NCBI RefSeq assembly: GCF_014203735.1
Contig: NZ_JACHJQ010000011.1
Span: 62,001-126,000 of the forward strand
DNA from: Actinophytocola algeriensis
GTDB lineage: Bacteria > Actinomycetota > Actinomycetes > Mycobacteriales > Pseudonocardiaceae
Reading direction: 5' to 3'
DNA length: 64,000 bases
Below the pieces are notes generated by a model. It ran no database searches. It had not been told where the DNA came from and saw only the letters and a program-made list of their open reading frames with translations. A program made the translations under genes and the position numbers. Shown here piece by piece: positions 1 through 64,000 of this stretch (within the stretch, counting starts at the first letter, position 1; each line of letters starts with the position of its first letter).

Positions 1-47
1 GCGACCCCCAGACCCCCGAAACCCCTTCCCATAACGCGACCGCCCGG

Positions 48-53
48 TAACCT
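48..53 (+). promoter_or_regulatory. -10 box of a leaderless promoter for ppx
   Basis: TAACCT lies 8 nt before the GTG at 62 and there is no Shine-Dalgarno sequence, so transcription probably starts at the start codon. The same arrangement recurs before about ten other genes in the window. No clear -35 element is visible. Confidence 0.5.
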
Positions 54-61
54 TGCGCCCC

Positions 62-1000
62 GTGCGCCTAGGGGTTCTGGACGTGGGCTCGAACACGGTC
101 CACCTGCTCGTCGTGGACGCGCATCGGGGCGCGCACCCGATGCCGGCCAGCTCCGAGCGGACCGTGCTGCGCCTTGCCGAGCGGCTGACCGACGGCGGTG
201 ACCTCTCCGACACGGGCATCGAGGACCTGGTCCACACGGTCGCACAGGCCAAGAAGACGGCGCGGAAGCTGGGCTGCGAGGACCTGATGGCCTTCGCGAC
301 CTCGGCCGTCCGCGACTGCGGCAACGTCGCCGACGTGCTCGCCAGCGTCCGCGCCGAGACCGGCGTCGAGCTGAAGGTCCTCACCGGCAACGACGAGGCG
401 AAGCTGACGTTCCTGGCCGCCCGCCGCTGGCTCGGCTGGTCGGCGGGCAGGCTGCTGGTGCTCGACATCGGCGGCGGTTCGCTGGAGCTGGCCATCGGCA
501 TGGACGAGGCGCCGGACTACGCGAAGTCGGTCCCCTTCGGCGCGGGCCGCATCACCCGCGAACGGTTCTCGAGCGACCCGCCCAGCCGCGAGGAGGTCGC
601 CGAGACCGCCGACTGGCTCACCGAGCAGCTCGCGGCGGTCGCGAGGAAGGTCGCGAAACGGGGCGAACCGGACCGGGTCGTCGCCACCTCGAAGACGTTC
701 CGCACGCTCGCCCGCCTCACCGGCGCCGCGCCGTCCTCGGCAGGCCCGAGGGCGCGGCGCGTGCTGACCGAGCCGGGGCTGCGGCAGCTCGTCGCGTTCA
801 TCACCCGGATGAGTGCGGCCGACCTCGCCGAGCTGGAGGGCGTGAGCGCGAGCCGGTCGCACCAGCTGGTCGCGGGGGCGCTCGTGGCGCAGGCCACGAT
901 GCGTGCTCTGTCACGGCAGGAGCTCGAGATCTGCCCGTGGGCGTTGCGGGAGGGAATCATCCTGCGACGCCTTGACCAGGCCAATGGGGAGGAGTCGTGA
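62..1000 (+). CDS. ppx: Ppx/GppA family exopolyphosphatase
   Basis: Cytoplasmic ASKHA-fold phosphatase expected to act on polyphosphate ends and/or (p)ppGpp. The two phosphate-binding motifs of the family are clear: DVGSNTVHLLV near residues 6-16 and DIGGGSLELAIG near 133-144. At 312 residues it is the short single-module actinobacterial form without the C-terminal HD domain of E. coli Ppx. A TTG at 53 is in frame, but the GTG at 62 gives the usual MRLGVLDVGSNT start and sits 8 nt after a TAACCT box, so I chose it. By gene order it corresponds to M. tuberculosis Rv0496 (ppx1). The next gene begins about 118 bp downstream in the same direction. Confidence 0.9.
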   Translation: MRLGVLDVGSNTVHLLVVDAHRGAHPMPASSERTVLRLAERLTDGGDLSDTGIEDLVHTVAQAKKTARKLGCEDLMAFATSAVRDCGNVADVLASVRAETGVELKVLTGNDEAKLTFLAARRWLGWSAGRLLVLDIGGGSLELAIGMDEAPDYAKSVPFGAGRITRERFSSDPPSREEVAETADWLTEQLAAVARKVAKRGEPDRVVATSKTFRTLARLTGAAPSSAGPRARRVLTEPGLRQLVAFITRMSAADLAELEGVSASRSHQLVAGALVAQATMRALSRQELEICPWALREGIILRRLDQANGEES

Positions 1001-1118
1001 TGCTCGCGGAAGTCCCCGCCGAGCGGCCGTTCATAATGTTGGCCGAACCCTGCGAGCATGAAAGGCAGTCACGCGTCGCCGCTGGACGATTTGGCCGGCG
1101 CCGGGCACGGTGGAGTCG

Positions 1119-2369
1119 ATGAGTCACGAAGGCGGACCTGAGCAGCCACAGCGCACCGTCGCCGAGCTGCTCGCCAAGTACGGCGCCGAGTCGGGCGAAC
1201 GCGCCCCCCGGCGGCGCCGTCGGCGTGCGGACGACATGGACGACACCGGCGCCCAGGCGATCATCGAACGGGTCCTGTCCGAGTCGGGCGAGATGCAGGC
1301 CATCCGCGACGACATGCCGCCGCCGGAGCGCACCTCGCACCGCAGGGGCCACTCGACCGGCCAGTACCCGCGCCCGCAGCAGCCGCCGCCCCAGGAGCCG
1401 CCGCCACGCCGCCAGGCACCGCAGCCGTCGCAGCAGCTGCCGAGGCCACTGCCACCGCAGCCGTCGCAGCCGCTGCCCAGGCCGCAGCCCGCGCCGCCGC
1501 AGCCGCAACCCGGCCAGCGCTCGTCGAACCAGCTCCCGGCCATCGCACGGCCGAGCGAGCCGACCACACCCGTGCGCGGCACGCCGAGGCCGATCGCGCC
1601 GGGTCCTGGCCCCGACCGGCAGCCACCACGCCCCCAGCCGTCGCAGCGCGTACCGCTGCCCCCGCCGCCACCGGGCGGCACCCGCGAACGCAGCGGCGTC
1701 CAGCCGTCCCTGCGGTCCCGCCTGGACGCCGACTCGGCCCCACCGCCACCGCCCATGCCGGTGGAGCAGGCGGAGCCCACCACCGAGGAACTGCCGAGGG
1801 TCCCCGGCCGCATCCCGGTCGATGGCTCGATGACCGGCCGCCGCCCCATCCCCGGCGCCGACAGCCGCACCCGCATCTCACCCGCGTACCCGCCGCCGCA
1901 CGACCCGTACTCCGACGTGCCGGCCGAGGACGAGGACTACCGCTCCCCGTACCCCGCCGCCGACCCCGACGACCGCTACGACCCGGCCGGGTACGACGAC
2001 CGCGTCGACGAGGACGTCGACCGCGGCCGGGACCGCGGCCTCGATGACGACCTCGACGAACTGGAAGACGACGACCTCGACGACCTCGACGACGACCGGG
2101 TCCGCTCACCCGCCAAGGAGTGGGCGATCATGGGCGGCCAGCTCGCGCTGGGCGTCATCGGCGGCGCCGCGATCTGGCTCGGCTTCAACTGGCTGTGGGG
2201 CTTCATGCCACAGGCCGCGCTCGTGGTCGCCCTGGCCGTGATCGTCGGCCTCGTGCTCATCGTGCGCAAGATCCGCCGCGCCGAGGACCTGCAGACGACG
2301 TTCCTCGCCGTGCTGGTCGGTCTCGTCGTGACGGTGTCACCCGCGGCGTTGCTGTTGCTGAACAAGTGA
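1119..2369 (+). CDS. Proline- and aspartate-rich membrane protein (Rv0497 position)
   Basis: 416 residues with three zones: a short conserved head (SHEGGPEQPQRTVAELL followed by an Arg cluster), a long Pro/Gln-rich low-complexity stretch (about 65-250) passing into a very acidic Asp/Glu/Tyr segment (about 255-330), and a C-terminal block of three hydrophobic helices (about 338-415). The N-terminal bulk is probably cytoplasmic and disordered. The ATG at 1119 follows GGTGGAG at a proper distance; an in-frame GTG at 1110 is less likely. Its stop overlaps the start of the next gene, so the two are coupled. Function unknown; position between ppx and a TIM-barrel gene matches mycobacterial Rv0497. 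Confidence 0.8.
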   Translation: MSHEGGPEQPQRTVAELLAKYGAESGERAPRRRRRRADDMDDTGAQAIIERVLSESGEMQAIRDDMPPPERTSHRRGHSTGQYPRPQQPPPQEPPPRRQAPQPSQQLPRPLPPQPSQPLPRPQPAPPQPQPGQRSSNQLPAIARPSEPTTPVRGTPRPIAPGPGPDRQPPRPQPSQRVPLPPPPPGGTRERSGVQPSLRSRLDADSAPPPPPMPVEQAEPTTEELPRVPGRIPVDGSMTGRRPIPGADSRTRISPAYPPPHDPYSDVPAEDEDYRSPYPAADPDDRYDPAGYDDRVDEDVDRGRDRGLDDDLDELEDDDLDDLDDDRVRSPAKEWAIMGGQLALGVIGGAAIWLGFNWLWGFMPQAALVVALAVIVGLVLIVRKIRRAEDLQTTFLAVLVGLVVTVSPAALLLLNK

Positions 2370-3145
2370 CGGTCCGCGTCGGCGTCTCCACGGCGTCCGT
2401 GTGGCCCCAGACGGCGACCACGGCCTTCGAACTGGCCGCCACACTGGGCTACGACGGCGTCGAGGTGATGGTGTGGGCCGACCCGATCAGCCAGGATCCG
2501 GCCGCGCTGAGACGGCGGTCGCGGCAGTACGGGGTCCCGGTCATGGCCGTCCACGCACCGTGCCTGTTGATCACACAACGGGTGTGGTCTCCCCGGCCCG
2601 AGGAACGTCTGCGCCGTTCTGTGCAGGCGGCACAGGACCTCGACGCGCCGACCGTGGTGATCCACCCGCCGTTCCGGTGGCAGCGCAAGTACGCGGAGGG
2701 CTTCGCGGACCTCGTGTCGTCGCTGGAGGAGTCGTCCGGCGTGGCGATCGCGGTGGAGAACATGTTCCCGGTCCGCCGGTGGGGTGGGCAGGTCTCCGCC
2801 TTCGACCCCTCGATCGACCCCACGGACGTCGGGTACCGGAACTACACGCTGGACCTGTCGCACACCTCGGCGGCGGGTGCGGACGCGGTGGCGTTGCGGT
2901 CGCGGATGGGTGCCGGGCTGACGCACGTGCACCTCGCGGACGGGACCGGGCTGCCCAAGGACGAGCACCTGGTGCCGGGCCGGGGCAACCAGCCGTGCGC
3001 CGCGCTGTGCGAGTCGTTGAGCAGGGACGGGTTCGCCGGGCAGGTCGTGTTGGAGATCAACACGCGGCGGGCAAGGACCGCCGCCGAGCGGGCCAAGGAC
3101 CTGGCCGAGTCGTTGCTGTTCGCGCGGCTCCACCTGGGGCAGTAG
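2366..3145 (+). CDS. Sugar-phosphate isomerase/epimerase family TIM-barrel protein
   Basis: 259-residue xylose-isomerase-like (AP endonuclease 2) barrel. Candidate metal ligands occur in family order: His in IHPPFRW (about 98), Glu in AVENMF (about 131), Asp/His in LDLSHTS (about 161-164), His in HVHLADG (about 188) and Glu in VLEINT (about 228). The start is the GTG at 2366, which overlaps the TGA of the preceding gene (GTGA), so translation is probably coupled. The substrate cannot be told from sequence. It corresponds in order to Rv0498, next to ppx and proC in mycobacteria. Confidence 0.75.
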   Translation: MTVRVGVSTASVWPQTATTAFELAATLGYDGVEVMVWADPISQDPAALRRRSRQYGVPVMAVHAPCLLITQRVWSPRPEERLRRSVQAAQDLDAPTVVIHPPFRWQRKYAEGFADLVSSLEESSGVAIAVENMFPVRRWGGQVSAFDPSIDPTDVGYRNYTLDLSHTSAAGADAVALRSRMGAGLTHVHLADGTGLPKDEHLVPGRGNQPCAALCESLSRDGFAGQVVLEINTRRARTAAERAKDLAESLLFARLHLGQ

Positions 3146-3266
3146 GTCCCGTGTGGATTCCGGCGGCCGCCAATCCGCAGTGGACTTGCCCACATCCGGC
3201 GGTCGATACCACGCCAAGACCGCTCGCCCACCAGTCGGAACCCACCCACGCGTGACCGGTGGCCCG

Positions 3267-3272
3267 TAAAGT
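3267..3272 (+). promoter_or_regulatory. -10 box of a leaderless promoter for proline dehydrogenase
   Basis: TAAAGT is 7 nt upstream of the GTG at 3280, with no ribosome binding site between them. This supports the GTG at 3280 over the in-frame GTG at 3259, which would lie upstream of the box. Confidence 0.5.
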
Positions 3273-3279
3273 CCCGCAC

Positions 3280-4206
3280 GTGCACCCGCTTCGTAGCCTG
3301 ATCCTGGCCGCGGCCGGCAACGACGTGATCCGTCGGCTGGTCGCGACCGCCCCGGTGAGCCGGGACGTCGTACGTCGATTCGTGGCAGGCGAGACCACCG
3401 CCGACGCGCTCGAGGTCACCAGGAGCCTCGTCGACCAGGGGCTGACCGTCACCCTCGACTACCTGGGCGAGGACACCACCGACAAGACCCTCGCCGAGCA
3501 GACCGTGCAGGCCTACCTGGAACTCCTGGACGGCCTCCACCGCGACGGCCTCGCCAAGAGCGCCGAGGTGAGCGTGAAGCTCTCCGCGGTCGGGCAGGCG
3601 CTCGACGAACGGCTCGCACTGGAGAACGCCGCGCGCATCTGCGCCAAGGCGGCCGAGTGCGGCACCACGGTCACCCTCGACATGGAGGACCACACCACCA
3701 CCGACTCCACGTTGCGGGTGCTCGCCGAGCTGCGCGGCACCTGGTCGTGGGTCGGCGCGGTGCTGCAGGCCTACCTGCACCGCACCGAGGGCGACTGCGG
3801 ACGGCTCGCGTCCGAGGGATCGCGGGTCCGCCTCTGCAAGGGCGCCTACGCCGAACCAGGCGAGGTCGCGTTCCCCGACCCGCACGACGTCGACCGGAGC
3901 TACGTCCGCTGCGCGAACACACTCCTGCGCGGCGACGGCTTCCCGATGTTCGCCACCCACGACCCCCGGCTGGTCGAGATCGTCGGCTCGCGGGCGGAGT
4001 CGCTCGGCCGCAAACCCGGGAGCTTCGAGTTCCAGATGCTGTACGGCATCCGCCCGGACGAGCAACTGCGGCTGGCGGCGCTCGGCCACACCGTCCGCGT
4101 CTACGTTCCTTACGGCGTGCAGTGGTACGGCTACCTGATGCGCAGACTCGCCGAACGGCCCGCGAACACCGCGTTCTTCTTGCGCGCCTTGGTATCCCGC
4201 AAATGA
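3280..4206 (+). CDS. putB: Proline dehydrogenase (monofunctional)
   Basis: FAD enzyme oxidising L-proline to pyrroline-5-carboxylate, the first step of proline catabolism. About 308 residues, the size of monofunctional bacterial PRODH rather than bifunctional PutA. Family motifs visible: SVKLSAVG, LDMEDHTTTDSTL, RLCKGAYAEP, FATHDPRL, and the C-terminal signature YGYLMRRLAERPAN with the two arginines that bind the substrate carboxylate. The start at 3280 fits a leaderless transcript; 3259 would give a 315-residue form. No P5C dehydrogenase gene is adjacent, although that is the usual partner; proC, acting in the opposite direction on the same intermediate, is 1.8 kb downstream. Confidence 0.88.
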   Translation: MHPLRSLILAAAGNDVIRRLVATAPVSRDVVRRFVAGETTADALEVTRSLVDQGLTVTLDYLGEDTTDKTLAEQTVQAYLELLDGLHRDGLAKSAEVSVKLSAVGQALDERLALENAARICAKAAECGTTVTLDMEDHTTTDSTLRVLAELRGTWSWVGAVLQAYLHRTEGDCGRLASEGSRVRLCKGAYAEPGEVAFPDPHDVDRSYVRCANTLLRGDGFPMFATHDPRLVEIVGSRAESLGRKPGSFEFQMLYGIRPDEQLRLAALGHTVRVYVPYGVQWYGYLMRRLAERPANTAFFLRALVSRK

Positions 4207-4264
4207 TCCCGGTTCGGGTACCGCGATCTGATCAAGCTTCCCCGGACGTGGCAGGGTAATAATC

Positions 4265-5113
4265 ATGAGCAGTCTTGCGGGCCAGGGCGACACGCGCCCG
4301 GGACACGGCGGCGCCGGTCCTTTCACGACCGCGTCGCGCGTGCGCTCGCTCGGTGACGGCACCTTCGCCGCCACCCTGTCGGGCCCGTGGTCGATCGGCG
4401 GCAAGCCACACGGCGGGTTCCTCGTCGCCCTCCTGTCCCGCGCGGCCGTCGCGGCGGCGGGCAGCGGTTCGCCCGTGGCCGATCCCCTGTCGGTCAGTGC
4501 GCAGTTCCTCCGCGCGCCCGAGATGGGCCCGGTGCTGCTGCGCACGGAGGTCCGCAAGACCGGCCGCCAGGCGACGATCGTCGCCGTGCAGCTGGAGCAG
4601 CGTGGACAGTCGTGTGTCGAGGGCGTCGTGACCACCGGGCGCCTGCCGCGCGAACGTGCGGTCTGGTCGGACCTGCCGAACCAGCCCGCCGAGCCGCCGG
4701 GCAACGCGCTGGACCTGGCCTCGCTGCCCATGGCGTCGGTCTTCCGCCTCACCGAGGGCTGCGACATCCGCCTCGACCCCAACGGCGCGGGCTTCCTGCA
4801 CGGTCAGACCAACGACCCGCCGCGCCTGCGCCTGTGGGCACGGCCGCGCAGCGAACAGGTCGACCCGATGTTCGCGCTGATGGCCGGCGACATCTCGATG
4901 CCGGTCACGTTCAACCTCGGCCGCTTCGGCTGGACCCCGACCGTCCAGCTCACGTCCCTGCTGCGCTCCCGCCCGGCCCCGGGCTGGCTGCGCATCCACG
5001 TCGACTGCCGCGCGGTCCACGGCCCGTGGTTCGACGCCGACGCGACCGTCGTGGACGCCACCGGCCGCCTGATCTGCCAGACCCGCCAGCTCGCACTGTC
5101 GGCGAAGGCCTAG
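4265..5113 (+). CDS. Acyl-CoA thioesterase family protein (double hotdog)
   Basis: 282-residue TesB-like/acyl-CoA thioesterase family member. The N-terminal hotdog motif GPWSIGGKPHGGFLVALLSRA is the family hallmark, followed by a second hotdog domain (about 160-280, FNLGRFGWTPTVQLT and a C-terminal DATVVDATGRLICQTRQLAL). Expected to hydrolyse or sequester acyl-CoA; the chain length is unknown. ATG at 4265 lies in AATAATCATG without a strong RBS. In order it matches Rv0499. Its TAG stop is the first triplet of the 169-bp inverted repeat at 5111-5279. Confidence 0.75.
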   Translation: MSSLAGQGDTRPGHGGAGPFTTASRVRSLGDGTFAATLSGPWSIGGKPHGGFLVALLSRAAVAAAGSGSPVADPLSVSAQFLRAPEMGPVLLRTEVRKTGRQATIVAVQLEQRGQSCVEGVVTTGRLPRERAVWSDLPNQPAEPPGNALDLASLPMASVFRLTEGCDIRLDPNGAGFLHGQTNDPPRLRLWARPRSEQVDPMFALMAGDISMPVTFNLGRFGWTPTVQLTSLLRSRPAPGWLRIHVDCRAVHGPWFDADATVVDATGRLICQTRQLALSAKA

Positions 5114-5279
5114 TGTCCCGCGCCGGAAATGCGGTGACTGAGTCGGTGGATCCAGGTTTCTGCTGGCAAGGCGCCGGTTCGTCCTCGTACTGGATCGTAC
5201 TTGGGCGGACCGGCAACGCCGCCAGCAGGAAGCTGGATCCACCGAATCTCAGTTGCCTGATTTCCGGCGCGGGACACTA
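5111..5279. repeat. 169-bp near-palindrome (MITE-like) between convergent genes
   Basis: Both ends read TAGTGTCCCGCGCCGGAAAT inward. The arms stay similar (GGTGGATCCAG, then CTGCTGGC, then GCCGGT) to a centre near 5190-5200, so one strand could fold into a single long imperfect hairpin. The terminal TAG on each side is the stop codon of the flanking gene: the thioesterase on the plus strand and the L12-repeat protein on the minus strand. It could be a non-autonomous insertion-sequence relic, and it could act as a bidirectional terminator. No transposase is encoded. Confidence 0.75.
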
Positions 5280-5966
5280 GAGCTGGTCCACGAAGTCCTT
5301 GGCGCGTTTGAGGGCCCAGCCGGTGTCGTCGCGGACGGCCTTCACCGCCTGGATCTTCTTGCCGGCGGCCACCAGCTCACGGGCGCGGGCGAGGGTCGCC
5401 GCGCCGACCTCGTCGCTGGGCGGCGGCGGTGGTTCGCCCGTGGCGACCAGGGCGTCCACGTAGTCCTTGGCATCACGCAGGCCGAGGCCCGTCACCGCGC
5501 GCAGCTCCTTGATGGCCTCGATCTGCTTGCCACTCGCGGCCAGGTCGAGCACGCGGGTGAGATCCGGCGGCCCGTGGTGGACGGGCGGCTCGGCGGCCAG
5601 GCGGTCCACGTACGCCTTGGCCTCGGCGAGGCCAAGGCCAGTGTGCTCGCGGAGCTCCTTGATCGCCTGGATCTTCTCGCCCCGCGCGAGCAGCGCCTGC
5701 ACCCGGTCGTCGTCCCTGCGCCGCGTCGCCGGGGCCAGGCCTGCCACGTGCTCCTTCGCCTCGCGCAGGCCCATGCCGGTCGCCGCGCGGAGCTCCTTGA
5801 TCGCGACGATCGCCTTGCCGTCCGCGACGAGCTCGCGCAGCCTCGGGTCGAGGTCCGGGGGCGGCGGGCGGCGCTCGGCCGGTGTGCGGCGGCGCAGGCC
5901 CAGCCAGACCGCGAACAGGACGACCGCGACGGCGACGCCGAGCAGGATCTGCGTACCGGTGGACAT
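5277..5966 (-). CDS. Membrane-anchored protein with four L7/L12 C-terminal-domain-like repeats
   Basis: 229 residues: one N-terminal membrane helix (about 7-24), a Pro-rich linker, then four copies of the motif that forms the heart of the ribosomal L7/L12 C-terminal domain: residues 53-74, 99-121, 149-171 and 205-227 (pattern IxAIKELRxxTGLGLxxAKxxVD). In L12 this surface binds translational GTPases; whether it does so here is unknown. The fourth copy is the most divergent (GWALKRAKDFVD). Divergent from proC with 33 bp between starts, so they may share a regulatory region. The stop codon is supplied by the flanking inverted repeat. Confidence 0.8.
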   Translation of the reverse strand: MSTGTQILLGVAVAVVLFAVWLGLRRRTPAERRPPPPDLDPRLRELVADGKAIVAIKELRAATGMGLREAKEHVAGLAPATRRRDDDRVQALLARGEKIQAIKELREHTGLGLAEAKAYVDRLAAEPPVHHGPPDLTRVLDLAASGKQIEAIKELRAVTGLGLRDAKDYVDALVATGEPPPPPSDEVGAATLARARELVAAGKKIQAVKAVRDDTGWALKRAKDFVDQL

Positions 5967-5999
5967 ACCGCCGAACCGTAGCGTGGGACGCTGTCCCGC

Positions 6000-6815
6000 A
6001 TGACCTATTCCATCGCGGTGCTCGGGGCAGGGAAGATCGGGGAGGCGCTCCTCGCAGGGCTGCTGGGCGGCGGCCGCCGGGTCGAGGACCTCATGTTCAC
6101 CGAACGCCACCCGGATCGGGCCGCCGAGCTGACCACGCGCTACGGCTTCCGCGCCGTGGACGTCGCCACCGCGGCCAAGGAGGCCGACGTCATCGTCGTG
6201 GCCGTCAAGCCGCAGGACATCGAGCCGCTGCTGGACGAGCTGGGCCCCAACCTCGACGTGGGCACGCTCGTCGTCTCGCTGTGCGCCGGGCTGCCGACCA
6301 CCCTGTACGAGCGCAGGCTGCCCGACGGGGTGCCGGTGGTGCGGGTCATGCCGAACACGCCGATGGTCGTCGGCGAGGCCATGTCCGCCATCTCGCCCGG
6401 CCGGTACGCGACCGGCGACCACCTGGCGACCGTCGAGGAGCTGCTGTCGGTCGTCGGCGTGGTCGTGCGGGTGCCCGAGTCGCAGCAGGACGCCGTGACC
6501 GCCCTGTCCGGCTCCGGGCCCGCCTACTTCTTCTACCTGGTCGAGGCCATGATCGACGCCGGGATCCTGCTCGGGCTGCCGCGCGCGGTGTCCGAGAAGC
6601 TGATCATCCAGTCCGCGGTCGGCGCCGCCGCGATGCTCGCGAAGACCGGGGAGCACCCGGTGACGTTGCGCGAAGCCGTCACCTCGCCGGCGGGCACGAC
6701 CATCATGGCCATCCGCGAGCTGGAGAAGCACGGGGTGCGTGCCGCGTTGCTGGACGCCATCGAGGCCGCGCGGGACCGCTCGCAGGAGCTGGGGCGCCAG
6801 CACGACGAGGACTGA
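6000..6815 (+). CDS. proC: Pyrroline-5-carboxylate reductase
   Basis: NAD(P)H-dependent last step of proline synthesis (P5C to L-proline). 271 residues, the normal length. N-terminal Rossmann motif VLGAGKIGEALLAGLL (about 7-22), the VRVMPNTPMVVGEA substrate region, SGSGPAYFFYLVEAM and the C-terminal VTSPAGTT signature are all present. ATG at 6000 follows GCTGTCCCGC, which is not a Shine-Dalgarno sequence. Corresponds to Rv0500; the genes that follow (small HTH protein, bS22, epimerase, PlsC) keep the mycobacterial order. Confidence 0.93.
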   Translation: MTYSIAVLGAGKIGEALLAGLLGGGRRVEDLMFTERHPDRAAELTTRYGFRAVDVATAAKEADVIVVAVKPQDIEPLLDELGPNLDVGTLVVSLCAGLPTTLYERRLPDGVPVVRVMPNTPMVVGEAMSAISPGRYATGDHLATVEELLSVVGVVVRVPESQQDAVTALSGSGPAYFFYLVEAMIDAGILLGLPRAVSEKLIIQSAVGAAAMLAKTGEHPVTLREAVTSPAGTTIMAIRELEKHGVRAALLDAIEAARDRSQELGRQHDED

Positions 6816-6949
6816 TCTTTCCGAGTCAATTCCGCCTGCGGGATCGCATTCGTCACACCAGTCCCGCTAGTCTCGGGAGAAGCACGTGCGTGTCGATACC
6901 GCCGGTGGGGAAGCCGACGGCGCGACACGTGTCGAAGGACGCGGTGAGC

Positions 6950-7168
6950 ATGCCGGCGAACAAGAAAGACCCGGAGCCGCCTGGCCTCGCACAGGTGCGG
7001 TTCCTCACTGTGGCCGAGGTGGCCACGATGATGCGGGTGTCGAAGATGACTGTGTACCGGCTGGTACACAACGGAGAACTACCCGCTGTGCGAGTGGGCA
7101 AATCGTTCCGGGTACCGGAACAAGCAGTGCACGACTACCTGCGAAGTGCGTATTTCGACGCAGGCTAG
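6950..7168 (+). CDS. Small helix-turn-helix DNA-binding protein (excisionase/BldC-like fold)
   Basis: 72 residues from ATG 6950 (74 from an in-frame GTG at 6944; GAAGGA at 6934-6939 could serve either). The body FLTVAEVATMMRVSKMTVYRLVHNGELPAVRVG followed by FRVPEQAVHDYL is the MerR-like winged-helix of the excisionase family. Homologue by position of Rv0500A. It is more like the mycobacterial protein than BldC, which is present separately at 34142. Upstream, TAGTCT at 6868-6873 is a possible -10 box. DNA target unknown. Confidence 0.85.
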   Translation: MPANKKDPEPPGLAQVRFLTVAEVATMMRVSKMTVYRLVHNGELPAVRVGKSFRVPEQAVHDYLRSAYFDAG

Positions 7169-7315
7169 GAGACCGGTGCGGAGCGCCTCGTGACGTCCAG
7201 GTAATCTTGACGCTCGTTGCCTGGTGTCAATGGGGCGCGTCCGTGGCCGGATCTGGTCGTGTGGTCGTTGCCGTTCCAGGTTGTACTCGACCACCGACTG
7301 AAGCAGAGGTTCCGC

Positions 7316-7417
7316 ATGGGCTCGGTCATCAAGAAGCGCCGCAAGCGCATGTCCAAGAAGAAGCACCGCAAGCTGCTTCGCAAGACGCGCGTTCAGCGTC
7401 GCAAGCTCAAGAAGTAG
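7316..7417 (+). CDS. Small ribosomal subunit protein bS22
   Basis: 33-residue, extremely basic protein ([18 protein letters not shown] then RVQRRKLKK). It matches the AURKAIP1/COX24-domain peptide annotated as Rv0500B and known from mycobacterial ribosome structures as bS22 near the decoding centre. AGAGG at 7304-7308 precedes the ATG at a good distance. It sits between the HTH gene and the epimerase exactly as in mycobacteria. Easily missed by gene callers because of its length. A hairpin follows the stop codon. Confidence 0.9.
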
Positions 7418-7432
7418 TTCCGCGGTAGCCGG

Positions 7433-7464
7433 GGTGGATGTCCGCCGAAAGAGTGACATCCACC
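7433..7464 (+). terminator. Hairpin terminator after bS22
   Basis: Perfect 10-bp stem GGTGGATGTC/GACATCCACC with a 12-nt loop, 15 nt after the bS22 stop. No U-tract, as is common in high-GC actinobacteria. Confidence 0.6.
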
Positions 7465-7597
7465 AACACGGCGTGTGACCTGCGTTAACTACTCGTTGCC
7501 AACGACGAGTCGATCACGATTCGGATGTAAGCTCGCGGACGGTCCGCCACTGTGCTAGCCGGATCGCACCCCGTTCGTGATCAGTCATCGGAGTCGT

Positions 7598-8521
7598 ATG
7601 GCGCCCACAGTTGTTCTCGTCACCGGTGTCGCCGACCAGCTCGGCGGCCAGTTGGCCGCGCAGCTGGCTGACGACCCCGACATCGAGCGGGTGCTGGGCG
7701 TCGACACGGCCCGGCTCGCGGTGCCGCGAGGCACACGGGTCGAGTTCGTGCGCGCGGACATCCGCGACCCGAGGATCGCCAAGGTCATCGACTCGGCGCG
7801 GGTGGACACGGTCGTGCACGCCGCACCGCGCTCCGGCGCGGGTGCCAAGGAGCTCAACGTCATCGGCACGATGCAGCTCCTTGCCGCCTGCCAGCGTTCC
7901 CGCACGGTGCGCAAGCTGGTCGTGAAGTCGACGGCCGAGGTGTACGGCGGTGGCGCCGGCGCCCCTGCCGTCTTCACCGAGCAGGACGCCGACCAGGCCG
8001 TACAGCGCAGGGGCGGCGACGCGGCCGAGATCGAGGGCTACGCGCTGGGGCTCGCACGCAGGCGCCCGGACCTGGTGCTGACCATCGTCCGGCTCGCCGA
8101 GGTCATCGGGCCGCACATCGACAACGCCCTGACCAGGTACTTCTCCCTGCCTTTCGTGCCGACCGTGCTCGGGTTCGACGCCCGCGTGCAGTTCGTGCAC
8201 ATCACCGACGCGCTCGCGGTGCTGGAGCGCGCCATCACCCACGACCTGCCCGGCGTGTTCAACGTCGGCGGCGACGGGGTGCTGATGCTGTCCCAGGCCA
8301 TCCGCCGCGCGGGCCGTGTGCCGCTGCCTGTGCCGAGGGCCACGATCGGGCCCGCCACCCGCCTCGCCGGTGGCCGGGTGGCGCTGTCGCCGGGTCAGTC
8401 CCGGCTGCTCAGCCATGGGCGTGTCATCGACACGACCCGGTTGAAGACGACGTTCGGGTTCACGCCGAAGTGGACCACCACCGCCGCGTTCGACGATTTC
8501 GTCCGCGCGGTCGCCAAGTGA
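7598..8521 (+). CDS. NAD-dependent epimerase/dehydratase-like protein (Rv0501/GalE2 position)
   Basis: 307-residue extended SDR-like protein. The N-terminal nucleotide motif is TGVADQLGGQLAAQL, and VRLAEVIGP, FVHITDALAVLERAI and FNVGGDGVL follow family order. The catalytic YxxxK is not intact: the corresponding stretch reads GYALGLARR, so classic epimerase chemistry is doubtful; the mycobacterial GalE2 protein, as I recall, has a similar degenerate site. ATG 7598 has a GGAG about 6 nt upstream and is preferred over GTG 7577. Neighbours bS22 and plsC are conserved. Confidence 0.75.
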   Translation: MAPTVVLVTGVADQLGGQLAAQLADDPDIERVLGVDTARLAVPRGTRVEFVRADIRDPRIAKVIDSARVDTVVHAAPRSGAGAKELNVIGTMQLLAACQRSRTVRKLVVKSTAEVYGGGAGAPAVFTEQDADQAVQRRGGDAAEIEGYALGLARRRPDLVLTIVRLAEVIGPHIDNALTRYFSLPFVPTVLGFDARVQFVHITDALAVLERAITHDLPGVFNVGGDGVLMLSQAIRRAGRVPLPVPRATIGPATRLAGGRVALSPGQSRLLSHGRVIDTTRLKTTFGFTPKWTTTAAFDDFVRAVAK

Positions 8522-8565
8522 ACCTTGCGTAGCGAACATCGCCTCTGAGGGGAAAGCCGAGAACA

Positions 8566-9501
8566 GTGCCGGTTCAAGAAGCCGACGTCATCCCACTGCC
8601 GACGGCGCGCACCGACGCGCCACCGCAGCCCACCCGCAAGCTCGCCTCCGTCACCGAACTGCGCCCGCGCCGCGCGCCGCAGTCGCTGACCGACTTCGTG
8701 CGCAGCCGCCTGACCGGCGACTACCAGGTCGACGAGTTCGGGTTCGACCCGCAGCTCACCGACACCGTCGTGCTGCCGCCGCTGCGGATGATCTACGAGA
8801 AGTGGTTCCGCGTCGAGGTCACCGGCGAGAAGAACCTGCCGCTCGACGGTGGTGCGCTGATCGTCGCCAACCACTCCGGCACGCTGCCGTGGGACGCGGT
8901 GATGACCTCGATCGCCGTCCACGACAACCACCCGCGCGGCAAGCACCTGCGGATGCTCGGCGCCGAGCTGGTGTTCAAGGTGCCGGTGCTGGGCGCGCTC
9001 GCCCGCCGCACTGGCCAGACCCTCGCGTGCGGCGCGGACGCGCAGCGGCTGCTGCGGTCCGGTGAGCTGGTCGGCGTGTGGCCGGAGGGCTTCAAGGGCG
9101 TCGGCAAGTCGTTCAGCGAGCGGTACCAGCTGCAGCGCTTCGGCCGCGGCGGTTTCGTCGCGACGGCCGCGAAGGCGGGCGTGCCGATCATCCCGTGCTC
9201 GATCGTGGGCGCCGAGGAGATCTACCCGAAGATCGCCGACATCAAGCCGCTCGCGAAGCTGCTCGGCCTGCCGTACTTCCCGGTCACGCCGTTCTTCCCG
9301 CTGCTGGGCCCGCTCGGCGCCATCCCGCTGCCGACCAAGTGGCGCATCGACTTCGGCGCCCCCATCCGCACCGACCTGGCGTCCCCGGACACCGCCGACG
9401 ACCACGGTTTCGTGCTGGAGATGGCGGCCGAGGTCCGCGAGACGATCCAGCGGACGCTCGACAGCATGGTCGCCGAGCGCGAGTCTGTCTTCCGGGGCTA
9501 G
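8566..9501 (+). CDS. PlsC-type lysophospholipid (1-acylglycerol-3-phosphate) acyltransferase
   Basis: 311 residues. The acyltransferase motif I NHSGTLPWD (HxxxxD, about 102-110), the WPEGFKG motif (about 172) and a later PxxPCSIVGAEE block place it in the PlsC family, acting on the inner face of the membrane. An N-terminal extension of about 80 residues precedes the catalytic domain, as in Rv0502. The GTG at 8566 lacks a close RBS; GAGGGGA lies about 13 nt upstream. The 44-bp gap after the epimerase contains a fragment (TTGCGTAGCGAAC) resembling the intergenic repeat at 26454. Confidence 0.85.
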   Translation: MPVQEADVIPLPTARTDAPPQPTRKLASVTELRPRRAPQSLTDFVRSRLTGDYQVDEFGFDPQLTDTVVLPPLRMIYEKWFRVEVTGEKNLPLDGGALIVANHSGTLPWDAVMTSIAVHDNHPRGKHLRMLGAELVFKVPVLGALARRTGQTLACGADAQRLLRSGELVGVWPEGFKGVGKSFSERYQLQRFGRGGFVATAAKAGVPIIPCSIVGAEEIYPKIADIKPLAKLLGLPYFPVTPFFPLLGPLGAIPLPTKWRIDFGAPIRTDLASPDTADDHGFVLEMAAEVRETIQRTLDSMVAERESVFRG

Positions 9502-9595
9502 TGCTTCGTCCACTTACGGTGGCCGGGGTGGGTTCGTGGTTTGTCCTCGCCGGACGGGCTTTGCCTCCGACGCCTCCCGCACCCTCACGACGTCC

Positions 9596-9628
9596 GGTGT
9601 GCCGTGAAAGCGCCTTTCACGGCACACC
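9596..9628. terminator. Perfect hairpin between convergent genes
   Basis: 15-bp perfect stem GGTGTGCCGTGAAAG/CTTTCACGGCACACC with a 3-nt loop, between plsC (plus) and the minus-strand gene ending at 9695. Probably a bidirectional terminator. The CCGTGAAAGGCGC theme is shared with the hairpin at 21983-22024. Confidence 0.65.
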
Positions 9629-9694
9629 AGCCCACCCCCGTACGGCAATTACCGCCAGCTTGGCCGTACCCGGCAAACGTGGGTGGACACCGCG

Positions 9695-10021
9695 CTAGCC
9701 GAACCGCTCGGCCAGGTCACGGAGCCGTCGCACGGCCTTGGTGAGGTCTTCCGCGCTGACGGCGAGGCCGGGCGTGCGGCCCAGGTTCGCCACGTTGTCG
9801 GCGAACTGCCGGTACTCGCGCTGGGCGTGCTCGCGGCAGGGCAGGCAGGTGACGCGTTCCGGGTGCGGTGAGGTCATCGCGTAGGGCACCCGGGTGCCGC
9901 AGCCAGTGGTGACCTCGGCGGGTTCGTCGGGCACGGCACCCAGGGTGGCCGCGATCAGGTTGCGGTAGTCGGCGCCCGCCTGCACGACCTGCCGCTCGAC
10001 GTGGATGTGCGGGTCGGCCAC
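9695..10021 (-). CDS. Hypothetical protein, 108 aa
   Basis: Unrecognised cytoplasmic protein. Three cysteines (TGCG, then CLPC about 15 residues later) could make a small metal site. The C-terminal third is helical (EDLTKAVRRLRDLAERF). GTG start 4 nt after the stop of the 40-residue gene upstream on the same strand, so the two form a coupled pair. No function can be assigned. Confidence 0.6.
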   Translation of the reverse strand: MADPHIHVERQVVQAGADYRNLIAATLGAVPDEPAEVTTGCGTRVPYAMTSPHPERVTCLPCREHAQREYRQFADNVANLGRTPGLAVSAEDLTKAVRRLRDLAERFG

Positions 10022-10025
10022 AGCG

Positions 10026-10148
10026 TCAGTAGTCGGGCCGGTCGCGCAGCTGGCGCCGGATCTCCGACTCGATCCCGCTGCGCCGTCCCATGAAGAACCC
10101 GACGCCGAGGCACATCACGGCCACGACCAGGACGATGAAGGCGATCAT
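10026..10148 (-). CDS. Small single-pass membrane protein, 40 aa
   Basis: IAFIVLVVAVMCLGVGFFMG forms one membrane helix, followed by a short basic/acidic tail (RRSGIESEIRRQLRDRPDY). The ATG is preceded by CGAGGAGCGCCC, a strong Shine-Dalgarno sequence at the right distance, which is the main reason to accept so short a gene. It is just upstream of the 108-aa gene (4-nt gap) and likely co-transcribed with it. Function unknown. Confidence 0.6.
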   Translation of the reverse strand: MIAFIVLVVAVMCLGVGFFMGRRSGIESEIRRQLRDRPDY

Positions 10149-10203
10149 GGGCGCTCCTCGCGGGCGCCCGGCGCCCGCTGTTGTCGACGACGACCTGCTC
10201 CGC

Positions 10204-11151
10204 TCACGTGCCCCGCTTCCGGTAGGCGAGACCGGCCGCGACGGCCCCGGCGAGCGCACCCGCGCCGAGTACTGATGGCACCCCGATCTTCGCTGCCTTG
10301 CGGCCGGTGCGGAAGTCCCGGATCTCCCAGCCCCGCTTCCTGGCGGCCTCCCGCAGGCTGCCGTCGGGGTTGACCGCCACAGCGGTGCCGACGACCGACA
10401 GCATGGGGACGTCGTTGGCGGAGTCCGAGTAGGCGGTGCACCGCCGCAGGTTGAGGCCCTCACGGGCGGCGAGTGCGCGCACCGCGTGGGCCTTGGCGGG
10501 CCCGTGGAGCATCTCGCCGACGAGCCGTCCGGTGTAGATGCCGTTCTCGCTCTCGAGCACGGTCCCGAGTGCCCCGCTCAGCCCGAGCCGCCTGGCGATG
10601 ATCGTCGCCAGGTCGACGGGGGTCGCCGTGACGAGCCAGACCCGCTGCCCGGCGTCGAGGTGCATCTGCGCGAGCGACCGGGTGCCGGGCCAGATCTTGT
10701 CGGCCATCAGCTCGTCGTAGATGTCCTCGCCGAGCGACATCAACTCGGCGACGGAGTGCCCGGCGACGAAGGAGAGCCCGGACTCCCTGGCGTTGCGGAT
10801 CCCGTCGTTGGTCTCCCGTCCCCCGATCCGGAAGACGACCTGCTGCAGCGCGAACTTGGCCAGGTCAGAACTGGTGAAGAACTTCCGCGCCGCCATCCCG
10901 CGCGCGAAGTGGAAGATCGACGCGCCCATCATCATGGTGTTGTCGACGTCGAAGAACGCCGCGGCGGTCAGGTCGACCGGCGGCGGGATCCGCTCCCGCT
11001 CGCGCTCGGCCTGCTCCAGCGCGACGGCCGCCTCGGCAGACGCCTCACCCGCGATGGTGGCGATCTGCTCGAGCGCGGGCTCCTTCCCACGGCCACGCCA
11101 CAGGGACACGGCATCGCCTCCGCGGTCGATCGGAAAATCCAGCAACTCCAT
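10204..11151 (-). CDS. HAD-superfamily IB hydrolase, SerB-like phosphatase
   Basis: 315 residues. HAD motif [10 protein letters not shown] (nucleophile Asp68, acid/base Asp70), motif II in WLVTATP (about 176) and motif [14 protein letters not shown] (about 245). The family (HAD-IB/PSPase-like) includes M. tuberculosis SerB1 (Rv0505c). The substrate is uncertain: phosphoserine or another phosphomonoester. A C-terminal hydrophobic stretch ([22 protein letters not shown]) may tether it to the membrane. It follows the bldN/DUF5667 pair on the same strand, as a HAD gene does in Streptomyces. Confidence 0.82.
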
Positions 11152-11203
11152 CCAACAGCGTAGCGAGCCACCCTGCCTGGATTTCGCCTCATCCGACGCG
11201 TTG

Positions 11204-11253
11204 CCTGGAAAGACGCTTTCGGGACGTTCAGTGTCCTGAAAGCGTCCTCCAGG
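11204..11253 (-). terminator. Hairpin downstream of the bldN operon
   Basis: Inverted repeat: CCTGGAAAGACGCTTTCGGG pairs imperfectly with CCTGAAAGCGTCCTCCAGG, immediately 3' of the minus-strand gene ending at 11257. Likely terminator separating bldN/DUF5667 from the SerB-like gene. Confidence 0.6.
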
Positions 11254-11256
11254 GCA

Positions 11257-12417
11257 TCAGCCGAGGCTCAAACCAGGCAGTCCGGGCAGCAGCGGCGGCA
11301 ACTCGATCAACGGCGGTCGCTGCGGGGTCTCGGTACTCGGCGGCGCGGTCGGAGCCTCCGTGGGCGCGGGCACCGTCACGGTCGCCCCCGGCACCGGCAC
11401 TGGCGGCAGCTCCTGGGTCGGTGCCGCCGACGGCAGCGGCGGGCTCGGCACCTCAGGGCCGGTCGCGGGCACGGAATTGTCGGTGGGTGCGGGCACACTC
11501 GGCGCCGGCACACCGGACGTGGGCGCGAGTGGTGGCCGCGCGCACTCGCTGGTGGCCGGGAGTGCACCGATGTCGTCGTAGGAGCCGGAGGTGATCTGGA
11601 AGCAGTCCATGCGGGCGAGCAGTGACTCGGCCCTGGCGGTGATCTTGTCGAGGAGTGCGCGGCTGGCGCCCTCCCGGTTGCGGGCGGCCGCGGGCAGGCG
11701 CGGGGCCACGTCCGCCAGCCGGGACGCCTGCTGCGTCGACCAGTCGCGGAGCGAGCCGAGGAGCCTGCCGTCGGTGCCGGTGGCCAGCGCGATCAGCTGG
11801 CGGGAGCCGGCGGTGGCGTCGTTCTCGAAGTCGGTGAGTGCCGTGAGGTAGGCCCCGACGGGTGCGTCGTCGGGGTCGGGGTAGCGGCGGGCCATGGTCT
11901 CGATCTCGCTGACCCGGGCCGCGGCGAACTCGAGGTGCTTGAGCGCCTTGGGCTCGTCACCGAAGGTGAGGCCGAGGGCCGCGGCCTCGGCGCTGCGCTT
12001 CACGCCGTACAGCGCGTCGCCGGGCAGGGCGTCCCTTGCCAGCAACAGGCTCATCCCGGCAAGCGACCCGACCAGCGCGAGCACGGCCACCGCGGCGACG
12101 GCGAACCGGCCGCGCACCCCCGACAACGCCGCACGGCGGGACGCGCGGCCGGTCGCTCGGCTGTGGGGGCTGGACGGCCCCGGCTTGGCAGCCGGTCTCC
12201 TGTCCCCGGGTCTCTCCCCGGCCCGCGGCGACGGGCTCGGTCTGGACCTGACGGGTCGGTCGGACGCCGACGGCGTGGTCGCCTCGTCGTCCAGTGCGAG
12301 CAGGATGCGGTCGCGCATGCTCCTGCGCTCGTCACCGGTCGGCGCGGTCAACGGCGCCAGCGAGCGCAGGGCACGCACGACGGTGCGGTCGTGCTCGTCC
12401 GTACTCTCGCTGCTCAC
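11257..12417 (-). CDS. DUF5667 membrane protein, probable anti-sigma partner of BldN
   Basis: 386 residues. A cytoplasmic N-terminal segment (EHDRTVVRALRSLAPLTAPTGDERRSMRDRILLALD) is followed by a membrane helix near 118-138, an extracellular helical DUF5667-type domain (about 140-300, LPGDALYGVKRSAEAAALGL, FAAARVSEIETM) and a Pro/Thr-rich tail. The position 40 nt after a BldN-type sigma gene, and the similar arrangement of rsbN behind bldN in Streptomyces, suggest it holds the sigma factor at the membrane. That role is inference. GTG start. Confidence 0.7.
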   Translation of the reverse strand: MSSESTDEHDRTVVRALRSLAPLTAPTGDERRSMRDRILLALDDEATTPSASDRPVRSRPSPSPRAGERPGDRRPAAKPGPSSPHSRATGRASRRAALSGVRGRFAVAAVAVLALVGSLAGMSLLLARDALPGDALYGVKRSAEAAALGLTFGDEPKALKHLEFAAARVSEIETMARRYPDPDDAPVGAYLTALTDFENDATAGSRQLIALATGTDGRLLGSLRDWSTQQASRLADVAPRLPAAARNREGASRALLDKITARAESLLARMDCFQITSGSYDDIGALPATSECARPPLAPTSGVPAPSVPAPTDNSVPATGPEVPSPPLPSAAPTQELPPVPVPGATVTVPAPTEAPTAPPSTETPQRPPLIELPPLLPGLPGLSLG

Positions 12418-12457
12418 GTCTGGGAAAACGATTCCGTGTGCACAGAAGTTACGGCTT

Positions 12458-13093
12458 TCACCGCAGCTCCGGTGGCAGTAGCTGCGCCAGCCTGCGCACC
12501 GCCCGGTGCTGCAGGGCCTTCACCGCGCCCTCGTTGCGCTCCATCACCGCCGCCGTCTCGGCCACCGACAGGCCCTGCAGGAACCGCAGCACGATGCATT
12601 CGCGCTGGTCATCGCCCAGTTGGCGGACGCATTCGAGCAGCGCGTCCCTGGTCGCGCCCGCGAGCACCTGCTGCTCGGGGCCGCCGTCGACGGGCCGCGA
12701 GTCGTCCACCTCCGCGGTGGTCACCTCGAGGCGGTACCGGCTGGACTTCACGTGGTCGAGCACCAGGTTGCGGGCGATCGTCACGAACCAGGCGCCGACG
12801 TCGCGGCCCTGGTAGGTGATCGTCGCGATCTTGCGCAGCGCGCGCAGGAACGTCTCACTGGTGACGTCCTCGGCCAGTTCCCGGTCCCCGACCCGGAAGA
12901 GGACATAACGAAACACGATGTCGACGTACTTGTCGTAGAGGAGCGCGAACGCCGATCGGTCGCCTTCCTGGGCGGCGTGCACGAGCTCCCACGACCCACC
13001 GGCCTCCAGTGCCTCCACGGCGGACTCCTGTCGCGGGACCCGGGCATCCTGCACACCCACTGCGTCCCGTTGAACTGGGCGCACGGACGGCAT
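12458..13093 (-). CDS. bldN: ECF sigma factor of the BldN type
   Basis: 211 residues. Region 2 (AFALLYDKYVDIVFRYVLFR through LAEDVTSETFLRALRKI) and region 4 (RECIVLRFLQGLSVAETAAV and NEGAVKALQHRAVRRLAQLL) are intact, joined by a YQGRDVGAWFVTIARNLVLD linker very like Streptomyces BldN. BldN drives aerial hyphae and sporulation genes there. The neighbourhood (DUF5667 gene, HAD hydrolase, then rex-hem a few kb away) also matches. Strong RBS GAGGGAG before the ATG at 13093. The N-terminal 30 residues are poorly conserved, so the true start could be slightly downstream. Confidence 0.78.
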   Translation of the reverse strand: MPSVRPVQRDAVGVQDARVPRQESAVEALEAGGSWELVHAAQEGDRSAFALLYDKYVDIVFRYVLFRVGDRELAEDVTSETFLRALRKIATITYQGRDVGAWFVTIARNLVLDHVKSSRYRLEVTTAEVDDSRPVDGGPEQQVLAGATRDALLECVRQLGDDQRECIVLRFLQGLSVAETAAVMERNEGAVKALQHRAVRRLAQLLPPELR

Positions 13094-13163
13094 GCTCGAC
13101 TCCCTCGGCTGGGTCCTCCACGGGCCGCACCGCCCGAAGAGACCCCAGCAGCATACGTGTGGT

Positions 13164-13175
13164 TACTCAATAGTA
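13164..13175. promoter_or_regulatory. Inverted repeat TACT-CAAT-AGTA upstream of bldN
   Basis: A perfect 4+4 bp repeat in the 179-bp gap between bldN and the divergent acyl-CoA ligase gene, next to a second one (GGTA-n7-TACC, 13176-13190). Streptomyces bldN is repressed by BldD, but this site matches the BldD consensus poorly, so the binding protein is unknown. A possible bldN -10 (TATGCT on the minus strand, 13150-13155) is close by. Confidence 0.3.
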
Positions 13176-13272
13176 GGTAGTGCTCGTACCTTCAGGACGC
13201 ATGATGTGGTCAACCATGACGTGAGTGAGCCGTGCCACACTTCCCCAAAGGGTGGCTGAAGGAGGGATCCCC

Positions 13273-14781
13273 ATGGTCGACACGCTGAGCGGCAACGTCG
13301 CCGACCTGGTGACGGACGCGGCGGCGAAGGTGCCCGGCAGGGTCGCGCTCGTCGACACCGCGTCGGGCAGAAACCTCACCTGGGAGCAGACGGACCGCGC
13401 GGTCGACGCGTTCGCCGCGCGCCTGCTGGCCGCCGGTCTCGAAGAAGGCGACCGGGTCGCCATCGTGCTCCCCAACAGCGCCGAGTTCTGCGTCGCGGTG
13501 TTCGGGATCCTGCGCGCGGGCGGCATCGCGGTCCCGGCGGCCGCGAAGTCACCCGAACTGCCGGGCCTGCTGAGCGACAGCGGCGCCCGGTTCGTCGTGG
13601 GTGCCGACCTCGCTGCCCCGGATCTGGCTGCCCCGGATCTGGCTGCCCCGGACCTGGAGGCGGCCGCCGACGTCCGCCCGGCCATGCGCGGCGGCGAGGA
13701 CATCGCGGTCATCTGCTACACCTCGGGCACGGCGGGCGTGCCGCGTGGCGTGATGCTGTCGCACCGCGCGCTGCTGTCCAACGTCGACCAGTGCGCGCGG
13801 CTCCAGCCAACGCCGGTGACCGCGAACGACCGCGTGCTGCTGGTGGTCCCGCTGTTCCACCTCTACGGCCTCGGCCCCGGCCTGCTGCAGGTGGCGGCCG
13901 CAGGCGCGACGGCGGTGCTGCTGGAGGCGTTCGGCACGGAACGCGCGCTGGACGTGTGCGCCGAGCACCGGGTGACGACGCTGGTCGGCGTGCCCGCCAT
14001 GTACCAGGCGCTGTCCGCCGCCACTCCGGACCGGCTCGCGGAGGGCCTGTCCACGGTCCGCCTGTTCACGTCCGGTGCCGCGCCGCTGGCCCCGGCGGTC
14101 CTGTCCGCGATCACGCAGGCGACGGGCCTGCCCGTGTACGAGGGTTACGGCCTGACCGAGACCGGCCCGGTGCTGACGTCGACGCTGGTCGGCGGCATCG
14201 CGAAGCCGGGGTCGGTCGGCCGTCCGCTGCCCGGTGTCGAACTGCTGCTGGTCGACAGCGACGGCCGCCCGGTCGGCGCGCCCACCGACCCCGACGAGAC
14301 GGAGTGGTTCGACGGCGACGAGACGGAGACCGGCCGCGTCGCCGCCCGCGGCCCGAACCTGTTCAGCGGCTACTGGCCCGACGGCGCGCACGGTCCCGAC
14401 GAGGACGGCTGGTTCCGCACCGGCGACGTCGGCTACCTGGACGCCGACGGCGACCTGCGCCTCGTCGACCGCGCGAACGACCTGATCATCGTGAACGGCT
14501 TCAACGTGTACCCGAAGGAGGTCGAGCGGGTGCTGGACGAGCTGCCGCAGGTGGCGGAGTCCGCGGCGGTCGGCGTCCCGGACGAACGCACGGGCGAGCA
14601 GGTGATCGCGGTCGTGGTGCTCCGCGACGGCGCCACACTCACCGAGGACGAGGTCCGCGACCACTGCACCGAACGCCTCGCACGGTTCAAGGTGCCGAGC
14701 ACCGTGCGGTTCGTCGACGAACTGCCCCACTCGGCGACGGGGAAGGTTCGCCGCGCGTCGCTGCGGGGTAGCGTCGCGTGA
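13273..14781 (+). CDS. AMP-binding acyl-CoA synthetase (FadD-like)
   Basis: 502 residues. Activates a carboxylic acid to acyl-AMP and then acyl-CoA. Motifs: CYTSGTAGVPRGVMLSH (P-loop), YGLTETGP (A5), GWFRTGDVGYLDADGDL, DRANDLIIVNGFNVYPKEVE and the catalytic lysine region SATGKVRRASL at the end. ATG 13273 has a very strong AAGGAGGG RBS. A run of three 15-bp repeats (13612-13656) gives DLAAPDLAAPDLAAPDLE, probably a surface loop. Substrate unknown. The glutaredoxin-like gene begins immediately after the stop. Confidence 0.85.
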   Translation: MVDTLSGNVADLVTDAAAKVPGRVALVDTASGRNLTWEQTDRAVDAFAARLLAAGLEEGDRVAIVLPNSAEFCVAVFGILRAGGIAVPAAAKSPELPGLLSDSGARFVVGADLAAPDLAAPDLAAPDLEAAADVRPAMRGGEDIAVICYTSGTAGVPRGVMLSHRALLSNVDQCARLQPTPVTANDRVLLVVPLFHLYGLGPGLLQVAAAGATAVLLEAFGTERALDVCAEHRVTTLVGVPAMYQALSAATPDRLAEGLSTVRLFTSGAAPLAPAVLSAITQATGLPVYEGYGLTETGPVLTSTLVGGIAKPGSVGRPLPGVELLLVDSDGRPVGAPTDPDETEWFDGDETETGRVAARGPNLFSGYWPDGAHGPDEDGWFRTGDVGYLDADGDLRLVDRANDLIIVNGFNVYPKEVERVLDELPQVAESAAVGVPDERTGEQVIAVVVLRDGATLTEDEVRDHCTERLARFKVPSTVRFVDELPHSATGKVRRASLRGSVA

Positions 14782-14782
14782 C

Positions 14783-15016
14783 GTGGTGACTGTGGTGTCG
14801 AGGCAGGGCTGCCACCTGTGCGAGGTGGCGGAGACCGAGGTGGCCCGCATCTGCGGCGAGCTAGACGTGCCGTGGGAGGTCACGGACGTCGACGCGGACC
14901 CGGAGCTGCGTGCCGAGTACGGCGACCAGGTCCCGGTGATCCTGATCGACGGGCAGGAACACGGCTACTGGCGCGTGGAGGAGGAACGCTTCCGCGCGGC
15001 ACTGGCGACGCGCTGA
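14783..15016 (+). CDS. Glutaredoxin-like protein (Rv0508 position)
   Basis: 77 residues, thioredoxin fold. VVSRQGCHLCEVAE gives a CHLC active site (Cys10, Cys13), with cis-Pro in DQVPVILIDG. This is the DUF836/glutaredoxin family found upstream of hemA in actinobacteria. The start is GTG at 14783 (another GTG three bases on); the gene abuts the acyl-CoA ligase gene and is probably co-translated. Likely role in thiol-disulfide exchange; the partner is unknown. Confidence 0.8.
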   Translation: MVTVVSRQGCHLCEVAETEVARICGELDVPWEVTDVDADPELRAEYGDQVPVILIDGQEHGYWRVEEERFRAALATR

Positions 15017-15075
15017 CTGCGGCCGTCGGCCCCCGATCTCCAGCGTAGTCACGGGCACCGACGGACAGCCCCGCT

Positions 15076-15270
15076 GAACAGGCAGTTGTCCACAGGCGAG
15101 GCAGTTGTCCACAGCCAGGAACAACGCCCCCGGAACTGTCTGTCCCTACCGGTAGCGTTGATTTCGGGGGCCCCCTGGGCGAGCGAATGGACCGTTCGTT
15201 CGGGTTCGTTGCTCCGGTCCATCCACAGGGCCGTTCGCGGCGCCCGAAATGTCGGTCCTCGCCCGTAGCG
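15076..15270. repeat. Copy A of the DnaA-box repeat module
   Basis: This fills most of the 305-bp gap 15017-15321, in which I see no gene. Read on the minus strand it contains, in order, GAACGGTCCATTCGCTCG, a CAGGGGGCCCCCGA core, TCAACGCTACCGG, GACAGTTC, then CTGTGGACAACT twice. The same order recurs on the plus strand at 19240-19430. A partial second unit (CGCTAC, GACCGACATTTCGGG, GCCGCGAACG, CCTGTGGAT) lies at 15200-15270, so the unit is about 110 bp and tandem. Confidence 0.7.
15086..15113 (+). promoter_or_regulatory. Two direct DnaA boxes, 19 bp apart
   Basis: TTGTCCACA at 15086-15094 and again at 15105-15113, the preferred actinobacterial DnaA box. Both sit in the longer direct repeat GGCAGTTGTCCACAG. 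There is no dnaA or dnaN gene nearby, so this is not the chromosomal origin. A titration or regulatory site is possible. Confidence 0.5.
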
Positions 15271-15321
15271 TGGTGACCGGGGGCCGGAGGCCGACCCCCA
15301 GGTAAGAACTCCGTAATCGAG

Positions 15322-16923
15322 ATGGAGTTGAACCGAACGGCCCTCCGCGCGGAACGTAGAGGTGTGCAGCTCGATACCCGAACGACCACCGGTGCCCCCA
15401 CGCCCTCCGGCCGTCTCCCCGGCGGCCGCGTGCTCGCCGTCGCCTACGTCTCGCTCCTCGCCGCGCTCGGCGTCGGTCACCTGGTCGCCGGGCTGGTCGG
15501 ACCCGGTGCGTCCCCGTTCTTCGCGGTCGGCGACTGGGTGCGGGACAACTCGCCGCACGCCGTGGTCGAGTGGGCCAAGGCCACGTTCGGCACCGCCGAC
15601 AAGACCGTCCTGTTCATCGGTGTCACGGTCGTCGTTCTCGGGGTGACCGCCGCCGCCGGGCTGCTGTCCCGCACCCGGCCCGCCCCCGGCCTCGTCATCG
15701 CGGCCGCGCAGGGTGTCCTCGGGATCGTCGCCGTGCTCACCCGGCCCGACCTCGGTCAGCTCGCCATCGCCGCGCCCGCCGCCAGCCTGGTCGTCGGACT
15801 GGTCGTCTTCAGCTGGCTGCACGGCAGGGCCTGGCCCGTCGAGCAGGACCGCGAAAGCCGTCGGCGGTTCCTCCGGGCCGGCGCGGGGACCGTCATCGGC
15901 GCCGCCGCGCTGGGCACGGTCGGGCAGCTGGTCGGCAGCCGGGTCGACGTCGAGGGTTCGCGGGCCGCCGTCGGCAAGCTGACGCCTGTCAGCCCCGCGC
16001 CGAAGCTCCCGCCGGGCGCGGATTTCGCCGCCAACGGGACCGCCAGGTTCATCACCGCCAACAGGGACTTCTACCGCATCGACACCGCCCTCACGCTGCC
16101 CCGCGTCGCCGCGCAGGACTGGCGGCTGCGCATCCACGGCCTGGTCGACAAACCCGTCGAGTTCACCTTCTCCGACATCCGCGGCCGCCGCCTCATCGAA
16201 CGCCCCGTGACGCTGGCCTGCGTGTCCAACGAGGTCGGCGGCGGCCTCATCTCGACCGCGAACTGGATCGGCGTCCCCCTGCGCGAGCTGCTCGCGGAGG
16301 CCGGCGTCAAACCCGGCGCCGACCAGCTGTTCTCCACCAGCACCGACGGCTTCACCGCGGGCACGCCCGTCGACGCGGTGATGGACCAGAACCGGGGCGC
16401 CATGCTCGCCATCGGCATGAACGGCGAACCCCTCCCACAGGAGCACGGCTTCCCCGCCCGCATGGTCGTCCCCGGCCTGTACGGCTACGTCTCCGCCACC
16501 AAATGGGTCGTGGACATGGAGCTGACCACGTTCGCGGACAAGCAGGGCTACTGGATCCCGCGCGGCTGGTCCGCCAAGGGGCCGATCAAGACCCAGTCCC
16601 GCATCGACAGCCCCCGCGACGGCTTCGTCCTCGCCAAGGGCCGGAACACCATCGCGGGCGTCGCGTGGGCCCAGACCATCGGCGTCCGCGAGGTGGAGGT
16701 CCGCTTCGACGGCCAAGGCGACTGGCACCCCGCCGAACTCAGCACGGAGGTCGGCCTCAACACGTGGCGCATGTGGCGGGTCACGCTCGACCTCGAGGCC
16801 GGCGAGCGCACCATCCAGGTCCGCGCCACCGACAACCGCGGCCACACGCAGACCGAGGACGAGGCTCCGCCCGCACCCGACGGCGCCACCGGCTGGCACA
16901 CGGTCCACGTCTCGGTCAACTGA
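15322..16923 (+). CDS. Membrane-anchored molybdopterin-dependent oxidoreductase (sulfite oxidase family)
   Basis: Up to 533 residues. Four N-terminal membrane helices (about 35-58, 90-112, 118-135 and 145-165) are followed by an extracytoplasmic sulfite-oxidase-type Mo-cofactor domain (about 225-410) and a C-terminal dimerisation domain (about 425-533). The Mo-ligating cysteine is probably the one in VTLACVSNEVGGGLI. The start is uncertain: ATG 15322 has no good RBS, and a GTG at 15364 would shorten it by 14 residues. The natural substrate of these actinobacterial enzymes is not known from sequence. It lies directly upstream of the Rex operator and rex. Confidence 0.82.
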   Translation: MELNRTALRAERRGVQLDTRTTTGAPTPSGRLPGGRVLAVAYVSLLAALGVGHLVAGLVGPGASPFFAVGDWVRDNSPHAVVEWAKATFGTADKTVLFIGVTVVVLGVTAAAGLLSRTRPAPGLVIAAAQGVLGIVAVLTRPDLGQLAIAAPAASLVVGLVVFSWLHGRAWPVEQDRESRRRFLRAGAGTVIGAAALGTVGQLVGSRVDVEGSRAAVGKLTPVSPAPKLPPGADFAANGTARFITANRDFYRIDTALTLPRVAAQDWRLRIHGLVDKPVEFTFSDIRGRRLIERPVTLACVSNEVGGGLISTANWIGVPLRELLAEAGVKPGADQLFSTSTDGFTAGTPVDAVMDQNRGAMLAIGMNGEPLPQEHGFPARMVVPGLYGYVSATKWVVDMELTTFADKQGYWIPRGWSAKGPIKTQSRIDSPRDGFVLAKGRNTIAGVAWAQTIGVREVEVRFDGQGDWHPAELSTEVGLNTWRMWRVTLDLEAGERTIQVRATDNRGHTQTEDEAPPAPDGATGWHTVHVSVN

Positions 16924-16995
16924 GCGACCAGAGATCCGTTACTGGTGATTGACAGACTCTCGGGAGGGGTGCAAAACCGCCGCTCACCGGCGACT

Positions 16996-17013
16996 TTGTG
17001 CCTGCGTTCACAA
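16996..17013. promoter_or_regulatory. Rex operator (ROP) upstream of rex
   Basis: TTGTGCCTGCGTTCACAA fits the Rex consensus TGTGAACnnnTTCACA at all but two or three positions, with a perfect right half. It lies about 50 bp before the rex start and probably overlaps the promoter (TACCGT at 17018-17023). Autoregulation of rex-hemACD through such a site is established in Streptomyces. Confidence 0.7.
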
Positions 17014-17064
17014 GCGGCTACCGTTATGACAATCCCAGGGGCGAGTCTTTCGAGGAGTATCGGC

Positions 17065-17913
17065 GTGGCGCAGCGTGGCCAGACTGGCGCGAACGGTAGA
17101 AGGCCAGTGCCCGCTGAGAACGCTGCGGAGGTCACCGCCCCCATGCCACCCCTGACCAACGGTCAGGGCGCGCTCTCCCCGCGGGCGATCCCCGAGGCCG
17201 CTGTCGCGCGCCTCGCGGTCTACCTGCGCGTTCTGTCCGGCATGAAGGAGCAGGGCATCACCACGGTGTCCTCGGAGGAGCTGTCGGTCGCGGCAGGCGT
17301 CAACTCCGCGAAGCTCCGCAAGGACCTCTCCTACATCGGCACCTACGGCACGCGTGGCGTGGGGTACGAGGTCGAGGTTCTCATCGACCAGATTGAACGT
17401 GTTCTCGGCCTCACCCGTGAACAGAGCGTGGCAGTGGTCGGCATCGGTAACCTCGGACATGCGCTCGCCAACTACGGCGGGTTCCCTGGCAGAGGCTTCC
17501 CGGTGACCGCACTCTTCGACGTCGACCCCGATCTGATGGGCGTGCCCGTCGGTGGGATCCCGGTCAACCACATCGACGACATCGCTTCGGTGTGCGCGGC
17601 CAAGGAGATCACCATCGGCGTCATCGCCACGCCACCTGCCGCCGCGCAGGTCGTGTGCGACCGGCTGGTGCAGGCCGGGGTCGAGTGCATCCTGAACTTC
17701 GCGCCGGTGGTGCTGCAGGTGCCGGAGACGGTGGAGGTCCGCAAGGTGGACCTCGCCGTCGAGCTGCAGATCCTGTCGTTCCACCAGGCCAGGCGTGCGG
17801 ACAGCGCTCCCTCGGGGGAGACCGCGCCGCAGCCGAGGAGCAACGGTCGAGTCAACGGTTCGCCGCGCCACAGTGTCGAGAACAGGCCGAACGGGGCGGT
17901 GGTCAGACGATGA
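17065..17913 (+). CDS. rex: Redox-sensing transcriptional repressor Rex
   Basis: 282 residues. Rex binds DNA when NADH/NAD+ is low and releases it when NADH rises, controlling respiratory genes. N-terminal winged helix ([38 protein letters not shown]) and Rossmann domain with [20 protein letters not shown] variable C-terminal tail of about 50 residues follows. GTG 17065 has GAGGAG 7 nt upstream. Its stop overlaps the ATG of hemA (ATGA). In Streptomyces rex heads rex-hemACD; M. tuberculosis lacks this gene, so here the order follows Streptomyces. Confidence 0.93.
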
Positions 17914-19445
17914 GTGTGCTGGCGGTCGGTGTCTCACACCGGTCAGCGGACGTACGCGTGCTGGAGCGCGCGACGGTGCCGGCCAGTGAGGTGCCCAAGG
18001 TGCTCGACGAGCTCATGCGCTGTGAGAACGTCGTCGAGGCCACGCTGGTCACGACGTGCAACCGGGTCGAGGTCTACACGGTCGTGCAGGCCTTCCACGC
18101 CGGTCTCGCGGACGTCGTCGGCGTCCTCGGCAGGCACTCCGGGCTCGACGTGGCCGAACTGTACGAGCACCTCTACGTGCACTACGCGGCGGCCGCGGCC
18201 GAGCACCTGTTCCAGGTGAGCGCCGGTCTCGACTCGATGGTCGTCGGCGAGGCGCAGATCCTCGGCCAGGTCCGCAACGCCTACAACTCCGCGCGCGAGG
18301 CGGGCACCGCGGGCCGCACGCTGCACGAGCTGTTCCAGCGCGCGCTGCGGGTCGGCAAGCGCGTCCACGCCGAGACGGGCCTGGACGCGGCCGGTGGCTC
18401 GGTGGTGTCCGAGGCGCTGGCCGACGCCGACCGCGTGCTCGGCGGTCTCGCGGGCCGCCGCGCGCTGATCGTCGGCGCGGGTTCGATGGGCGGGCTGTCC
18501 GCCGCGGCGCTGCGCCGCGCGGGCATCGGCGAGATCGTGATCGCCAACCGCACCGTGGGCACCGGCGCCCGGCTCGCCGAGCTGCAGCTCGAGCAGGGCA
18601 CCCCGGCTCGCGCGGTCGGGCTGGCGGACCTGCCGGCGCACATCGCCGAGGCGGACGTGGTCGTCGCCTGCACCGGCGCGGCCGGCACCGTGATCGACGC
18701 GACGATGGTGGGCGCACGGGTGCGGCCGCTGGTCGTGTGCGACCTCGGCCTGCCGAGGGACGTCGCCCCGGACATGGCCGACCTGCACGACGTGACGATC
18801 GTCGACCTGGAGAGCCTGCAGCGGCGGCTGGCCGAGTCGCCGAGCGGCCTGGACACCCGGCGCGCGGCCACGATCGTCGCCGACGAGGTCGCCGCGTACC
18901 TCGCGACCCAGCGGTCCGCGGAGGTCACGCCGACCGTCACCGCGCTGCGCAAGCGCGCCGCCGAGGTCGTGGACGCCGAGCTGCTGCGCCTGAACTCCCG
19001 GCTGGAGCTGGACCCCGCGACGCGGGCGGAGGTCGCGCAGACCGTGCGGCGCGTGGTCGACAAGCTGCTGCACACGCCGACCGTGCGCGTGAAGGAACTG
19101 GCGTCCGGCCCGAACGGCGTCGAGTACGCGGAAGCGCTGCGCGAGCTGTTCGGCCTCGACCCGGCCACCCCCGCCGCGCTGGTCGCGAAAACCGCCGCCA
19201 CCGTCAACCCTGCGTCTGTCAACCCCGTGATGGCGGCCACCCCGAGCGAAAGTCCCATTCGCACGGCAGGGGGCCCCCCGATGTCAACGCTACCGGCGGG
19301 CACCGACAGTTCGGGTGCCGCGAACGCGCCTGTGGACAACTCGGCAGCCCAAGCCCGGGCGAACGGTCCGTTCGTTCGCCAGGGGGGTCGCCCCGTTTCC
19401 ACGTTGGCGCAGGGCGCCGACACCACCGGCGGTGAAGCGCGATGA
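17910..19445 (+). CDS. hemA: Glutamyl-tRNA reductase with a repeat-derived C-terminal extension
   Basis: NADPH-dependent reduction of Glu-tRNA to glutamate-1-semialdehyde, committed step of C5 heme synthesis. 511 residues, about 60-90 longer than usual. Catalytic Cys50 is in [29 protein letters not shown] and the NADPH motif [14 protein letters not shown] are present, as is the dimerisation domain. Residues from about 448 ([20 protein letters not shown] onward) are low-complexity and coincide with copy B of the DnaA-box repeat; the conserved protein ends before them. Start overlaps rex; stop overlaps hemC (ATGA). Confidence 0.92.
19240..19430. repeat. Copy B of the DnaA-box repeat module, inside hemA
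   Basis: Plus strand: AGTCCCATTCGCACGGCAGG, GGGCCCCCCGATGTCAACGC, TACCGGCGGGCACCGACAG, then CCTGTGGACAACTC (DnaA box on the minus strand at 19331-19339), then a second unit from GAACGGTCCGTTCGTTCGCC. It corresponds over its whole length to the reverse complement of 15076-15270 and stays open in the hemA frame. Confidence 0.7.
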
Positions 19446-20407
19446 GCCGCACCATCCGCATCGGCACCCGGGGCAGCGCGCTCGCGCTCGCCCAGACCGG
19501 CACCGTCGCCGCCCAGCTCGAGGCCGCCGGTGCGAAGGTCGAGATCGTCACCGTGGTGACGCCCGGCGACCGGTCGTCCGCGCCCATCGCCGAGATCGGG
19601 GTCGGTGTCTTCACCTCCGCGCTGCGCGACGCGCTCGCCGCCGGTGAGGTGGACGTCGCCATCCACTCCTACAAAGACCTGCCGACCGCACCCGACCCCC
19701 GTCTCTCCCTCGCCGCGGTGCCACCGCGGCAGGACCCGAGGGACGCGCTGGTCGCGCGGGACTCGCTCACGCTGGGCGAGCTGCCTGCCGGCTCCCGGGT
19801 CGGCACAGGGTCGCCCCGCAGGGCGGCGCAGATCCAGGCGCTCGGCCTGGGCCTGGTGATCGTGCCCATCAGGGGCAACGTCGACACGCGGATCCGCAAG
19901 GTCCACGACGGCGAGCTCGATGGCATCGTGCTCGCCAGGGCCGGGCTCGCCCGGCTCGGCAGGCTCGACGTGATCACCGAGGTGCTAGACCCGATCCAGG
20001 TGCTTCCCGCGCCGGCGCAGGGGGCGCTGGCCGTGGAGTGCCGGGTCGAGGACGTTGATACCGAACATCTCCTCCAGTCCATTGTGGACGACGCCGCCAC
20101 CAGGGCCGCGGTCGCCGCCGAGCGGGCCTTGCTTGCCGCGCTCGAGGCGGGTTGCCAGGCCCCGGTCGGCGCATTGGCCGACGTGGTCGAGGACCTCGAC
20201 GGATGCGACCAGGTCGTGCACCGCCTGTCGCTCCGCGGGGTCGCGGCCGCGAACTGGACGGCAGGCAGCCAGGCCGAGGGGCCGGCTGTCGACCTGATCC
20301 GCGCGTCGGCCACCGGTGACCTGACCGAAGGTGAGCAGCTCGGGCGTGCGTTGGCCGCCGAACTGCTCGAGCTCGGCGCCGGCGCGCTCGCCGGTGACGA
20401 GCAATAA
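19442..20407 (+). CDS. hemC: Porphobilinogen deaminase (hydroxymethylbilane synthase)
   Basis: Polymerises four porphobilinogens to hydroxymethylbilane. 321 residues. [13 protein letters not shown] at the N-terminus, the [12 protein letters not shown] motif, [22 protein letters not shown] and the dipyrromethane-cofactor cysteine in [11 protein letters not shown] (Cys238) are all present. ATG overlaps the hemA stop, indicating coupling in the rex-hemACD operon. Confidence 0.95.
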
Positions 20408-20433
20408 GTAATCAAGAGGGAAGTGGCCCAGGA

Positions 20434-21978
20434 ATGACCACCCGTACCCGTAAGTCCTCCGGACGCATCGCGTTCGTGGGCTCGGGGCCCGGCGATGCCG
20501 GGCTTCTCACCGTCCGGGCGTTGGAGCTCATCGCGCGCGCCGAGCTCGTGGTGATCGACCCGGACGTGCCGGCAGGCGTGCTCGAGCTCGCTGGCCGCGA
20601 CATCGAAGGCGAGGTCGAGGTCCGGCCCGCCGTCGGCGAACCGGCCGACGTCGCGAAGGACCTCGTCAACGAGGCCAAGGCAGGCCGCGTCGTGATCCGC
20701 CTGGTCTCCGGCGACCCGCTCACGCACTCCGGTCTCGTGGCCGAGGCGCAGGCCGTCGCCAAGACCGCCGCCGTGTTCGACGTCGTGCCAGGAGTGCCTG
20801 CCGCGACCGCGGTCCCCGCCTACGCGGGCATCGCGCTCGGTGGCACCCACACCGAGGTCGACGTCCGCGGTGAGGTCGACTGGGCCGGACTCGCCAAGAC
20901 CCCGGGCCCGATCGTGCTGCTCGCCAGCTCCAGCCACCTCGCCGAGGCCGCGTCCGCGCTCGTCGAGCACGGCCTCGCGCCGCAGACACCCGTCGCGGTC
21001 ACCGCCGACGGCACCGGCGCCGGGCAGCGCACGCTCGACACCACCCTCGCCACCCTCGCGCAGGACGCGGGCGAGATCGCGGGCAACCTCGTCGTCACCG
21101 TCGGCCAGGCAGTCGCCGCCAGGACCAAGCTGTCCTGGTGGGAGTCCCGCGCCCTCTACGGGTGGCGCGTGCTCGTGCCCCGCACCAAGGACCAGGCGGG
21201 CGAGATGTCCGAGCGGCTGCGGCTGCACGGCGCCATCCCGTCCGAGGTGCCGACGATCTCCGTCGAGCCGCCGCGCAGCCCCGCCCAGATGGAGCGCTCC
21301 GTCAAGGGTCTCGTCGACGGCCGCTACCAGTGGCTGATCTTCACCTCCACCAACGCGGTCCGCGCGGTGTGGGAGAAGTTCGAGGAGTTCGGCCTGGACG
21401 CCCGCGCGTTCTCCGGTGTGAAGATCGCCTGCGTCGGCGAGGCCACCGCGGAGAAGGTGCGCGGCTTCGGCATCATCCCCGAGCTCGTCCCGTCCGGTGA
21501 GCAGTCGTCCGAGGGCCTCCTCGACGAGTTCCCGCCCTACGACGACATCCTCGACCCGGTGGACCGCGTGCTGCTGCCGCGCGCCGACATCGCCACCGAG
21601 ACCCTCGCCGCCGGTCTCCGCGACCGCGGCTGGGAGATCGACGACGTCACCGCGTACCGCACCGTGCGCGCCGCGCCGCCGCCCGCCGACACCCGCGAGA
21701 TGATCAAGACCGGTGGCTTCGACGCGGTGTGCTTCACCTCGTCCTCGACCGTCCGGAACCTGGTCGGCATCGCGGGCAAGCCGCACACCCGCACCCTCGT
21801 CGCGTGCATCGGCCCGAAGACCGCCGAGACCGCGCGCGAGTTCGGCCTCCGGGTCGACGTCCAGCCGGAGATCGCCCAGGTCCCCGCGCTGGTCGACGCG
21901 CTCGCCGAGCACGCCGCCCGCCTCCGCGCGGAAGGTGCGCTTCCGCCGCCCCGCAAGACCAAGCGGGCCCGCCGCTGA
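20434..21978 (+). CDS. hemD: Fused uroporphyrinogen-III methyltransferase / uroporphyrinogen-III synthase
   Basis: 514 residues with two domains. The N-terminal part (about 10-230) resembles SAM-dependent uroporphyrinogen-III C-methyltransferase (GSGPGDAGLLTVRALELIARA, VVPGVPAATAVPAYAGI). The C-terminal part (about 240-500) is HemD (VLVPRTKDQAGEMSERL, FTSTNAVRAVWEKF, VCFTSSSTVRNLVGI), which cyclises hydroxymethylbilane. The fusion is normal for actinobacteria (Rv0511); whether the methylase half is active is uncertain, and parts of its motif are weak. AGGA precedes the ATG by a few bases. A hairpin separates it from hemB. Confidence 0.9.
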   Translation: MTTRTRKSSGRIAFVGSGPGDAGLLTVRALELIARAELVVIDPDVPAGVLELAGRDIEGEVEVRPAVGEPADVAKDLVNEAKAGRVVIRLVSGDPLTHSGLVAEAQAVAKTAAVFDVVPGVPAATAVPAYAGIALGGTHTEVDVRGEVDWAGLAKTPGPIVLLASSSHLAEAASALVEHGLAPQTPVAVTADGTGAGQRTLDTTLATLAQDAGEIAGNLVVTVGQAVAARTKLSWWESRALYGWRVLVPRTKDQAGEMSERLRLHGAIPSEVPTISVEPPRSPAQMERSVKGLVDGRYQWLIFTSTNAVRAVWEKFEEFGLDARAFSGVKIACVGEATAEKVRGFGIIPELVPSGEQSSEGLLDEFPPYDDILDPVDRVLLPRADIATETLAAGLRDRGWEIDDVTAYRTVRAAPPPADTREMIKTGGFDAVCFTSSSTVRNLVGIAGKPHTRTLVACIGPKTAETAREFGLRVDVQPEIAQVPALVDALAEHAARLRAEGALPPPRKTKRARR

Positions 21979-21982
21979 TGCT

Positions 21983-22024
21983 GTGAAAGGCGCGTTCGCG
22001 GCGTACCGCGAACGCGCCTTCACG
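21983..22024 (+). terminator. Hairpin between hemD and hemB
   Basis: GTGAAAGGCGCGTTCGCGG pairs with CCGCGAACGCGCCTTCAC around a 4-nt loop, beginning about 5 nt after the hemD stop; the hemB RBS GAAGGAG follows at once. It may attenuate rather than end transcription. Its left arm resembles the hairpin at 9596-9628. Confidence 0.55.
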
Positions 22025-22041
22025 GCACGAAGGAGCCGACC

Positions 22042-23013
22042 ATGTACCCAGCGCACCGGCCCCGGCGCCTGCGCAGCACCCCCGCCATGCGCCGCATGGT
22101 GGCCGAGACGACCGTGCGGCCGAGCCAGCTCGTGCTGCCCATGTTCGTCAAGGAGGGCGCGACCGAGCCGGTTCCCATCGCGAACATGCCCGGCGTCCTG
22201 CAGCACACCCGCGACAGCCTGCGCAAGGCCGCCATCGAAGCGGTCGAGGCGGGTGTCGGCGGCCTCATGCTGTTCGGCGTCCCGGAGCACAAGGACGCGG
22301 TCGGCTCCGGCGGCATCGACCCCGACGGCGTGCTCAACGTGGCACTTCGCGACCTCAAGGCGGAGCTCGGTGACGAGACCGTCCTCATGTCCGACCTGTG
22401 CCTCGACGAGTTCACCGACCACGGCCACTGCGGCGTCCTCGACGAACACGGCCGCGTCGACAACGACGCCACCCTCGAGATCTACGGGCAGATGGCCGTC
22501 GCCCAGGTAGAAGCAGGCGCCCACCTCCTCGGCCCCAGCGGCATGATGGACGGCCAGGTCGGCGCCATCCGCTCCGCACTGGAGCGGGCCGGGCACGTCG
22601 ACACCGGCATCCTCGCCTACGCGGTCAAGTACTCCTCGGCGTTCTACGGCCCGTTCCGCGACGCCGTCGAGTCGTCCCTGCAGGGCGACCGCCGCACCTA
22701 CCAGCAGGACCCCGCGAACGTCCGCGAGGCGCTGCGCGAGGTGCGGCTCGACCTCGACGAGGGCGCCGACATGGTCATGGTCAAGCCGGCCATGCTCTAC
22801 CTCGACGTGCTCCGCGCGGTCGCCGAGGAGTCCGACGTGCCCGTCGCCGCGTACCAGATCTCCGGTGAGTACGCGATGATCGAGGCCGCCGCGGCAGGTG
22901 GCTGGTGCGACCGGCGGACCGCGATCCTCGAGTCGCTCACGTCCATCCGGCGCGCGGGCGCGGACGTCGTCCTGACCTACTGGGCGGTCGAGGCGGCGGG
23001 CTGGCTGCGCTGA
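22042..23013 (+). CDS. hemB: Delta-aminolevulinic acid dehydratase (porphobilinogen synthase)
   Basis: Condenses two 5-aminolevulinates to porphobilinogen. 323 residues. Schiff-base lysines are Lys196 ([13 protein letters not shown]) and Lys248 ([10 protein letters not shown]). The active-site metal loop [15 protein letters not shown] has Cys120 and Cys130 but Asp122 where zinc enzymes such as that of E. coli have a third cysteine, an intermediate between zinc and magnesium types that I recall from other actinobacteria. RBS AAGGAG before the ATG. Confidence 0.95.
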
Positions 23014-23029
23014 CGCCGAAAGGCACAGG

Positions 23030-23035
23030 TAACCT
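23030..23035 (+). promoter_or_regulatory. -10 box of a leaderless promoter
   Basis: TAACCT, 7 nt before the GTG at 23043, no RBS. It repeats the arrangement seen before ppx and would give the membrane-protein block its own promoter. Confidence 0.45.
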
Positions 23036-23042
23036 GCCCGCC

Positions 23043-23768
23043 GTGACGAAGCCAGGCAATTCGGACCCCGCGGACGCCGCCAAGGCCGTGCCGGACGAGA
23101 CCGTGTCCGACAACGACACCACATCGTCGCTCGCACCCGACCCGGTCGAGCCCGCCGACCCGGCGGCCGCCGCACCGCCCGAGCCGGAGAAGGCCGAAAC
23201 CAAGCCGGAGCCGGAGCCGGCGCCCAAGCCGAAGGCCAAGCCCAAGCTGGAGAAGGCCCCGCCGATCCCGGCCGAAGAACCCGTCATGCCCACCGCCCGC
23301 GAGGCGGCCGCACGGGCACAGGCCAAGCGCCGCTTCTCCGAGCCCGCGCCGCGCACCCTGCGCATCTCGTTCTACTTCTTCGTCGCGTCTGGCCTGATCT
23401 GGCTCGCCAGCATGGTCGTCTCGATGATCTACAAGCAGGACATCATCGACGCGCAGATCGAGGCGAGCAAGGGCACCGACCTCACCCCGGACCAGATCGC
23501 GAACGGTGTCACGCAGATCCTGTGGATCGTCACCATCGCGGCCGTCACGTTCACCGTGTTCCTCGGCCTGTTCGGCTACAAGGCCACCGAGGGCACCCGC
23601 CGCGCACGCACACTCGTCACGATCTTCGGCGTCGTGCTCGTGCTGTTCCACCTGCTGCTCAACGGCACGCCGCCCGGCATCCTGTCCGCCATGTTCTGCC
23701 TCGTCGGCCTCGCGCTGCTGTGGTCGCCGTCGGCACGCAGGTACTTCCCGCCGCGCGAGCTCCGATGA
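23043..23768 (+). CDS. Membrane protein with Pro/Glu/Lys-rich cytoplasmic head
   Basis: 241 residues. Residues 1-105 are low-complexity (PEPEKAETKPEPEPAPKPKA); then RISFYFFVASGLIWLASMVV begins a first membrane helix, and three more follow (about 160-182, 192-212, 215-232). Function unknown. Stop overlaps the ATG of the next gene. First of four small membrane-protein genes between hemB and hemL, where mycobacteria also keep unknown membrane proteins (Rv0513, Rv0514). Confidence 0.75.
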   Translation: MTKPGNSDPADAAKAVPDETVSDNDTTSSLAPDPVEPADPAAAAPPEPEKAETKPEPEPAPKPKAKPKLEKAPPIPAEEPVMPTAREAAARAQAKRRFSEPAPRTLRISFYFFVASGLIWLASMVVSMIYKQDIIDAQIEASKGTDLTPDQIANGVTQILWIVTIAAVTFTVFLGLFGYKATEGTRRARTLVTIFGVVLVLFHLLLNGTPPGILSAMFCLVGLALLWSPSARRYFPPRELR

Positions 23769-24211
23769 CCGACGGGCCGGTCCTCTACGCGGAACCGGGC
23801 TCGACCCGGTGGCCGCTGCTCTGGGGACCGGCCTTCGCGGGCATCGGCGCAGGCGTCGAGGCCTTGTCCGGGCCGGTGCACACGGTCGCGTGGCTGATCG
23901 TCGGCATCGGGCTGTTCGGCATCTTCGCGTTGTGGACCAACGTGCGCCGCAAGGTGTACCGCGTCGAACTGACCCCGGCCGAACTGCGACAGGGCCGCGA
24001 AACCCTGCCCGTCAAAGACATCCAGCAGGTCACCGACGTCGGCGCCGCACCAGGTGCCAAGATCCTCGGCGGCGGCTGGAGCGTTCCCCGCAAGACCTAC
24101 GAGGTCCCGCTCCGCCTCGACGACGGCAGCACCGTCCTCGCGTGGGCCCGCGACGACGACGCCCTCAAAGCGGCCCTCGCCCGCCTCGTCGGCGAAGTAG
24201 AGGAAGATTGA
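23765..24211 (+). CDS. Two-helix membrane protein with a C-terminal soluble domain (DUF3093-like arrangement)
   Basis: 148 residues. Two short membrane helices (about 17-32 and 41-58) precede a soluble beta-rich part (YRVELTPAELRQGRETLPVK through TYEVPLRLDDGSTVLAWARD). The layout recalls DUF3093 proteins but I cannot confirm the family by eye. Translationally coupled to the previous gene through an ATGA overlap. Confidence 0.65.
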   Translation: MTDGPVLYAEPGSTRWPLLWGPAFAGIGAGVEALSGPVHTVAWLIVGIGLFGIFALWTNVRRKVYRVELTPAELRQGRETLPVKDIQQVTDVGAAPGAKILGGGWSVPRKTYEVPLRLDDGSTVLAWARDDDALKAALARLVGEVEED

Positions 24212-24215
24212 CACC

Positions 24216-24773
24216 GTGAGCATGCCGCCCCCGCCGCCCATCCCGGCCTCGGAAGGCCCGATCACCCGGCCCAAGGCCGTCGACTCGGCGTTCCAGGCGG
24301 TCCTCGCGAGCATCGCCATCAGCGCTCTCGGCACCGTCTTCACGGTCCTGCTCGACAAGGCACTGCTGACCAGCATGGTCACCGACATGATGGCCGGCAT
24401 GCCCGAGGGCCAGGCCGGGCCGTCCGACGCGCCCGGCTCGGTGAACCAGGTGCCGGTGTCGGGCACGGTCGGCGCGTTCCAGGTCATCCTCGCGTTCAGC
24501 ATCGCGATCTTCGCCGGTCTCATGCTGCTGTTCGCGTTCAAGATGCGCGCGGGCCGCAACTGGGCCCGGATCCTGCTCACCGCCTACACCGGTGTCGGCG
24601 TGTGGAGCTTCCTGACGGCCATGGCGTCGTCCGGCGCCGAGCTGGAACTGATGTGGAGCCTCGCCGAGGTCGCGTTCGGCGTCACCGCCGTGGTCTACAT
24701 GTTCCGCCCCGAGTCGACCAAGTACTTCGCCGAGCACAAGCAGCGCCGCCTGCAGGCCCGGCAGCGACCGTGA
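24216..24773 (+). CDS. Four-helix membrane protein
   Basis: 185 residues. Short Pro-rich N-terminus (SMPPPPPIPASEG), helix 1 about 27-48, a loop, helix 2 about 87-107, helix 3 about 114-135 and helix 4 about 140-160, ending in a basic tail. The general plan matches the protein at 23043, so they may be paralogues. GTG start 4 nt after the preceding stop. Function unknown. Confidence 0.7.
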   Translation: MSMPPPPPIPASEGPITRPKAVDSAFQAVLASIAISALGTVFTVLLDKALLTSMVTDMMAGMPEGQAGPSDAPGSVNQVPVSGTVGAFQVILAFSIAIFAGLMLLFAFKMRAGRNWARILLTAYTGVGVWSFLTAMASSGAELELMWSLAEVAFGVTAVVYMFRPESTKYFAEHKQRRLQARQRP

Positions 24774-24786
24774 GAAAGTAGACAGC

Positions 24787-25107
24787 GTGACCGCTGCCAC
24801 CGACGAGCTCGTCGCCCCGCCGCCGACCGAGCCCGGCAGGCTGAACAAGCCGTGGCGCGCGTTCGTCGCGCTGGCCGAGCTGGTCGTCGCCGGGGTCGCG
24901 GTGTGGTTCGCGTTCGACTTCTGGCCCCGCGGCATCGCGAAGATCGTCGAGCGCTACCCCGACGGGATCGTGTTCGAGTCCACCCGCTTCATCGGCAGCT
25001 GGATGGCGCTCGCGATCCTGCTGGGCACCGTCGCGGCCGTGCTCGTCGTCGACGCCGTGCGGCAGGTCGTGCTCGCGGCCCGTGCCCGTCCGAAGCGCGG
25101 ACGGTGA
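24787..25107 (+). CDS. Small two-helix membrane protein
   Basis: 106 residues with helices about 25-45 and 70-93 and a basic C-terminus (RARPKRGR). GTG start 13 nt after the preceding gene. Function unknown; last of the block before hemL. Confidence 0.65.
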
Positions 25108-25111
25108 CACC

Positions 25112-25138
25112 TGGGGAGCGACCCCCAGACCCCCGAGA
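25112..25138 (+). repeat. GAGCGACCCCCAGACCCCCG element, intergenic copy
   Basis: GGGGAGCGACCCCCAGACCC followed by CCGAGAGG, between a membrane protein gene and hemL. The same string occurs at 1-18 (cut by the window edge) and at 60329-60351. Confidence 0.6.
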
Positions 25139-25159
25139 GGCGATGTAAGACTGGGGGCT

Positions 25160-26455
25160 GTGACGACCGAGCAGTCTTCAGCCCTCTTCAAGCGAGCCCA
25201 GTCGGTGACCCCCGGCGGCGTCAACTCCCCGGTGCGCGCGTTCCAGGCGGTCGGCGGCACCCCGCGGTTCATGGTCCGCGGCGAGGGCCCCTACCTGTGG
25301 GACGTCGACGGCAACCGCTACGTCGACCTCGTCTCCTCGTGGGGCCCGATGATCCACGGGCACGCGCACCCGCCGATCGTCGAGGCCGTCCGCGCCGCCG
25401 CCGTGTCCGGGCTGTCGTTCGGCACGCCGACCGCCGGTGAGATCGACCTCGCCGAGGAGATCATCGCCCGCGTCGAACCGGTCGCCGCCGTGCGGCTGGT
25501 CAACTCCGGCACCGAGGCCACCATGAGCGCGATCCGCCTCGCGCGTGGCTTCACCGGCCGGTCCAAGATCGTCAAGTTCGCGGGCTGCTACCACGGGCAC
25601 GTCGACGCGCTGCTCGCCGAAGCCGGCTCCGGGGTCGCCACGTTCGCGCTGCCCAACTCGCCCGGCGTCACCGGCGCGCAGGCGGGCGACACGGTCGTCC
25701 TGCCCTACAACGACCTCGACGCCGTCCGCGCCGCCTTCGCCGAGCACGGCGCCGAGATCGCCGCCGTGATCACCGAGGCCGCACCCGGCAACATGGGCGC
25801 GATCCCGCCGCTCACCGGCTTCAACGAAGGCCTCCGCGAGATCACCCGGCAGCACGGCGCGCTGCTCGTCATGGACGAGGTGATGACCGGCTTCCGCGTG
25901 TCCGCGGCGGGCTGGTTCGGCATCGACGCGGTACCCGGTGACCTGTACACGTTCGGCAAGGTCATGTCCGGCGGACTGCCCGCCGCGGCGTTCGGCGGAC
26001 GCGCCGACGTCATGGCGCACCTCGCCCCGGCGGGCCCGGTCTACCAGGCGGGCACCCTGTCCGGGAACCCCGTCGCCGTCGCCGCCGGCCTCGCGTCGCT
26101 GCGGGAGGCCACCGCCGACACCTACCGCGCGCTCGACGCGAACGCGGCCCGGCTCGGCGCGCTCATCGGCACCGAGCTGACCGCGGCCGGGGTGCCGCAC
26201 CGCGTGCAGTTCGCGGGCAGCCTGGTCAGCGTGTTCTTCACCGAGACACCGGTGCGGAACTTCGCCGAGGCCAAGGCGTCGGACACCGGCCGGTTCCCGG
26301 CGTTCTTCCACGCACTGCTGGAACGCGGCGTGTACCCGCCGCCGAGCGCCTTCGAGGCGTGGTTCGTCAACGCCGCCATGGACGACGACGCGTTCGACGT
26401 CATCGGCGCGGCACTACCGGCCGCCGCGAGAGCCGCCGCGAAGGGGGAGCAGTGA
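25160..26455 (+). CDS. hemL: Glutamate-1-semialdehyde 2,1-aminomutase
   Basis: PLP enzyme converting glutamate-1-semialdehyde to 5-aminolevulinate, following HemA in the C5 pathway. 431 residues. [13 protein letters not shown] at the N-terminus, [14 protein letters not shown], the PLP lysine Lys267 in [15 protein letters not shown], and [16 protein letters not shown] are all present. GTG 25160 has no RBS; TAAGAC 8 nt upstream is a fair leaderless -10. Followed by the dispersed intergenic element at 26454. Confidence 0.94.
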
Positions 26456-26528
26456 ACGGAGCTTGCGGAGCGAACCATCGGGCACAGGGCGACCGCGAGC
26501 GGCTCCCCGGAGCCTGCGAGGGGGAGTC
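26454..26528 (+). repeat. Dispersed intergenic element, copy 1
   Basis: From the hemL stop to the next start: CGGAGCTTGCGGAGCGAACC, then GGGCGACCGCGAGCGGC, then GAGCCTGCGAGGGGGAG which serves as RBS. A near-identical stretch fills the paaB-paaC gap (52085-52161); a shortened form lies at 28558-28599. Confidence 0.7.
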
Positions 26529-27161
26529 ATGAGCGTTCGGACGGTCGTGCACCTGGTGCGGCACGGGGAGGTGCACAACCCGACGGGCATCCTCTACGGC
26601 CGCCTCGAGGGGTTCAAGCTGTCGGAGCTGGGGCAGCGCCAGGCGCTGACCGTCGCAGAACACCTGGCGGGCAGCGACATCGCGCACGTCGTCGCGTCGC
26701 CGCTGCAGCGGGCGCAGGAGACCGCCGGGCCCATCGTCGACTCGCACCAGCTCGACCTCGTCACCGACGAGCAGCTGATCGAGGCCGACAACGTGTTCGA
26801 GGGCAAGCGCGTGTCCATCGGCGACGGTGCGCTGCGCTCACCGAGGCACTGGCCGCACATGCACAACCCGTTCCTGCCGTCGTGGGGCGAGCCGTACCTG
26901 CACATCGCCCGCCGCATGCTCGGCGCCGTCTACCGCGCCCGCGCCGCCGCCGCGGGCCACGAGGCGGTGTGCGTGTCCCACCAGCTGCCGATCTGGACGC
27001 TGCGGCGGTTCCTGGAGGGCAAGCGCCTGTGGCACGACCCCCGTCGGCGGCAGTGCTCCCTGGCGTCGGTCACGTCGTTGATGTTCGACAACGAGAGCCT
27101 GGTCGCGATCCGGTACCGCGAACCGGCGGGCGCCAGCAGTCCGAAGGTGACCGGCGCATGA
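26529..27161 (+). CDS. Histidine phosphatase family protein (Rv0525 position)
   Basis: 210 residues. Phosphoglycerate-mutase-like fold: LVRHGEVHNP with catalytic His12, VASPLQRAQETAGPI, and second histidine in CVSHQLPIWTLRRF. It always sits between hemL and the cytochrome c maturation thioredoxin in related genomes, but the substrate is unknown. GGGGGAG RBS from the intergenic element precedes the ATG. Stop overlaps the next start (ATGA). Confidence 0.85.
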   Translation: MSVRTVVHLVRHGEVHNPTGILYGRLEGFKLSELGQRQALTVAEHLAGSDIAHVVASPLQRAQETAGPIVDSHQLDLVTDEQLIEADNVFEGKRVSIGDGALRSPRHWPHMHNPFLPSWGEPYLHIARRMLGAVYRARAAAAGHEAVCVSHQLPIWTLRRFLEGKRLWHDPRRRQCSLASVTSLMFDNESLVAIRYREPAGASSPKVTGA

Positions 27162-27733
27162 AACGCATCGCAGTGCTTCTTGCCGCCGTGCTGGCGGTGA
27201 CCGGCTGCTCGACCGGCACCGACGCGGTCGCCACGGGCAGCGAGTTCAACTTCGTCAGCCCCGGCGGCCAGACCGACATCACCTACGAGGGCGACGAGCG
27301 CCAGCAGATCCCCGAGATGCGGGGCGACTCGCTGATGGAGGAGGGCACGCAGCTCACGCTGTCCTCCTACGAGGGCGAGGTCGTGGTGCTGAACATCTGG
27401 GGCGCGTGGTGCCCGCCGTGCCGCGCCGAGGCGCCACAACTGCAGAAGGTGCACGAGGACTACGAGGACAAGGGCGTGCAGGTCCTCGGCATCGACTTCC
27501 GCGACTACGACCGCGACGCCCCCGCCGACTTCATGCGCAACTTCGGCCTCACGTACCCGTCGATCTACGACCCGTCCGGCCGCTCGCTGCTGCCGCTGAA
27601 GGGCTACCCCCGCGCGACCGTCCCGTCGACGATCGTCCTCGACAAGGACCACCGCGTGGCGGCCATCTTCCTGCGCGACCTGCTCGCCGAGGACCTGACG
27701 CCCCTGATCGACAGACTGCTCGCCGAGAAGTGA
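27158..27733 (+). CDS. Thioredoxin-family lipoprotein (ResA/TlpA-like) for cytochrome c maturation
   Basis: 191 residues. Lipoprotein signal peptide with lipobox AVTGC (Cys17), then a thioredoxin fold whose active site is WCPPC (Cys85, Cys88) and a cis-Pro segment TVPSTIVLDKD. Anchored outside the membrane, it should reduce apocytochrome c cysteines with electrons from CcdA downstream. Position matches Rv0526. ATG overlaps the stop of the phosphatase gene. Confidence 0.9.
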   Translation: MKRIAVLLAAVLAVTGCSTGTDAVATGSEFNFVSPGGQTDITYEGDERQQIPEMRGDSLMEEGTQLTLSSYEGEVVVLNIWGAWCPPCRAEAPQLQKVHEDYEDKGVQVLGIDFRDYDRDAPADFMRNFGLTYPSIYDPSGRSLLPLKGYPRATVPSTIVLDKDHRVAAIFLRDLLAEDLTPLIDRLLAEK

Positions 27734-27793
27734 CCCGCACTACGCGGCGGCGGACCACCGACCCCGTGCTGAGTAGGACCTAAGTCCCACGCC

Positions 27794-27799
27794 TACCCT
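27794..27799 (+). promoter_or_regulatory. -10 box of a leaderless promoter for ccdA
   Basis: TACCCT, 7 nt before the GTG at 27807, with no RBS. It suggests that ccdA-resB-ccsB can be transcribed separately from the thioredoxin gene. Confidence 0.45.
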
Positions 27800-27806
27800 G
27801 GTCGCC

Positions 27807-28559
27807 GTGGACCCGACCGCCATCGCCATCAGCGGGCCGTTCTTGCTGGCCGCTGGCGTAGCGCTGCTCGCGGGCATGGTGTCCTTCGCGTCCCCGTGCG
27901 TCGTCCCGCTCGTCCCCGGCTACCTGGCCTACCTCGCCGCGCTGGTCGGCGCCGACACCCGGGACGAGAACGGCAAGAAGGCCAAGGTGCTCGGCGCCGT
28001 CGGCCTGTTCATCCTCGGGTTCACCGTCGTCTTCGCGGCGGGTGTCGGCAGCATCGTGTGGCTCGCCGACTCGTTGTTCGCCAACCAGGAGACGCTCCAG
28101 CGCTGGGGCGGTGTGGTGCTCATCGCGATGTCGCTCGTGTTCGTCGGGTTCATCCCCGGCCTGCAGCGCGACCTCCGGTTCCACAAGGTCCCGAGGATGG
28201 GCCTCGCGGGCGCACCCGTCCTCGGCGCGATCTTCGGTCTCGGCTGGACACCGTGCATCGGCCCGACCCTGTCCGGGGTCATGGTCATCGCCGCCAGCAC
28301 CGGCGGGACCGCGGCCCGCGGGTTCCTGCTGGTCCTCGTCTACTGCCTCGGCCTCGGCATCCCGTTCCTGCTCATCGCGCTCGGCGCGCGGTGGACGGTC
28401 CGCACCAACGGCTGGCTGCGCCGCAACGCGCGCACCATCCAGCTCGTCGGCGGCGGCCTGCTGTTCGTCGTCGGTGTGCTGCTCGTCACCGGCCTGTGGG
28501 CCGAGCTGACCACCTGGCTCAAGTACACCGTGGTCACCACTACGGAGCTGCCACTGTGA
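27807..28559 (+). CDS. ccdA: Thiol-disulfide transporter CcdA
   Basis: 250-residue, six-helix membrane protein moving reducing equivalents from cytoplasmic thioredoxin to the outside. The two redox cysteines are Cys31 in SFASPCVVPLVPGYLAYL and Cys150 in GWTPCIGPTLSG, at mirrored places in the two helix triplets. Neighbours are the thioredoxin lipoprotein and ResB/CcsB (system II cytochrome c biogenesis). Corresponds to Rv0527. Confidence 0.93.
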   Translation: MDPTAIAISGPFLLAAGVALLAGMVSFASPCVVPLVPGYLAYLAALVGADTRDENGKKAKVLGAVGLFILGFTVVFAAGVGSIVWLADSLFANQETLQRWGGVVLIAMSLVFVGFIPGLQRDLRFHKVPRMGLAGAPVLGAIFGLGWTPCIGPTLSGVMVIAASTGGTAARGFLLVLVYCLGLGIPFLLIALGARWTVRTNGWLRRNARTIQLVGGGLLFVVGVLLVTGLWAELTTWLKYTVVTTTELPL

Positions 28560-28599
28560 GCGGAGCTTGCGAAGCGAACCGTCGACACTCGGTGGCGGC

Positions 28600-30186
28600 A
28601 TGATCGCCCTCCTGCGCAACACGTGGCGCGGCCTCACCTCCATGCGCACGGCGCTCGTGCTGCTGTTCCTCCTCGCCGTCGCGGCGCTGCCGGGCGCGCT
28701 GCTGCCGCAGCGGTCGCTGAACACGCAGAAGGTCGACGAGTACATCGCGAGCCACGGCTGGTGGGGCGAGCTGCTGGGGCGGCTGGAGTTCTACAACGTC
28801 TACGGCAGCGTCTGGTTCTCCGCGATTTACCTGCTGCTGTTCATCTCGCTCGTCGGCTGCCTGCTGCCGCGCACCCTCGAGTACGCCCGCGCGTTGCGCG
28901 GCAAGCCGGTCCTCACGCCGCGCAACCTGTCCCGCCTGCCGCACCACCACGAGTCGACCACCACCGCCACGCCCGACGAGGTGATGGCGACGGCCACGGA
29001 ACGTCTCAAGGGCTGGCGGCTGGCGGTGCGCGAGGAGGAGAACGGGGCCCGCAGCGTCTCCGCCGAGCGCGGCTACCTGCGTGAGACCGGCAACCTGGTC
29101 TTCCACTTCGCGATGCTCGGCCTCATCGTCGCGCTGGCCATCGGCAAGATGTTCCAGTACGAGGGCCAGGTCATCGTGGCTGCCAACGGCTCGGAGTTCT
29201 GCAACATCGGCACCGTCGGCTACGACTCGTTCCGCCCCGGCCTGCGTGTCGACGGCACCGACCTGAACCCGTTCTGCGTGAAGGTCAACGGGTTCGACGC
29301 GCACTTCCTGAGCACCGGCCAGCCCGACTACTACCGCGCCGACATCGAGTACCAGTCCGGCGCCGACCTCGACAACGGCACCTGGCGGCCGTACACGCTC
29401 GAGGTCAACTCCCCGCTGCGCACCGCGGGCGACCGGGTCTACCTGCTGAGCCACGGCTACTCGCCGACGTTCACCGTCACCTTCCCCGACGGTCAGACCC
29501 GCACCCAGACCATCCAGTGGCGGCCGGTCGACCAGCTCACCTACCTGTCCGAGGGCGCCACCAAGTTCGACCCGCCGGGCGTCACCGACCCGGTCGAGCG
29601 GCGCAAGCGCCAGCTCGCGATCACCGGCCTGCTCGCGCCGACCGCTGTCCTGCACAACAACATCCTGACCTCGGGTTTCCCGGACCTGCGGGACCCGGCC
29701 GTCGCCATCGACGTGCTGAAGGGCGACCTCGGCAACGACTCCGGCCGCGGCCAGTCGATCTTCGAGGTCAACCAGGAGATGGTCGAGTCCGGGCGCCTGG
29801 ACCGGGTCGCGCGCGAGAACCTGCGGCCCGGCGACGAGATCACCCTCGACGACGGCACGAAGGTCCGCTTCGACGACGTGCAGCGCTGGGTGTACCTGCA
29901 GGTCTCGCACGACCCCGCGCAGGGCTGGGTGCTGCTGTTCGCCGTGCTGGTCGTGTTCGGTCTCGGCATGTCGCTCGTGATCAAACGGCGCAGGCTGTGG
30001 GTGCGGGCGGTACCCGGCGGCGACGACAGGGCAGACGGCGCCACCGTGCTGTTGCTCGGTGGTCTCGCCCGCACTGACCAGGCGGGATACGGCGAGGAGT
30101 TCGGCCGCGTGACCGAGGGCCTGCTCGCCGACCTGCCCCCGCGCGAAGAAGAACGTGAAGGCGCCACCGCTTCGAGGGAGTCCTGA
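28600..30186 (+). CDS. resB: Cytochrome c biogenesis protein ResB
   Basis: 528 residues. System II heme-handling component that works with CcsB. N-terminal helices (LRNTWRGLTSMRTALVLLFL, IYLLLFISLVGCLLPRTLEY), a third helix at GNLVFHFAMLGLIVALAIG, a large extracytoplasmic domain, and a fourth helix near 445-465 (WVLLFAVLVVFGLGMSLVI). ATG 28600 is preceded by GGTGG; an in-frame TTG at 28567 lies inside the short intergenic repeat. TGATG overlap with ccsB. Corresponds to Rv0528. Confidence 0.92.
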   Translation: MIALLRNTWRGLTSMRTALVLLFLLAVAALPGALLPQRSLNTQKVDEYIASHGWWGELLGRLEFYNVYGSVWFSAIYLLLFISLVGCLLPRTLEYARALRGKPVLTPRNLSRLPHHHESTTTATPDEVMATATERLKGWRLAVREEENGARSVSAERGYLRETGNLVFHFAMLGLIVALAIGKMFQYEGQVIVAANGSEFCNIGTVGYDSFRPGLRVDGTDLNPFCVKVNGFDAHFLSTGQPDYYRADIEYQSGADLDNGTWRPYTLEVNSPLRTAGDRVYLLSHGYSPTFTVTFPDGQTRTQTIQWRPVDQLTYLSEGATKFDPPGVTDPVERRKRQLAITGLLAPTAVLHNNILTSGFPDLRDPAVAIDVLKGDLGNDSGRGQSIFEVNQEMVESGRLDRVARENLRPGDEITLDDGTKVRFDDVQRWVYLQVSHDPAQGWVLLFAVLVVFGLGMSLVIKRRRLWVRAVPGGDDRADGATVLLLGGLARTDQAGYGEEFGRVTEGLLADLPPREEEREGATASRES

Positions 30187-31154
30187 TGGACGTCAACGAG
30201 ACGTTGTCCAGCTACAGCGACTGGTGCTACGGCATCGCCGTCGGCGCGTACGTCGTGGCGATGCTGTTCTACCTGTACGAGCAGGCCTTCGGGTACCGCG
30301 AGCGCAGGGCCGCCAAGGAACTGGTCGCCGTCGGCGCCGGGGACACGCTCGTCGCGGAGCCGGCCGACGACTCCGACGGCTTCGACGACTCCGACGACCC
30401 GGACTCGCGGTCCCGCACCGCCCGTGCCGTGCGGATCGGCAAGCTGGCCGTGTCGCTCACCACATTCGGGGCGCTGCTGCACTTCGGCTCGCTCGTGCTG
30501 CGCGCGCTGGCGACGAGCCGTGCGCCGTGGGGCAACATGTACGAGTTCGGCGCCACGCTGTGCCTCGTGGCCGTGGGGACCTGGCTCGTGGTGCTGCGCA
30601 AGTACCCGACGGTCCGCCACCTCGGCGTGTGGGTGCTGCTGCCGGTCATCGTGCTGATGTTCCTTGGCGGTGTCGTCCTGTACACGACGGCCGCACCCGT
30701 GCAGCCCGCCCTGCAGTCCTACTGGCTCGTGATCCACGTGTTCGCGATCGCGCTCGGCAGCGGCATGGTGCTGGTGCCCGGCGTGGTGAGCGTTCTCTAC
30801 CTGCTGAAGGTCCGCAAGCCGGAGTGGGCGACCCGCCTGCCCGCCGCGGACGTGCTGGACCAGGTCGCCTACCGCACGACCGTGTTCGCGTTCCCGATCT
30901 ACACCGCGGGTGTGATCTTCGGCGCGATCTGGGCGGAGCAGTCGTGGGGCCGGTTCTGGGGGTGGGACCCCAAGGAGACCGTGGCGTTCATCGCATGGGT
31001 CGTCTACGCGGCGTACCTGCACTCGCGGGCGACCGCGGGCTGGCGCGGCGGCCGGGCCGCGGTGATCAACGTCGTCGGCTTCGCGGCCATGATCTTCAAC
31101 CTGTTCTTCATCAACCTGGTAACGGCTGGGTTGCATTCTTACGCGGGGGTTTGA
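30186..31154 (+). CDS. ccsB: Cytochrome c synthase subunit CcsB/CcsA (WWD domain)
   Basis: 322-residue multi-helix membrane protein that presents heme to apocytochrome c. The WWD signature is WGRFWGWDPKETVAFIAW; flanking histidines that may ligand heme lie in LLHFGSLVLRA, LVIHVFAIALGSG and AGLHSYAGV. The acidic segment at about 55-75 (DDSDGFDDSDDPDS) is a cytoplasmic insertion. Coupled to resB. Corresponds to Rv0529. Confidence 0.93.
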   Translation: MDVNETLSSYSDWCYGIAVGAYVVAMLFYLYEQAFGYRERRAAKELVAVGAGDTLVAEPADDSDGFDDSDDPDSRSRTARAVRIGKLAVSLTTFGALLHFGSLVLRALATSRAPWGNMYEFGATLCLVAVGTWLVVLRKYPTVRHLGVWVLLPVIVLMFLGGVVLYTTAAPVQPALQSYWLVIHVFAIALGSGMVLVPGVVSVLYLLKVRKPEWATRLPAADVLDQVAYRTTVFAFPIYTAGVIFGAIWAEQSWGRFWGWDPKETVAFIAWVVYAAYLHSRATAGWRGGRAAVINVVGFAAMIFNLFFINLVTAGLHSYAGV

Positions 31155-31163
31155 CCTCGATCG

Positions 31164-31193
31164 TTGGACAACCTGCGTCGTTATCAGTACTCT
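31164..31193 (+). promoter_or_regulatory. Promoter upstream of the 31257 gene
   Basis: TTGGAC (31164-31169), 18-bp spacer, TACTCT (31188-31193): a plausible housekeeping promoter 60 bp before the TTG start, one of the few in the window with both hexamers. Confidence 0.4.
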
Positions 31194-31256
31194 CCGCTGC
31201 GGGGTTCGCCGAGTTTCATCCATATGGGTGACGCTGATTGGGGCCAGGAGGGCGTT

Positions 31257-32027
31257 TTGACGTACGCAGGTGCTTACGGACGTGACGAACGGTTGCCGGT
31301 GGACCGGCTGCTACGCCGTGAGAACCACCCGCTGGGGGTTCGCCGGAACGAGGCGACGAAGATCGCCACCGAGGAAGCCGCCGAGGCGGCCTCCTCGAGC
31401 AAGCGCTGGACCTTCGGTGCGGCCGCGGGTGCGCTGCTCGTCGCGGGCACCTTCGCCGCGGGCGCGCTCGGCATCTCGGGTGGCGCCACCCCGGTAGCGG
31501 GTTCCGCGCCAGAGCACGCCCCCGCGTCGCCCGGTCACAACCCCGGCGGCAGCGGCCCGGTCGTGGGTTCCCCGTCGCCAGGCAAGGACGACGCCAAGCA
31601 GAAGCAGCAGGATCCGCGCGCCGAGCAGACCACGCCCGCGTCGGCTGGCGGTCCGGCCGCCGGTGCGCCGGTCACCTCGGACCCGACGGGCACCGGCCAG
31701 GGTGGCGGCAGCGACCAGGGCAGCGGTGGCTCCGCGGGTGGTACGAGCGTCGAGACGCCGGCCCCCGCCCCGCAGCAGCCCGCCCCGCAGCAGCCCGCGC
31801 CGGCCCCGGCGCCCGCTCCCGAGCAGGGTGGCGGCGGCGGCCTCGGTGACGTGCTCGAGCCGGTGACGGACACCGTTGGCGACGTGCTCACGCCGGTCAC
31901 GGACACCGTCGGCGGGATCCTGTCGCCGCTCACCGGCAGCAGCACGGCGTCGACGACGAGCGCCCCGGCACCGTCCGGTCCCGCGCTCACCATGATCAAT
32001 CCGCTGGGTGACCTGCTCGGTGTCTGA
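31257..32027 (+). CDS. Single-pass low-complexity protein with C-terminal DTVG repeats
   Basis: 256 residues from a TTG at 31257, chosen because AGGAGGG lies 4-5 nt upstream; an ATG at 31224 is in frame. Cytoplasmic basic N-terminus (RRENHPLGVRRNEATKIA), one membrane helix (about 45-65), then an extracytoplasmic Pro/Gly/Gln/Ser-rich region with a PAPQQPAPQQPAPAPAPAP run and a repeat EPVTDTVGDVLTPVTDTVGG. Unknown function; perhaps spans the cell wall. It precedes the MinD-like ATPase gene by 134 bp. Confidence 0.65.
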   Translation: MTYAGAYGRDERLPVDRLLRRENHPLGVRRNEATKIATEEAAEAASSSKRWTFGAAAGALLVAGTFAAGALGISGGATPVAGSAPEHAPASPGHNPGGSGPVVGSPSPGKDDAKQKQQDPRAEQTTPASAGGPAAGAPVTSDPTGTGQGGGSDQGSGGSAGGTSVETPAPAPQQPAPQQPAPAPAPAPEQGGGGGLGDVLEPVTDTVGDVLTPVTDTVGGILSPLTGSSTASTTSAPAPSGPALTMINPLGDLLGV

Positions 32028-32160
32028 CACCGCTCGCCGCTGACCCGCACCGGTTGCTGGTGCGAACACCGGAAGGCCCCGTGTCGACTGTGTCGAACAC
32101 CTGCGACTACCGTCGCGTGCGGAGGCGGTCCAGGTCGGTGCTTTTGGGAGGAATCCAGCG

Positions 32161-33603
32161 GTGAGTGCGCGCGAAGGAGAGCCGGAGGGGGGCGTTCCCC
32201 GCGCAGGTGTCGGGCAGGAACCCGCACCGAGGAGCGATTTCGCCTGGATGCCGCCGGAGGCGCAGGAGGAGTCCGAGCGACCCACCCACGACTTCGGCCC
32301 CAATCCCCTCGTGTCCAAGTACGACGAGGAGGAGAGGACCGACTCGACCCCGTACCCGGACGCGTCGGGCCCGCACCAGGTGCCGTACTCCGACCCCACA
32401 CCGTCGGGCTCGCAGCCCGTGCCGCGGCACTACGTGGACCAGACGCCGTCGGGTTCCCAGCCCGTGTCGCCGCAGTACGCGGATCCGAGCGCGTCGGGCT
32501 CGCAGCAGGTGCCACAGCACTACATCGACCAGACCCCGTCCGGCTCCCAGCCGGTGGCGGGGATCTCCGGTCCGCACCACGTGCCGCCGCAGCAGTACCC
32601 GCCCGCTGCCGCGTACCAGCAGCAGTACCCGGGCCACCCCGGTCCGCCGCGACACGGCCCGCCGCCTGCCCACGGCGAGGAGCTGTCGTCCGCCAAGCTG
32701 ATCAAGCACACGAAGCGCGCCCCGCAGTCGGGCTGGCGCAAGGCGGTCTTCGTGGCGAGCGGGCACCTGATCAACGTCGGGGAAAGCCCGGCGGAGACGC
32801 ACCGCCGCGAGCTGATCGGCCGGGTGAACCAGCCCCTCCGGGGCTGCTACAAGATCGCGATGCTGAGCCTGAAGGGCGGCGTCGGCAAGACGACGACGAC
32901 CACCACCCTGGGCTCCACCTTCTCGTCCCTGCGCGGCGACCGCGTGATCGCGGTGGACGCGAACCCGGACCGCGGCACCCTGAGCCAGAAGATCCCGCTC
33001 GAGACGACGGCCACGGTCCGCCACCTCCTGCGTGACGCCGACCGCATCCACCGTTACAGCGACATCCGCGCCTACACGTCGCAGGGCCCCAGCCGCCTGG
33101 AAGTGCTGGCGAGCGAGCAGGACCCAGCGGTCTCGGAAGCCTTCAGCGAGGACGACTACCGCCGCACGGTGGCCCTGCTGGAGCACTTCTACAACATCGT
33201 CCTGACCGACTGCGGCACCGGCCTGATGCACTCGGCGATGAAGGGTGTCCTGGACATCGCGGACGCGCTGGTCGTCGTGTCGTCGGGCTCGGTGGACGGC
33301 GCCCGCTCGGCGTCGGCCACCCTTGACTGGCTGGACGTCCACGGCTACCGCGACCTGGTCTCCCGCTCGGTGGCGGTCATCAACTCGGTCCGCCCCCGCG
33401 CGGGCTCGGTGGACCTCGACAAGCTGGCGCAGCACTTCGGCGCCCGCTGCCGGGCGGTGTGCCGCATCCCGTTCGACCCGCACCTGGAAGAGGGCGCGGA
33501 GATCGAGCTGGACCGCCTGGGCGCCGACACCCGCCTGGCCCTGCTCGAGCTGGCGGCCACAGTGGCGGACGGCTTCCCGAGTGAGTTCTACTACATGCGC
33601 TGA
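32161..33603 (+). CDS. MinD/ParA-like ATPase with Pro-rich repeat N-terminus (EspI-like layout)
   Basis: 480 residues. Residues 1-180 are disordered and Pro/Gln-rich and include four imperfect repeats around 75-130 based on DQTPSGSQPVxxxY. The C-terminal half is a SIMIBI ATPase: deviant Walker A KGGVGKTTTT (Lys238), VIAVDANPDRGTL, and VLTDCGTGLMHSAMKGVLD as switch II. The order of a long Pro-rich head plus MinD domain is that of EspI of ESX secretion systems, but no ESX genes are nearby. GTG start with GGGAGGAA RBS. Confidence 0.8.
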   Translation: MSAREGEPEGGVPRAGVGQEPAPRSDFAWMPPEAQEESERPTHDFGPNPLVSKYDEEERTDSTPYPDASGPHQVPYSDPTPSGSQPVPRHYVDQTPSGSQPVSPQYADPSASGSQQVPQHYIDQTPSGSQPVAGISGPHHVPPQQYPPAAAYQQQYPGHPGPPRHGPPPAHGEELSSAKLIKHTKRAPQSGWRKAVFVASGHLINVGESPAETHRRELIGRVNQPLRGCYKIAMLSLKGGVGKTTTTTTLGSTFSSLRGDRVIAVDANPDRGTLSQKIPLETTATVRHLLRDADRIHRYSDIRAYTSQGPSRLEVLASEQDPAVSEAFSEDDYRRTVALLEHFYNIVLTDCGTGLMHSAMKGVLDIADALVVVSSGSVDGARSASATLDWLDVHGYRDLVSRSVAVINSVRPRAGSVDLDKLAQHFGARCRAVCRIPFDPHLEEGAEIELDRLGADTRLALLELAATVADGFPSEFYYMR

Positions 33604-33717
33604 CCCGCAAGGACGTTCCGGCCAGGCTGCCAACAGCCTGGCCTCAGCCAACCCTGCCGATTTCCCTCAGAACCGCTGCTGCGACGCCCCGGCTCCGGCT
33701 CAGCGGGCCGCACACGC

Positions 33718-33822
33718 ACGCGAGTCTCCCTCTCGGAACACGCGAGTCACCCCTTGGGCGCCGCCGACTCGGCGGTCGCGGCCGGGAGAGCTCGCGGGTC
33801 GCGAAAAGGAGACTCGCGGGAT
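33718..33822. terminator. Long imperfect hairpin between convergent genes
   Basis: CGCGAGTCTCCCTCTCGG (about 33720) pairs with CGCGAAAAGGAGACTCGCG (about 33801-33819), and an inner ACGCGAGTCACC pairs with GAGAGCTCGCGGGT. It lies in the 227-bp gap between the MinD-like gene and a minus-strand gene, in which I see no other gene. Likely a bidirectional terminator. Confidence 0.5.
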
Positions 33823-33830
33823 GTTGCCCG

Positions 33831-34064
33831 TCAGGCGGGCGGCTGCTTGTCGTCCGTGTCCGGCGGGTTCTTCCGCTCGTTGAGGCTGCGCAGGAACTCC
33901 GGGTCGTCGTCGGGCGCGATCGGCCCTGTACGGCGACTCGGACGGCTCGGGCGGGTCGGACGGGTCACGCGACGTTCGCTCACCGTGGTGGGGTTCGCCA
34001 CGAACGCCCGCCACAGCAGCACAACGACGCAGATCGCGCCGATCGCGGCGAGCAAGTACAGCAT
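33831..34064 (-). CDS. Small membrane protein, 77 aa
   Basis: One N-terminal helix (LYLLAAIGAICVVVLLWRAF), then a basic Arg/Pro/Ser stretch (RRVTRPTRPSRPSRRTG) and an acidic tail with DDDPEFLRSLNERKNPPDTD. GGAGG sits 6 nt before the ATG. No family recognised. It is downstream of bldC on the same strand with 77 bp between. Confidence 0.6.
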   Translation of the reverse strand: MLYLLAAIGAICVVVLLWRAFVANPTTVSERRVTRPTRPSRPSRRTGPIAPDDDPEFLRSLNERKNPPDTDDKQPPA

Positions 34065-34141
34065 CTGCCACCTCCCGAGGTCCTGCAGTCGAGGCTAGCC
34101 CTTTTGTACCGATTTAGGGTCCTCGGGGTGTTAACGCTGAA

Positions 34142-34357
34142 TCAGGCGTGACCGTTCCCGAGATTCGCCTCGGTCGTCAGTTCGGCGAGCAGAGTCTTCA
34201 CCTCGGACTCGCGGAACCTGCGGTGTCCGCCAGGGGTACGGATGGAACCGATGCGGCCCGCGGTCGCCCACCGCGTCACCGTCTTGGGGTCGACGCGGAA
34301 CAGCGCCGCCACCTCACCGGGGGTCAGGAGCCGCTCGCCGACATGTGCCACTGTCAC
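34142..34357 (-). CDS. bldC: Developmental regulator BldC
   Basis: 71 residues, MerR-type winged helix without an effector domain. LLTPGEVAALFRVDPKTVTRWATAGRI then GSIRTPGGHRRFRESEV is nearly identical to Streptomyces BldC, which binds cooperatively to direct repeats and delays sporulation. GTG start with a perfect AGGAGGA RBS 3-4 nt upstream. The sequence 34358-34480 is a promoter region in which I see no gene. Confidence 0.9.
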   Translation of the reverse strand: MTVAHVGERLLTPGEVAALFRVDPKTVTRWATAGRIGSIRTPGGHRRFRESEVKTLLAELTTEANLGNGHA

Positions 34358-34487
34358 GTGTCCTCCTCAGTAGGTCTGAACTGGACACACCAATCGTTGC
34401 ATCTCGACCATCGGGTACTCGAACGGTTGTCTGATGGTAAAGAGGTAGTAAGGGACAAAACGGCGGGATCGGACACGATCGACACCG

Positions 34488-34642
34488 ATGTTCGCTCCGG
34501 GCAAGCTCCACCGACAGGGGTGTTCGCTCCGGCAAGCTCCGCCGACAGCGATGTTCGCTCCGGCAAGCTTCGCCAACAGCGAGGTTCGCTCCGGCAAGCT
34601 CCGCCAACAGCGATGTTCGCTCCGGCAAGCTTCGCTCAGCCA
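34488..34642 (+). repeat. Five tandem copies of a 31-bp unit before an Lrp gene
   Basis: Units start at 34488, 34521, 34551, 34582 and 34613; lengths 33, 30, 31, 31 and 30. Shared core GTTCGCTCCGGCAAGCT, followed by CCGCCAACAGC or a variant. The core is the reverse complement of the dispersed element CGGAGCTTGCGGAGCGAACC with one base added. The array ends 6 nt before the -10 box of the Lrp gene, so it covers the -35 region. Confidence 0.85.
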
Positions 34643-34647
34643 CCCGC

Positions 34648-34653
34648 TAGAGT
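34648..34653 (+). promoter_or_regulatory. -10 box of a leaderless promoter for the Lrp regulator
   Basis: TAGAGT, 7 nt before the GTG at 34661; no RBS. Confidence 0.5.
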
Positions 34654-34660
34654 GCCCGCC

Positions 34661-35125
34661 GTGGACGCCGTCGACCGCCGCATCATCGCCGCACTCCGAG
34701 AGCACGGCCGGGCGACCTACGCCGAACTCGGGCGGCAGGTCGGCCTGTCCGCGTCCGCCGTGCACGAGCGCGTCGGCAAACTCGAGACCAGCGGTGTCAT
34801 CACCGGCTACCACGCCGTGGTCAACCCCAGCGCGGTCGGTCTCGGCGTCACCTCGCTGATCGGCATCTACTCGACCGACACCGCGGACGATGAGGACGTG
34901 GCCGAAGAACTCGCCCGCCTCGACGAGGTCGAGTCCTGCTACCGCGTCGCCGGTGACGAGTCCTTCATCGTCAAGGTACGCGTCGCGACCGTCGACGACC
35001 TCGAACACACGCTCGGACGCCTGCGCCGCATCGAGGGCATCGCCCGCACCCGCACCACGCTCGTGCTCTCCACCAGGTTCGAGGGCAGGCCGAACACCTC
35101 GGAGGTCGGTGACAGCGAGGAATGA
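34661..35125 (+). CDS. Lrp/AsnC family transcriptional regulator
   Basis: 154 residues. N-terminal helix-turn-helix (DAVDRRIIAALREHGRATYA, GLSASAVHERVGKLETSGVI) and C-terminal RAM ligand-binding domain (VESCYRVAGDESFIVKVRV). Such proteins sense amino acids. The divergent or downstream target may be the Cds1-like gene two genes on, which is inference. Leaderless GTG start. The stop overlaps the ATG of the next gene. The region upstream is a five-copy tandem array. Confidence 0.88.
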   Translation: MDAVDRRIIAALREHGRATYAELGRQVGLSASAVHERVGKLETSGVITGYHAVVNPSAVGLGVTSLIGIYSTDTADDEDVAEELARLDEVESCYRVAGDESFIVKVRVATVDDLEHTLGRLRRIEGIARTRTTLVLSTRFEGRPNTSEVGDSEE

Positions 35126-35481
35126 CGGCGACGAGTGACACGACGAACGACATGACGAACGACGAGGTCACGATGACGAGTAACGTCATGCCCGTGGCGG
35201 AGCACAACCTCGCACGCGACCTGACGCTGTACACGGTGGGCAGGATCGCGCTGATCGCCGTGGTCACGGTCCTGCTGATGCTGTTCGAGGTGCCGTTGCT
35301 GGTGGCCGTCGCCGTCGCTGTCGTGGTCGGGTTCCCCCTGGGGCTCCTGGTGTTCCGGGGCCTCAACCACCGCGTCACGGCCGCCCTGGCCGAGCGCGGC
35401 GAGGACCGCATGAACACGCGCGAGCGCCTCCGCGCCGAACTGCGCGGCGACCAGCCAGGCCGCGACACGGACGCCGGCTAG
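35122..35481 (+). CDS. DUF4229-type small membrane protein
   Basis: Up to 119 residues. Two adjacent hydrophobic segments (LYTVGRIALIAVVTVLLMLF and LLVAVAVAVVVGFPLGLLVF) form a hairpin, followed by a basic tail (RMNTRERLRAELRGD). The first 22 codons are repetitive (ACGACGAACGACATGACGA) and contain four in-frame ATGs; the conserved part begins at the ATG at 35188. ATG 35122 overlaps the Lrp stop. Function unknown. Confidence 0.7.
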   Translation: MTATSDTTNDMTNDEVTMTSNVMPVAEHNLARDLTLYTVGRIALIAVVTVLLMLFEVPLLVAVAVAVVVGFPLGLLVFRGLNHRVTAALAERGEDRMNTRERLRAELRGDQPGRDTDAG

Positions 35482-36579
35482 ATGGCCGAGGTCGACCGCT
35501 GTTGCGAGCAGACCCGCGACTGGGTGTGCGAGGCGGTCCGCATCATCGACGCGGACGCCAACCGCAGTGCCGACACGCACCTGCTCCCGTTCCCGCTCCC
35601 GGCCGAATGGAACGTCCGCCTTTACCTCAAGGACGAGTCGACCCACCCGACCGGCTCGCTGAAGCACCGGCTCGCGCGGTCGCTGTTCCTCTACGCGCTG
35701 TGCAACGGCTGGATCGTCGAGGGCACACCCGTCATCGAGGCGTCCTCGGGTTCGACGGCCGTGTCCGAGGCGTACTTCGCGCGCCTGCTCGGCCTGCCGT
35801 TCATCGCGGTCATGCCCAGGACGACCAGCGCGGGCAAGGTGGCGCTGATCGAACGCGAGGGCGGCCGGTGCCACTTCATCGACGAGCCGAGCCAGCTGTA
35901 CGCGGAGTCGCACCGCCTCGCCGCCGAGCTGAACGGTCACTTCATGGACCAGTTCACCCACGCCGAGCGGGCCACCGACTGGCGCGGCAACAACAACATC
36001 GCCGAGTCGATCTTCGAGCAGATGGCGCTCGAGCCGCACCCGGAGCCGGAGTGGGTCGTCGTCGGCGCCGGCACCGGCGGCACCAGCGCCACGATCGGCC
36101 GCTACATCCGCTACCAGCGCCGACGCACCCGCCTCGCGGTCGTCGACCCCGAGCACTCGGTGTTCTTCGAGGCATGGCGCGACACCGTGCCGGACCTCAC
36201 CGCGTGCCAGGGCTCACGGATCGAGGGCATCGGCCGCCCCCGCGTCGAGCCGTCGTTCGTCGGCCAGGTCATCGACCGCATGATGAAGGTCCCGGACGCG
36301 GCGTCCCTGGCCACCATCCACGCCGTGGAGCCGATCCTTGGCCGTCGCGTGGGCGGCTCGACCGGCACCAACCTGTGGGGCACGTTCCAGATCGTGGCGG
36401 AACTCCGCGCCGCAGGCCGCGCGGGCAGCGTGGTGACCCTGCTGTGCGACGGCGGCGAGCGCTACGCGAACACCTACTACGACGCCGACTGGCTCGCCGC
36501 CCACAACCTGGACCTGGCTCCCCACAAGGAAATCGTGACCAAGTTCCTGACCACCGGCGAGTGGTCAGGACAGGGCTAG
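35482..36579 (+). CDS. PLP-dependent cysteine desulfhydrase-like protein (Cds1 type)
   Basis: 365 residues, fold type II PLP enzyme of the cysteine synthase superfamily. PLP lysine Lys61 in [36 protein letters not shown] as the substrate/phosphate loop, and [20 protein letters not shown]. Closest recalled relative is M. tuberculosis Cds1 (Rv3684), which degrades L-cysteine to H2S, ammonia and pyruvate. ATG follows the previous TAG directly. Its 3' end overlaps the 3' end of menA by 15 bp. Confidence 0.78.
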
Positions 36580-37440
36580 CGCCACCCCGGTCAGCACGGC
36601 CCACGCCAGCATCGCGAGCGACGTGTCCCGCAGCACGGGGATCAGCGCCATCCCGTCGCTGCCGCGGGTGACCGTGCGCACGGCCGGGGCCACCAGCACC
36701 GCCGCCAGCAGGCCGAGCAACAGCCACGGGTGCGCGATCGCCGTGAGCACGCTCACCACGAAGGGGATCGCGACCAGGGCGACGTACAGGACGCGCGTGC
36801 CGCGGTCGCCGAGGCGGACGGCCATCGTGATCTTGCCGGCGGTCTGGTCCGTGGGCAGGTCGCGCAGGTTGTTCGCCACCAGGACGCCTGCCGAGATCGA
36901 GCCGAGCGCCACCGCGCCCGCCGCGCCCGGCCAGGTCAGCTCGCCCGCCTGCACGTACAGCGTGCCGAGAACGGCGACCGGGCCGAAGAACGCGAACACC
37001 GCGACCTCACCCCAGCCCGCGTACCCGTATGGCCTCGGGCCGCCCGTGTAGAACCACGCCGCCGCCACCGACACGACGCCGATGCTGATCAGCCACCAGT
37101 GCCCCGTCAGCGCCACGAGCACCAGCCCGGCCACGCCGGCCACGCCGAAGCAGACGAACGCCGCCAGCCTCACCGCGGACGCCGACGCGACACCGGACGC
37201 CACCAGCCGCAGCGGACCCACGCGTGTGTCGTCCGTGCCCCGGATGCCGTCGGAGTAGTCGTTGGCGTAGTTCACGCCCACCTGCAACGCCAGCGACACC
37301 ACCAGTGCGAGCAGCGACGCCCACCAGTTGAACTCGCCGATCGCGCCCGCGGCGCCTGCCCCCACGATCACCGGCGCGACCGAGTTCGGCAGCGTCCGAA
37401 CCCGCGCACCGGCAACCCACTGTCCTGCGGTTGCGGCCAT
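36565..37440 (-). CDS. menA: 1,4-dihydroxy-2-naphthoate polyprenyltransferase
   Basis: Attaches the polyprenyl tail to DHNA to make demethylmenaquinone, in the membrane. 291 residues, about eight helices. Prenyl-diphosphate binding motif [15 protein letters not shown] and the second Asp-rich loop [14 protein letters not shown] are present. ATG at 37440. The stop lies inside the end of the convergent Cds1-like gene. Corresponds to Rv0534c. Confidence 0.93.
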
Positions 37441-37475
37441 GGCCCCATCTAACTAGCAGGGCCGTGCGGTGCTGA

Positions 37476-38660
37476 TCAGCAGGTCGGCACTGGTGACGCG
37501 CCAGGTCCGTAGGCCACGTGGGCAGCCGACACGAACATGCCCTCGGCGAGCCGGTACCACTGGTTCGTCGTGCCCTGTGAGCCCGTGACCTGCTCACCGG
37601 CCACCACGCACTCGATGCGTACCTGAGCGTGTTTCGCCGCGAGGCCCACGTTGGGCGACTGGCTGTTCGGCCCGGGCCGCACGTTCAACACCGGACCGGG
37701 TGTGTCCACGAACCCGTGCGGGTGCGTGCCGGTCCACTGGTAGGTCACCGTGACCCACGCGTTGTTCTTGAGCTTCAGCCCGTCCCAGAACGTGCCGTCC
37801 GCCAGGTCGATGCCCGCCGGGTTCTTCACCTTCCGGCCAAACTGGTCCTTTCCGCCGTTGTAGCCGTCCTCGTACGCCGCCTGTGACGCGGGCTTGCCCT
37901 GCGGCAGGTCGCCCCACTGCTGCCGCACCTCGGGCGCCGCCCAGTAGTCGTCCCGCGTGTTCCACGGGCCGACGTCCCACGTCGGTGCCCACTCACACCG
38001 GCCGTTGGCCGCGCACACCCGCACGCTGTAGTCACCGGCTCCCTTCGCCGACAGCCCCCGCCGCGAGGGCAGCGCCACGAAGTGGTCCCGCGCCACGATC
38101 TTGTGCCCGTTGGCCGTGGTGTGGCCGACCAGACCCTCCCGCGTCGCGAACACCCGGTACGTCAGCCCCGGCTGCGGTGCCGGTGCCCGCTGTCCGGCGG
38201 CCGGTGTGATCGTCAGCGCGTCGACCGTGGGTGACGCCACCCCGTCCGGCGCGCTGAGCACGACCCGGACCTCGACGTCCTTCGCCGCGCCGGTCAGCAC
38301 GCCCGGCGCGCCGGGCCGGATCTCCGCCCACTCGGTCCACCGCCCGGCGGCCCGCCCGCGCACGTCCACTGCCACCTCGGCACCGTCCGGCACGGTGCTG
38401 GTGACCGTGGCCGTGAAGGCGTTCGCCGCGGTGGCGAGCGTGTGCGGGTACACGGCCATGCCGGTGCGTGCCGCCGAGTCGGCGCTCGCCGCGCGGTTGT
38501 CGTCGGACCCGAGCCGGACCGGGCCGGTCTCGACGTTCGTGCTGCCCGCGGCGGGCTCGGCGAGGTCGACCTGCCAGCCGGTGGCGGCGGAAGCCGTGGG
38601 GACCGCGAGAAACGAGCTGGTGAGCACCATGCCGACCAGCAGGTAACGGCTCAGCTTCAT
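37476..38660 (-). CDS. Secreted hypothetical protein
   Basis: 394 residues. Signal peptide LSRYLLVGMVLTSSFLAVPTASA, cleaved about residue 26. Then a beta-sandwich-like part (TVPDGAEVAVDVRGRAAGRW, VEVRVVLSAPDGVASPTVDA), a middle segment with WTEWAE and AAYEDGYNGGKDQFGRKVKN, and a C-terminal module (VRIECVVAGEQVTGSQGTTN, QWYRLAEGMFVSAAHV) that looks like a bacterial SH3 domain. Six cysteines or so suggest disulfides. An ATG further up (38696) would spoil the signal peptide. Function unknown. Confidence 0.7.
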   Translation of the reverse strand: MKLSRYLLVGMVLTSSFLAVPTASAATGWQVDLAEPAAGSTNVETGPVRLGSDDNRAASADSAARTGMAVYPHTLATAANAFTATVTSTVPDGAEVAVDVRGRAAGRWTEWAEIRPGAPGVLTGAAKDVEVRVVLSAPDGVASPTVDALTITPAAGQRAPAPQPGLTYRVFATREGLVGHTTANGHKIVARDHFVALPSRRGLSAKGAGDYSVRVCAANGRCEWAPTWDVGPWNTRDDYWAAPEVRQQWGDLPQGKPASQAAYEDGYNGGKDQFGRKVKNPAGIDLADGTFWDGLKLKNNAWVTVTYQWTGTHPHGFVDTPGPVLNVRPGPNSQSPNVGLAAKHAQVRIECVVAGEQVTGSQGTTNQWYRLAEGMFVSAAHVAYGPGASPVPTC

Positions 38661-38706
38661 GCAATGGAGCCAAGACGGCTCTCGTTGATCTCGCAACCGG
38701 AAGGAA

Positions 38707-39024
38707 TCACCGATCGGGTAATCGGTCCCTCAGCACGATCCGGTTGCCGTCCAGGTCGACCTTCATCGCGGGCGGCGCCCCGTCATCCTCGTCCTCCCGC
38801 ATCATCAGTGAGTGGTTCCGCTGGTCAAGGTCGTGCCGCTTGCCCGCACCCATGAACGCGTCGAGCTCCTCGAACCCGGCTGCCGACACCGGTGTGCCCT
38901 CGCGCTTGCGCCGCCACGGGAGCCAGCTGCGGTTGGTCGCCCAGAGGCCGAACCGTTCGAGGGCAGCCACCAGTACGAGCAGGAACACCAGCCCGGGTAG
39001 TGACATGGCCCACAGAACTCCCAT
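38707..39024 (-). CDS. Small membrane protein (DUF6191-like)
   Basis: 105 residues from ATG 39024 (or 99 from ATG 39006). One helix (LPGLVFLLVLVAALERFGLW), then a basic linker and a conserved-looking acidic tail (ELDAFMGAGKRHDLDQRN, DGAPPAMKVDLDGNRIVLR). I recall similar proteins grouped as DUF6191 but cannot verify. Follows menE on the same strand with a 25-bp gap. Function unknown. Confidence 0.6.
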   Translation of the reverse strand: MGVLWAMSLPGLVFLLVLVAALERFGLWATNRSWLPWRRKREGTPVSAAGFEELDAFMGAGKRHDLDQRNHSLMMREDEDDGAPPAMKVDLDGNRIVLRDRLPDR

Positions 39025-39049
39025 GCCGTCCCAACGCGTGGCGCGGCGG

Positions 39050-40162
39050 TCATGTTCCGCGCAGCAGGTCTTTTACCCCGTTCCGGTCCACCTTGCCGGG
39101 GCCGCGCAACGGAAGGTGATCGGCGAACCGCACGAGCTTCGGCGCCGCGGGCCCGCCGAGCCGCTCCCGCACCGCGGCGCGCAACGCGCTGACCTCGGGC
39201 GGGTTCGCGGGATCGGCGGGTACGACGACGGCGGCCACCAGTTGCCCCCACTCCTCGCTCGGCAGGTCCACGACACACGCCTCGGCGACACCCGACTGGG
39301 CGGTCAGCACCTCCTCGACCGCGGCGGGTGCCACCTTCACCCCGCCCGTGTTGATCATGAAGTCGGCGCGGCCGAGGACGTCGAGCGTCCCGTCCGGCCG
39401 CAGCTCGCCGAGATCCGTGGTGCGGAACCAGCCGTCGATGAACGCCTGCGCCGTCGCGGCCGGGTCCAGCCGGTACCCGCTCGCGAGCACGGGTCCGGCC
39501 AGGTGGATCACGCCGTGGGCGAGCCGCACCCGCACGCCGTCCAGTGGCCTGCCGTCGTACACGCAGCCGCCCGCGGTCTCGGACATGCCGTAGGTCGTGC
39601 TGATCGTCACCCCGGCCGCGCGCGCACGAGCGAGCAGTGGGCCTGGCGTCGCCGCACCACCGAGGAGGACGGCGTCGAACGTCCGCAGGGCGTCCAGGCC
39701 CGCGGGGTCGTCGAGGAGCCGCAGCAGTTGTGTCGGCACGAGCGAGGTGTAGCGGCGCGGCCCGGTCATCGCGGCCACCGCGTCGGCAAACGCTTGCGTG
39801 CCACGGAGTACCGGCGGCAGGCCCGCCAGCAGTGACCGGACGATCACCTGCACGCCCGCGATGTGGTGGGCGGGCAGGGTCAGCAACCACTGGCCTGGCC
39901 CGCCGAGCCGCGCGTGCGTCGCGGCGGCGGACGCCGACAGCGCGGCGGCGGACAGCTCAACGCCCTTGGCCGCGCCGGTCGACCCGGACGTCGCGACGAC
40001 GACCGCGGTCCCGGCACGAACCGGTTTTTCCGGTTTCATGGCAACACGCAGCCCGGTCGACCGCGGATCAAAGGGTGACAACGGCAAAACCGCGGGTCCG
40101 CCGTTCAGAGCGGCGGCCAGCGCGGTCACGATCGCGGAGTTGTCCACAGGCGTCAGCAACAC
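39050..40162 (-). CDS. menE: o-Succinylbenzoate-CoA ligase
   Basis: AMP-forming ligase producing OSB-CoA in menaquinone synthesis. 370 residues, short for the superfamily but normal for actinobacterial MenE. VVATSGSTGAAKGVELS (P-loop), TYGMSETAGGCVYDG, GWFRTTDLGELRPDGTLDVLGRAD and the C-terminal PLRGPGKVDRNGVKDLL. The GTG at 40162 gives MLLTPVDNSA; those codons include a DnaA-box sequence (40140-40148). Divergent from nat with 38 bp between starts. Confidence 0.9.
   Translation of the reverse strand: MLLTPVDNSAIVTALAAALNGGPAVLPLSPFDPRSTGLRVAMKPEKPVRAGTAVVVATSGSTGAAKGVELSAAALSASAAATHARLGGPGQWLLTLPAHHIAGVQVIVRSLLAGLPPVLRGTQAFADAVAAMTGPRRYTSLVPTQLLRLLDDPAGLDALRTFDAVLLGGAATPGPLLARARAAGVTISTTYGMSETAGGCVYDGRPLDGVRVRLAHGVIHLAGPVLASGYRLDPAATAQAFIDGWFRTTDLGELRPDGTLDVLGRADFMINTGGVKVAPAAVEEVLTAQSGVAEACVVDLPSEEWGQLVAAVVVPADPANPPEVSALRAAVRERLGGPAAPKLVRFADHLPLRGPGKVDRNGVKDLLRGT
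40140..40148 (+). promoter_or_regulatory. Single DnaA box in the menE 5' end
   Basis: TTGTCCACA, a perfect preferred actinobacterial box, inside codons 5-8 of menE (PVDN). The longer string CCTGTGGACAACTC is shared with the hemA tail. Confidence 0.3.
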
Positions 40163-40187
40163 AATCGAGATTGTCGGTCACCGCACA

Positions 40188-40193
40188 TAAGCT
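40188..40193 (+). promoter_or_regulatory. -10 box of a leaderless promoter for nat
   Basis: TAAGCT, 7 nt before the ATG at 40201; no RBS. Confidence 0.45.
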
Positions 40194-40200
40194 CCGCGCC

Positions 40201-41085
40201 ATGACATCAACCAGGCCGGCTGTCGACGAGTCGCTCAGGGACGCTTACCTGCGCAGACTGGGCTTCGGCACGCCGCCACCCGCCACCGTGGAGACGCTCC
40301 ACGCGGTGCACAGGGCGCAGGTCGAGCGCGTGCCGTACGAGTCCGTGTGGGTCTGGTTGGGCGAGCGCCGCACGATCGAGCCGCTCGACTCGGTCCGCTA
40401 CCTGGTGAGCGGCCGGGGCGGCTACTGCTACCACCAGAATGGCGCGCTGGCCACGCTCCTTGGCTGGCTGGGCTTCCGCGTGCACTGGCACGCCGGCGGC
40501 GTGCAGGGGCACCCGGACGCGAAGCCGAACGTGGACGGCAACCACCTGGCGCTGACCGTGAGCGGCCTGCCGTCCGACGACAACCCCGGCGGCGAGTGGT
40601 TCATGGACGTCGGCCTCGGCGACGGGCTGATCGAGCCGGTGCCGTTACGCACCGGCACCTATACACAGGGTCCGCACACCTACGGCTTACGCCCGTCGGA
40701 GATCGCGCCGGGTGGCTGGCGGTTGGACGCCGACGAGTCGATGTCCCTGCACGGCATGGACTTCACGCCCGGCGAAGCGACCGCGGCCGACCTCGTGGCC
40801 GAGCACGAGCGCCTCCAGTCGGCGCCCGACTCGAGCTTCGTGCGCACGCTGGTGGCGTTTCGCCGCGACGTGGGCGGCGTCGACTTCTTACGCGGCCGCG
40901 TGCTCAAACGCCTTGACACCACTGGAGAAACCACTCGGGAGCTGACCTCCGCCCCCGAGTGGCACACCTGCCTCGCCGACGTGTTCGGCCTTCCGCTGTC
41001 CGATGTGGACACAGAGAGAAAGACGTTGTTGTGGAACAGAGTCACGGCAGCCCACGAGAAATGGCTCGCCGGTTCACGTCAGTAG
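40201..41085 (+). CDS. nat: Arylamine N-acetyltransferase
   Basis: 294 residues. Catalytic triad visible: Cys76 in GRGGYCYHQN, His115 in DGNHLALTV, Asp136 in FMDVGLGDG. The N-terminal YLRRLGF and RVPYESVWVWLG segments are typical. Transfers acetyl (or other acyl) groups from CoA to arylamines; the physiological role is uncertain. Leaderless start. The last codons overlap the convergent menB end by 7 bp. Confidence 0.92.
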   Translation: MTSTRPAVDESLRDAYLRRLGFGTPPPATVETLHAVHRAQVERVPYESVWVWLGERRTIEPLDSVRYLVSGRGGYCYHQNGALATLLGWLGFRVHWHAGGVQGHPDAKPNVDGNHLALTVSGLPSDDNPGGEWFMDVGLGDGLIEPVPLRTGTYTQGPHTYGLRPSEIAPGGWRLDADESMSLHGMDFTPGEATAADLVAEHERLQSAPDSSFVRTLVAFRRDVGGVDFLRGRVLKRLDTTGETTRELTSAPEWHTCLADVFGLPLSDVDTERKTLLWNRVTAAHEKWLAGSRQ

Positions 41086-41990
41086 TAGTACGGAAAGCGC
41101 GACCAATCGGGCCCGCGCTTCTCCAGGAACGAGTCGCGGCCCTCGACCGCTTCGTCGGTCATGTACGCGAGGCGTGTCGTCTCGCCCGCGAAAAGCTGCT
41201 GCCCGACCAGCCCGTCGTCGATCAGGTTGAACGCGTACTTCAGCATCCGCTGCGCCGTCGGCGACTTGCCGTTGATCTCCGCCGCCCATTCCAGGGCCGT
41301 CGCCTCCAGCTCCGCGTGCGGCACGACCGCGTTGACCGCGCCCATCCGGTGCATGTCGCCGGCGGTGTAGGTGCGGCCGAGGAAGAAGATCTCCCGCGCG
41401 AACTTCTGTCCGACCTGCCGCGCGAGGTAGGCGGAGCCGAAGCCGCCGTCGAAGCTGCCGACGTCGGCGTCGGTCTGCTTGAACCGAGCGTGCTCCTCGC
41501 TCGCGATGGTGAGGTCGCAGGTGACGTGCAGGCTGTGGCCGCCGCCGGCGGCCCAGCCCGGGACGACCGCGATCACGACCTTCGGCATGAACCGGATGAG
41601 CCGCTGGCACTCGAGGATGTGCAGCCGCCCGGCCCGCGCTGGGTCGACCGTCTCCGCCGTCTCGCCCGCCGCGTACTGGTAGCCCGTGCGCCCGCGGATC
41701 CGCTGGTCACCCCCGGAGCAGAACGCCCAGCCGCCGTCGCGCGGCGATGGGCCGTTGCCGGTCAGCAGGACACACCCGACGTCGGGGGTCATCCTGGCGT
41801 GGTCGAGCGCGCGGTACAGCTCGTCCACCGTGTGGGGCCGGAACGCGTTGCGCACCTCGGGGCGGTCGAAGGCGATCCGCACGGCGCCGGTCGAGACGGC
41901 CCGGTGGTAGGTGATGTCGGTGAAGTCGAACCCCTCGACGACCTGCCAGGCGGTCGGGTCGAACAGCTCGGACACGGTCGGGGTAGCCAC
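41079..41990 (-). CDS. menB: 1,4-dihydroxy-2-naphthoyl-CoA synthase
   Basis: Crotonase-fold enzyme closing the second ring in menaquinone synthesis. 303 residues from the GTG at 41990. FCSGGDQRIRGRTGYQY, VVPGWAAGGGHSLHVTCDLT, and the C-terminal FPYYY are hallmark segments. An upstream ATG (42002) would add four residues, but it lies inside TATGCT, a -10 box 7 nt before the GTG, so I prefer the GTG and a leaderless transcript. Corresponds to Rv0548c. Confidence 0.93.
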   Translation of the reverse strand: MATPTVSELFDPTAWQVVEGFDFTDITYHRAVSTGAVRIAFDRPEVRNAFRPHTVDELYRALDHARMTPDVGCVLLTGNGPSPRDGGWAFCSGGDQRIRGRTGYQYAAGETAETVDPARAGRLHILECQRLIRFMPKVVIAVVPGWAAGGGHSLHVTCDLTIASEEHARFKQTDADVGSFDGGFGSAYLARQVGQKFAREIFFLGRTYTAGDMHRMGAVNAVVPHAELEATALEWAAEINGKSPTAQRMLKYAFNLIDDGLVGQQLFAGETTRLAYMTDEAVEGRDSFLEKRGPDWSRFPYYY

Positions 41991-41997
41991 GGAACCG

Positions 41998-42003
41998 AGC
42001 ATA
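41998..42003 (-). promoter_or_regulatory. -10 box of a leaderless promoter for menB
   Basis: On the minus strand TATGCT precedes the GTG start by 7 nt. It contains the ATG that a gene caller may take as the start. Confidence 0.5.
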
Positions 42004-42053
42004 TGGGTGCGCCGCGATCGCGGGGTTTCGGACCGTCGTGCCAAGCTGGGGCC

Positions 42054-43220
42054 ATGCGGGATGTCGAGGCGGTCGTGGCGGAGCTCGCGGACCGCGACGA
42101 CGCCGGGCTGGTGGTCGCGGCCTGCTGGTACGACGTCTCGAACGACCGCCCGAACTACCTCATGTCGCAGTTCGACGTGCAGAACTTCCTGTGGCTCACG
42201 CTGCCGCAGCTGCTCCGCGAGCCGCCCGCCGACCTGGACCCGATGCCCGGCTGGCAGCCGGTCGTCGATGCGGCGGCGTGGTTCTTCGAGCAGCTCGACC
42301 AGCCCCGGTACGCGGCGCTGTGCCGCGCCGACCGGACGCGGGAGATCCTGGAGGCCGGGGACGACCCGCTGTACAGCTTCGAGCTGTACGCGATGGCCAC
42401 CCACGAGTCGGGCATCATGCCGCCCTCGGGGCTGAGCATCACCTGGCTGGACCGGCCAGGGCCGCGAGAGGAGGCCCTGTACGACGCGATCACCAGGGCG
42501 CTCGAGCGCGCCATCGCGTCGGGTGAGCTGGACCCGGCGGACGAGTCGAAACGCCTCGCGGTGGCGGTGGGTGTGCTCGACCAGCCGCCGGACGGCCACA
42601 CGGAGACGATGCAGGAGCTGATGCTGGCCGAGCGCTTGGCCCGGCTGCACGCCATGAGCGGCAGCCAGACCCTGCGTGAGCTGCTGGTCAGGGTCGCGCC
42701 GGACGTCGCGAACCCGGTGGACCTGACCCCGGAGGTCCTGCTGGCGGGCACGCGGCCGCTCGCCCAGGTGGTGCACGAGGGCGACGGCCCGCCGGGCATG
42801 ACAGCGGTCGCCAGGAAGTTCGGGCTGCTGGACGGCGACGGGGAGCGTACCGGCGATGGTGACCGCGCGCTGGGCCACCCGGTGCAGCTGTTCGAGGCGG
42901 TGGTGAACGGTGTCGCGGCACCGGCCGACCCGCTGGCGCGGCAGGCGGCGCTGCCGCTGCTGGCCATGCTCGTGCTCGCGGACACCGTCGACGTCGAGAT
43001 GCTGGTCGACCGCCTGGGCATAGTGTTCTTCGAGACAGGCACGCACGACCTTCCCGAGCCGAGCGATACCGTGCGGGAGGTGGTCGCGGAGCTGCTGGCC
43101 GACATGCACACGGCAGGCGTGCTGACCGCCCCCGGCGAGCACCAGCGCCTGACCGACTACGGCAGGCGGGTGGCGGTGACCGGGATCCGGGCGCGGGCGA
43201 TGCAGGGAGTGGACCAATGA
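42054..43220 (+). CDS. Hypothetical protein next to menD, 388 aa
   Basis: Soluble, strongly acidic, mostly helical protein without a motif I recognise. Notable stretches: CWYDVSNDRPNYLMSQFDVQ near the N-terminus, YSFELYAMATHESGIMPPSG, and a C-terminal winged-helix-like VVAELLADMHTAGVLTAPGE. Divergent from menB (63 bp) and 28 bp upstream of menD, where mycobacteria, as I recall, have menC and bpoC. It is not MenC: no enolase-type Lys/Asp motifs. ATG 42054 lacks a clear RBS. Confidence 0.7.
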   Translation: MRDVEAVVAELADRDDAGLVVAACWYDVSNDRPNYLMSQFDVQNFLWLTLPQLLREPPADLDPMPGWQPVVDAAAWFFEQLDQPRYAALCRADRTREILEAGDDPLYSFELYAMATHESGIMPPSGLSITWLDRPGPREEALYDAITRALERAIASGELDPADESKRLAVAVGVLDQPPDGHTETMQELMLAERLARLHAMSGSQTLRELLVRVAPDVANPVDLTPEVLLAGTRPLAQVVHEGDGPPGMTAVARKFGLLDGDGERTGDGDRALGHPVQLFEAVVNGVAAPADPLARQAALPLLAMLVLADTVDVEMLVDRLGIVFFETGTHDLPEPSDTVREVVAELLADMHTAGVLTAPGEHQRLTDYGRRVAVTGIRARAMQGVDQ

Positions 43221-43252
43221 GCGTGCGAACCGTGGGGGCGGGTGGCGCGTGA
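43217..43252 (+). other. 11-codon minigene bridging into menD
   Basis: ATG at 43217 overlaps the preceding TGA (ATGA); the frame MSVRTVGAGGA ends in a TGA that overlaps the menD GTG (GTGA). It could carry ribosomes across the gap by re-initiation. Part of it (GCGTGCGAACCGTGG) looks like a decayed piece of the dispersed intergenic element. Confidence 0.3.
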
Positions 43253-44934
43253 ACCCCTCCACAGCCCAGGCCACGGTCATCGTCGACGAGCTGATCCGCA
43301 ACGACGTGCGGCACGTCGTCGTGTGCCCGGGGTCCCGCAACGCGGCCATCGCCATGGCGCTGCACGAGGCCGCCGGAGCGGGGCGGCTCACCATGCACGT
43401 CCGCATCGACGAACGGTCCGCGGGCTTCCTCGCGCTCGGGCTCGCCAAGGCGAGCGGGCGGCCTGCCGCGGTGGCCTGCACGTCCGGCACCGCCGTCGCC
43501 AACCTGCACCCCGCGGTGCTCGAAGCGTTCCACTCGGGTGTCGGCATCCTCCTGCTCACCGCCGACCGCCCGCCGGAGCTGCACGGCAGCGGCGCCAACC
43601 AGACCATCGACCAGCGCGGCCTGTTCGGCCCGGCCGCGGTCACGGTCGAGTTCCCCGTCGCGGAGCGGCGCGACGGCCAGAACCAGGTGTGGCGTGGTCT
43701 TGTCTGCCGTGCGGTCGCGCAGGCCGAGGCGGGGCGACCGGTGCAGGTCAACATGCCCTTCCGCGAGCCGCTGGTGCCCACGTTCGAGCCGCGCTGGCCA
43801 GAGGCGCTCGACGGCAGGCCGGCAGGCCTGCGCTGGACGACCTCGGCCGCGCCGGTCTCGATGGCGGGCAGCCGAGTCGACTTCCCGCTGCCTGCGAGGA
43901 CCTTGATGGTCTTCGGCAGTGGTCGCGACGACCGGGCGAGTGCCGCGGCCGCCGTCGCCGCGAGTGCGGGGTGGCCCGCGGTCGCCGAGCCGTCCGGGCA
44001 GGCGGCGGCGCTCGCGGGTGGCGTCGGCGTGCTCCGCTGCGGCGCGTTGCTGCTCGCGGCGGGTGAGCTGCCGGAGTCGTTGCGTCCGGAGGCCGTCGTG
44101 GTGGTCGGCCGTCCCACGCTGTCGCGCGGTGTGCGTGGCCTCATGGGCCGCGCGCCGGTGTACGGCATCGGCGACCATCCACAGTGGACGGACCCGCAGT
44201 ACGTCGCCACACATGTGCGGGGCTGGCTGGACCTCGACGACATGTCGCGGGTGGACGGTCTGGACCCGGAGTGGTTACCGGCCTGGCGGCACGCCGACGC
44301 CGCCGCGGTCAACGCCGTGGAAAAGCTGCTGGCGGAACAGGAATGGCCGACCGGGCTGCAGATCGCGGCGGAGGTGATGGACGCGGTGCCCGCCGGGGCG
44401 GCGCTGTTCATCGGTTCGTCGAACCCGGTGCGGGACGTGGACCTGGTCGCCGAGCCGAGGTCGGACGTGGCGATCCACGCCAACCGCGGTGTGGCGGGCA
44501 TCGACGGCAACGTGTCGACGGCCGCGGGCATGGCACTGGCCACCGACCGCCCGGCGTACGCGCTGATCGGCGACCTGACGCTGCTGCACGACCTGAACGG
44601 ACTGCTGGTCGGCCCGCCGGAACGACGCCCGGACCTGACGATCGTCGTGCACAACGACGACGGCGGCGGCATCTTCGCGTTGCTGGAACAGGGCGCGGCG
44701 GAGTACCAGCCGAGCTTCGAGCGCGTGTTCGGCACACCGCACGGCGCGGACCTGGAGTCGTTGTGCCGCGGCTACCACGTGGCCCACACCCGGGTCCGCA
44801 CCTCGGACGAGTTACGCGAGGCCCTCGCTCCCGGGCGAGGGCTGCGTGTCGTCGAGGTCAGGTCGAACCGGGCGTTGTTGCGTGACCTGCATGCCCGCCT
44901 CCGTGCCACGGTGGCGGACGCCGCGCTGCGCTGA
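43249..44934 (+). CDS. menD: 2-succinyl-5-enolpyruvyl-6-hydroxy-3-cyclohexene-1-carboxylate synthase
   Basis: ThDP-dependent enzyme joining isochorismate and 2-oxoglutarate. 561 residues. VVVCPGSRNAAIAMAL with IDERSAGFLALGLAKA (ThDP-activating Glu), LTADRPPELHGSGANQTIDQ, and the ThDP/Mg motif IGDLTLLHDLNGLLVG followed by IVVHNDDGGGIFALL. GTG start coupled to the minigene upstream. Corresponds to Rv0555. Confidence 0.94.
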   Translation: MNPSTAQATVIVDELIRNDVRHVVVCPGSRNAAIAMALHEAAGAGRLTMHVRIDERSAGFLALGLAKASGRPAAVACTSGTAVANLHPAVLEAFHSGVGILLLTADRPPELHGSGANQTIDQRGLFGPAAVTVEFPVAERRDGQNQVWRGLVCRAVAQAEAGRPVQVNMPFREPLVPTFEPRWPEALDGRPAGLRWTTSAAPVSMAGSRVDFPLPARTLMVFGSGRDDRASAAAAVAASAGWPAVAEPSGQAAALAGGVGVLRCGALLLAAGELPESLRPEAVVVVGRPTLSRGVRGLMGRAPVYGIGDHPQWTDPQYVATHVRGWLDLDDMSRVDGLDPEWLPAWRHADAAAVNAVEKLLAEQEWPTGLQIAAEVMDAVPAGAALFIGSSNPVRDVDLVAEPRSDVAIHANRGVAGIDGNVSTAAGMALATDRPAYALIGDLTLLHDLNGLLVGPPERRPDLTIVVHNDDGGGIFALLEQGAAEYQPSFERVFGTPHGADLESLCRGYHVAHTRVRTSDELREALAPGRGLRVVEVRSNRALLRDLHARLRATVADAALR

Positions 44935-45051
44935 CAGCGGTGTTTCGTACAGGCGGCGTTCCTACAGGCGGCGTTCGTGCAGGCAGTGGAGGATCGTCAT
45001 GGGCTGGGTCGGCTAGGGTCACGGCGAATTGACCGGATTGAGGAGCATCGG

Positions 45052-45231
45052 ATGATGGCACCGGATCTGTCGAGGCTCGTGTGGCACAGAAGCAGCCGGA
45101 GTGGTGGCGGCCGGTGCGTCGAGGTCGCGTCCATCGAAGGCGTGCTCGCCATGGTGCGGGACTCGAAGGACCCGGCGGGGCCGGTGCTGGCATTCCCGGT
45201 GTCGTCGTGGACGTCGTTCCTGTCGAGGTGA
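45052..45231 (+). CDS. DUF397 protein, 59 aa
   Basis: LVWHRSSRSGGGRCVEVASI, then VRDSKDPAGPVLAFPVSSWTSF, is the DUF397 pattern (WxxSSxSxxxGxCVEVA, VRDSKDPxGPVLxF). In actinomycetes such genes usually pair with an XRE-type WhiJ-like regulator; none is adjacent here. GAGGAG precedes the double ATG at 45052/45055. The stop overlaps the GTG of the next gene. Upstream, 44935-45000 has two or three copies of ACAGGCGGCGTTC and no gene. Confidence 0.75.
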   Translation: MMAPDLSRLVWHRSSRSGGGRCVEVASIEGVLAMVRDSKDPAGPVLAFPVSSWTSFLSR

Positions 45232-46061
45232 GCACCTGGCTTCTCGGGGACCGGCGCGTCAACCGTCTCGGGTTCGGGGCCATGCGGCTGCCCCAGACCG
45301 GTGCCGCGTTCGAACCCGGCAGCCCGCCGCGGGACCGCGACCAGTCGATCGCCGTGCTGCGCACGGCGGTCGAACTCGGCGTCAACCACATCGACACCGC
45401 GGCGTTCTACTTCTCGGCGCTGCGGTCGGCCAACGAGCTGATCAACTCCGCGTTGTCGCCGTACCCGGACGACCTGGTCATCGCCACCAAGGTGGGGCCG
45501 AGCCGGGAGCCGTCCGGGGAGTGGCGGTCGCCCGCGGGCCCTGGTGAACTGCGCGGCCAGGTCGAGGAGAACCTCCGCCAGCTCGGGCGGGACCACCTCG
45601 ACCTCGTGTACCTCCGCGCCGAGGGACCGGGTGACATCACCGACCGGTTCGCCGCGCTCGCCGAGCTGCGGCAGGCCGGGTTGATCCGGCACCTGGGCAT
45701 CTCCGCGGTCGGGCCGCGGCAGCTCGCGCAGGCGCGGGCGGTGGCGCCGGTGGTGGCCGTGCAGAACTCGTACGGTCTCGGTTACCGCGCACAGCAGGAC
45801 GAGTTCATCCGCCTGTGCGGTGAGCAGAACGTGGCGTTCGTGCCGTTCTTCTCCATCGCGGGCGCCAATCGCGAAGCCGGTGGCGGCACCGACGCGGCGG
45901 TCCGTCTCGCGTGGACACTCGCACGCGGTCCGCACGTCCTCGTGATCCCGGGCACCGGCGATCCGGGGCACCTCGCGGAGAACGTCGCCGCGGCTGAGCT
46001 GCGGTTGTCCGACGAAGAGCTGGCCAGGCTCGACGAACTGCACCGCACAGGGAGCGCATGA
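45228..46061 (+). CDS. Aldo/keto reductase family protein
   Basis: 277-residue TIM barrel. VNRLGFGAMRLPQ at the N-terminus, catalytic Asp/Tyr in NHIDTAAFYFSA, Lys in LVIATKVGPSREP, then GISAVGPRQLAQA, VAVQNSYGLGYRAQ and VLVIPGTGDPGHLAENV. The position usually holding the active-site His (LHxP) reads LVYLRAEG, so activity may be altered. Substrate unknown. GTG overlaps the DUF397 stop. Confidence 0.82.
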   Translation: MSTWLLGDRRVNRLGFGAMRLPQTGAAFEPGSPPRDRDQSIAVLRTAVELGVNHIDTAAFYFSALRSANELINSALSPYPDDLVIATKVGPSREPSGEWRSPAGPGELRGQVEENLRQLGRDHLDLVYLRAEGPGDITDRFAALAELRQAGLIRHLGISAVGPRQLAQARAVAPVVAVQNSYGLGYRAQQDEFIRLCGEQNVAFVPFFSIAGANREAGGGTDAAVRLAWTLARGPHVLVIPGTGDPGHLAENVAAAELRLSDEELARLDELHRTGSA

Positions 46062-46082
46062 CGATCTCCCCGCGGGCGGTTC

Positions 46083-46660
46083 GTGCGTAGCGCCGGGGAA
46101 TGCGTGCATTACTCGGCGCGGCCGAAGTCCCTGGTGCCGGACGACAGCCGGTTGCTGGTCGTCGTCACCTACCGCGACGTCCCCAGCAGCCGCGAGCTCG
46201 ACGGGCGCGTCGGGTGGAGCCGGATCCCCGGCGGGGCCGCCGCGCTCGGTGAACCGCACATCGCCCGCTGGTGGTTCCCCGGCGACGACCACCCGCGCGA
46301 CAAGGCCACCTACGACGTCTCGATCGCCGTGCCGAAGGCACCGCCGCCGAGGTCGCGCGGTACTACTACGACCTCTACCCGGCGGACAACGCGTTCTGGC
46401 AGACCGTCGTGACCGACCCCGGGCCCGGCGACGCCAACTTCGCCACCGCCGTCTACCGCCGCGGCGCGATGGCGTTGCAGGCCGTGCGAGAGACGATCGG
46501 CGACGGCCCGTTCTTCGAGCTGCTGAAGAAGTGGCCGGCGGGGAAGAAGTTCGGCAACGCGACGGCAGCCGAGTTCGAGGCGATGGCGGAGCAGGTGTCC
46601 CACCAGGACCTCGACGCGCTGTTCGACACGTGCCTGCCTCAGTCGTGCACCTGCGCTGAG
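46083..46660 (+). pseudogene. Remnant of an M1-family metallopeptidase
   Basis: The first part (to about 46345) encodes an M1 N-terminal piece: GEPHIARWWFPGDDHPRDKA then TYDVSIAVPK. After a change of frame the rest encodes an M1 C-terminal piece: YYYDLYPADNAFWQTVVTDP, VYRRGAMALQAVRETIGDGP, KKFGNATAAEFEAMAEQ and LDALFDTCL. The middle, roughly 250 residues with the HExxH zinc site, is gone. An internal deletion plus frameshift leaves no active enzyme. Its end abuts the convergent deaminase gene. Confidence 0.75.
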
Positions 46661-46661
46661 G

Positions 46662-47636
46662 TCACAGCGCGGCGAGCCGGTCGAGCACCTCCTGCCGCAC
46701 GGCGGGCGGTGCCCACGACGCCTCGATCGCGTTGCGCTGCAACGTGATCATCTCGTCGCGGGTCAGGTCCAGCTCCTGCTGCACGGTGACCAGGTTCTCC
46801 AGCACGTACGCGGTGAAGTAGGCCGGGTCGTCGGAGTTCACGGTCACGCGCACCCCTTCGTCGAGGAGGCGCCGCAGCTCCGCGGACTTCGTGCCGTCGG
46901 TGACGAACCGGTTCGACACCGGGCACAGCGTCAGGCCGATCCCTCGGCGCTTCACCTCGGCGACGAGCTCGGCGTCGGCGAGGATGTTGACGCCGTGGTC
47001 GACGCGGTCGACCCCGATGTCCATGACCGCCTGCCGGATGTGCTTGACCGAGTCCTGCTGGTCGACGTCGCAGTGCATGGTGAGCAGGTAGCCCTCCTGC
47101 CGCGCCCGCGCGAACACGGCGGCGAACTTGGCCGGCGGGTTGCCGCGCTCGTCCGAGTCCAGGCCGACGCCGACGATCCAGTCCTTGTACGGCAACGACT
47201 CCAGGAGCGTTGCCATCGCGTACTCGGCCTGGAAGTCCCGCAGGAAGCACATGATCAGCTGCGAGTGGAGACCGAGGATGCGGCGCGCGTCGAGCTGTGC
47301 GCGGCGCAGCCCGCGGATCACCGTGCTGAACGGGACGCCGCGGGACGTGTGGCCCTGCGGGTCGAAGAAGATCTCCGCGTACACGACGCCCTGGGCCGCG
47401 GCCTTCTCGAAGTACGCGTACGCCAGCTCGTAGAAGTCGGGTTCGTGCACGAGCACCGACATGCCCTCGTAGTAGCCGACGAGGAACGACGTGAGGTCGT
47501 GGAAGTCGTAGTCGGGTCGCGGCGGCAGCGAGACACCGTTGCGCGCGGCGAGCCGGTCGCGCAGCGCGGGCTCCAACGTGCCCTCGATGTGCAGGTGCAG
47601 CTCACACTTCGGCATCTGCCGGATGAAGTCCTCCAT
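46662..47636 (-). CDS. Adenosine/adenine deaminase family protein
   Basis: 324 residues. Zinc ligands HLHIEGTLEP at the start, a histidine in MHCDVDQQDS, DRVDHGVNI and the SDDPAYF motif. The segment VYAEIFFDPQGHTSRGV is more like adenine deaminases than classical adenosine deaminases, so the preferred substrate is open. ATG 47636 has no RBS; TACGCT lies 6 nt upstream on the minus strand, suggesting a leaderless transcript. Confidence 0.83.
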   Translation of the reverse strand: MEDFIRQMPKCELHLHIEGTLEPALRDRLAARNGVSLPPRPDYDFHDLTSFLVGYYEGMSVLVHEPDFYELAYAYFEKAAAQGVVYAEIFFDPQGHTSRGVPFSTVIRGLRRAQLDARRILGLHSQLIMCFLRDFQAEYAMATLLESLPYKDWIVGVGLDSDERGNPPAKFAAVFARARQEGYLLTMHCDVDQQDSVKHIRQAVMDIGVDRVDHGVNILADAELVAEVKRRGIGLTLCPVSNRFVTDGTKSAELRRLLDEGVRVTVNSDDPAYFTAYVLENLVTVQQELDLTRDEMITLQRNAIEASWAPPAVRQEVLDRLAAL

Positions 47637-47642
47637 GGGAGG

Positions 47643-47648
47643 AGCGTA
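47643..47648 (-). promoter_or_regulatory. -10 box of a leaderless promoter for the deaminase
   Basis: TACGCT on the minus strand, 6 nt before the ATG at 47636. Confidence 0.4.
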
Positions 47649-47733
47649 GGACGTGACGGTGGACGTGCCCGTGGTCGCGCTGCGTGCACGGAACCGGCGC
47701 GGCTGTCCCGGGGCGACTCGGCTGTGGACAGAC

Positions 47734-47764
47734 GAAGGGCCCCGCACGCTGTGCGGGGCCCTTC
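47734..47764 (-). terminator. Terminator of the M6 protease gene
   Basis: Perfect 14-bp stem GAAGGGCCCCGCAC/GTGCGGGGCCCTTC with a 3-nt loop, 10 nt beyond the protease stop codon. Confidence 0.8.
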
Positions 47765-47774
47765 GCCGTGGGAG

Positions 47775-50156
47775 TTACTTCGTGCCGATCCTGATCTTCA
47801 TGGACGTCCCGTTCGTCGACACGACCCGGATGGTCGTGCCGGTGGCCGGGAGTTTCACGCCCGCGTTGGGCTGCTCGGCGTACCAGTACTTCCTGGTGTC
47901 GTCGAACAGCGGGACCGCTGCCTGGCCGCGGATGTAGCTCGGCTTGCCGTTCACGTGGAGGGTGAACGACGAGGCCTTGTTGAGCGAGAACGGCGCGTCG
48001 TAGCCCGAGACCCGCTCACGCCACGGCTGGCCTTCCAGGTTGTAGATCGGCGCCGGGTGGGCGTCGACCGGCAGGACCAGGCCGCTGCCCTGGTGCTGGC
48101 TGGTGTTGTTGTCCGAGTAGGACGTGTCCCAGTACCAGACACCGAGGCCGGTCTCGTACGGGAAGTGCTCCACCCAGTCCGGGTTGGCCGGGTTGACCAG
48201 GTTGTACGGGCCCGTCTTCATGTACTGGTCGTAGGACTCGTACGTGCGGTTCGACGCGATGTAGAAGTTGTCGAACAGCACGGTCTCGGTGGCCTGCGCG
48301 GCGCGGAAGCCGTCGAGCGTCCAGCCGTTGGCGCCGTCCTCGGCACCGTCGGTGAAGACCGGTGCGCCGTCGGCGGTGATCGTGATCTCGTCGGCGAAGA
48401 AGCCGTCCTCGGCCACGGCGCCGTCGGTCTTGTACCGGAACCGCAGCTGGGCCGACGTGCCCGCGAGCGAGTCGAGCGGCACGTTCATGTCGGCCCACTG
48501 GCCCTCGGACGAGCCGGTCAGCGCGGGCTGGTTGTCGGCGTCACGCGAGAACGGCTGGCCGTCCACGGTGCCGTCGAGCGTCTGCCACGTGGCACCGCCG
48601 TCGGTCGACGCCTGCACGTACAGGTAGTCGAAGTCCACCTCGATCGAGTACCTGGCCTGCAGGTCGAGCGTGGCGCTCGTCTTGCCGGTCAGGTCCACCG
48701 TGCGGGTCATCGAGGTGTCGATGTCGTCGCCCTTGGTGCTCCACCACTGGTTCTCACCGGCGGCGGGCTGGCCGTGGTCGAACTCGACCGGCTTGTCCGG
48801 CAGCACCACGACGACCGCCTGCGGCTTCGACGAGTTGTACTCGTGCGGGCCGAGGTTGAGCGTCTTCGACTGACCGGCCACCACGACCTCGTAGTCCAGC
48901 CAGCCCAGCTGCAGCTTCGACCACGGGTCCATGTCGTTGACCCGCGAGCCCAGCACCTCACCGGGGCCGGACACGCGCTGCTGCGCCATCAGCGACCACC
49001 AGTTCACGTGGTTCTGGCCGCCGCTGCCGGAGAAGTCGTACAGGTCCGGCAGACCGAGGTCGTGACCGTACTCGTGCGCGAACACGCCGATGCCGCCGTT
49101 CTCCGGCTGCACCGTGTAGTCGCCGACCCAGAGGCCGGTGGTGCCGATCTGGACGCCGCCCTGGAGGTTGCCGTCCGGGCCGGAGGTGGTGTTCGAGAAC
49201 GCGAAGGAGCGGTGGCTCCACACGGCGTCCTCACCCTGGATCGGGTCGCCGTCGGCCTGGTCGCCGCCCGCGTGCACGATCTGGAAGTGGTCGATGTAGC
49301 CGTCGGCCTCGTCGAAGTTGCCGTCGCCGTCGTAGTCGTTGCGGTCCCACACGTCGTACTCGGCGAGCTGGGCCTTGACCTCGGCCTCGGGCACACCGGC
49401 CGCGATCTGGTCGGCGTACCACTGGTTCACGCCGTCGGCGACGAGCGAGTACGAGTTGCTGCAGACGTTGCCGGTGCACGGGTAGCCGTTGGAGCGGCCG
49501 TACCGGGCCTCGTTGTAGCGGACCTTCACCCAGTCGGTGACGTAGCCCTCGACGGAGTACCGGCCTGACGACTGCTTGTCGTAGTAGTTCGCGACCGAGT
49601 CCGCGCCCGGGTCGGTCGAGAAGTACAGCTCCTGGAAGTGCTCGCGGCCGTAGTCGGCCTGCCAGATCGTGGAGTTGTCCTTCGAGCGGTCCGGCTCGGG
49701 GATCTCGTTGTGCAGCGGGCCGTCGAACTTGACCGGGCCGACCGTGTTGGGGTCGGTGTCCTGGTCGGGGTAGTTCGGGTGCCGCTCGTTGCCGAACTCG
49801 GCGAGCACGACGAAGATCTTGTCGGTCTTCTCGCGGCCCAGTTCGACGTATTGGTCGACTTTGCCCGTCTTCGACCGGTTCTTGGTCTTCGGCGCGGCTT
49901 TCTCACCCATCTTGACGACGGTGCTGCTGCCGCGTTTCTCGGTTTTCTTCTCGCCGCTGAGCACATCGGAAAGAGCTTCCTGGCGCAGTGCGCGGCGCTT
50001 CTCCTCAGCGGGGCTTGGCAGGTCGTCCACCGGCGCGGCCACGGCTTTCGCCTGGTCCCCGGCCGGTGGCGCCGCCTGCGCGGTCGGTCCGAGTGCCGTC
50101 AGCCCAGCCGCCACCACGGCGACGCTCGTCAGGCCGACGAGAATTCTTCGTTGCAA
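47775..50156 (-). CDS. Secreted M6-family metalloprotease (immune inhibitor A type)
   Basis: 793 residues. Signal peptide RRILVGLTSVAVVAAGLTAL through AQAA, a propeptide rich in Lys/Glu, then the catalytic domain with zinc motif HEYGHDLGLPD (about 360) and Met-turn-like WWSLMAQQ. Acidic DYDGDGNFDEADGYIDHF probably binds calcium. Two beta-sandwich modules follow (LDLQARYSIEVDFDYLYVQA, FRYKTDGAVAEDGFFADEI). It would be exported and self-processed. TTG start with GGAGGA 4-5 nt upstream; an ATG 3 bases before it is out of frame. Confidence 0.9.
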   Translation of the reverse strand: MQRRILVGLTSVAVVAAGLTALGPTAQAAPPAGDQAKAVAAPVDDLPSPAEEKRRALRQEALSDVLSGEKKTEKRGSSTVVKMGEKAAPKTKNRSKTGKVDQYVELGREKTDKIFVVLAEFGNERHPNYPDQDTDPNTVGPVKFDGPLHNEIPEPDRSKDNSTIWQADYGREHFQELYFSTDPGADSVANYYDKQSSGRYSVEGYVTDWVKVRYNEARYGRSNGYPCTGNVCSNSYSLVADGVNQWYADQIAAGVPEAEVKAQLAEYDVWDRNDYDGDGNFDEADGYIDHFQIVHAGGDQADGDPIQGEDAVWSHRSFAFSNTTSGPDGNLQGGVQIGTTGLWVGDYTVQPENGGIGVFAHEYGHDLGLPDLYDFSGSGGQNHVNWWSLMAQQRVSGPGEVLGSRVNDMDPWSKLQLGWLDYEVVVAGQSKTLNLGPHEYNSSKPQAVVVVLPDKPVEFDHGQPAAGENQWWSTKGDDIDTSMTRTVDLTGKTSATLDLQARYSIEVDFDYLYVQASTDGGATWQTLDGTVDGQPFSRDADNQPALTGSSEGQWADMNVPLDSLAGTSAQLRFRYKTDGAVAEDGFFADEITITADGAPVFTDGAEDGANGWTLDGFRAAQATETVLFDNFYIASNRTYESYDQYMKTGPYNLVNPANPDWVEHFPYETGLGVWYWDTSYSDNNTSQHQGSGLVLPVDAHPAPIYNLEGQPWRERVSGYDAPFSLNKASSFTLHVNGKPSYIRGQAAVPLFDDTRKYWYAEQPNAGVKLPATGTTIRVVSTNGTSMKIRIGTK

Positions 50157-50213
50157 CGCATCCTCCAGGATCCTCGGCGCTGATCACCCGATGGGCTGAC
50201 CACGCGCGCTGCG

Positions 50214-50237
50214 AGATATTACGTACAGCGAATATCT
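50214..50237. promoter_or_regulatory. Inverted repeat upstream of the M6 protease
   Basis: AGATATT-n10-AATATCT, a perfect 7-bp repeat and unusually AT-rich for this genome, 58-81 bp upstream of the protease start. Possible operator or promoter element. Confidence 0.4.
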
Positions 50238-50364
50238 TTCGGACCCGACGAAAGGAGTAATCCAAAAGGAGTAGGCAGTTCGGGTTGGGCCAGGTGGTCG
50301 AAGGAAACGGTCCGAGATGGGTACCGCGGTGCCGACGTGCCGCCGATCGGGTGACGTCGCGGGC

Positions 50365-50370
50365 TAGGCT
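50365..50370 (+). promoter_or_regulatory. -10 box of a leaderless promoter for the DUF3592 gene
   Basis: TAGGCT, 7 nt before the GTG at 50378. Confidence 0.45.
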
Positions 50371-50377
50371 CAGCCTC

Positions 50378-50833
50378 GTGACCCAGGTGACGGACGGCCG
50401 GAAACCGCTGGTGCGGCGGTGGGTGACGCGCGGCCTGCTGGCGCTGGGCGCGGTCATCACGTTCCTGGGTGTCGTGCTCGTGGTCGCCGCGTGGACCGAG
50501 GACATCTCGATCGACGGCGACCTCGGCCGCGTCAACGCGGAGGTCGTCTCCGACGACTTCTCCCGCACGCTCGTCCGCTTCTACACACCCGACGGCGCCG
50601 AGCACATTCCCCAGGTCGGCGTGCTGTACCCGTCCGGTCTGAAGATCGGCGACGTCGTCGAGGTCGAGTACAGCCAGGGGAACCCCGAGCTGGTCCGCGT
50701 GGCAGGCCGCGGCGCGGTCATCACGCTCCTGCCGGTGGGCCTCACGCTGCTGGTCGTGTGGGCGGTGCTGATACCGGTGGTCTGGTGGCTCCGCCGGGAT
50801 CAGCGCAGTCGGGATCGGCAGAGCCGCTTGTAA
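50378..50833 (+). CDS. DUF3592-like membrane protein
   Basis: 151 residues. Two helices (about 18-42 and 115-138) flank an extracytoplasmic domain of about 70 residues (VVSDDFSRTLVRFYTPDG, VGVLYPSGLKIGDVVEVEY), the DUF3592 layout. Function unknown. Leaderless GTG start. It precedes paaA by 41 bp but need not belong to that operon, since paaA has its own -10 box. Confidence 0.75.
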   Translation: MTQVTDGRKPLVRRWVTRGLLALGAVITFLGVVLVVAAWTEDISIDGDLGRVNAEVVSDDFSRTLVRFYTPDGAEHIPQVGVLYPSGLKIGDVVEVEYSQGNPELVRVAGRGAVITLLPVGLTLLVVWAVLIPVVWWLRRDQRSRDRQSRL

Positions 50834-50862
50834 CACTTCTCCTCAATCGGCGCGTTCGCGTG

Positions 50863-50868
50863 TAACAT
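50863..50868 (+). promoter_or_regulatory. -10 box of a leaderless promoter for paaA
   Basis: TAACAT, 6 nt before the GTG at 50875. Confidence 0.45.
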
Positions 50869-50874
50869 CGGGTC

Positions 50875-51804
50875 GTGAGTGACGACGATTTCACGCGTCT
50901 GGTCGAGGCCGAGCAGCGCGTCGAGCCGAGGGACTGGATGCCCGACGGCTACCGGCGCACGCTGATCCGCCAGATCGCCCAGCACGCGCACTCCGAGATC
51001 ATCGGCATGCAGCCGGAGGCAAACTGGATCAGCCGCGCGCCGTCGCTGCGCCGCAAGGCGATCCTGCTGGCCAAGGTGCAGGACGAGGCCGGGCACGGCC
51101 TGTACCTGTACGCGGCGACCGAGACGCTCGGCGCGGACCGCGCGGACCTCACGCAGAAGCTGGTCGAGGGCCGCCAGAAGTACTCGTCGATCTTCAACTA
51201 CCCGACGTTGAACTTCGCGGACGTCGGCGTGATCGGCTGGCTGGTCGACGGCGCCGCGATCTGCAACCAGGTGCCGCTGTGCCGCACGTCGTACGGGCCG
51301 TACGCGCGCGCCATGATCCGCATCTGCAAGGAGGAGTCGTTCCACCAGCGGCAGGGCTACGAGCTGCTGATGACGATGATGCGGGGCACCGACGAGCAGC
51401 GGCGGATGGTGCAGGACTCGGTGAACCGCTGGTGGTGGCCGTCGCTGATGATGTTCGGCCCGTCGGACGCCGAGTCGTCGAACACCGCGCAGTCGATGGC
51501 GTGGCGGATCAAGCGGCACACCAACGACGAGCTGCGGCAGAAGTTCGTGGACATGTCGGTGCCGCAGGCCGAGGCGCTGGGTGTGACGCTGCCGGACCCG
51601 TCGTTGCGGTGGAACCCGGAACGTGGGCACCACGACTTCGGCGAGATCGACTGGGACGAGTTCTGGCGCGTCGTGAACGGCGACGGGCCGTGCAACAGGC
51701 AGCGGGTCGAGCACCGGCGCAAGGCGCACGAGGACGGCGCGTGGGTGCGGGAGGCGGCGACGGCGTACGCCGCCAAGTCCGCTTCCGTGGAGGAGGTCGC
51801 ATGA
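50875..51804 (+). CDS. paaA: Phenylacetyl-CoA 1,2-epoxidase catalytic subunit PaaA
   Basis: Diiron oxygenase subunit that epoxidises the ring of phenylacetyl-CoA. 309 residues. Ferritin-like ligands: [17 protein letters not shown] (ExxH) and [17 protein letters not shown] (ExxH). [20 protein letters not shown] and [20 protein letters not shown] are typical. Leaderless GTG start. First of paaABCDE; the stop overlaps paaB. Confidence 0.94.
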
Positions 51805-52088
51805 CCAGGTCGTCGTGGCCGCTGTACGAGGTGTTCGTGCGGAGCAAGCGCGGGCTGAACCACGTGCACGTCGGGTCGCTGCACGCGCCGGACCCGGAGA
51901 TGGCGCTGCGCAACGCCCGTGACCTTTACACGCGGCGCAACGAGGGCGTGTCGATCTGGGTCGTGCCCGCGGCGTCGATCACCGCGTCGTCGCCGGACGA
52001 GAAGGACCCGTTCTTCGCGCCGGCCGGCGACAAGGTGTACCGGCATCCCACGTTCTACGCGATTCCGGAGGACGTGCCGCACCTGTGA
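51801..52088 (+). CDS. paaB: Phenylacetyl-CoA epoxidase subunit PaaB
   Basis: 95-residue structural subunit. [40 protein letters not shown] and [10 protein letters not shown] are diagnostic. ATG overlaps the paaA stop. Its stop begins the dispersed intergenic element. Confidence 0.93.
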
Positions 52089-52161
52089 ACGGAGCTTGCG
52101 GAGTGAACCATCGAATGCGGGGCGACCGCGAGCGGCGACCCCGAGCCTGCGAGGGGTCGTC
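52085..52161 (+). repeat. Dispersed intergenic element, copy 2
   Basis: GAACGGAGCTTGCGGAGTGA, ACCATCGAATGCGGGG, CGACCGCGAGCGG and GAGCCTGCGAGGGG, in the same order and spacing as at 26454-26528 with few differences; the end again provides purines just before the start codon. Confidence 0.7.
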
Positions 52162-53055
52162 GTGAGTTTCGACAACGCGTATGACGCCATCACTGACGCG
52201 AGTGACGACAAGCACTGGGCGTTCGGCACCGGTTTCGACGACCCACTGTCCGGAGTGGACCGCGCGGTGCCTGCCGGGGTGTCCACCGCGGACCTGACGG
52301 CGTACTGCCTGATGCTGGCCGACGACGCGCTGGTCCTGTCGCAGCGGCTGACGGAGTGGTGCTCGCGCGCGCCGGAGCTGGAGGAGGACGTCGCGCTGGC
52401 GAACATCGCGCTGGACCTGCTCGGGCAGGCGCGGCTGCTGCTGACGCGGGCCGGTGAGGTCGAGGGGCGTGGGCGGGACGAGGACGCGCTGGCGTACCTG
52501 CGCGACGAGCACGAGTTCCGCAACGTGCGGCTGGTGGAGATCGACTGCGGCCCCGGCCCCGGCGGCGACTTCGCGGTGACGATCGCGCGGCTGCTGGTGT
52601 TCTCGACGTGGCGGCTCGCGGTGTTCGAGCGGCTGGTGGCGTCGAAGGACCCGGTGCTGGCGGCGATCGCGGCGAAGGGCGTGAAGGAGCTGGCGTACCA
52701 CCGGGACCACGCGGCGCAGTGGACGCTGCGGCTGGCGGGCGGGACGGAGTTCTCGCGGGAACGGATGGTCGCGGGCATGGCGCGGGTGTGGCCGCTGTAC
52801 GACGAGCTGTTCACGACGCACGAGGTGGAGCGGTCGCTGCCGGACGTGGCGGTGCCGCCTTCGGACGTGCGGGCGGAGGTGGACGAGGTGCTGGACCAGG
52901 TGTTCACGGCGGCGGCGCTGGACCGACCGGACGTGGCGCCGATGTCGGCGGTGGCGGGCAAGAGCGGCCGCGACGGCGTCCACACGGAGGCGATGGGCTT
53001 CCTGCTGGCGGAGATGCAACACCTGGCGCGCTCCCTACCAGGGGCGAAGTGGTGA
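52162..53055 (+). CDS. paaC: Phenylacetyl-CoA epoxidase subunit PaaC
   Basis: 297 residues. Ferritin-like partner of PaaA without a functional diiron site in characterised systems. LMLADDALVLSQRLTEWCSR, LANIALDLLGQARLLLTRAG, VKELAYHRDHAAQWTLRLAG and HTEAMGFLLAEMQHLARSLP are typical. GTG start after the intergenic element. Confidence 0.93.
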   Translation: MSFDNAYDAITDASDDKHWAFGTGFDDPLSGVDRAVPAGVSTADLTAYCLMLADDALVLSQRLTEWCSRAPELEEDVALANIALDLLGQARLLLTRAGEVEGRGRDEDALAYLRDEHEFRNVRLVEIDCGPGPGGDFAVTIARLLVFSTWRLAVFERLVASKDPVLAAIAAKGVKELAYHRDHAAQWTLRLAGGTEFSRERMVAGMARVWPLYDELFTTHEVERSLPDVAVPPSDVRAEVDEVLDQVFTAAALDRPDVAPMSAVAGKSGRDGVHTEAMGFLLAEMQHLARSLPGAKW

Positions 53056-53151
53056 AACCCGCTCGCGCACGCACGTTGCCCAACCCCCACCCTGTCCCGG
53101 GGGCGTCCCGCCTTGCCAGGCTACCAGGTGGGGGTGGCGAAAGCCAGAGGG

Positions 53152-53661
53152 GTGGTGCTGCCTGTGGATAACTCACCGACCTGTGGACAGGCCCGGGCCA
53201 TCGCCGAGCGGGTGCTCGATCCCGAGCTGCCCGTCCTCACCCTCGCCGACCTCGGGGTCCTCCGCGACGTGCGCGAGGACGGTGGTCGCGTGACCGTCAC
53301 CATCACGCCCACCTACTCCGGCTGTCCCGCGCTCGACGAGATGCGTGCCGACCTCCACCGCGCGCTGCGCGACGCCGGCTACGAGCGCGTCGAGATCCGC
53401 ACCGCGCTCACGCCCACCTGGACCACCGACTGGATCAGCGCCGACGGCCGCCGCAAGCTCGCCGAGCACGGGATCGCGCCGCCGCAGCACAAGGCCGGGC
53501 CGGTCACGCTGAACCTCACGCCGCCCGTGACGCGCGTCCGCTGCCCCCGCTGCGGGTCGGCCCGCACCACCGAGCTCTCCCGCTTCTCGTCCACCGCCTG
53601 CAAGGCCCTGCGCCGCTGCGAGGACTGCAGCGAGCCGTTCGAGCACGTCAAGGAGATCTGA
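53152..53661 (+). CDS. paaD: Phenylacetyl-CoA epoxidase maturation protein PaaD
   Basis: 169 residues from the GTG at 53152 (GTG 53155 and 53164 are equally possible; a TTG at 53113 is not supported). MIP18/DUF59 domain (LDPELPVLTLADLGVLRDVR, TYSGCPALDEM) and a C-terminal zinc ribbon CPRCGSARTTELSRF followed by CEDCSEPFEHV. Thought to help Fe-S or diiron assembly. Its first codons contain two DnaA-box-like sequences 19 bp apart (53163-53190). The 96-bp gap from paaC has no other feature I recognise. Confidence 0.9.
   Translation: MVLPVDNSPTCGQARAIAERVLDPELPVLTLADLGVLRDVREDGGRVTVTITPTYSGCPALDEMRADLHRALRDAGYERVEIRTALTPTWTTDWISADGRRKLAEHGIAPPQHKAGPVTLNLTPPVTRVRCPRCGSARTTELSRFSSTACKALRRCEDCSEPFEHVKEI
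53163..53190 (-). promoter_or_regulatory. Pair of DnaA-box-like sequences in the paaD 5' end
   Basis: On the minus strand TTATCCACA (53163-53171, the E. coli-type perfect box) and CTGTCCACA (53182-53190), start-to-start distance 19 bp, the same as the pair at 15086-15113. Confidence 0.35.
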
Positions 53662-54717
53662 ATGGCCCGCCCCGCCTTCCACGAGCTGCCGGTCGCCCGC
53701 GTCGACCGGCTGTGCGCGGACGCGGTCGCCGTCACCTTCGACGTCCCGCCGCACCTGGCCGACACCTTCGCGTTCCGGCCCGGCCAGTACCTCACGCTCC
53801 GCCAGGACGTCGACGGCGCCGAGGAACGCCGCTCCTACTCCATCTGCGCACCGGCGGGCGCCGCGCCCCGCATCGGTGTCCGCCGCGTCGAGAACGGGTT
53901 GTTCTCCGCCCGGCTCGTCGACCACCTCGAGCCCGGCGACACCCTCGAAGTCCTTCCCCCGCTGGGGAAGTTCACGCCCGACGAGGTGACCGGGCACCAC
54001 GGCTTCATCGTCGCCGGGTCCGGCATCACGCCCGCACTGTCCATCATGGACACCGTGCTGAGGGCGGGTGGGCACGTGACCCTGCTCTACGGCAACCGCC
54101 GCACCGACACCGTCATGTTCGCCGACGAGCTGGCCGATCTCAAAGACCGCTTCCCGCAACGGTTCCAGCTCGTGCACGTCCTCTCCCGCGAGCCGAGGGA
54201 CGTTGAGCTGTTCTCCGGCCGCCTCGACGCCGACCGCCTGCACAAGCTGCTCGGCGCCGTCGTCCCGACGTCCGATGTGGACCACTGGTGGCTGTGCGGC
54301 CCCTACGGCCTGCTGCAGGACGCGGACGTCGCGCTCGCCGCGTACGACGTGCCCCGGCGGCGGATCCACCGCGAGCTGTTCTACGTCGACGAGCCGCCGC
54401 CAGAGCCCAAGCGCGCCGACGAGTCCACAGTGGAAGGTCCGGTCGCCGAGGTGACCGTCGTGCTCGACGGCCGCGAGACCACGCTCAACCTGCCCGCCGA
54501 CACCCCGATCCTCGACGCCGCGCAACGCGTGCGGGCCGACCTGCCGTTCGCCTGCAAGGGTGGCGTGTGCGGCACCTGCCGCGCCAGGGTCACCGCGGGC
54601 GAGGTCGAGATGCGCCGCAACTACGCGCTGGAGGAACACGAGGTCGCGGCCGGGTTCGTGCTCACCTGCCAGGCCGTGCCGCTGTCCGCCGAGGTCACCG
54701 TGGATTACGACGCATAA
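53662..54717 (+). CDS. paaE: Phenylacetyl-CoA epoxidase reductase PaaE
   Basis: 351 residues. Ferredoxin-NADP reductase module (FAD motif RRSYSICAPAG; NAD(P) motif VAGSGITPALSIMDTVL; WWLCGPYGLLQD) plus C-terminal plant-type 2Fe-2S domain with cysteines in CKGGVCGTCRA and the distal CQA. Passes electrons from NADPH to PaaA. ATG abuts the paaD stop. Confidence 0.94.
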   Translation: MARPAFHELPVARVDRLCADAVAVTFDVPPHLADTFAFRPGQYLTLRQDVDGAEERRSYSICAPAGAAPRIGVRRVENGLFSARLVDHLEPGDTLEVLPPLGKFTPDEVTGHHGFIVAGSGITPALSIMDTVLRAGGHVTLLYGNRRTDTVMFADELADLKDRFPQRFQLVHVLSREPRDVELFSGRLDADRLHKLLGAVVPTSDVDHWWLCGPYGLLQDADVALAAYDVPRRRIHRELFYVDEPPPEPKRADESTVEGPVAEVTVVLDGRETTLNLPADTPILDAAQRVRADLPFACKGGVCGTCRARVTAGEVEMRRNYALEEHEVAAGFVLTCQAVPLSAEVTVDYDA

Positions 54718-54792
54718 CTCTTGGCGCAACGTTCGCCGGGACGTCACGCAGGCGTTCTCCCCACGGCAGTGCGGGTTGCGACGGTTCGTGAC

Positions 54793-55911
54793 GTGCGAGT
54801 CGCCATCGTCACAGAGAGCTTCCTGCCGCAGGTCAACGGCGTGACGAACTCCGTTCTCCGCGTCGTGGAACACCTGCAGCTGCGGGGGCACGACGCCATG
54901 GTCGTGGCACCCGGCCCTGGCCCGGAGCGGTACCGGGACGCGGAGGTCCGCCGGGTCCGCGCGGTCGACCTGCCCGTCATCAGCTCGCTGCCGATCGGCG
55001 TGCCGTCACCGAAGGTGCACGCCGCGCTGTCGGAGTTCGAACCGGACGTCGTGCACCTCGCGTCGCCGTTCGTGCTCGGTGCTTCCGGGCTGAGATCCGC
55101 GCGGCGCCTCGGTGTGCCGACCGTCGCCGTCTACCAGACCGACGTCGCCGGGTTCGCCGCCGCGTACGGGCTCAAGCACGGTGCGCGCGCCGCGTGGCGG
55201 TGGATCCGCAAGGTGCACGCGGGTGCGGACCGCACACTGGCACCGTCGCGCGCCTCGGTACGTGCGCTGACCGACCACGGGGTGCCGCGCGTGCACCACT
55301 GGGCACGGGGCGTCGACACCGAGCTGTTCGCGCCGCACCGCGCGGACCTGCGGCTGAAGTCGTTGCTGGCGCCCCGGAACGAGCTGCTCGTCGGGTATGT
55401 CGGCAGGCTCGCGCCGGAGAAGCACGTGCACCGCCTCGCGACGCTGAACGGGTTGCCCGGCGTGCGGGTCGTGGTCGTCGGCGATGGCCCGGAAGAGGAG
55501 CACCTGCGGCGGTTGCTGCCCGACGCGGCGTTCCTCGGTTTCCGCACCGGCACGGAGCTCGCGACCGCGTACGCGTCGCTGGACGTGTTCGTGCACCCCG
55601 GCCCGTACGAGACCTTCTGCCAGGCGGCGCAGGAAGCGCTGGCGTCCGGGCTGCCGGTGCTGGCGCCGGACGCGGGCGGCCCTCGGGACCTGGTGACGCA
55701 CGACCGCACCGGTTACCTGCTGGAGCCGTACGACGACAACCGGTTCGCAGGCGAGCTGTGGTCCTGTGTCGAGCTGTTGCGGGAACGCGGGTTGCGCAGG
55801 CGGCTCGGTGCGGCGGCGCGGGAGTCGGTGCTGGCACGGACGTGGACGGCGGTGTGCGACGAGCTGCTGGGGCACTACGAGCAGGTGAGCGCCAGCGTGC
55901 TGGCGGCGTAG
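54793..55911 (+). CDS. mgtA: GDP-mannose-dependent alpha-mannosyltransferase (MgtA-like)
   Basis: 372-residue GT4 glycosyltransferase. RVAIVTESFLPQVNGVTNSV at the N-terminus, GYVGRLAPEKHVHRL (donor binding), VVVGDGPEEEHLRRLLPDAAF, and the PGPYETFCQAAQEALASGLP Glu-x7-Glu region. In mycobacteria MgtA (Rv0557), between menD and menG, mannosylates a glucuronosyl diacylglycerol or PIM precursor; the acceptor here is inferred. GTG 54793 chosen because the fold begins there. Confidence 0.85.
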   Translation: MRVAIVTESFLPQVNGVTNSVLRVVEHLQLRGHDAMVVAPGPGPERYRDAEVRRVRAVDLPVISSLPIGVPSPKVHAALSEFEPDVVHLASPFVLGASGLRSARRLGVPTVAVYQTDVAGFAAAYGLKHGARAAWRWIRKVHAGADRTLAPSRASVRALTDHGVPRVHHWARGVDTELFAPHRADLRLKSLLAPRNELLVGYVGRLAPEKHVHRLATLNGLPGVRVVVVGDGPEEEHLRRLLPDAAFLGFRTGTELATAYASLDVFVHPGPYETFCQAAQEALASGLPVLAPDAGGPRDLVTHDRTGYLLEPYDDNRFAGELWSCVELLRERGLRRRLGAAARESVLARTWTAVCDELLGHYEQVSASVLAA

Positions 55912-55920
55912 AGGGTGTCG

Positions 55921-55926
55921 TAGGGT
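55921..55926 (+). promoter_or_regulatory. -10 box of a leaderless promoter for menG
   Basis: TAGGGT, 6 nt before the ATG at 55933; no RBS. Confidence 0.45.
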
Positions 55927-55932
55927 TCGGTC

Positions 55933-56625
55933 ATGTCACGTGCCGGACTGGACAAGAACCCCCGCGACGTGGCCGAGATGTTCGACGGCGTGGCCAAGGG
56001 CTACGACCGGACCAACTCGGTGATGACGATGGGTTTCGACCGTCGTTGGCGCTGGCTGACCAGGAAGGTGCTGGAGGCGAGCCCCGGGGAGCGCATCCTC
56101 GACCTGGCGGCGGGCACCGCGGTGTCGACGAGCGAGTACGCGAAGTCCGGCGCGTGGTGCGTCGCCGCGGACTTCTCGCTGGGCATGCTCAGCAGCGGCA
56201 GGCACCGCGACGTCCCGAAGGTCGCGGCCGACGCGTTCCACCTGCCGTTCGCCGACGACTCCTTCGACGCGGTCACGGTGTCCTTCGGGCTGCGCAACAT
56301 GGACGACACGGTCGCCGCGCTGCGTGAGATGTGCCGCGTCGTGCGCCCCGGCGGACGGCTCGTGATCTGTGAGGTGTCACAACCGCCGTTCCGCCCGATC
56401 CGGTGGCTGCACTACAACGTGGTGCTGCGCCTGCTGCCGCGCATCACGCGGCCGTTCTCGTCGAACAAGGACGCGTACTCGTACCTGGCCGAGTCCATGC
56501 GCGACTGGCACGACCAGCGCGCGCTGGCGCTGCTGATCGCGGAGGCCGGCTGGGACGAGGTGGAGTGGCTGAACCTGACGTTCGGGGTGGTGGCGCTGCA
56601 CCGGGCGGTCAAGCCACAGCGTTGA
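55933..56625 (+). CDS. menG: Demethylmenaquinone methyltransferase
   Basis: SAM-dependent C-methylation of demethylmenaquinone to menaquinone. 230 residues. [40 protein letters not shown] (SAM motif I), [20 protein letters not shown] and [17 protein letters not shown] are UbiE/MenG signatures. Corresponds to Rv0558. Leaderless start. Confidence 0.93.
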
Positions 56626-56657
56626 GGAAAGCCGGTGAGGCCGGGCCGGGTCCCTTC

Positions 56658-57329
56658 TCAGCGCGGCATCGACTGCCAGTGGGTGATCTGGCGGATCACC
56701 TGGCTCAGCAGCGTCGCCGACACCAGCAGGAGCAGTGTGCTGACCGTGCCGTACAGGGCGGCCGCCCGCAGGACCTCGGCCGTCACCTCGCCGCGGGTCT
56801 CGACGCGCAGCGCCAGCACCACGAGCACGTTCGCCAGCAGCGAGTACCACCACGCGCCCACCAGCGGGCTCGTCCCCAGGTCGTCCACCCGGTAGGTGTC
56901 CTCGGGCACCCCCGGTCTGCTCGTGCGCCACACGTCGTCCACGATCTGGCGGGGGAACCACAGGTTCACGACCGGCACGAACCAGGCGCCGACCGTCCAG
57001 CCGCGTGACCAGCGGTGCTCGGCCCGGCAGAGGCGTTCCGCGTTCACCCGGGCCCGCCACAGCCACGTCAGGAACACCGTCGCCGCCGCGCCAAGCGCGA
57101 GGACCGTCAGCCACACCGTGCCCATCGCCAGGTTGTCCGCGCTCACCAGGTCCGCGACCCCGACGTCCGGCTCACCGGCCACGTAGTCCGCCGCGACCTG
57201 GTAGCGGTGCCAGTCGGTCCACGTGGCGAAGAGGTTCGCCGCGCAGTTCGTGAACACCATCGTCGTCGCCACCGTCGCGATCGGACGTACCGGGAGCAGC
57301 GCCAGGTCCCGTGCGTCCTGACTCGTCAA
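56658..57329 (-). CDS. DUF4328-like membrane protein
   Basis: 223 residues, about five helices. RWSRGWTVGAWFVPVVNLWF then PRQIVDDVWR is the DUF4328 signature; the region ends ATLLSQVIRQITHWQ. Starts with TTG at 57329 by length; the RBS is poor, so the start is uncertain. Convergent with menG and divergent from menJ. Function unknown. Confidence 0.75.
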   Translation of the reverse strand: MTSQDARDLALLPVRPIATVATTMVFTNCAANLFATWTDWHRYQVAADYVAGEPDVGVADLVSADNLAMGTVWLTVLALGAAATVFLTWLWRARVNAERLCRAEHRWSRGWTVGAWFVPVVNLWFPRQIVDDVWRTSRPGVPEDTYRVDDLGTSPLVGAWWYSLLANVLVVLALRVETRGEVTAEVLRAAALYGTVSTLLLLVSATLLSQVIRQITHWQSMPR

Positions 57330-57433
57330 ATCGGCCCCCAGGTGTGCGTTGCGACACTCTGAAATCGTTCGTCGACAGGTGTCTGTTTCGGCACACCGCG
57401 GGGATTGTTCTCCCCGGGATAAAATGCACTCAG

Positions 57434-57453
57434 TTCGTGAACGTTTTCACAAG
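57434..57453. promoter_or_regulatory. Rex operator (ROP) upstream of menJ
   Basis: TTCGTGAACGTTTTCACAAG; the central CGTGAACGTTTTCACA differs from the Rex consensus TGTGAACnnnTTCACA only in the first base. It lies 14 bp before the menJ ATG, overlapping or just downstream of the likely promoter (TAAAAT at 57419-57424), a position suited to repression. Confidence 0.7.
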
Positions 57454-57467
57454 CGCGAGGAGCCGTC

Positions 57468-58763
57468 ATGGGAACGCCCAGCCGACGCAAGCCGGCCGAG
57501 GACGCCGAGGTAATCGTGGTCGGCGCCGGTCCGGCCGGCTCGACAGCGGCGACCTACCTGGCCCGCGCCGGGCTTGACGTGCTGCTGCTCGAGAAGAGCA
57601 CCTTCCCCCGCGAGAAGGTCTGCGGCGACGGACTCACCCCCCGCGGTGTGAAACAGCTCATCGACCTCGGCATCGACACCCGCGAGCAGGCCGGCTGGCT
57701 GCACAACAAGGGCCTGCGGGTCGTCGGCGGCGGGGTCACGCTCGAACTGGACTGGCCCGACCTCGCGACGTTCCCGCCCTACGGCGTGGTCCGCCCGCGC
57801 CAGGACTTCGACGAGATGCTCGCCCGCACCGCCCAGCGCGCGGGTGCCCGCCTGCTGGAGCAGACCAACGTCACCGGCGCCGTCACCGACGAGCGCGACG
57901 GCCGGGTCGTCGGCGTCACCGCCAAGGTCGGGCCGGAGCGCTCACCCGTCACCTACCGCGCACCGCTCGTCCTCGCCTGTGACGGCGTGTCCGCGCGGCT
58001 CGCGCTGTCGGTCGGCATCGAGAAGCTCGAGAGCCGCCCGATGGGGGTGGCCGTCCGCCGTTACTACGCGTCGCCGCGCAGCAAGGACGACTTCCTCGAG
58101 TCGCACCTGGAGCTGTGGGACAGGTCCAACCCGGACGACCCGCGCCTGCTGCCCGGCTACGGCTGGATCTTCGGCATGGGCGACGGCACCGTGAATGTCG
58201 GCCTCGGGATCCTGTCCACCTCGAAGGCGTTCGGCAAGACCGACTACCGCCAGCTCATGCGGTCCTGGCTCGACGGCACCCCGGAGGAGTGGGGTTTCCG
58301 CGAGCACAACGCGCTCGGCAAGATCGGCGGCGCCGCGCTGCCGATGGGCTTCAACCGCACCCCGCACTACTCGCCCGGCATGCTGCTCGTCGGCGACGCG
58401 GGCGGCATGGTGAACCCGTTCAACGGCGAGGGCATCGGCTACGCGATGGAGTCCGCGAAGATCGCCGCGGAGGTCGTCGTGCAGGCGCTCGCGCGGGCGG
58501 AGGGGCCCGCGCGGGAGAAGGCGCTGTACGGGTACCCGGTCGCGATGAAGCAGGCACTCGGCAGCTACTACCGGCTGGGGAACATCTTCTCCAGGCTCAT
58601 CGGCAACCCGCTCGTGATGCGTACCGCCACCAAGTACGGGCTGCCGCGCCAGACGCTCATGAAGCTCGTGCTGAAGCTCCTCGCCGGCCTGTACGACCCG
58701 AAGGACGGCGACGCGTTCGACCGCATGATCACCGCGGCCACCCGGATGGCGCCGAGCGCGTGA
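57468..58763 (+). CDS. menJ: Geranylgeranyl reductase family flavoprotein (menaquinone reductase MenJ type)
   Basis: 431 residues. FAD motif VIVVGAGPAGSTAATYLARAG, FPREKVCGDGLTPRGV and LLVGDAGGMVNPFNGEGIGY define the geranylgeranyl reductase family. The M. tuberculosis homologue Rv0561c (MenJ) saturates one isoprene unit of menaquinone; a position near menG favours this role, though other polyprenyl substrates are possible. GAGGAG RBS before ATG 57468. A Rex site lies just upstream. The stop overlaps the next start (GTGA). Confidence 0.87.
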   Translation: MGTPSRRKPAEDAEVIVVGAGPAGSTAATYLARAGLDVLLLEKSTFPREKVCGDGLTPRGVKQLIDLGIDTREQAGWLHNKGLRVVGGGVTLELDWPDLATFPPYGVVRPRQDFDEMLARTAQRAGARLLEQTNVTGAVTDERDGRVVGVTAKVGPERSPVTYRAPLVLACDGVSARLALSVGIEKLESRPMGVAVRRYYASPRSKDDFLESHLELWDRSNPDDPRLLPGYGWIFGMGDGTVNVGLGILSTSKAFGKTDYRQLMRSWLDGTPEEWGFREHNALGKIGGAALPMGFNRTPHYSPGMLLVGDAGGMVNPFNGEGIGYAMESAKIAAEVVVQALARAEGPAREKALYGYPVAMKQALGSYYRLGNIFSRLIGNPLVMRTATKYGLPRQTLMKLVLKLLAGLYDPKDGDAFDRMITAATRMAPSA

Positions 58764-59353
58764 GGACGCTCTGCCTGGCCCGGCACGGGGAGGCGTCGGG
58801 TGCGCTGACCCCTGCCGGTCGCGAGCAGGCGCGGCTGCTCGGGCAGCGGCTCGCCGGCAAGCGGGTGGACGGCGTGTTCCACAGCCCCGTGCAGCGGGCG
58901 GCGGAGACGGCGGCGCTGGTGTCGGCCGCGCTGCCGGACGTGCCGGTGACGGTGTCGCCGCTCGTCGGTGACTACCTGCCCTACGCGCCGACCGCTGCCG
59001 AGCTGGCGCCCGAGTTCGCGCCGGTCGCGCTGGCGCACGTGGCGGACTTCACGACGCTGCAGCACGAGACCGGCCCCGGGCTGGCGGAACGCGCGCTGGC
59101 GGAGTTCACCGCGCCGGTGCCGCGGGTGGATCTGTTGATCACGCACAGCCAGATCGTGACGTGGTTCGTGCGGGCCGCGCTGGGCGCGCCCGCCGCGCGG
59201 TGGCTGGGCGTCAACGCGGCCAACGCGGCGCTGACGGTGATCCAGTACCGGCAGGGCTGGCCGCCGAACCTGGTGGTGTTCAACGACCAGTCACACCTGC
59301 CGGATTCCTTGCGGTGGACGGGTTTCCCGGCGGAGCGCACCGCTGCGTGGTGA
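58760..59353 (+). CDS. Histidine phosphatase family protein
   Basis: 197 residues. TLCLARHGEASGALTPAGRE contains the catalytic RHG; FHSPVQRAAETAALVSAAL and LLITHSQIVTWFVRAALG give the second histidine. Typical for SixA/phosphoglycerate-mutase-like proteins; substrate unknown. GTG overlaps the menJ stop, implying co-expression under the same Rex-controlled promoter. Confidence 0.82.
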   Translation: MRTLCLARHGEASGALTPAGREQARLLGQRLAGKRVDGVFHSPVQRAAETAALVSAALPDVPVTVSPLVGDYLPYAPTAAELAPEFAPVALAHVADFTTLQHETGPGLAERALAEFTAPVPRVDLLITHSQIVTWFVRAALGAPAARWLGVNAANAALTVIQYRQGWPPNLVVFNDQSHLPDSLRWTGFPAERTAAW

Positions 59354-59375
59354 CCGGGCAGCGGAACGGCGTCGC

Positions 59376-59735
59376 CTACCCGTCCGTCGTCACGAGCGGC
59401 GTCGTCGTGGTCGTCGTGGTGCTGGTCGTTGTCGTGGTGGTCGTTGTCGTGGTGGTCGTGACGGGGCCATCTGGCGTGGTCGGGACGTCCGTCGTCGTGA
59501 TCCCGGGGCCGGGGAGTGGGGTGCCGGGCTCCACCTCGCGGTTCGCGGTCAGGGCGATCGTGGTCGTGAGGGCGGCGGCGACGACCAGGCTCGCGCCCAC
59601 CCCCGCGCCCCAGCGCGCCAGCCGGATCCGGCGGCCGCGGCGCGCGATCCCGTCCGCCGTGAAACCCAGTGGCGGGCCCGGCTGCTCACCGACGGTGGTG
59701 AACAACGCCTTCATCTGCTCGTCGTCGTCGGTCAT
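59376..59735 (-). CDS. Single-pass membrane protein with poly-threonine tail, probable anti-sigma factor
   Basis: 119 residues. Cytoplasmic head (MKALFTTVGEQPGPPLGFTA), one helix (about 43-64), then an extracytoplasmic tail whose last 35 residues are almost all Thr with a few Pro/Ser, encoded by an ACN microsatellite (59399-59462 on the plus strand reads GTCGTGGTCGTTGTC). It begins 3 nt after the sigma gene stop, the usual place for an anti-sigma protein. The tail may vary in length by replication slippage. Confidence 0.7.
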   Translation of the reverse strand: MTDDDEQMKALFTTVGEQPGPPLGFTADGIARRGRRIRLARWGAGVGASLVVAAALTTTIALTANREVEPGTPLPGPGITTTDVPTTPDGPVTTTTTTTTTTTTSTTTTTTTPLVTTDG

Positions 59736-59738
59736 CGC

Positions 59739-60242
59739 TCACCTCCCGCCCCTGGACAGCACGTCGAAGTGCGGGCCCAGCCGCTTGCGCAGCGCCGCGA
59801 TGCCGCGTGCCGCCTGACTCTTCACCGTCCCGGTCGAACAGTCGAGCACCTCCGCGGTGTCCTCCACGGACAGGTCGTTCCAGTACCGCAGCACCAGCAC
59901 GGCGCGCTGCCGAGGCGGCACGGACGACAGCGCAGCCTCCACCAGCAACCTCTGGTCGGTGTCGCCGTCGGCCACGGGTGGCTCGGGCAGTGACGTCGTC
60001 AGGTGCTCGCGCTTGCGCCAGAGCCTGCGGTTCTCGGCGAGGAACGTGCGCACGACCACCTTCCGCGCGTACGCGTCCATGCCTGCCTCACGCAGCCGCG
60101 GCCACGCCAGGTACAGCTTCGTCATCGCGACCTGCGTGATGTCCTCCGCGCGGTGCCAGTCACCGCACAGCAGGTACGCCGTGGCGCGCAACGCGTGCGC
60201 CCGCGCCGCGAAGTACTCGCTGAAGTCGTCATGGGTGGCCAC
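59739..60242 (-). CDS. SigE-family ECF sigma factor
   Basis: 167 residues. Region 2 (EYFAARAHALRATAYLLCGD, WHRAEDITQVAMTKLYLAWP), the RKVVVRTFLAENRRLWRKRE linker, and region 4 (SVPPRQRAVLVLRYWNDLSV, CSTGTVKSQAARGIAALRKR). This is the actinomycete SigE-like family. GTG 60242 gives MATHDDFSEYF. The poly-Thr membrane protein downstream is its likely antagonist. Confidence 0.88.
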   Translation of the reverse strand: MATHDDFSEYFAARAHALRATAYLLCGDWHRAEDITQVAMTKLYLAWPRLREAGMDAYARKVVVRTFLAENRRLWRKREHLTTSLPEPPVADGDTDQRLLVEAALSSVPPRQRAVLVLRYWNDLSVEDTAEVLDCSTGTVKSQAARGIAALRKRLGPHFDVLSRGGR

Positions 60243-60308
60243 CGGAGCCGAGTATGCCAGCGCGAACTCCGTGCAACCCGCGGGCGTGCTCGCGGCATAG
60301 GTACCCAC

Positions 60309-61439
60309 GTGCAGACCCTGCGAAATCCGGGGAGCGACCCCCAGACCCCCGGGCGGAAGCCACTGACGCGGCACGCGCTCGCCCCGGCCGCGGTGTACCT
60401 CGCCGTGCGGCTGGCCGGTCTCGTCGTGCTCGCGATCATGGCGGGCGCCCACGACAGGACGCTGCTGGACGTGCTGAAGTCGTGGGACGGCGACTGGTAC
60501 CTCTCGATCGCCGAGCACGGGTACGGCCACACCGGCGGGCTCGTCGACGCGGCGGGCAACTTCACGCAGAACACCACGCTCGCGTTCTTCCCCGGCTACC
60601 CGATGTTGATCAGCCTGTTCACCGTCGCGCCCGTGGCGGCTGGTCTCCTGATCAGCCTCGCCGCCGGGATCACCGCCGCGTACGGCATCACCCGGCTCGC
60701 CGACGACCGCCGCACCGGGCTGGTCCTCGTCGCGTTGTTCGCGTCCACACCGATGGCCGTGACGCTGTCGATGGTCTACTCCGAGGCGCTGTTCAGCGCG
60801 TGCGCCGCGTGGGCACTGGTCGGGGTGCTGGAGCGGCGCTGGTGGCTCGCGGCGCTGTGCTGCGCCGGCGCCGGCCTGGTGCGGCCGAGCGCGGGTGTGC
60901 TGATCGTCATCGTGATCGTCGCCGTGATCCTGTACGGGCGCACGTCCCGAGGGGTGTTCGCGGCGATCGTGGCCCCGCTGGGACTGGCCGGGTTCCTGCT
61001 GTTCGTCGCGGACCGGACGGGAGACCTGTTCGGCTGGTTCGCGTTGCAGGAAGCCGGGTGGGGCACGGCGTTCGACGGCGGCGTGAACACCGGCGAGTTC
61101 GTCGGGCGCGTGCTGACCTCGGACGCGCCGCTGATGGAGACCGCGAACGTGCTGACGGTGCTGGGCGCGGTGGTGCTGTGCGTGGTCGTGGTGGTGAGCA
61201 GGGTGCCGTGGCCTCTCGCCGCGTACGGGATCGGGCTCGTCGTGATGACGGCCGGGTCCAGCGGCGTGACCTACTCGAAGATGCGGCTGCTGGTGCCCGC
61301 GTTCACGTTGCTGCTCCCGGTCGCGGCCGGGCTGGCGCGGCGGCGGACCGGCACGGTGTTCGCCGTGCTGGCCGCCACCGCGCTGCTGTCCGGGTGGTTC
61401 GGCGGCTACGCGCTGACCGCGTGGCCGTACGCGATCTAG
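60309..61439 (+). CDS. PIG-V-like membrane glycosyltransferase
   Basis: 376 residues, about nine to ten helices. After the first helix comes LKSWDGDWYLSIAEHGYGHT, the acidic lumenal-type loop seen in PIG-V/mannosyltransferase-like proteins, and FFPGYPMLISLFT. Possibly uses a polyprenyl-phosphate sugar donor. The first 20 codons contain the GACCCCCAGACCCCCG repeat (SDPQTPG), so the N-terminus may be younger than the rest or the real start may lie further down. The 3' end overlaps the convergent thiolase stop. Confidence 0.7.
   Translation: MQTLRNPGSDPQTPGRKPLTRHALAPAAVYLAVRLAGLVVLAIMAGAHDRTLLDVLKSWDGDWYLSIAEHGYGHTGGLVDAAGNFTQNTTLAFFPGYPMLISLFTVAPVAAGLLISLAAGITAAYGITRLADDRRTGLVLVALFASTPMAVTLSMVYSEALFSACAAWALVGVLERRWWLAALCCAGAGLVRPSAGVLIVIVIVAVILYGRTSRGVFAAIVAPLGLAGFLLFVADRTGDLFGWFALQEAGWGTAFDGGVNTGEFVGRVLTSDAPLMETANVLTVLGAVVLCVVVVVSRVPWPLAAYGIGLVVMTAGSSGVTYSKMRLLVPAFTLLLPVAAGLARRRTGTVFAVLAATALLSGWFGGYALTAWPYAI
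60329..60351 (+). repeat. GAGCGACCCCCAGACCCCCG element, coding copy
   Basis: GGGGAGCGACCCCCAGACCC then CCG, inside the 5' end of the PIG-V-like gene. Same as 1-18 and 25112-25138. Confidence 0.6.
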
Positions 61440-62656
61440 CTCAGGCGCTCCAGGACCATCGCCATGCCCTGCCCGCCGCCGACGCACATCGTCTCGAGAC
61501 CGAACTGCTTGTCGTGGTACTGCAGGGAGTTGACGAGCGTGGTGGCGATCCGGGCGCCGGTCATGCCGAACGGGTGGCCGACCGCGATCGCGCCGCCGTT
61601 GACGTTCAGCCGGTCGATGTCGATGCCGAGGTCCTGGTATGACGGGATGACCTGCGCCGCGAACGCCTCGTTGATCTCCACGAGGTCGATGTCGTCGATG
61701 GTCATCCCAGCGCGGGCCAGCGCCTGCTTCGACGCCTCGACCGGGCCGAGGCCCATGATCTCCGGCGACAGCCCGGAAACCCCGGTCGACACGATGCGCG
61801 CGAGCGGGGTGAGACCCAGCTCGGCCGCCTTCGTGTCGGACATGATCACCAGCGCGGCGGCGCCGTCGTTGAGCGGGCAGCAGTTGCCAGCCGTCACGCG
61901 GCCGTCGGGGCGGAAGACCGGCTTCAGCGTCGCCGTCTTCTCATAGGTGATACCCGGCCGGGGGCCGTCGTCGGTGTCGACGACGCGGCCGTCGGGCAGC
62001 GTCACCGGCGTGATCTCCCGCGCCCAGAAACCGTCCTTGATGGCCTGCTCGGCGAGATTCTGCGACCGGACGCCGAACTCGTCCATCTCCTGGCGGGTCA
62101 CGCCCTTCGTCAGCGCCAGGTTCTCCGCGGTCTGGCCCATCGCGATGTAGACGTCCGGGACGGTGCCGTCACCGCGCGGGTCGTGCCACTCGTCCGCGCC
62201 TTTCTCGGCGGTGGCCGCGGTGCGCGCGACGGCGTCGCCGAACACCGGGTTGTGCGTGTCCGGCCAGCTGTCCGAGCTGCCCTTCGCGAACCGCGACACG
62301 GTCTCCACGCCGGCGCTGATGAACACGTCACCCTCGCCCGCCTTGATCGCGTGGAACGCCATCCGCGTGGTCTGCAGGCTCGACGCGCAGTACCGCGTGA
62401 CCGTGCAGCCGGGCAGGTGGTCGTAGCCGAGCAGGACCGCGAGCACGCGGCCCATGTTGAAGCCCTGTTCGCCACCTGGCAGCCCGCAGCCGAGCATCAG
62501 GTCGTCGATGTCCGCCGGGTCGAGGGCCGGGACCTTGTCCAGCGCCGCGCGCACCATCTGCGCGGCCAGGTCGTCCGGCCGGATGTCGATCAGGGAACCT
62601 TTCCCGGCCCGCCCGATCGGCGAACGGACCGCGGAAACGATGACGGCCTCTGGCAT
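61436..62656 (-). CDS. Acetyl-CoA C-acyltransferase (thiolase)
   Basis: 406 residues. Active-site Cys in TRYCASSLQTTRMA, His in NGGAIAVGHPFGMTGAR and second Cys in TMCVGGGQGMA. The degradative/FadA-type order is intact; beta-oxidation is likely. ATG at 62656 follows GAAGGAG. A perfect 18-bp palindrome lies immediately upstream. Confidence 0.92.
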   Translation of the reverse strand: MPEAVIVSAVRSPIGRAGKGSLIDIRPDDLAAQMVRAALDKVPALDPADIDDLMLGCGLPGGEQGFNMGRVLAVLLGYDHLPGCTVTRYCASSLQTTRMAFHAIKAGEGDVFISAGVETVSRFAKGSSDSWPDTHNPVFGDAVARTAATAEKGADEWHDPRGDGTVPDVYIAMGQTAENLALTKGVTRQEMDEFGVRSQNLAEQAIKDGFWAREITPVTLPDGRVVDTDDGPRPGITYEKTATLKPVFRPDGRVTAGNCCPLNDGAAALVIMSDTKAAELGLTPLARIVSTGVSGLSPEIMGLGPVEASKQALARAGMTIDDIDLVEINEAFAAQVIPSYQDLGIDIDRLNVNGGAIAVGHPFGMTGARIATTLVNSLQYHDKQFGLETMCVGGGQGMAMVLERLS

Positions 62657-62666
62657 GCCAACTCCT

Positions 62667-62684
62667 TCGTCAGGTACCTGACGA
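62667..62684. promoter_or_regulatory. Perfect 18-bp palindrome upstream of the thiolase gene
   Basis: TCGTCAGGTACCTGACGA, 11-28 bp before the thiolase start and overlapping the last codons of the SGNH hydrolase gene. Looks like an operator for a dimeric repressor (TetR type would fit). No regulator gene is adjacent. Confidence 0.5.
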
Positions 62685-63515
62685 GGAGGCTACGCGGCCT
62701 GCCCCGGTGAAGCCTTGTGCTTGCCGCACAGCATCACACAACGGGGCGAGCAGGACGTTCGCCGCGAGCTCGTAGCCCGCGCCGTTGGGGTGGAAGCGGT
62801 CGTCGGAGAACAGGTCGTGCGGGCGGGCGAGGAACTCCGGCGACAGCAGCGCGGCGATCGACACCGCACGCGCGCCGATCCGGTCCAGCTCGCGGCGCTG
62901 CGCACGGGCCAGCGACAGCCCGTACCGGCTCGCGATCGTCCGCAGCGGCTGCGGGATCGGCACGATGATGCTCAGGTCGGGGCAGGTGCCCACGACCACC
63001 GTCGTGCCGGCCGCCATCAGCCGCTCGACCTGCCTGGCGAGCAGCGCGGCGGAGGCGCCGATGGACAGGCGCGTGGTCACGTCGTTGCCGCCGATGATCA
63101 CCAGCGCCAGGTCCGGCGGGTCGATCAGCGCGCGGTCCACCTGCGGCTCGAGCTCCGGCGTGCGGGAGCCGCTGATCGCGTGGGTCACCAGCCGCACCGG
63201 CCGCTCGAGCTCGTCGGCCAGCGCCGTGGCGAGCCGCACACCGGGGAGGCGGTCCGGCGCCTCCGCCCCGAGGCCGGCGGCCAGCGAGTCACCCAACATG
63301 GCGAATGACAGAGCGTCACCACGTGTGGGATCCAGGGGCCCGGTGCCGTCCGGCAGATAGCGCCCGTCGGCGTTCAGCGGCAGGTCCCGTGGCGCGCCGA
63401 TGATCGTCCGCGCACGCTTCGACTGGCCCGTGAGCAGGCCATACGCCGCGCCTGACAGCCCGCCGATCGAGCCGGCGGCGAAGATCAGCGCCTTGAGTGC
63501 TCGCGCTCCAGCCAT
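62670..63515 (-). CDS. SGNH/GDSL hydrolase
   Basis: 281 residues. N-terminal signal anchor (LKALIFAAGSIGGLSGAAYG). Catalytic Ser in FAMLGDSLAAGLG (block I), Gly in HAISGSRTPEL, Asn in VIIGGNDVTTRL and the DxxH block in FSDDRFHPNGAGY. Probably an extracytoplasmic esterase/lipase. GGAGG RBS before the ATG at 63515. Divergent from cbs; 63516-63711 is the shared promoter region, with TAGGCT at 63668-63673 as one possible -10. Confidence 0.87.
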   Translation of the reverse strand: MAGARALKALIFAAGSIGGLSGAAYGLLTGQSKRARTIIGAPRDLPLNADGRYLPDGTGPLDPTRGDALSFAMLGDSLAAGLGAEAPDRLPGVRLATALADELERPVRLVTHAISGSRTPELEPQVDRALIDPPDLALVIIGGNDVTTRLSIGASAALLARQVERLMAAGTTVVVGTCPDLSIIVPIPQPLRTIASRYGLSLARAQRRELDRIGARAVSIAALLSPEFLARPHDLFSDDRFHPNGAGYELAANVLLAPLCDAVRQAQGFTGAGRVASSSGT

Positions 63516-63711
63516 CGCCGTCCTCCCATCTACCAGTGTCGCAGCCAGTGACCGCTTCTGCGATGAATATCGCTCGGTCGTTATCGAGTGTGTGCCCGGT
63601 CACTCGGGGGTAACTCGAAGAAGGCTCGATTCCGCTAGGTGAAGAGATGGGCCCGTGGTAATGCGGGCTAGGCTCGCGGGCCGGGGGGACGAGTTCTCAC
63701 GAGGAGCGCAG

Positions 63712-64000
63712 GTGGAGTACGTCGAGCATGTGACCGATCTGGTGGGCAACACGCCCCTGGTCAAACTGGGATCGCTGGCGGAGGGGGTGTCGGCGACCGT
63801 GCTCGCGAAGGTCGAGTACTTCAATCCGGGCGGCAGCGTCAAGGACCGCATCGCGCTGCGGATGATCGACGCGGCCGAGGCGTCCGGCGAGCTGAAGCCG
63901 GGCGGCACGATCGTCGAGCCGACCTCCGGCAACACGGGTGTCGGTCTCGCCATGATCGCGCAGCGCAGGGGCTACAAGTGCGTGTTCGTGTGCCCGGACA
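63712..64000 (+). CDS. cbs: Cystathionine beta-synthase, 5' part
   Basis: 96 codons before the window ends. VEYVEHVTDLVGNTPLVKLG, the PLP lysine in NPGGSVKDRIALRMIDAAEA, EPTSGNTGVGLAMIAQRRGY and CVFVCPD match fold type II PLP enzymes and most closely actinobacterial CBS (Rv1077). O-acetylserine sulfhydrylase cannot be excluded from the N-terminus alone. GAGGAG RBS 5-6 nt before the GTG. Confidence 0.85.
   Translation, partial: MEYVEHVTDLVGNTPLVKLGSLAEGVSATVLAKVEYFNPGGSVKDRIALRMIDAAEASGELKPGGTIVEPTSGNTGVGLAMIAQRRGYKCVFVCPD

Follow-up and report, generated by a model that had tools for sequence, protein, structure and literature searches.

A Candidate Rex Operator Upstream of a menJ-Like Gene in Actinophytocola algeriensis and Its Occurrence in Related Actinomycetes

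The menJ-Like Gene and Its Surroundings

The window, that is, the whole stretch of 64,000 nucleotides of Actinophytocola algeriensis DNA that was analyzed, spans C11:62001-126000 of the genome and contains the following genes and features.

16996..17013, plus strand: operator upstream of rex, TTGTGCCTGCGTTCACAA, two mismatches to TTGTGAANNNNTTCACAA
17143..17913, plus strand: rex, presumed repressor (NF003992, 371.3 bits, cut-off 226)
55933..56625, plus strand: menG, demethylmenaquinone methyltransferase (NF001241, 345 bits, cut-off 327), upstream of menJ
56658..57329, minus strand: DUF4328 gene, divergent from menJ, start about 105 bp from the candidate site
57420..57425, plus strand: -10-like hexamer TAAAAT, 9 nt 5' of the candidate operator
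57435..57452, plus strand: Rex operator candidate TCGTGAACGTTTTCACAA, one mismatch to TTGTGAANNNNTTCACAA
57457..57462, plus strand: GAGGAG, likely the menJ ribosome binding site, as judged from the sequence
57468..58763, plus strand: MenJ-like flavoprotein of the geranylgeranyl reductase family, 431 aa (profiles TIGR02032 and NF045655)
58760..59353, plus strand: histidine phosphatase superfamily gene (PF00300), overlapping the menJ stop codon

The 431-residue protein scores 246.8 bits with TIGR02032, above the cut-off of 158.8, and thus belongs to the geranylgeranyl reductase family. Its score with NF045655, the MenJ profile, is 252.8 bits and lies below the curated cut-off of 700, so that MenJ-like is the safe name. 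An earlier, sequence-only reading of the locus had called the protein MenJ; this holds for the family but not at the level of the MenJ equivalog. MenJ of Mycobacterium tuberculosis, which we take as the system for comparison, shares the flavoprotein superfamily with the window protein but differs in that the latter stays below the equivalog cut-off. The MenJ-like enzyme presumably reduces the menaquinone tail. For brevity its gene is referred to as menJ below. The same reading had coupled the phosphatase gene to menJ. In the window the GTG start codon at 58760 does overlap the menJ stop codon (58761-58763), but the phosphatase gene adjoins menJ in only three of six genus members.

The product of rex passes the equivalog cut-off, which means that a cognate Rex is encoded in the same genome as the menJ site, and it could be aligned with Rex chains of solved structure over residues 15-213. 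The reading frames after rex are presumably hemA, hemC, and hemD.

The Candidate Operator and Its Position

The tight Rex consensus TTGTGAANNNNTTCACAA was taken from Streptomyces avermitilis (PMC5355995). The only mismatch of the menJ site to it is at position 2, and the site conforms to the palindrome TTGTGAA-N4-TTCACAA when up to two mismatches are allowed. In the sequence-only reading the site was given as 57434-57453, which is the same 18-mer with one base added on each side. It had been described as deviating at one defined position and as placed just before the start codon, and both descriptions are borne out, since the site ends 15 bases 5' of the ATG at 57468. The statement that it is a better match than the operator of rex depends on the pattern used: it is true with TTGTGAANNNNTTCACAA, where menJ has one mismatch and rex two, but not with the looser pattern TTGTGNNNNNNTTCACAA, where rex has none and menJ one.

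A strict sigma-70 scan at menJ returned no promoter, and the case for a menJ promoter therefore rests on conservation. Among the 144 site-bearing menJ loci described below, 143 have a TAnnnT (mostly TAGACT or TACACT) no more than 30 nt 5' of the site, with a gap of 1-17 nt, against one and three of 144 in control stretches. Located 15 bp before the start codon and beside this conserved element, the menJ site appears to lie within the promoter region.

Rarity of the Site in the Genome

At two mismatches or fewer, the tight consensus is found at seven places in the 9,733,683 bases of the genome, while a reversed control pattern gives one. The menJ site is one of only four places in the 9.73 Mb with at most one mismatch. 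With TTGTGNNNNNNTTCACAA and up to three mismatches the window contains 11 matches compared with a mean of 10.4 after shuffling, which is no excess, and because the looser patterns were at chance level they were replaced by the tight consensus. Two of the seven sites precede nuoA, on contig C9, and the others are found at a wblE-like gene, menJ, rex, a carbonic anhydrase gene, and within a reading frame (L259). The wblE-like site (L256) is located 66 bp before a WhiB-type gene that lies beside a gene with a diacylglycerol-kinase domain; from motif and layout we take this gene to be wblE-like. In S. avermitilis nuoA, wblE, and rex are all Rex targets (PMC5355995).

Conservation in the Genus and Family

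The menJ site is present in every one of the six genomes sampled from the genus. In each of them nuoA is found elsewhere, preceded by two sites with at most two mismatches. In the family Pseudonocardiaceae a MenJ-like match with E <= 1e-120 was obtained in 117 of 120 genomes and a Rex match in all 120. The family sample comprises 118 loci, namely the best place in each of the 117 genomes together with G003; G015 has another copy, 50% identical, that was left out. A site with three mismatches or fewer is present within 320 bp upstream of menJ in 65 of these loci, and the other 53 have at least five mismatches. One genus, g45, is split, with the site present in two of its four genomes (L007 and L009 against L010 and L013).

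Four layouts recur in the family. Two of them are site-menJ-nuoA and site-menJ-nuoA with one or two further sites between the genes. In another, menJ follows closely behind menG without a site, and two sites then precede nuoA; most Amycolatopsis, Prauserella, and Saccharomonospora loci are of this type. In the remaining one, that of the window's genus, the site precedes menJ and nuoA is not found within 1.5 kb. For 38 siteless menJ loci where menG ends within 120 bp, the 300 bp upstream of menG were searched as well; none contained a site with three mismatches or fewer, the best match having five.

Conservation across the Class

The class sample was built from 158 genomes, of which 99, the window's own included, matched at E <= 1e-100. 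With the window's genome set aside, 98 loci outside the family were taken from 97 of the remaining 98 genomes, and 97 loci were kept, as L246 has no upstream sequence. Left out were a partial match in G203 and the additional, weaker copies in G146, G155, and G272. Outside the family 79 of the 97 loci carry a site with at most two mismatches, and the other 18 have five to eight. Of the 25 other families, several of which are represented by one locus each, 20 are positive at all sampled loci. In the rest the site is found in two of four loci (f30), in none of the 13 from Streptomycetaceae (f18), and not in the single loci of f8, f21, and f5. Of the 79 site-bearing loci, 78 have nuoA no more than 1.5 kb past menJ, and the usual unit outside the family is site-menJ-nuoA.

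The two samples together amount to 215 loci, and the site stands upstream of menJ in 144 of them, 65 among the 118 from the family and 79 among the 97 from the rest of the class. No locus has exactly four mismatches. The 71 siteless loci include 53 of the 118 from the family and all 13 from Streptomycetaceae. The sequence-only reading was to be given up if the palindrome were absent in close relatives; it was found in six of six genus members and in these 144 loci of the class. When 200 permuted palindromes matched in make-up were searched for, the best matched three of the 215 loci and the mean was 0.05, compared with 141 for the true motif at the same threshold. In a control stretch taken from inside menJ the motif was found in none of the 215 loci, and spacers of 0-3 or 5-8 instead of four bases gave no loci at all.

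Three of the menJ-bearing genomes in the class sample lack a Rex match. The site is missing in two of these (G126 and G139) and present in the third (G179), which is a draft of 380 contigs. Rex is found in many siteless genomes, and the link between Rex and menJ is thus not universal. On a tree of 97 proteins, with 39 of its 94 inner branches left open, no fewer than 14 changes are required to explain the presence of the site; shuffled labels required 25 on average, and none of 500 shuffles was as low. More distant homologues, 34-42% identical, are found in the family f2, presumably Mycobacteriaceae, and in G138, and they come from both Rex-bearing and Rex-lacking genomes. Across the whole of the sequence fetched for their 17 loci, no site with up to three mismatches was found, but this absence says little, given the doubtful orthology at this identity and the mixed presence of Rex.

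A scan of named relatives was confined to the best 80 among at least 567 loci and overlaps with the family and class samples. The site is present in 33 of these 80. Carriers are found in Saccharopolyspora, Saccharothrix, Kibdelosporangium, Actinoalloteichus, Streptoalloteichus, Actinopolyspora, Actinomycetospora, Frankia, Dactylosporangium, and Actinopolymorpha, while the 47 without a site include Lentzea, Kutzneria buriramensis, and Actinokineospora fastidiosa. Within the same best 80 of at least 567, none of the 24 loci from Streptomyces, Streptacidiphilus, Kitasatospora, and Wenjunlia has the menJ site. Thirteen of the 24, those where nuoA was fetched 0.7-2.6 kb after menJ, have a two-mismatch site between menJ and nuoA. 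In six of the 13 it reads TTGTGACCTGCTTCACAT, which is the sequence footprinted at S. avermitilis nuoA1 (PMC5355995).

Which Factor Recognizes the Site

The 18-mer at 57435-57452 very probably serves as an operator for the window's own Rex, as proposed earlier. Both the conservation of individual columns, which fits Rex better than a CRP-type protein, and the strong sites at nuoA, the wblE-like gene, and rex argue for this assignment. GTGAA-N4-TTCAC is exact in 134 of the 144 menJ sites, and A7 and A18 never vary. At position 2, C is found in 77 sites, A in 34, and T in 33, so that 111 are off the consensus, whereas 122 of the 132 nuoA-side sites from the family have T there. This departure perhaps makes the menJ site a weaker operator. 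Rex of S. avermitilis reportedly binds sites with one or two mismatches more tightly than those with three, and the hppA site, TCGTGAATCAATTCACGA, is bound by Rex (PMC5355995).

The nearest competitor is a protein of the CRP/FNR family, in which case menJ would answer to a signal other than NADH; we consider this unlikely. The consensus of that family is TGTGA-N6-TCACA, with the same spacing, so that GTGA-N6-TCAC is compatible with both motifs. It is also relevant that cydAB of Mycobacterium smegmatis is under CRP control (PMC7739888). However, the perfect CRP motif is found in only 18 of the 144 menJ sites, too few for them to be classed as CRP sites, and the window site has CGTGA, one mismatch to the CRP core. 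Furthermore, the invariant A7 and A18 lie outside this core, while the variable position 2 lies inside it. The menJ and nuoA-side sites also have the motif in common, and several of the Streptomyces nuoA sites are identical to the S. avermitilis sequence footprinted with Rex (PMC5355995).

Alternatively, the repeat might not be an operator but fold into a short hairpin within the leader of the menJ transcript, which would agree with its place downstream of the -10-like hexamer and just 5' of the ribosome binding site. A hairpin would allow paired changes in its arms, though, and here the arms are nearly constant and the four loop bases free, which suits a protein that reads bases; the hairpin is accordingly highly improbable. 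It could also be asked whether the site serves the divergent DUF4328 gene rather than menJ, as that gene starts close by. The -10-like hexamer is oriented toward menJ, and the site still accompanies menJ in relatives that have menG, transcribed in the same direction, as the upstream gene, which leaves this reading very little room.

Proposed Regulation of menJ and Its Relation to Known Systems

The Rex protein of actinomycetes was first studied in Streptomyces. Rex operators have been described in S. avermitilis for nuoA1-N1, rex-hemAC1DB, cydA1B1CD, atp, wblE, hppA, and ndh2, and NADH weakens the binding (PMC5355995). The palindrome and its spacing are the same as at menJ, and at cydA1 Rex protects -3 to +25 relative to the start, much like the geometry expected at menJ. 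The systems differ in that Rex binding was measured in S. avermitilis, while the menJ site is predicted, and in that menJ is missing from the 21 rows of Table 1 of that paper (PMC5355995).

Since it starts 9 nt past the -10-like hexamer, the operator would probably cover the transcription start of menJ or the first transcribed bases. When NAD+ dominates, Rex would be bound and initiation or early elongation blocked. A rise in NADH would release Rex, and the MenJ-like reductase would then be made, in this species probably together with the coupled phosphatase. Binding, repression, and the NADH response at menJ are all predicted here from the site and from Rex elsewhere.

The gene order ubiE-ggr-nuo of Actinomyces oris is the same as that seen here in other actinomycetes, with ggr next to nuo, and transposon insertions in ggr, nuoA, nuoJ, and nuoG fall in one phenotype class (PMC5478893). 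The study differs from the present one in that no regulator is discussed, and the words "rex" and "repressor" are absent from its main text (PMC5478893). Saccharopolyspora spinosa, of the same family as A. algeriensis, has the menJ site TAGTGAACTCGTTCACAA and nuoA 163 bp after menJ (L286). Expression of cytA and cytB has been reported for a rex mutant of this species, and the words "nuo," "menaquinone," and "geranylgeranyl" are absent from the text of that paper (PMC4172946).

The shared site points to a joint adjustment of a quinone enzyme and of respiratory complex I to redox state in these bacteria. From the wide spread of the site we infer, with somewhat better than even confidence, that a Rex-controlled menJ-nuo unit is ancestral to the class, setting the menaquinone tail along with complex I by the NADH/NAD+ ratio, and that Streptomyces lost the menJ half, while the window's genus kept the coupling after menJ and nuo were separated. 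In Streptomyces proteomics, the combination of high complex I and low menaquinone in S. coelicolor has been discussed as an imbalance (PMC8981147). It may be speculated that joint control of menJ and nuo is how other actinomycetes avoid it.

If Rex does control menJ, the Rex regulon, known for respiratory enzymes, would gain an enzyme with a probable role in modifying the electron carrier as such, and a target common to many relatives can escape notice when the regulon is delineated in Streptomyces. The operator is ordinary in kind. As far as searched, what is new is the target, its spread, its survival after menJ left nuo, and its absence from the sampled streptomycetes. No link between menJ and Rex was found among the literature matches listed, and Ravcheev et al. 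(2012; J Bacteriol 194:1145) and Brekasis and Paget (2003) may already list a Rex-regulated menJ-nuo operon.

Other Rex-Like Sites

The operator upstream of rex has at most two mismatches in all 30 loci looked at, and in 29 of them it is within 400 bp. In all 30 (L112-L141) position 6 is C instead of A (TTGTGC...), which points to autoregulation through a constantly imperfect half-site.

The sites before nuoA occur in tandem in family loci where nuoA follows menJ (for example L014, L016, and L055), while the menJ site is single. The distance from start to start is mostly 32 bp, about three helical turns, and 20 or 33 bp in some genera; the arrangement suggests cooperative binding at nuoA. A second nuoA-type gene is present in two genus members (L148 in G002:C1 and L149 in G005:C67), and the stretches fetched for these two contain no Rex site with up to two mismatches. 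In the window's own genome, a Rex-like site with two mismatches (L260, G000:C9:381029-381046) is located about 67 bp before the carbonic anhydrase gene (Pro_CA).
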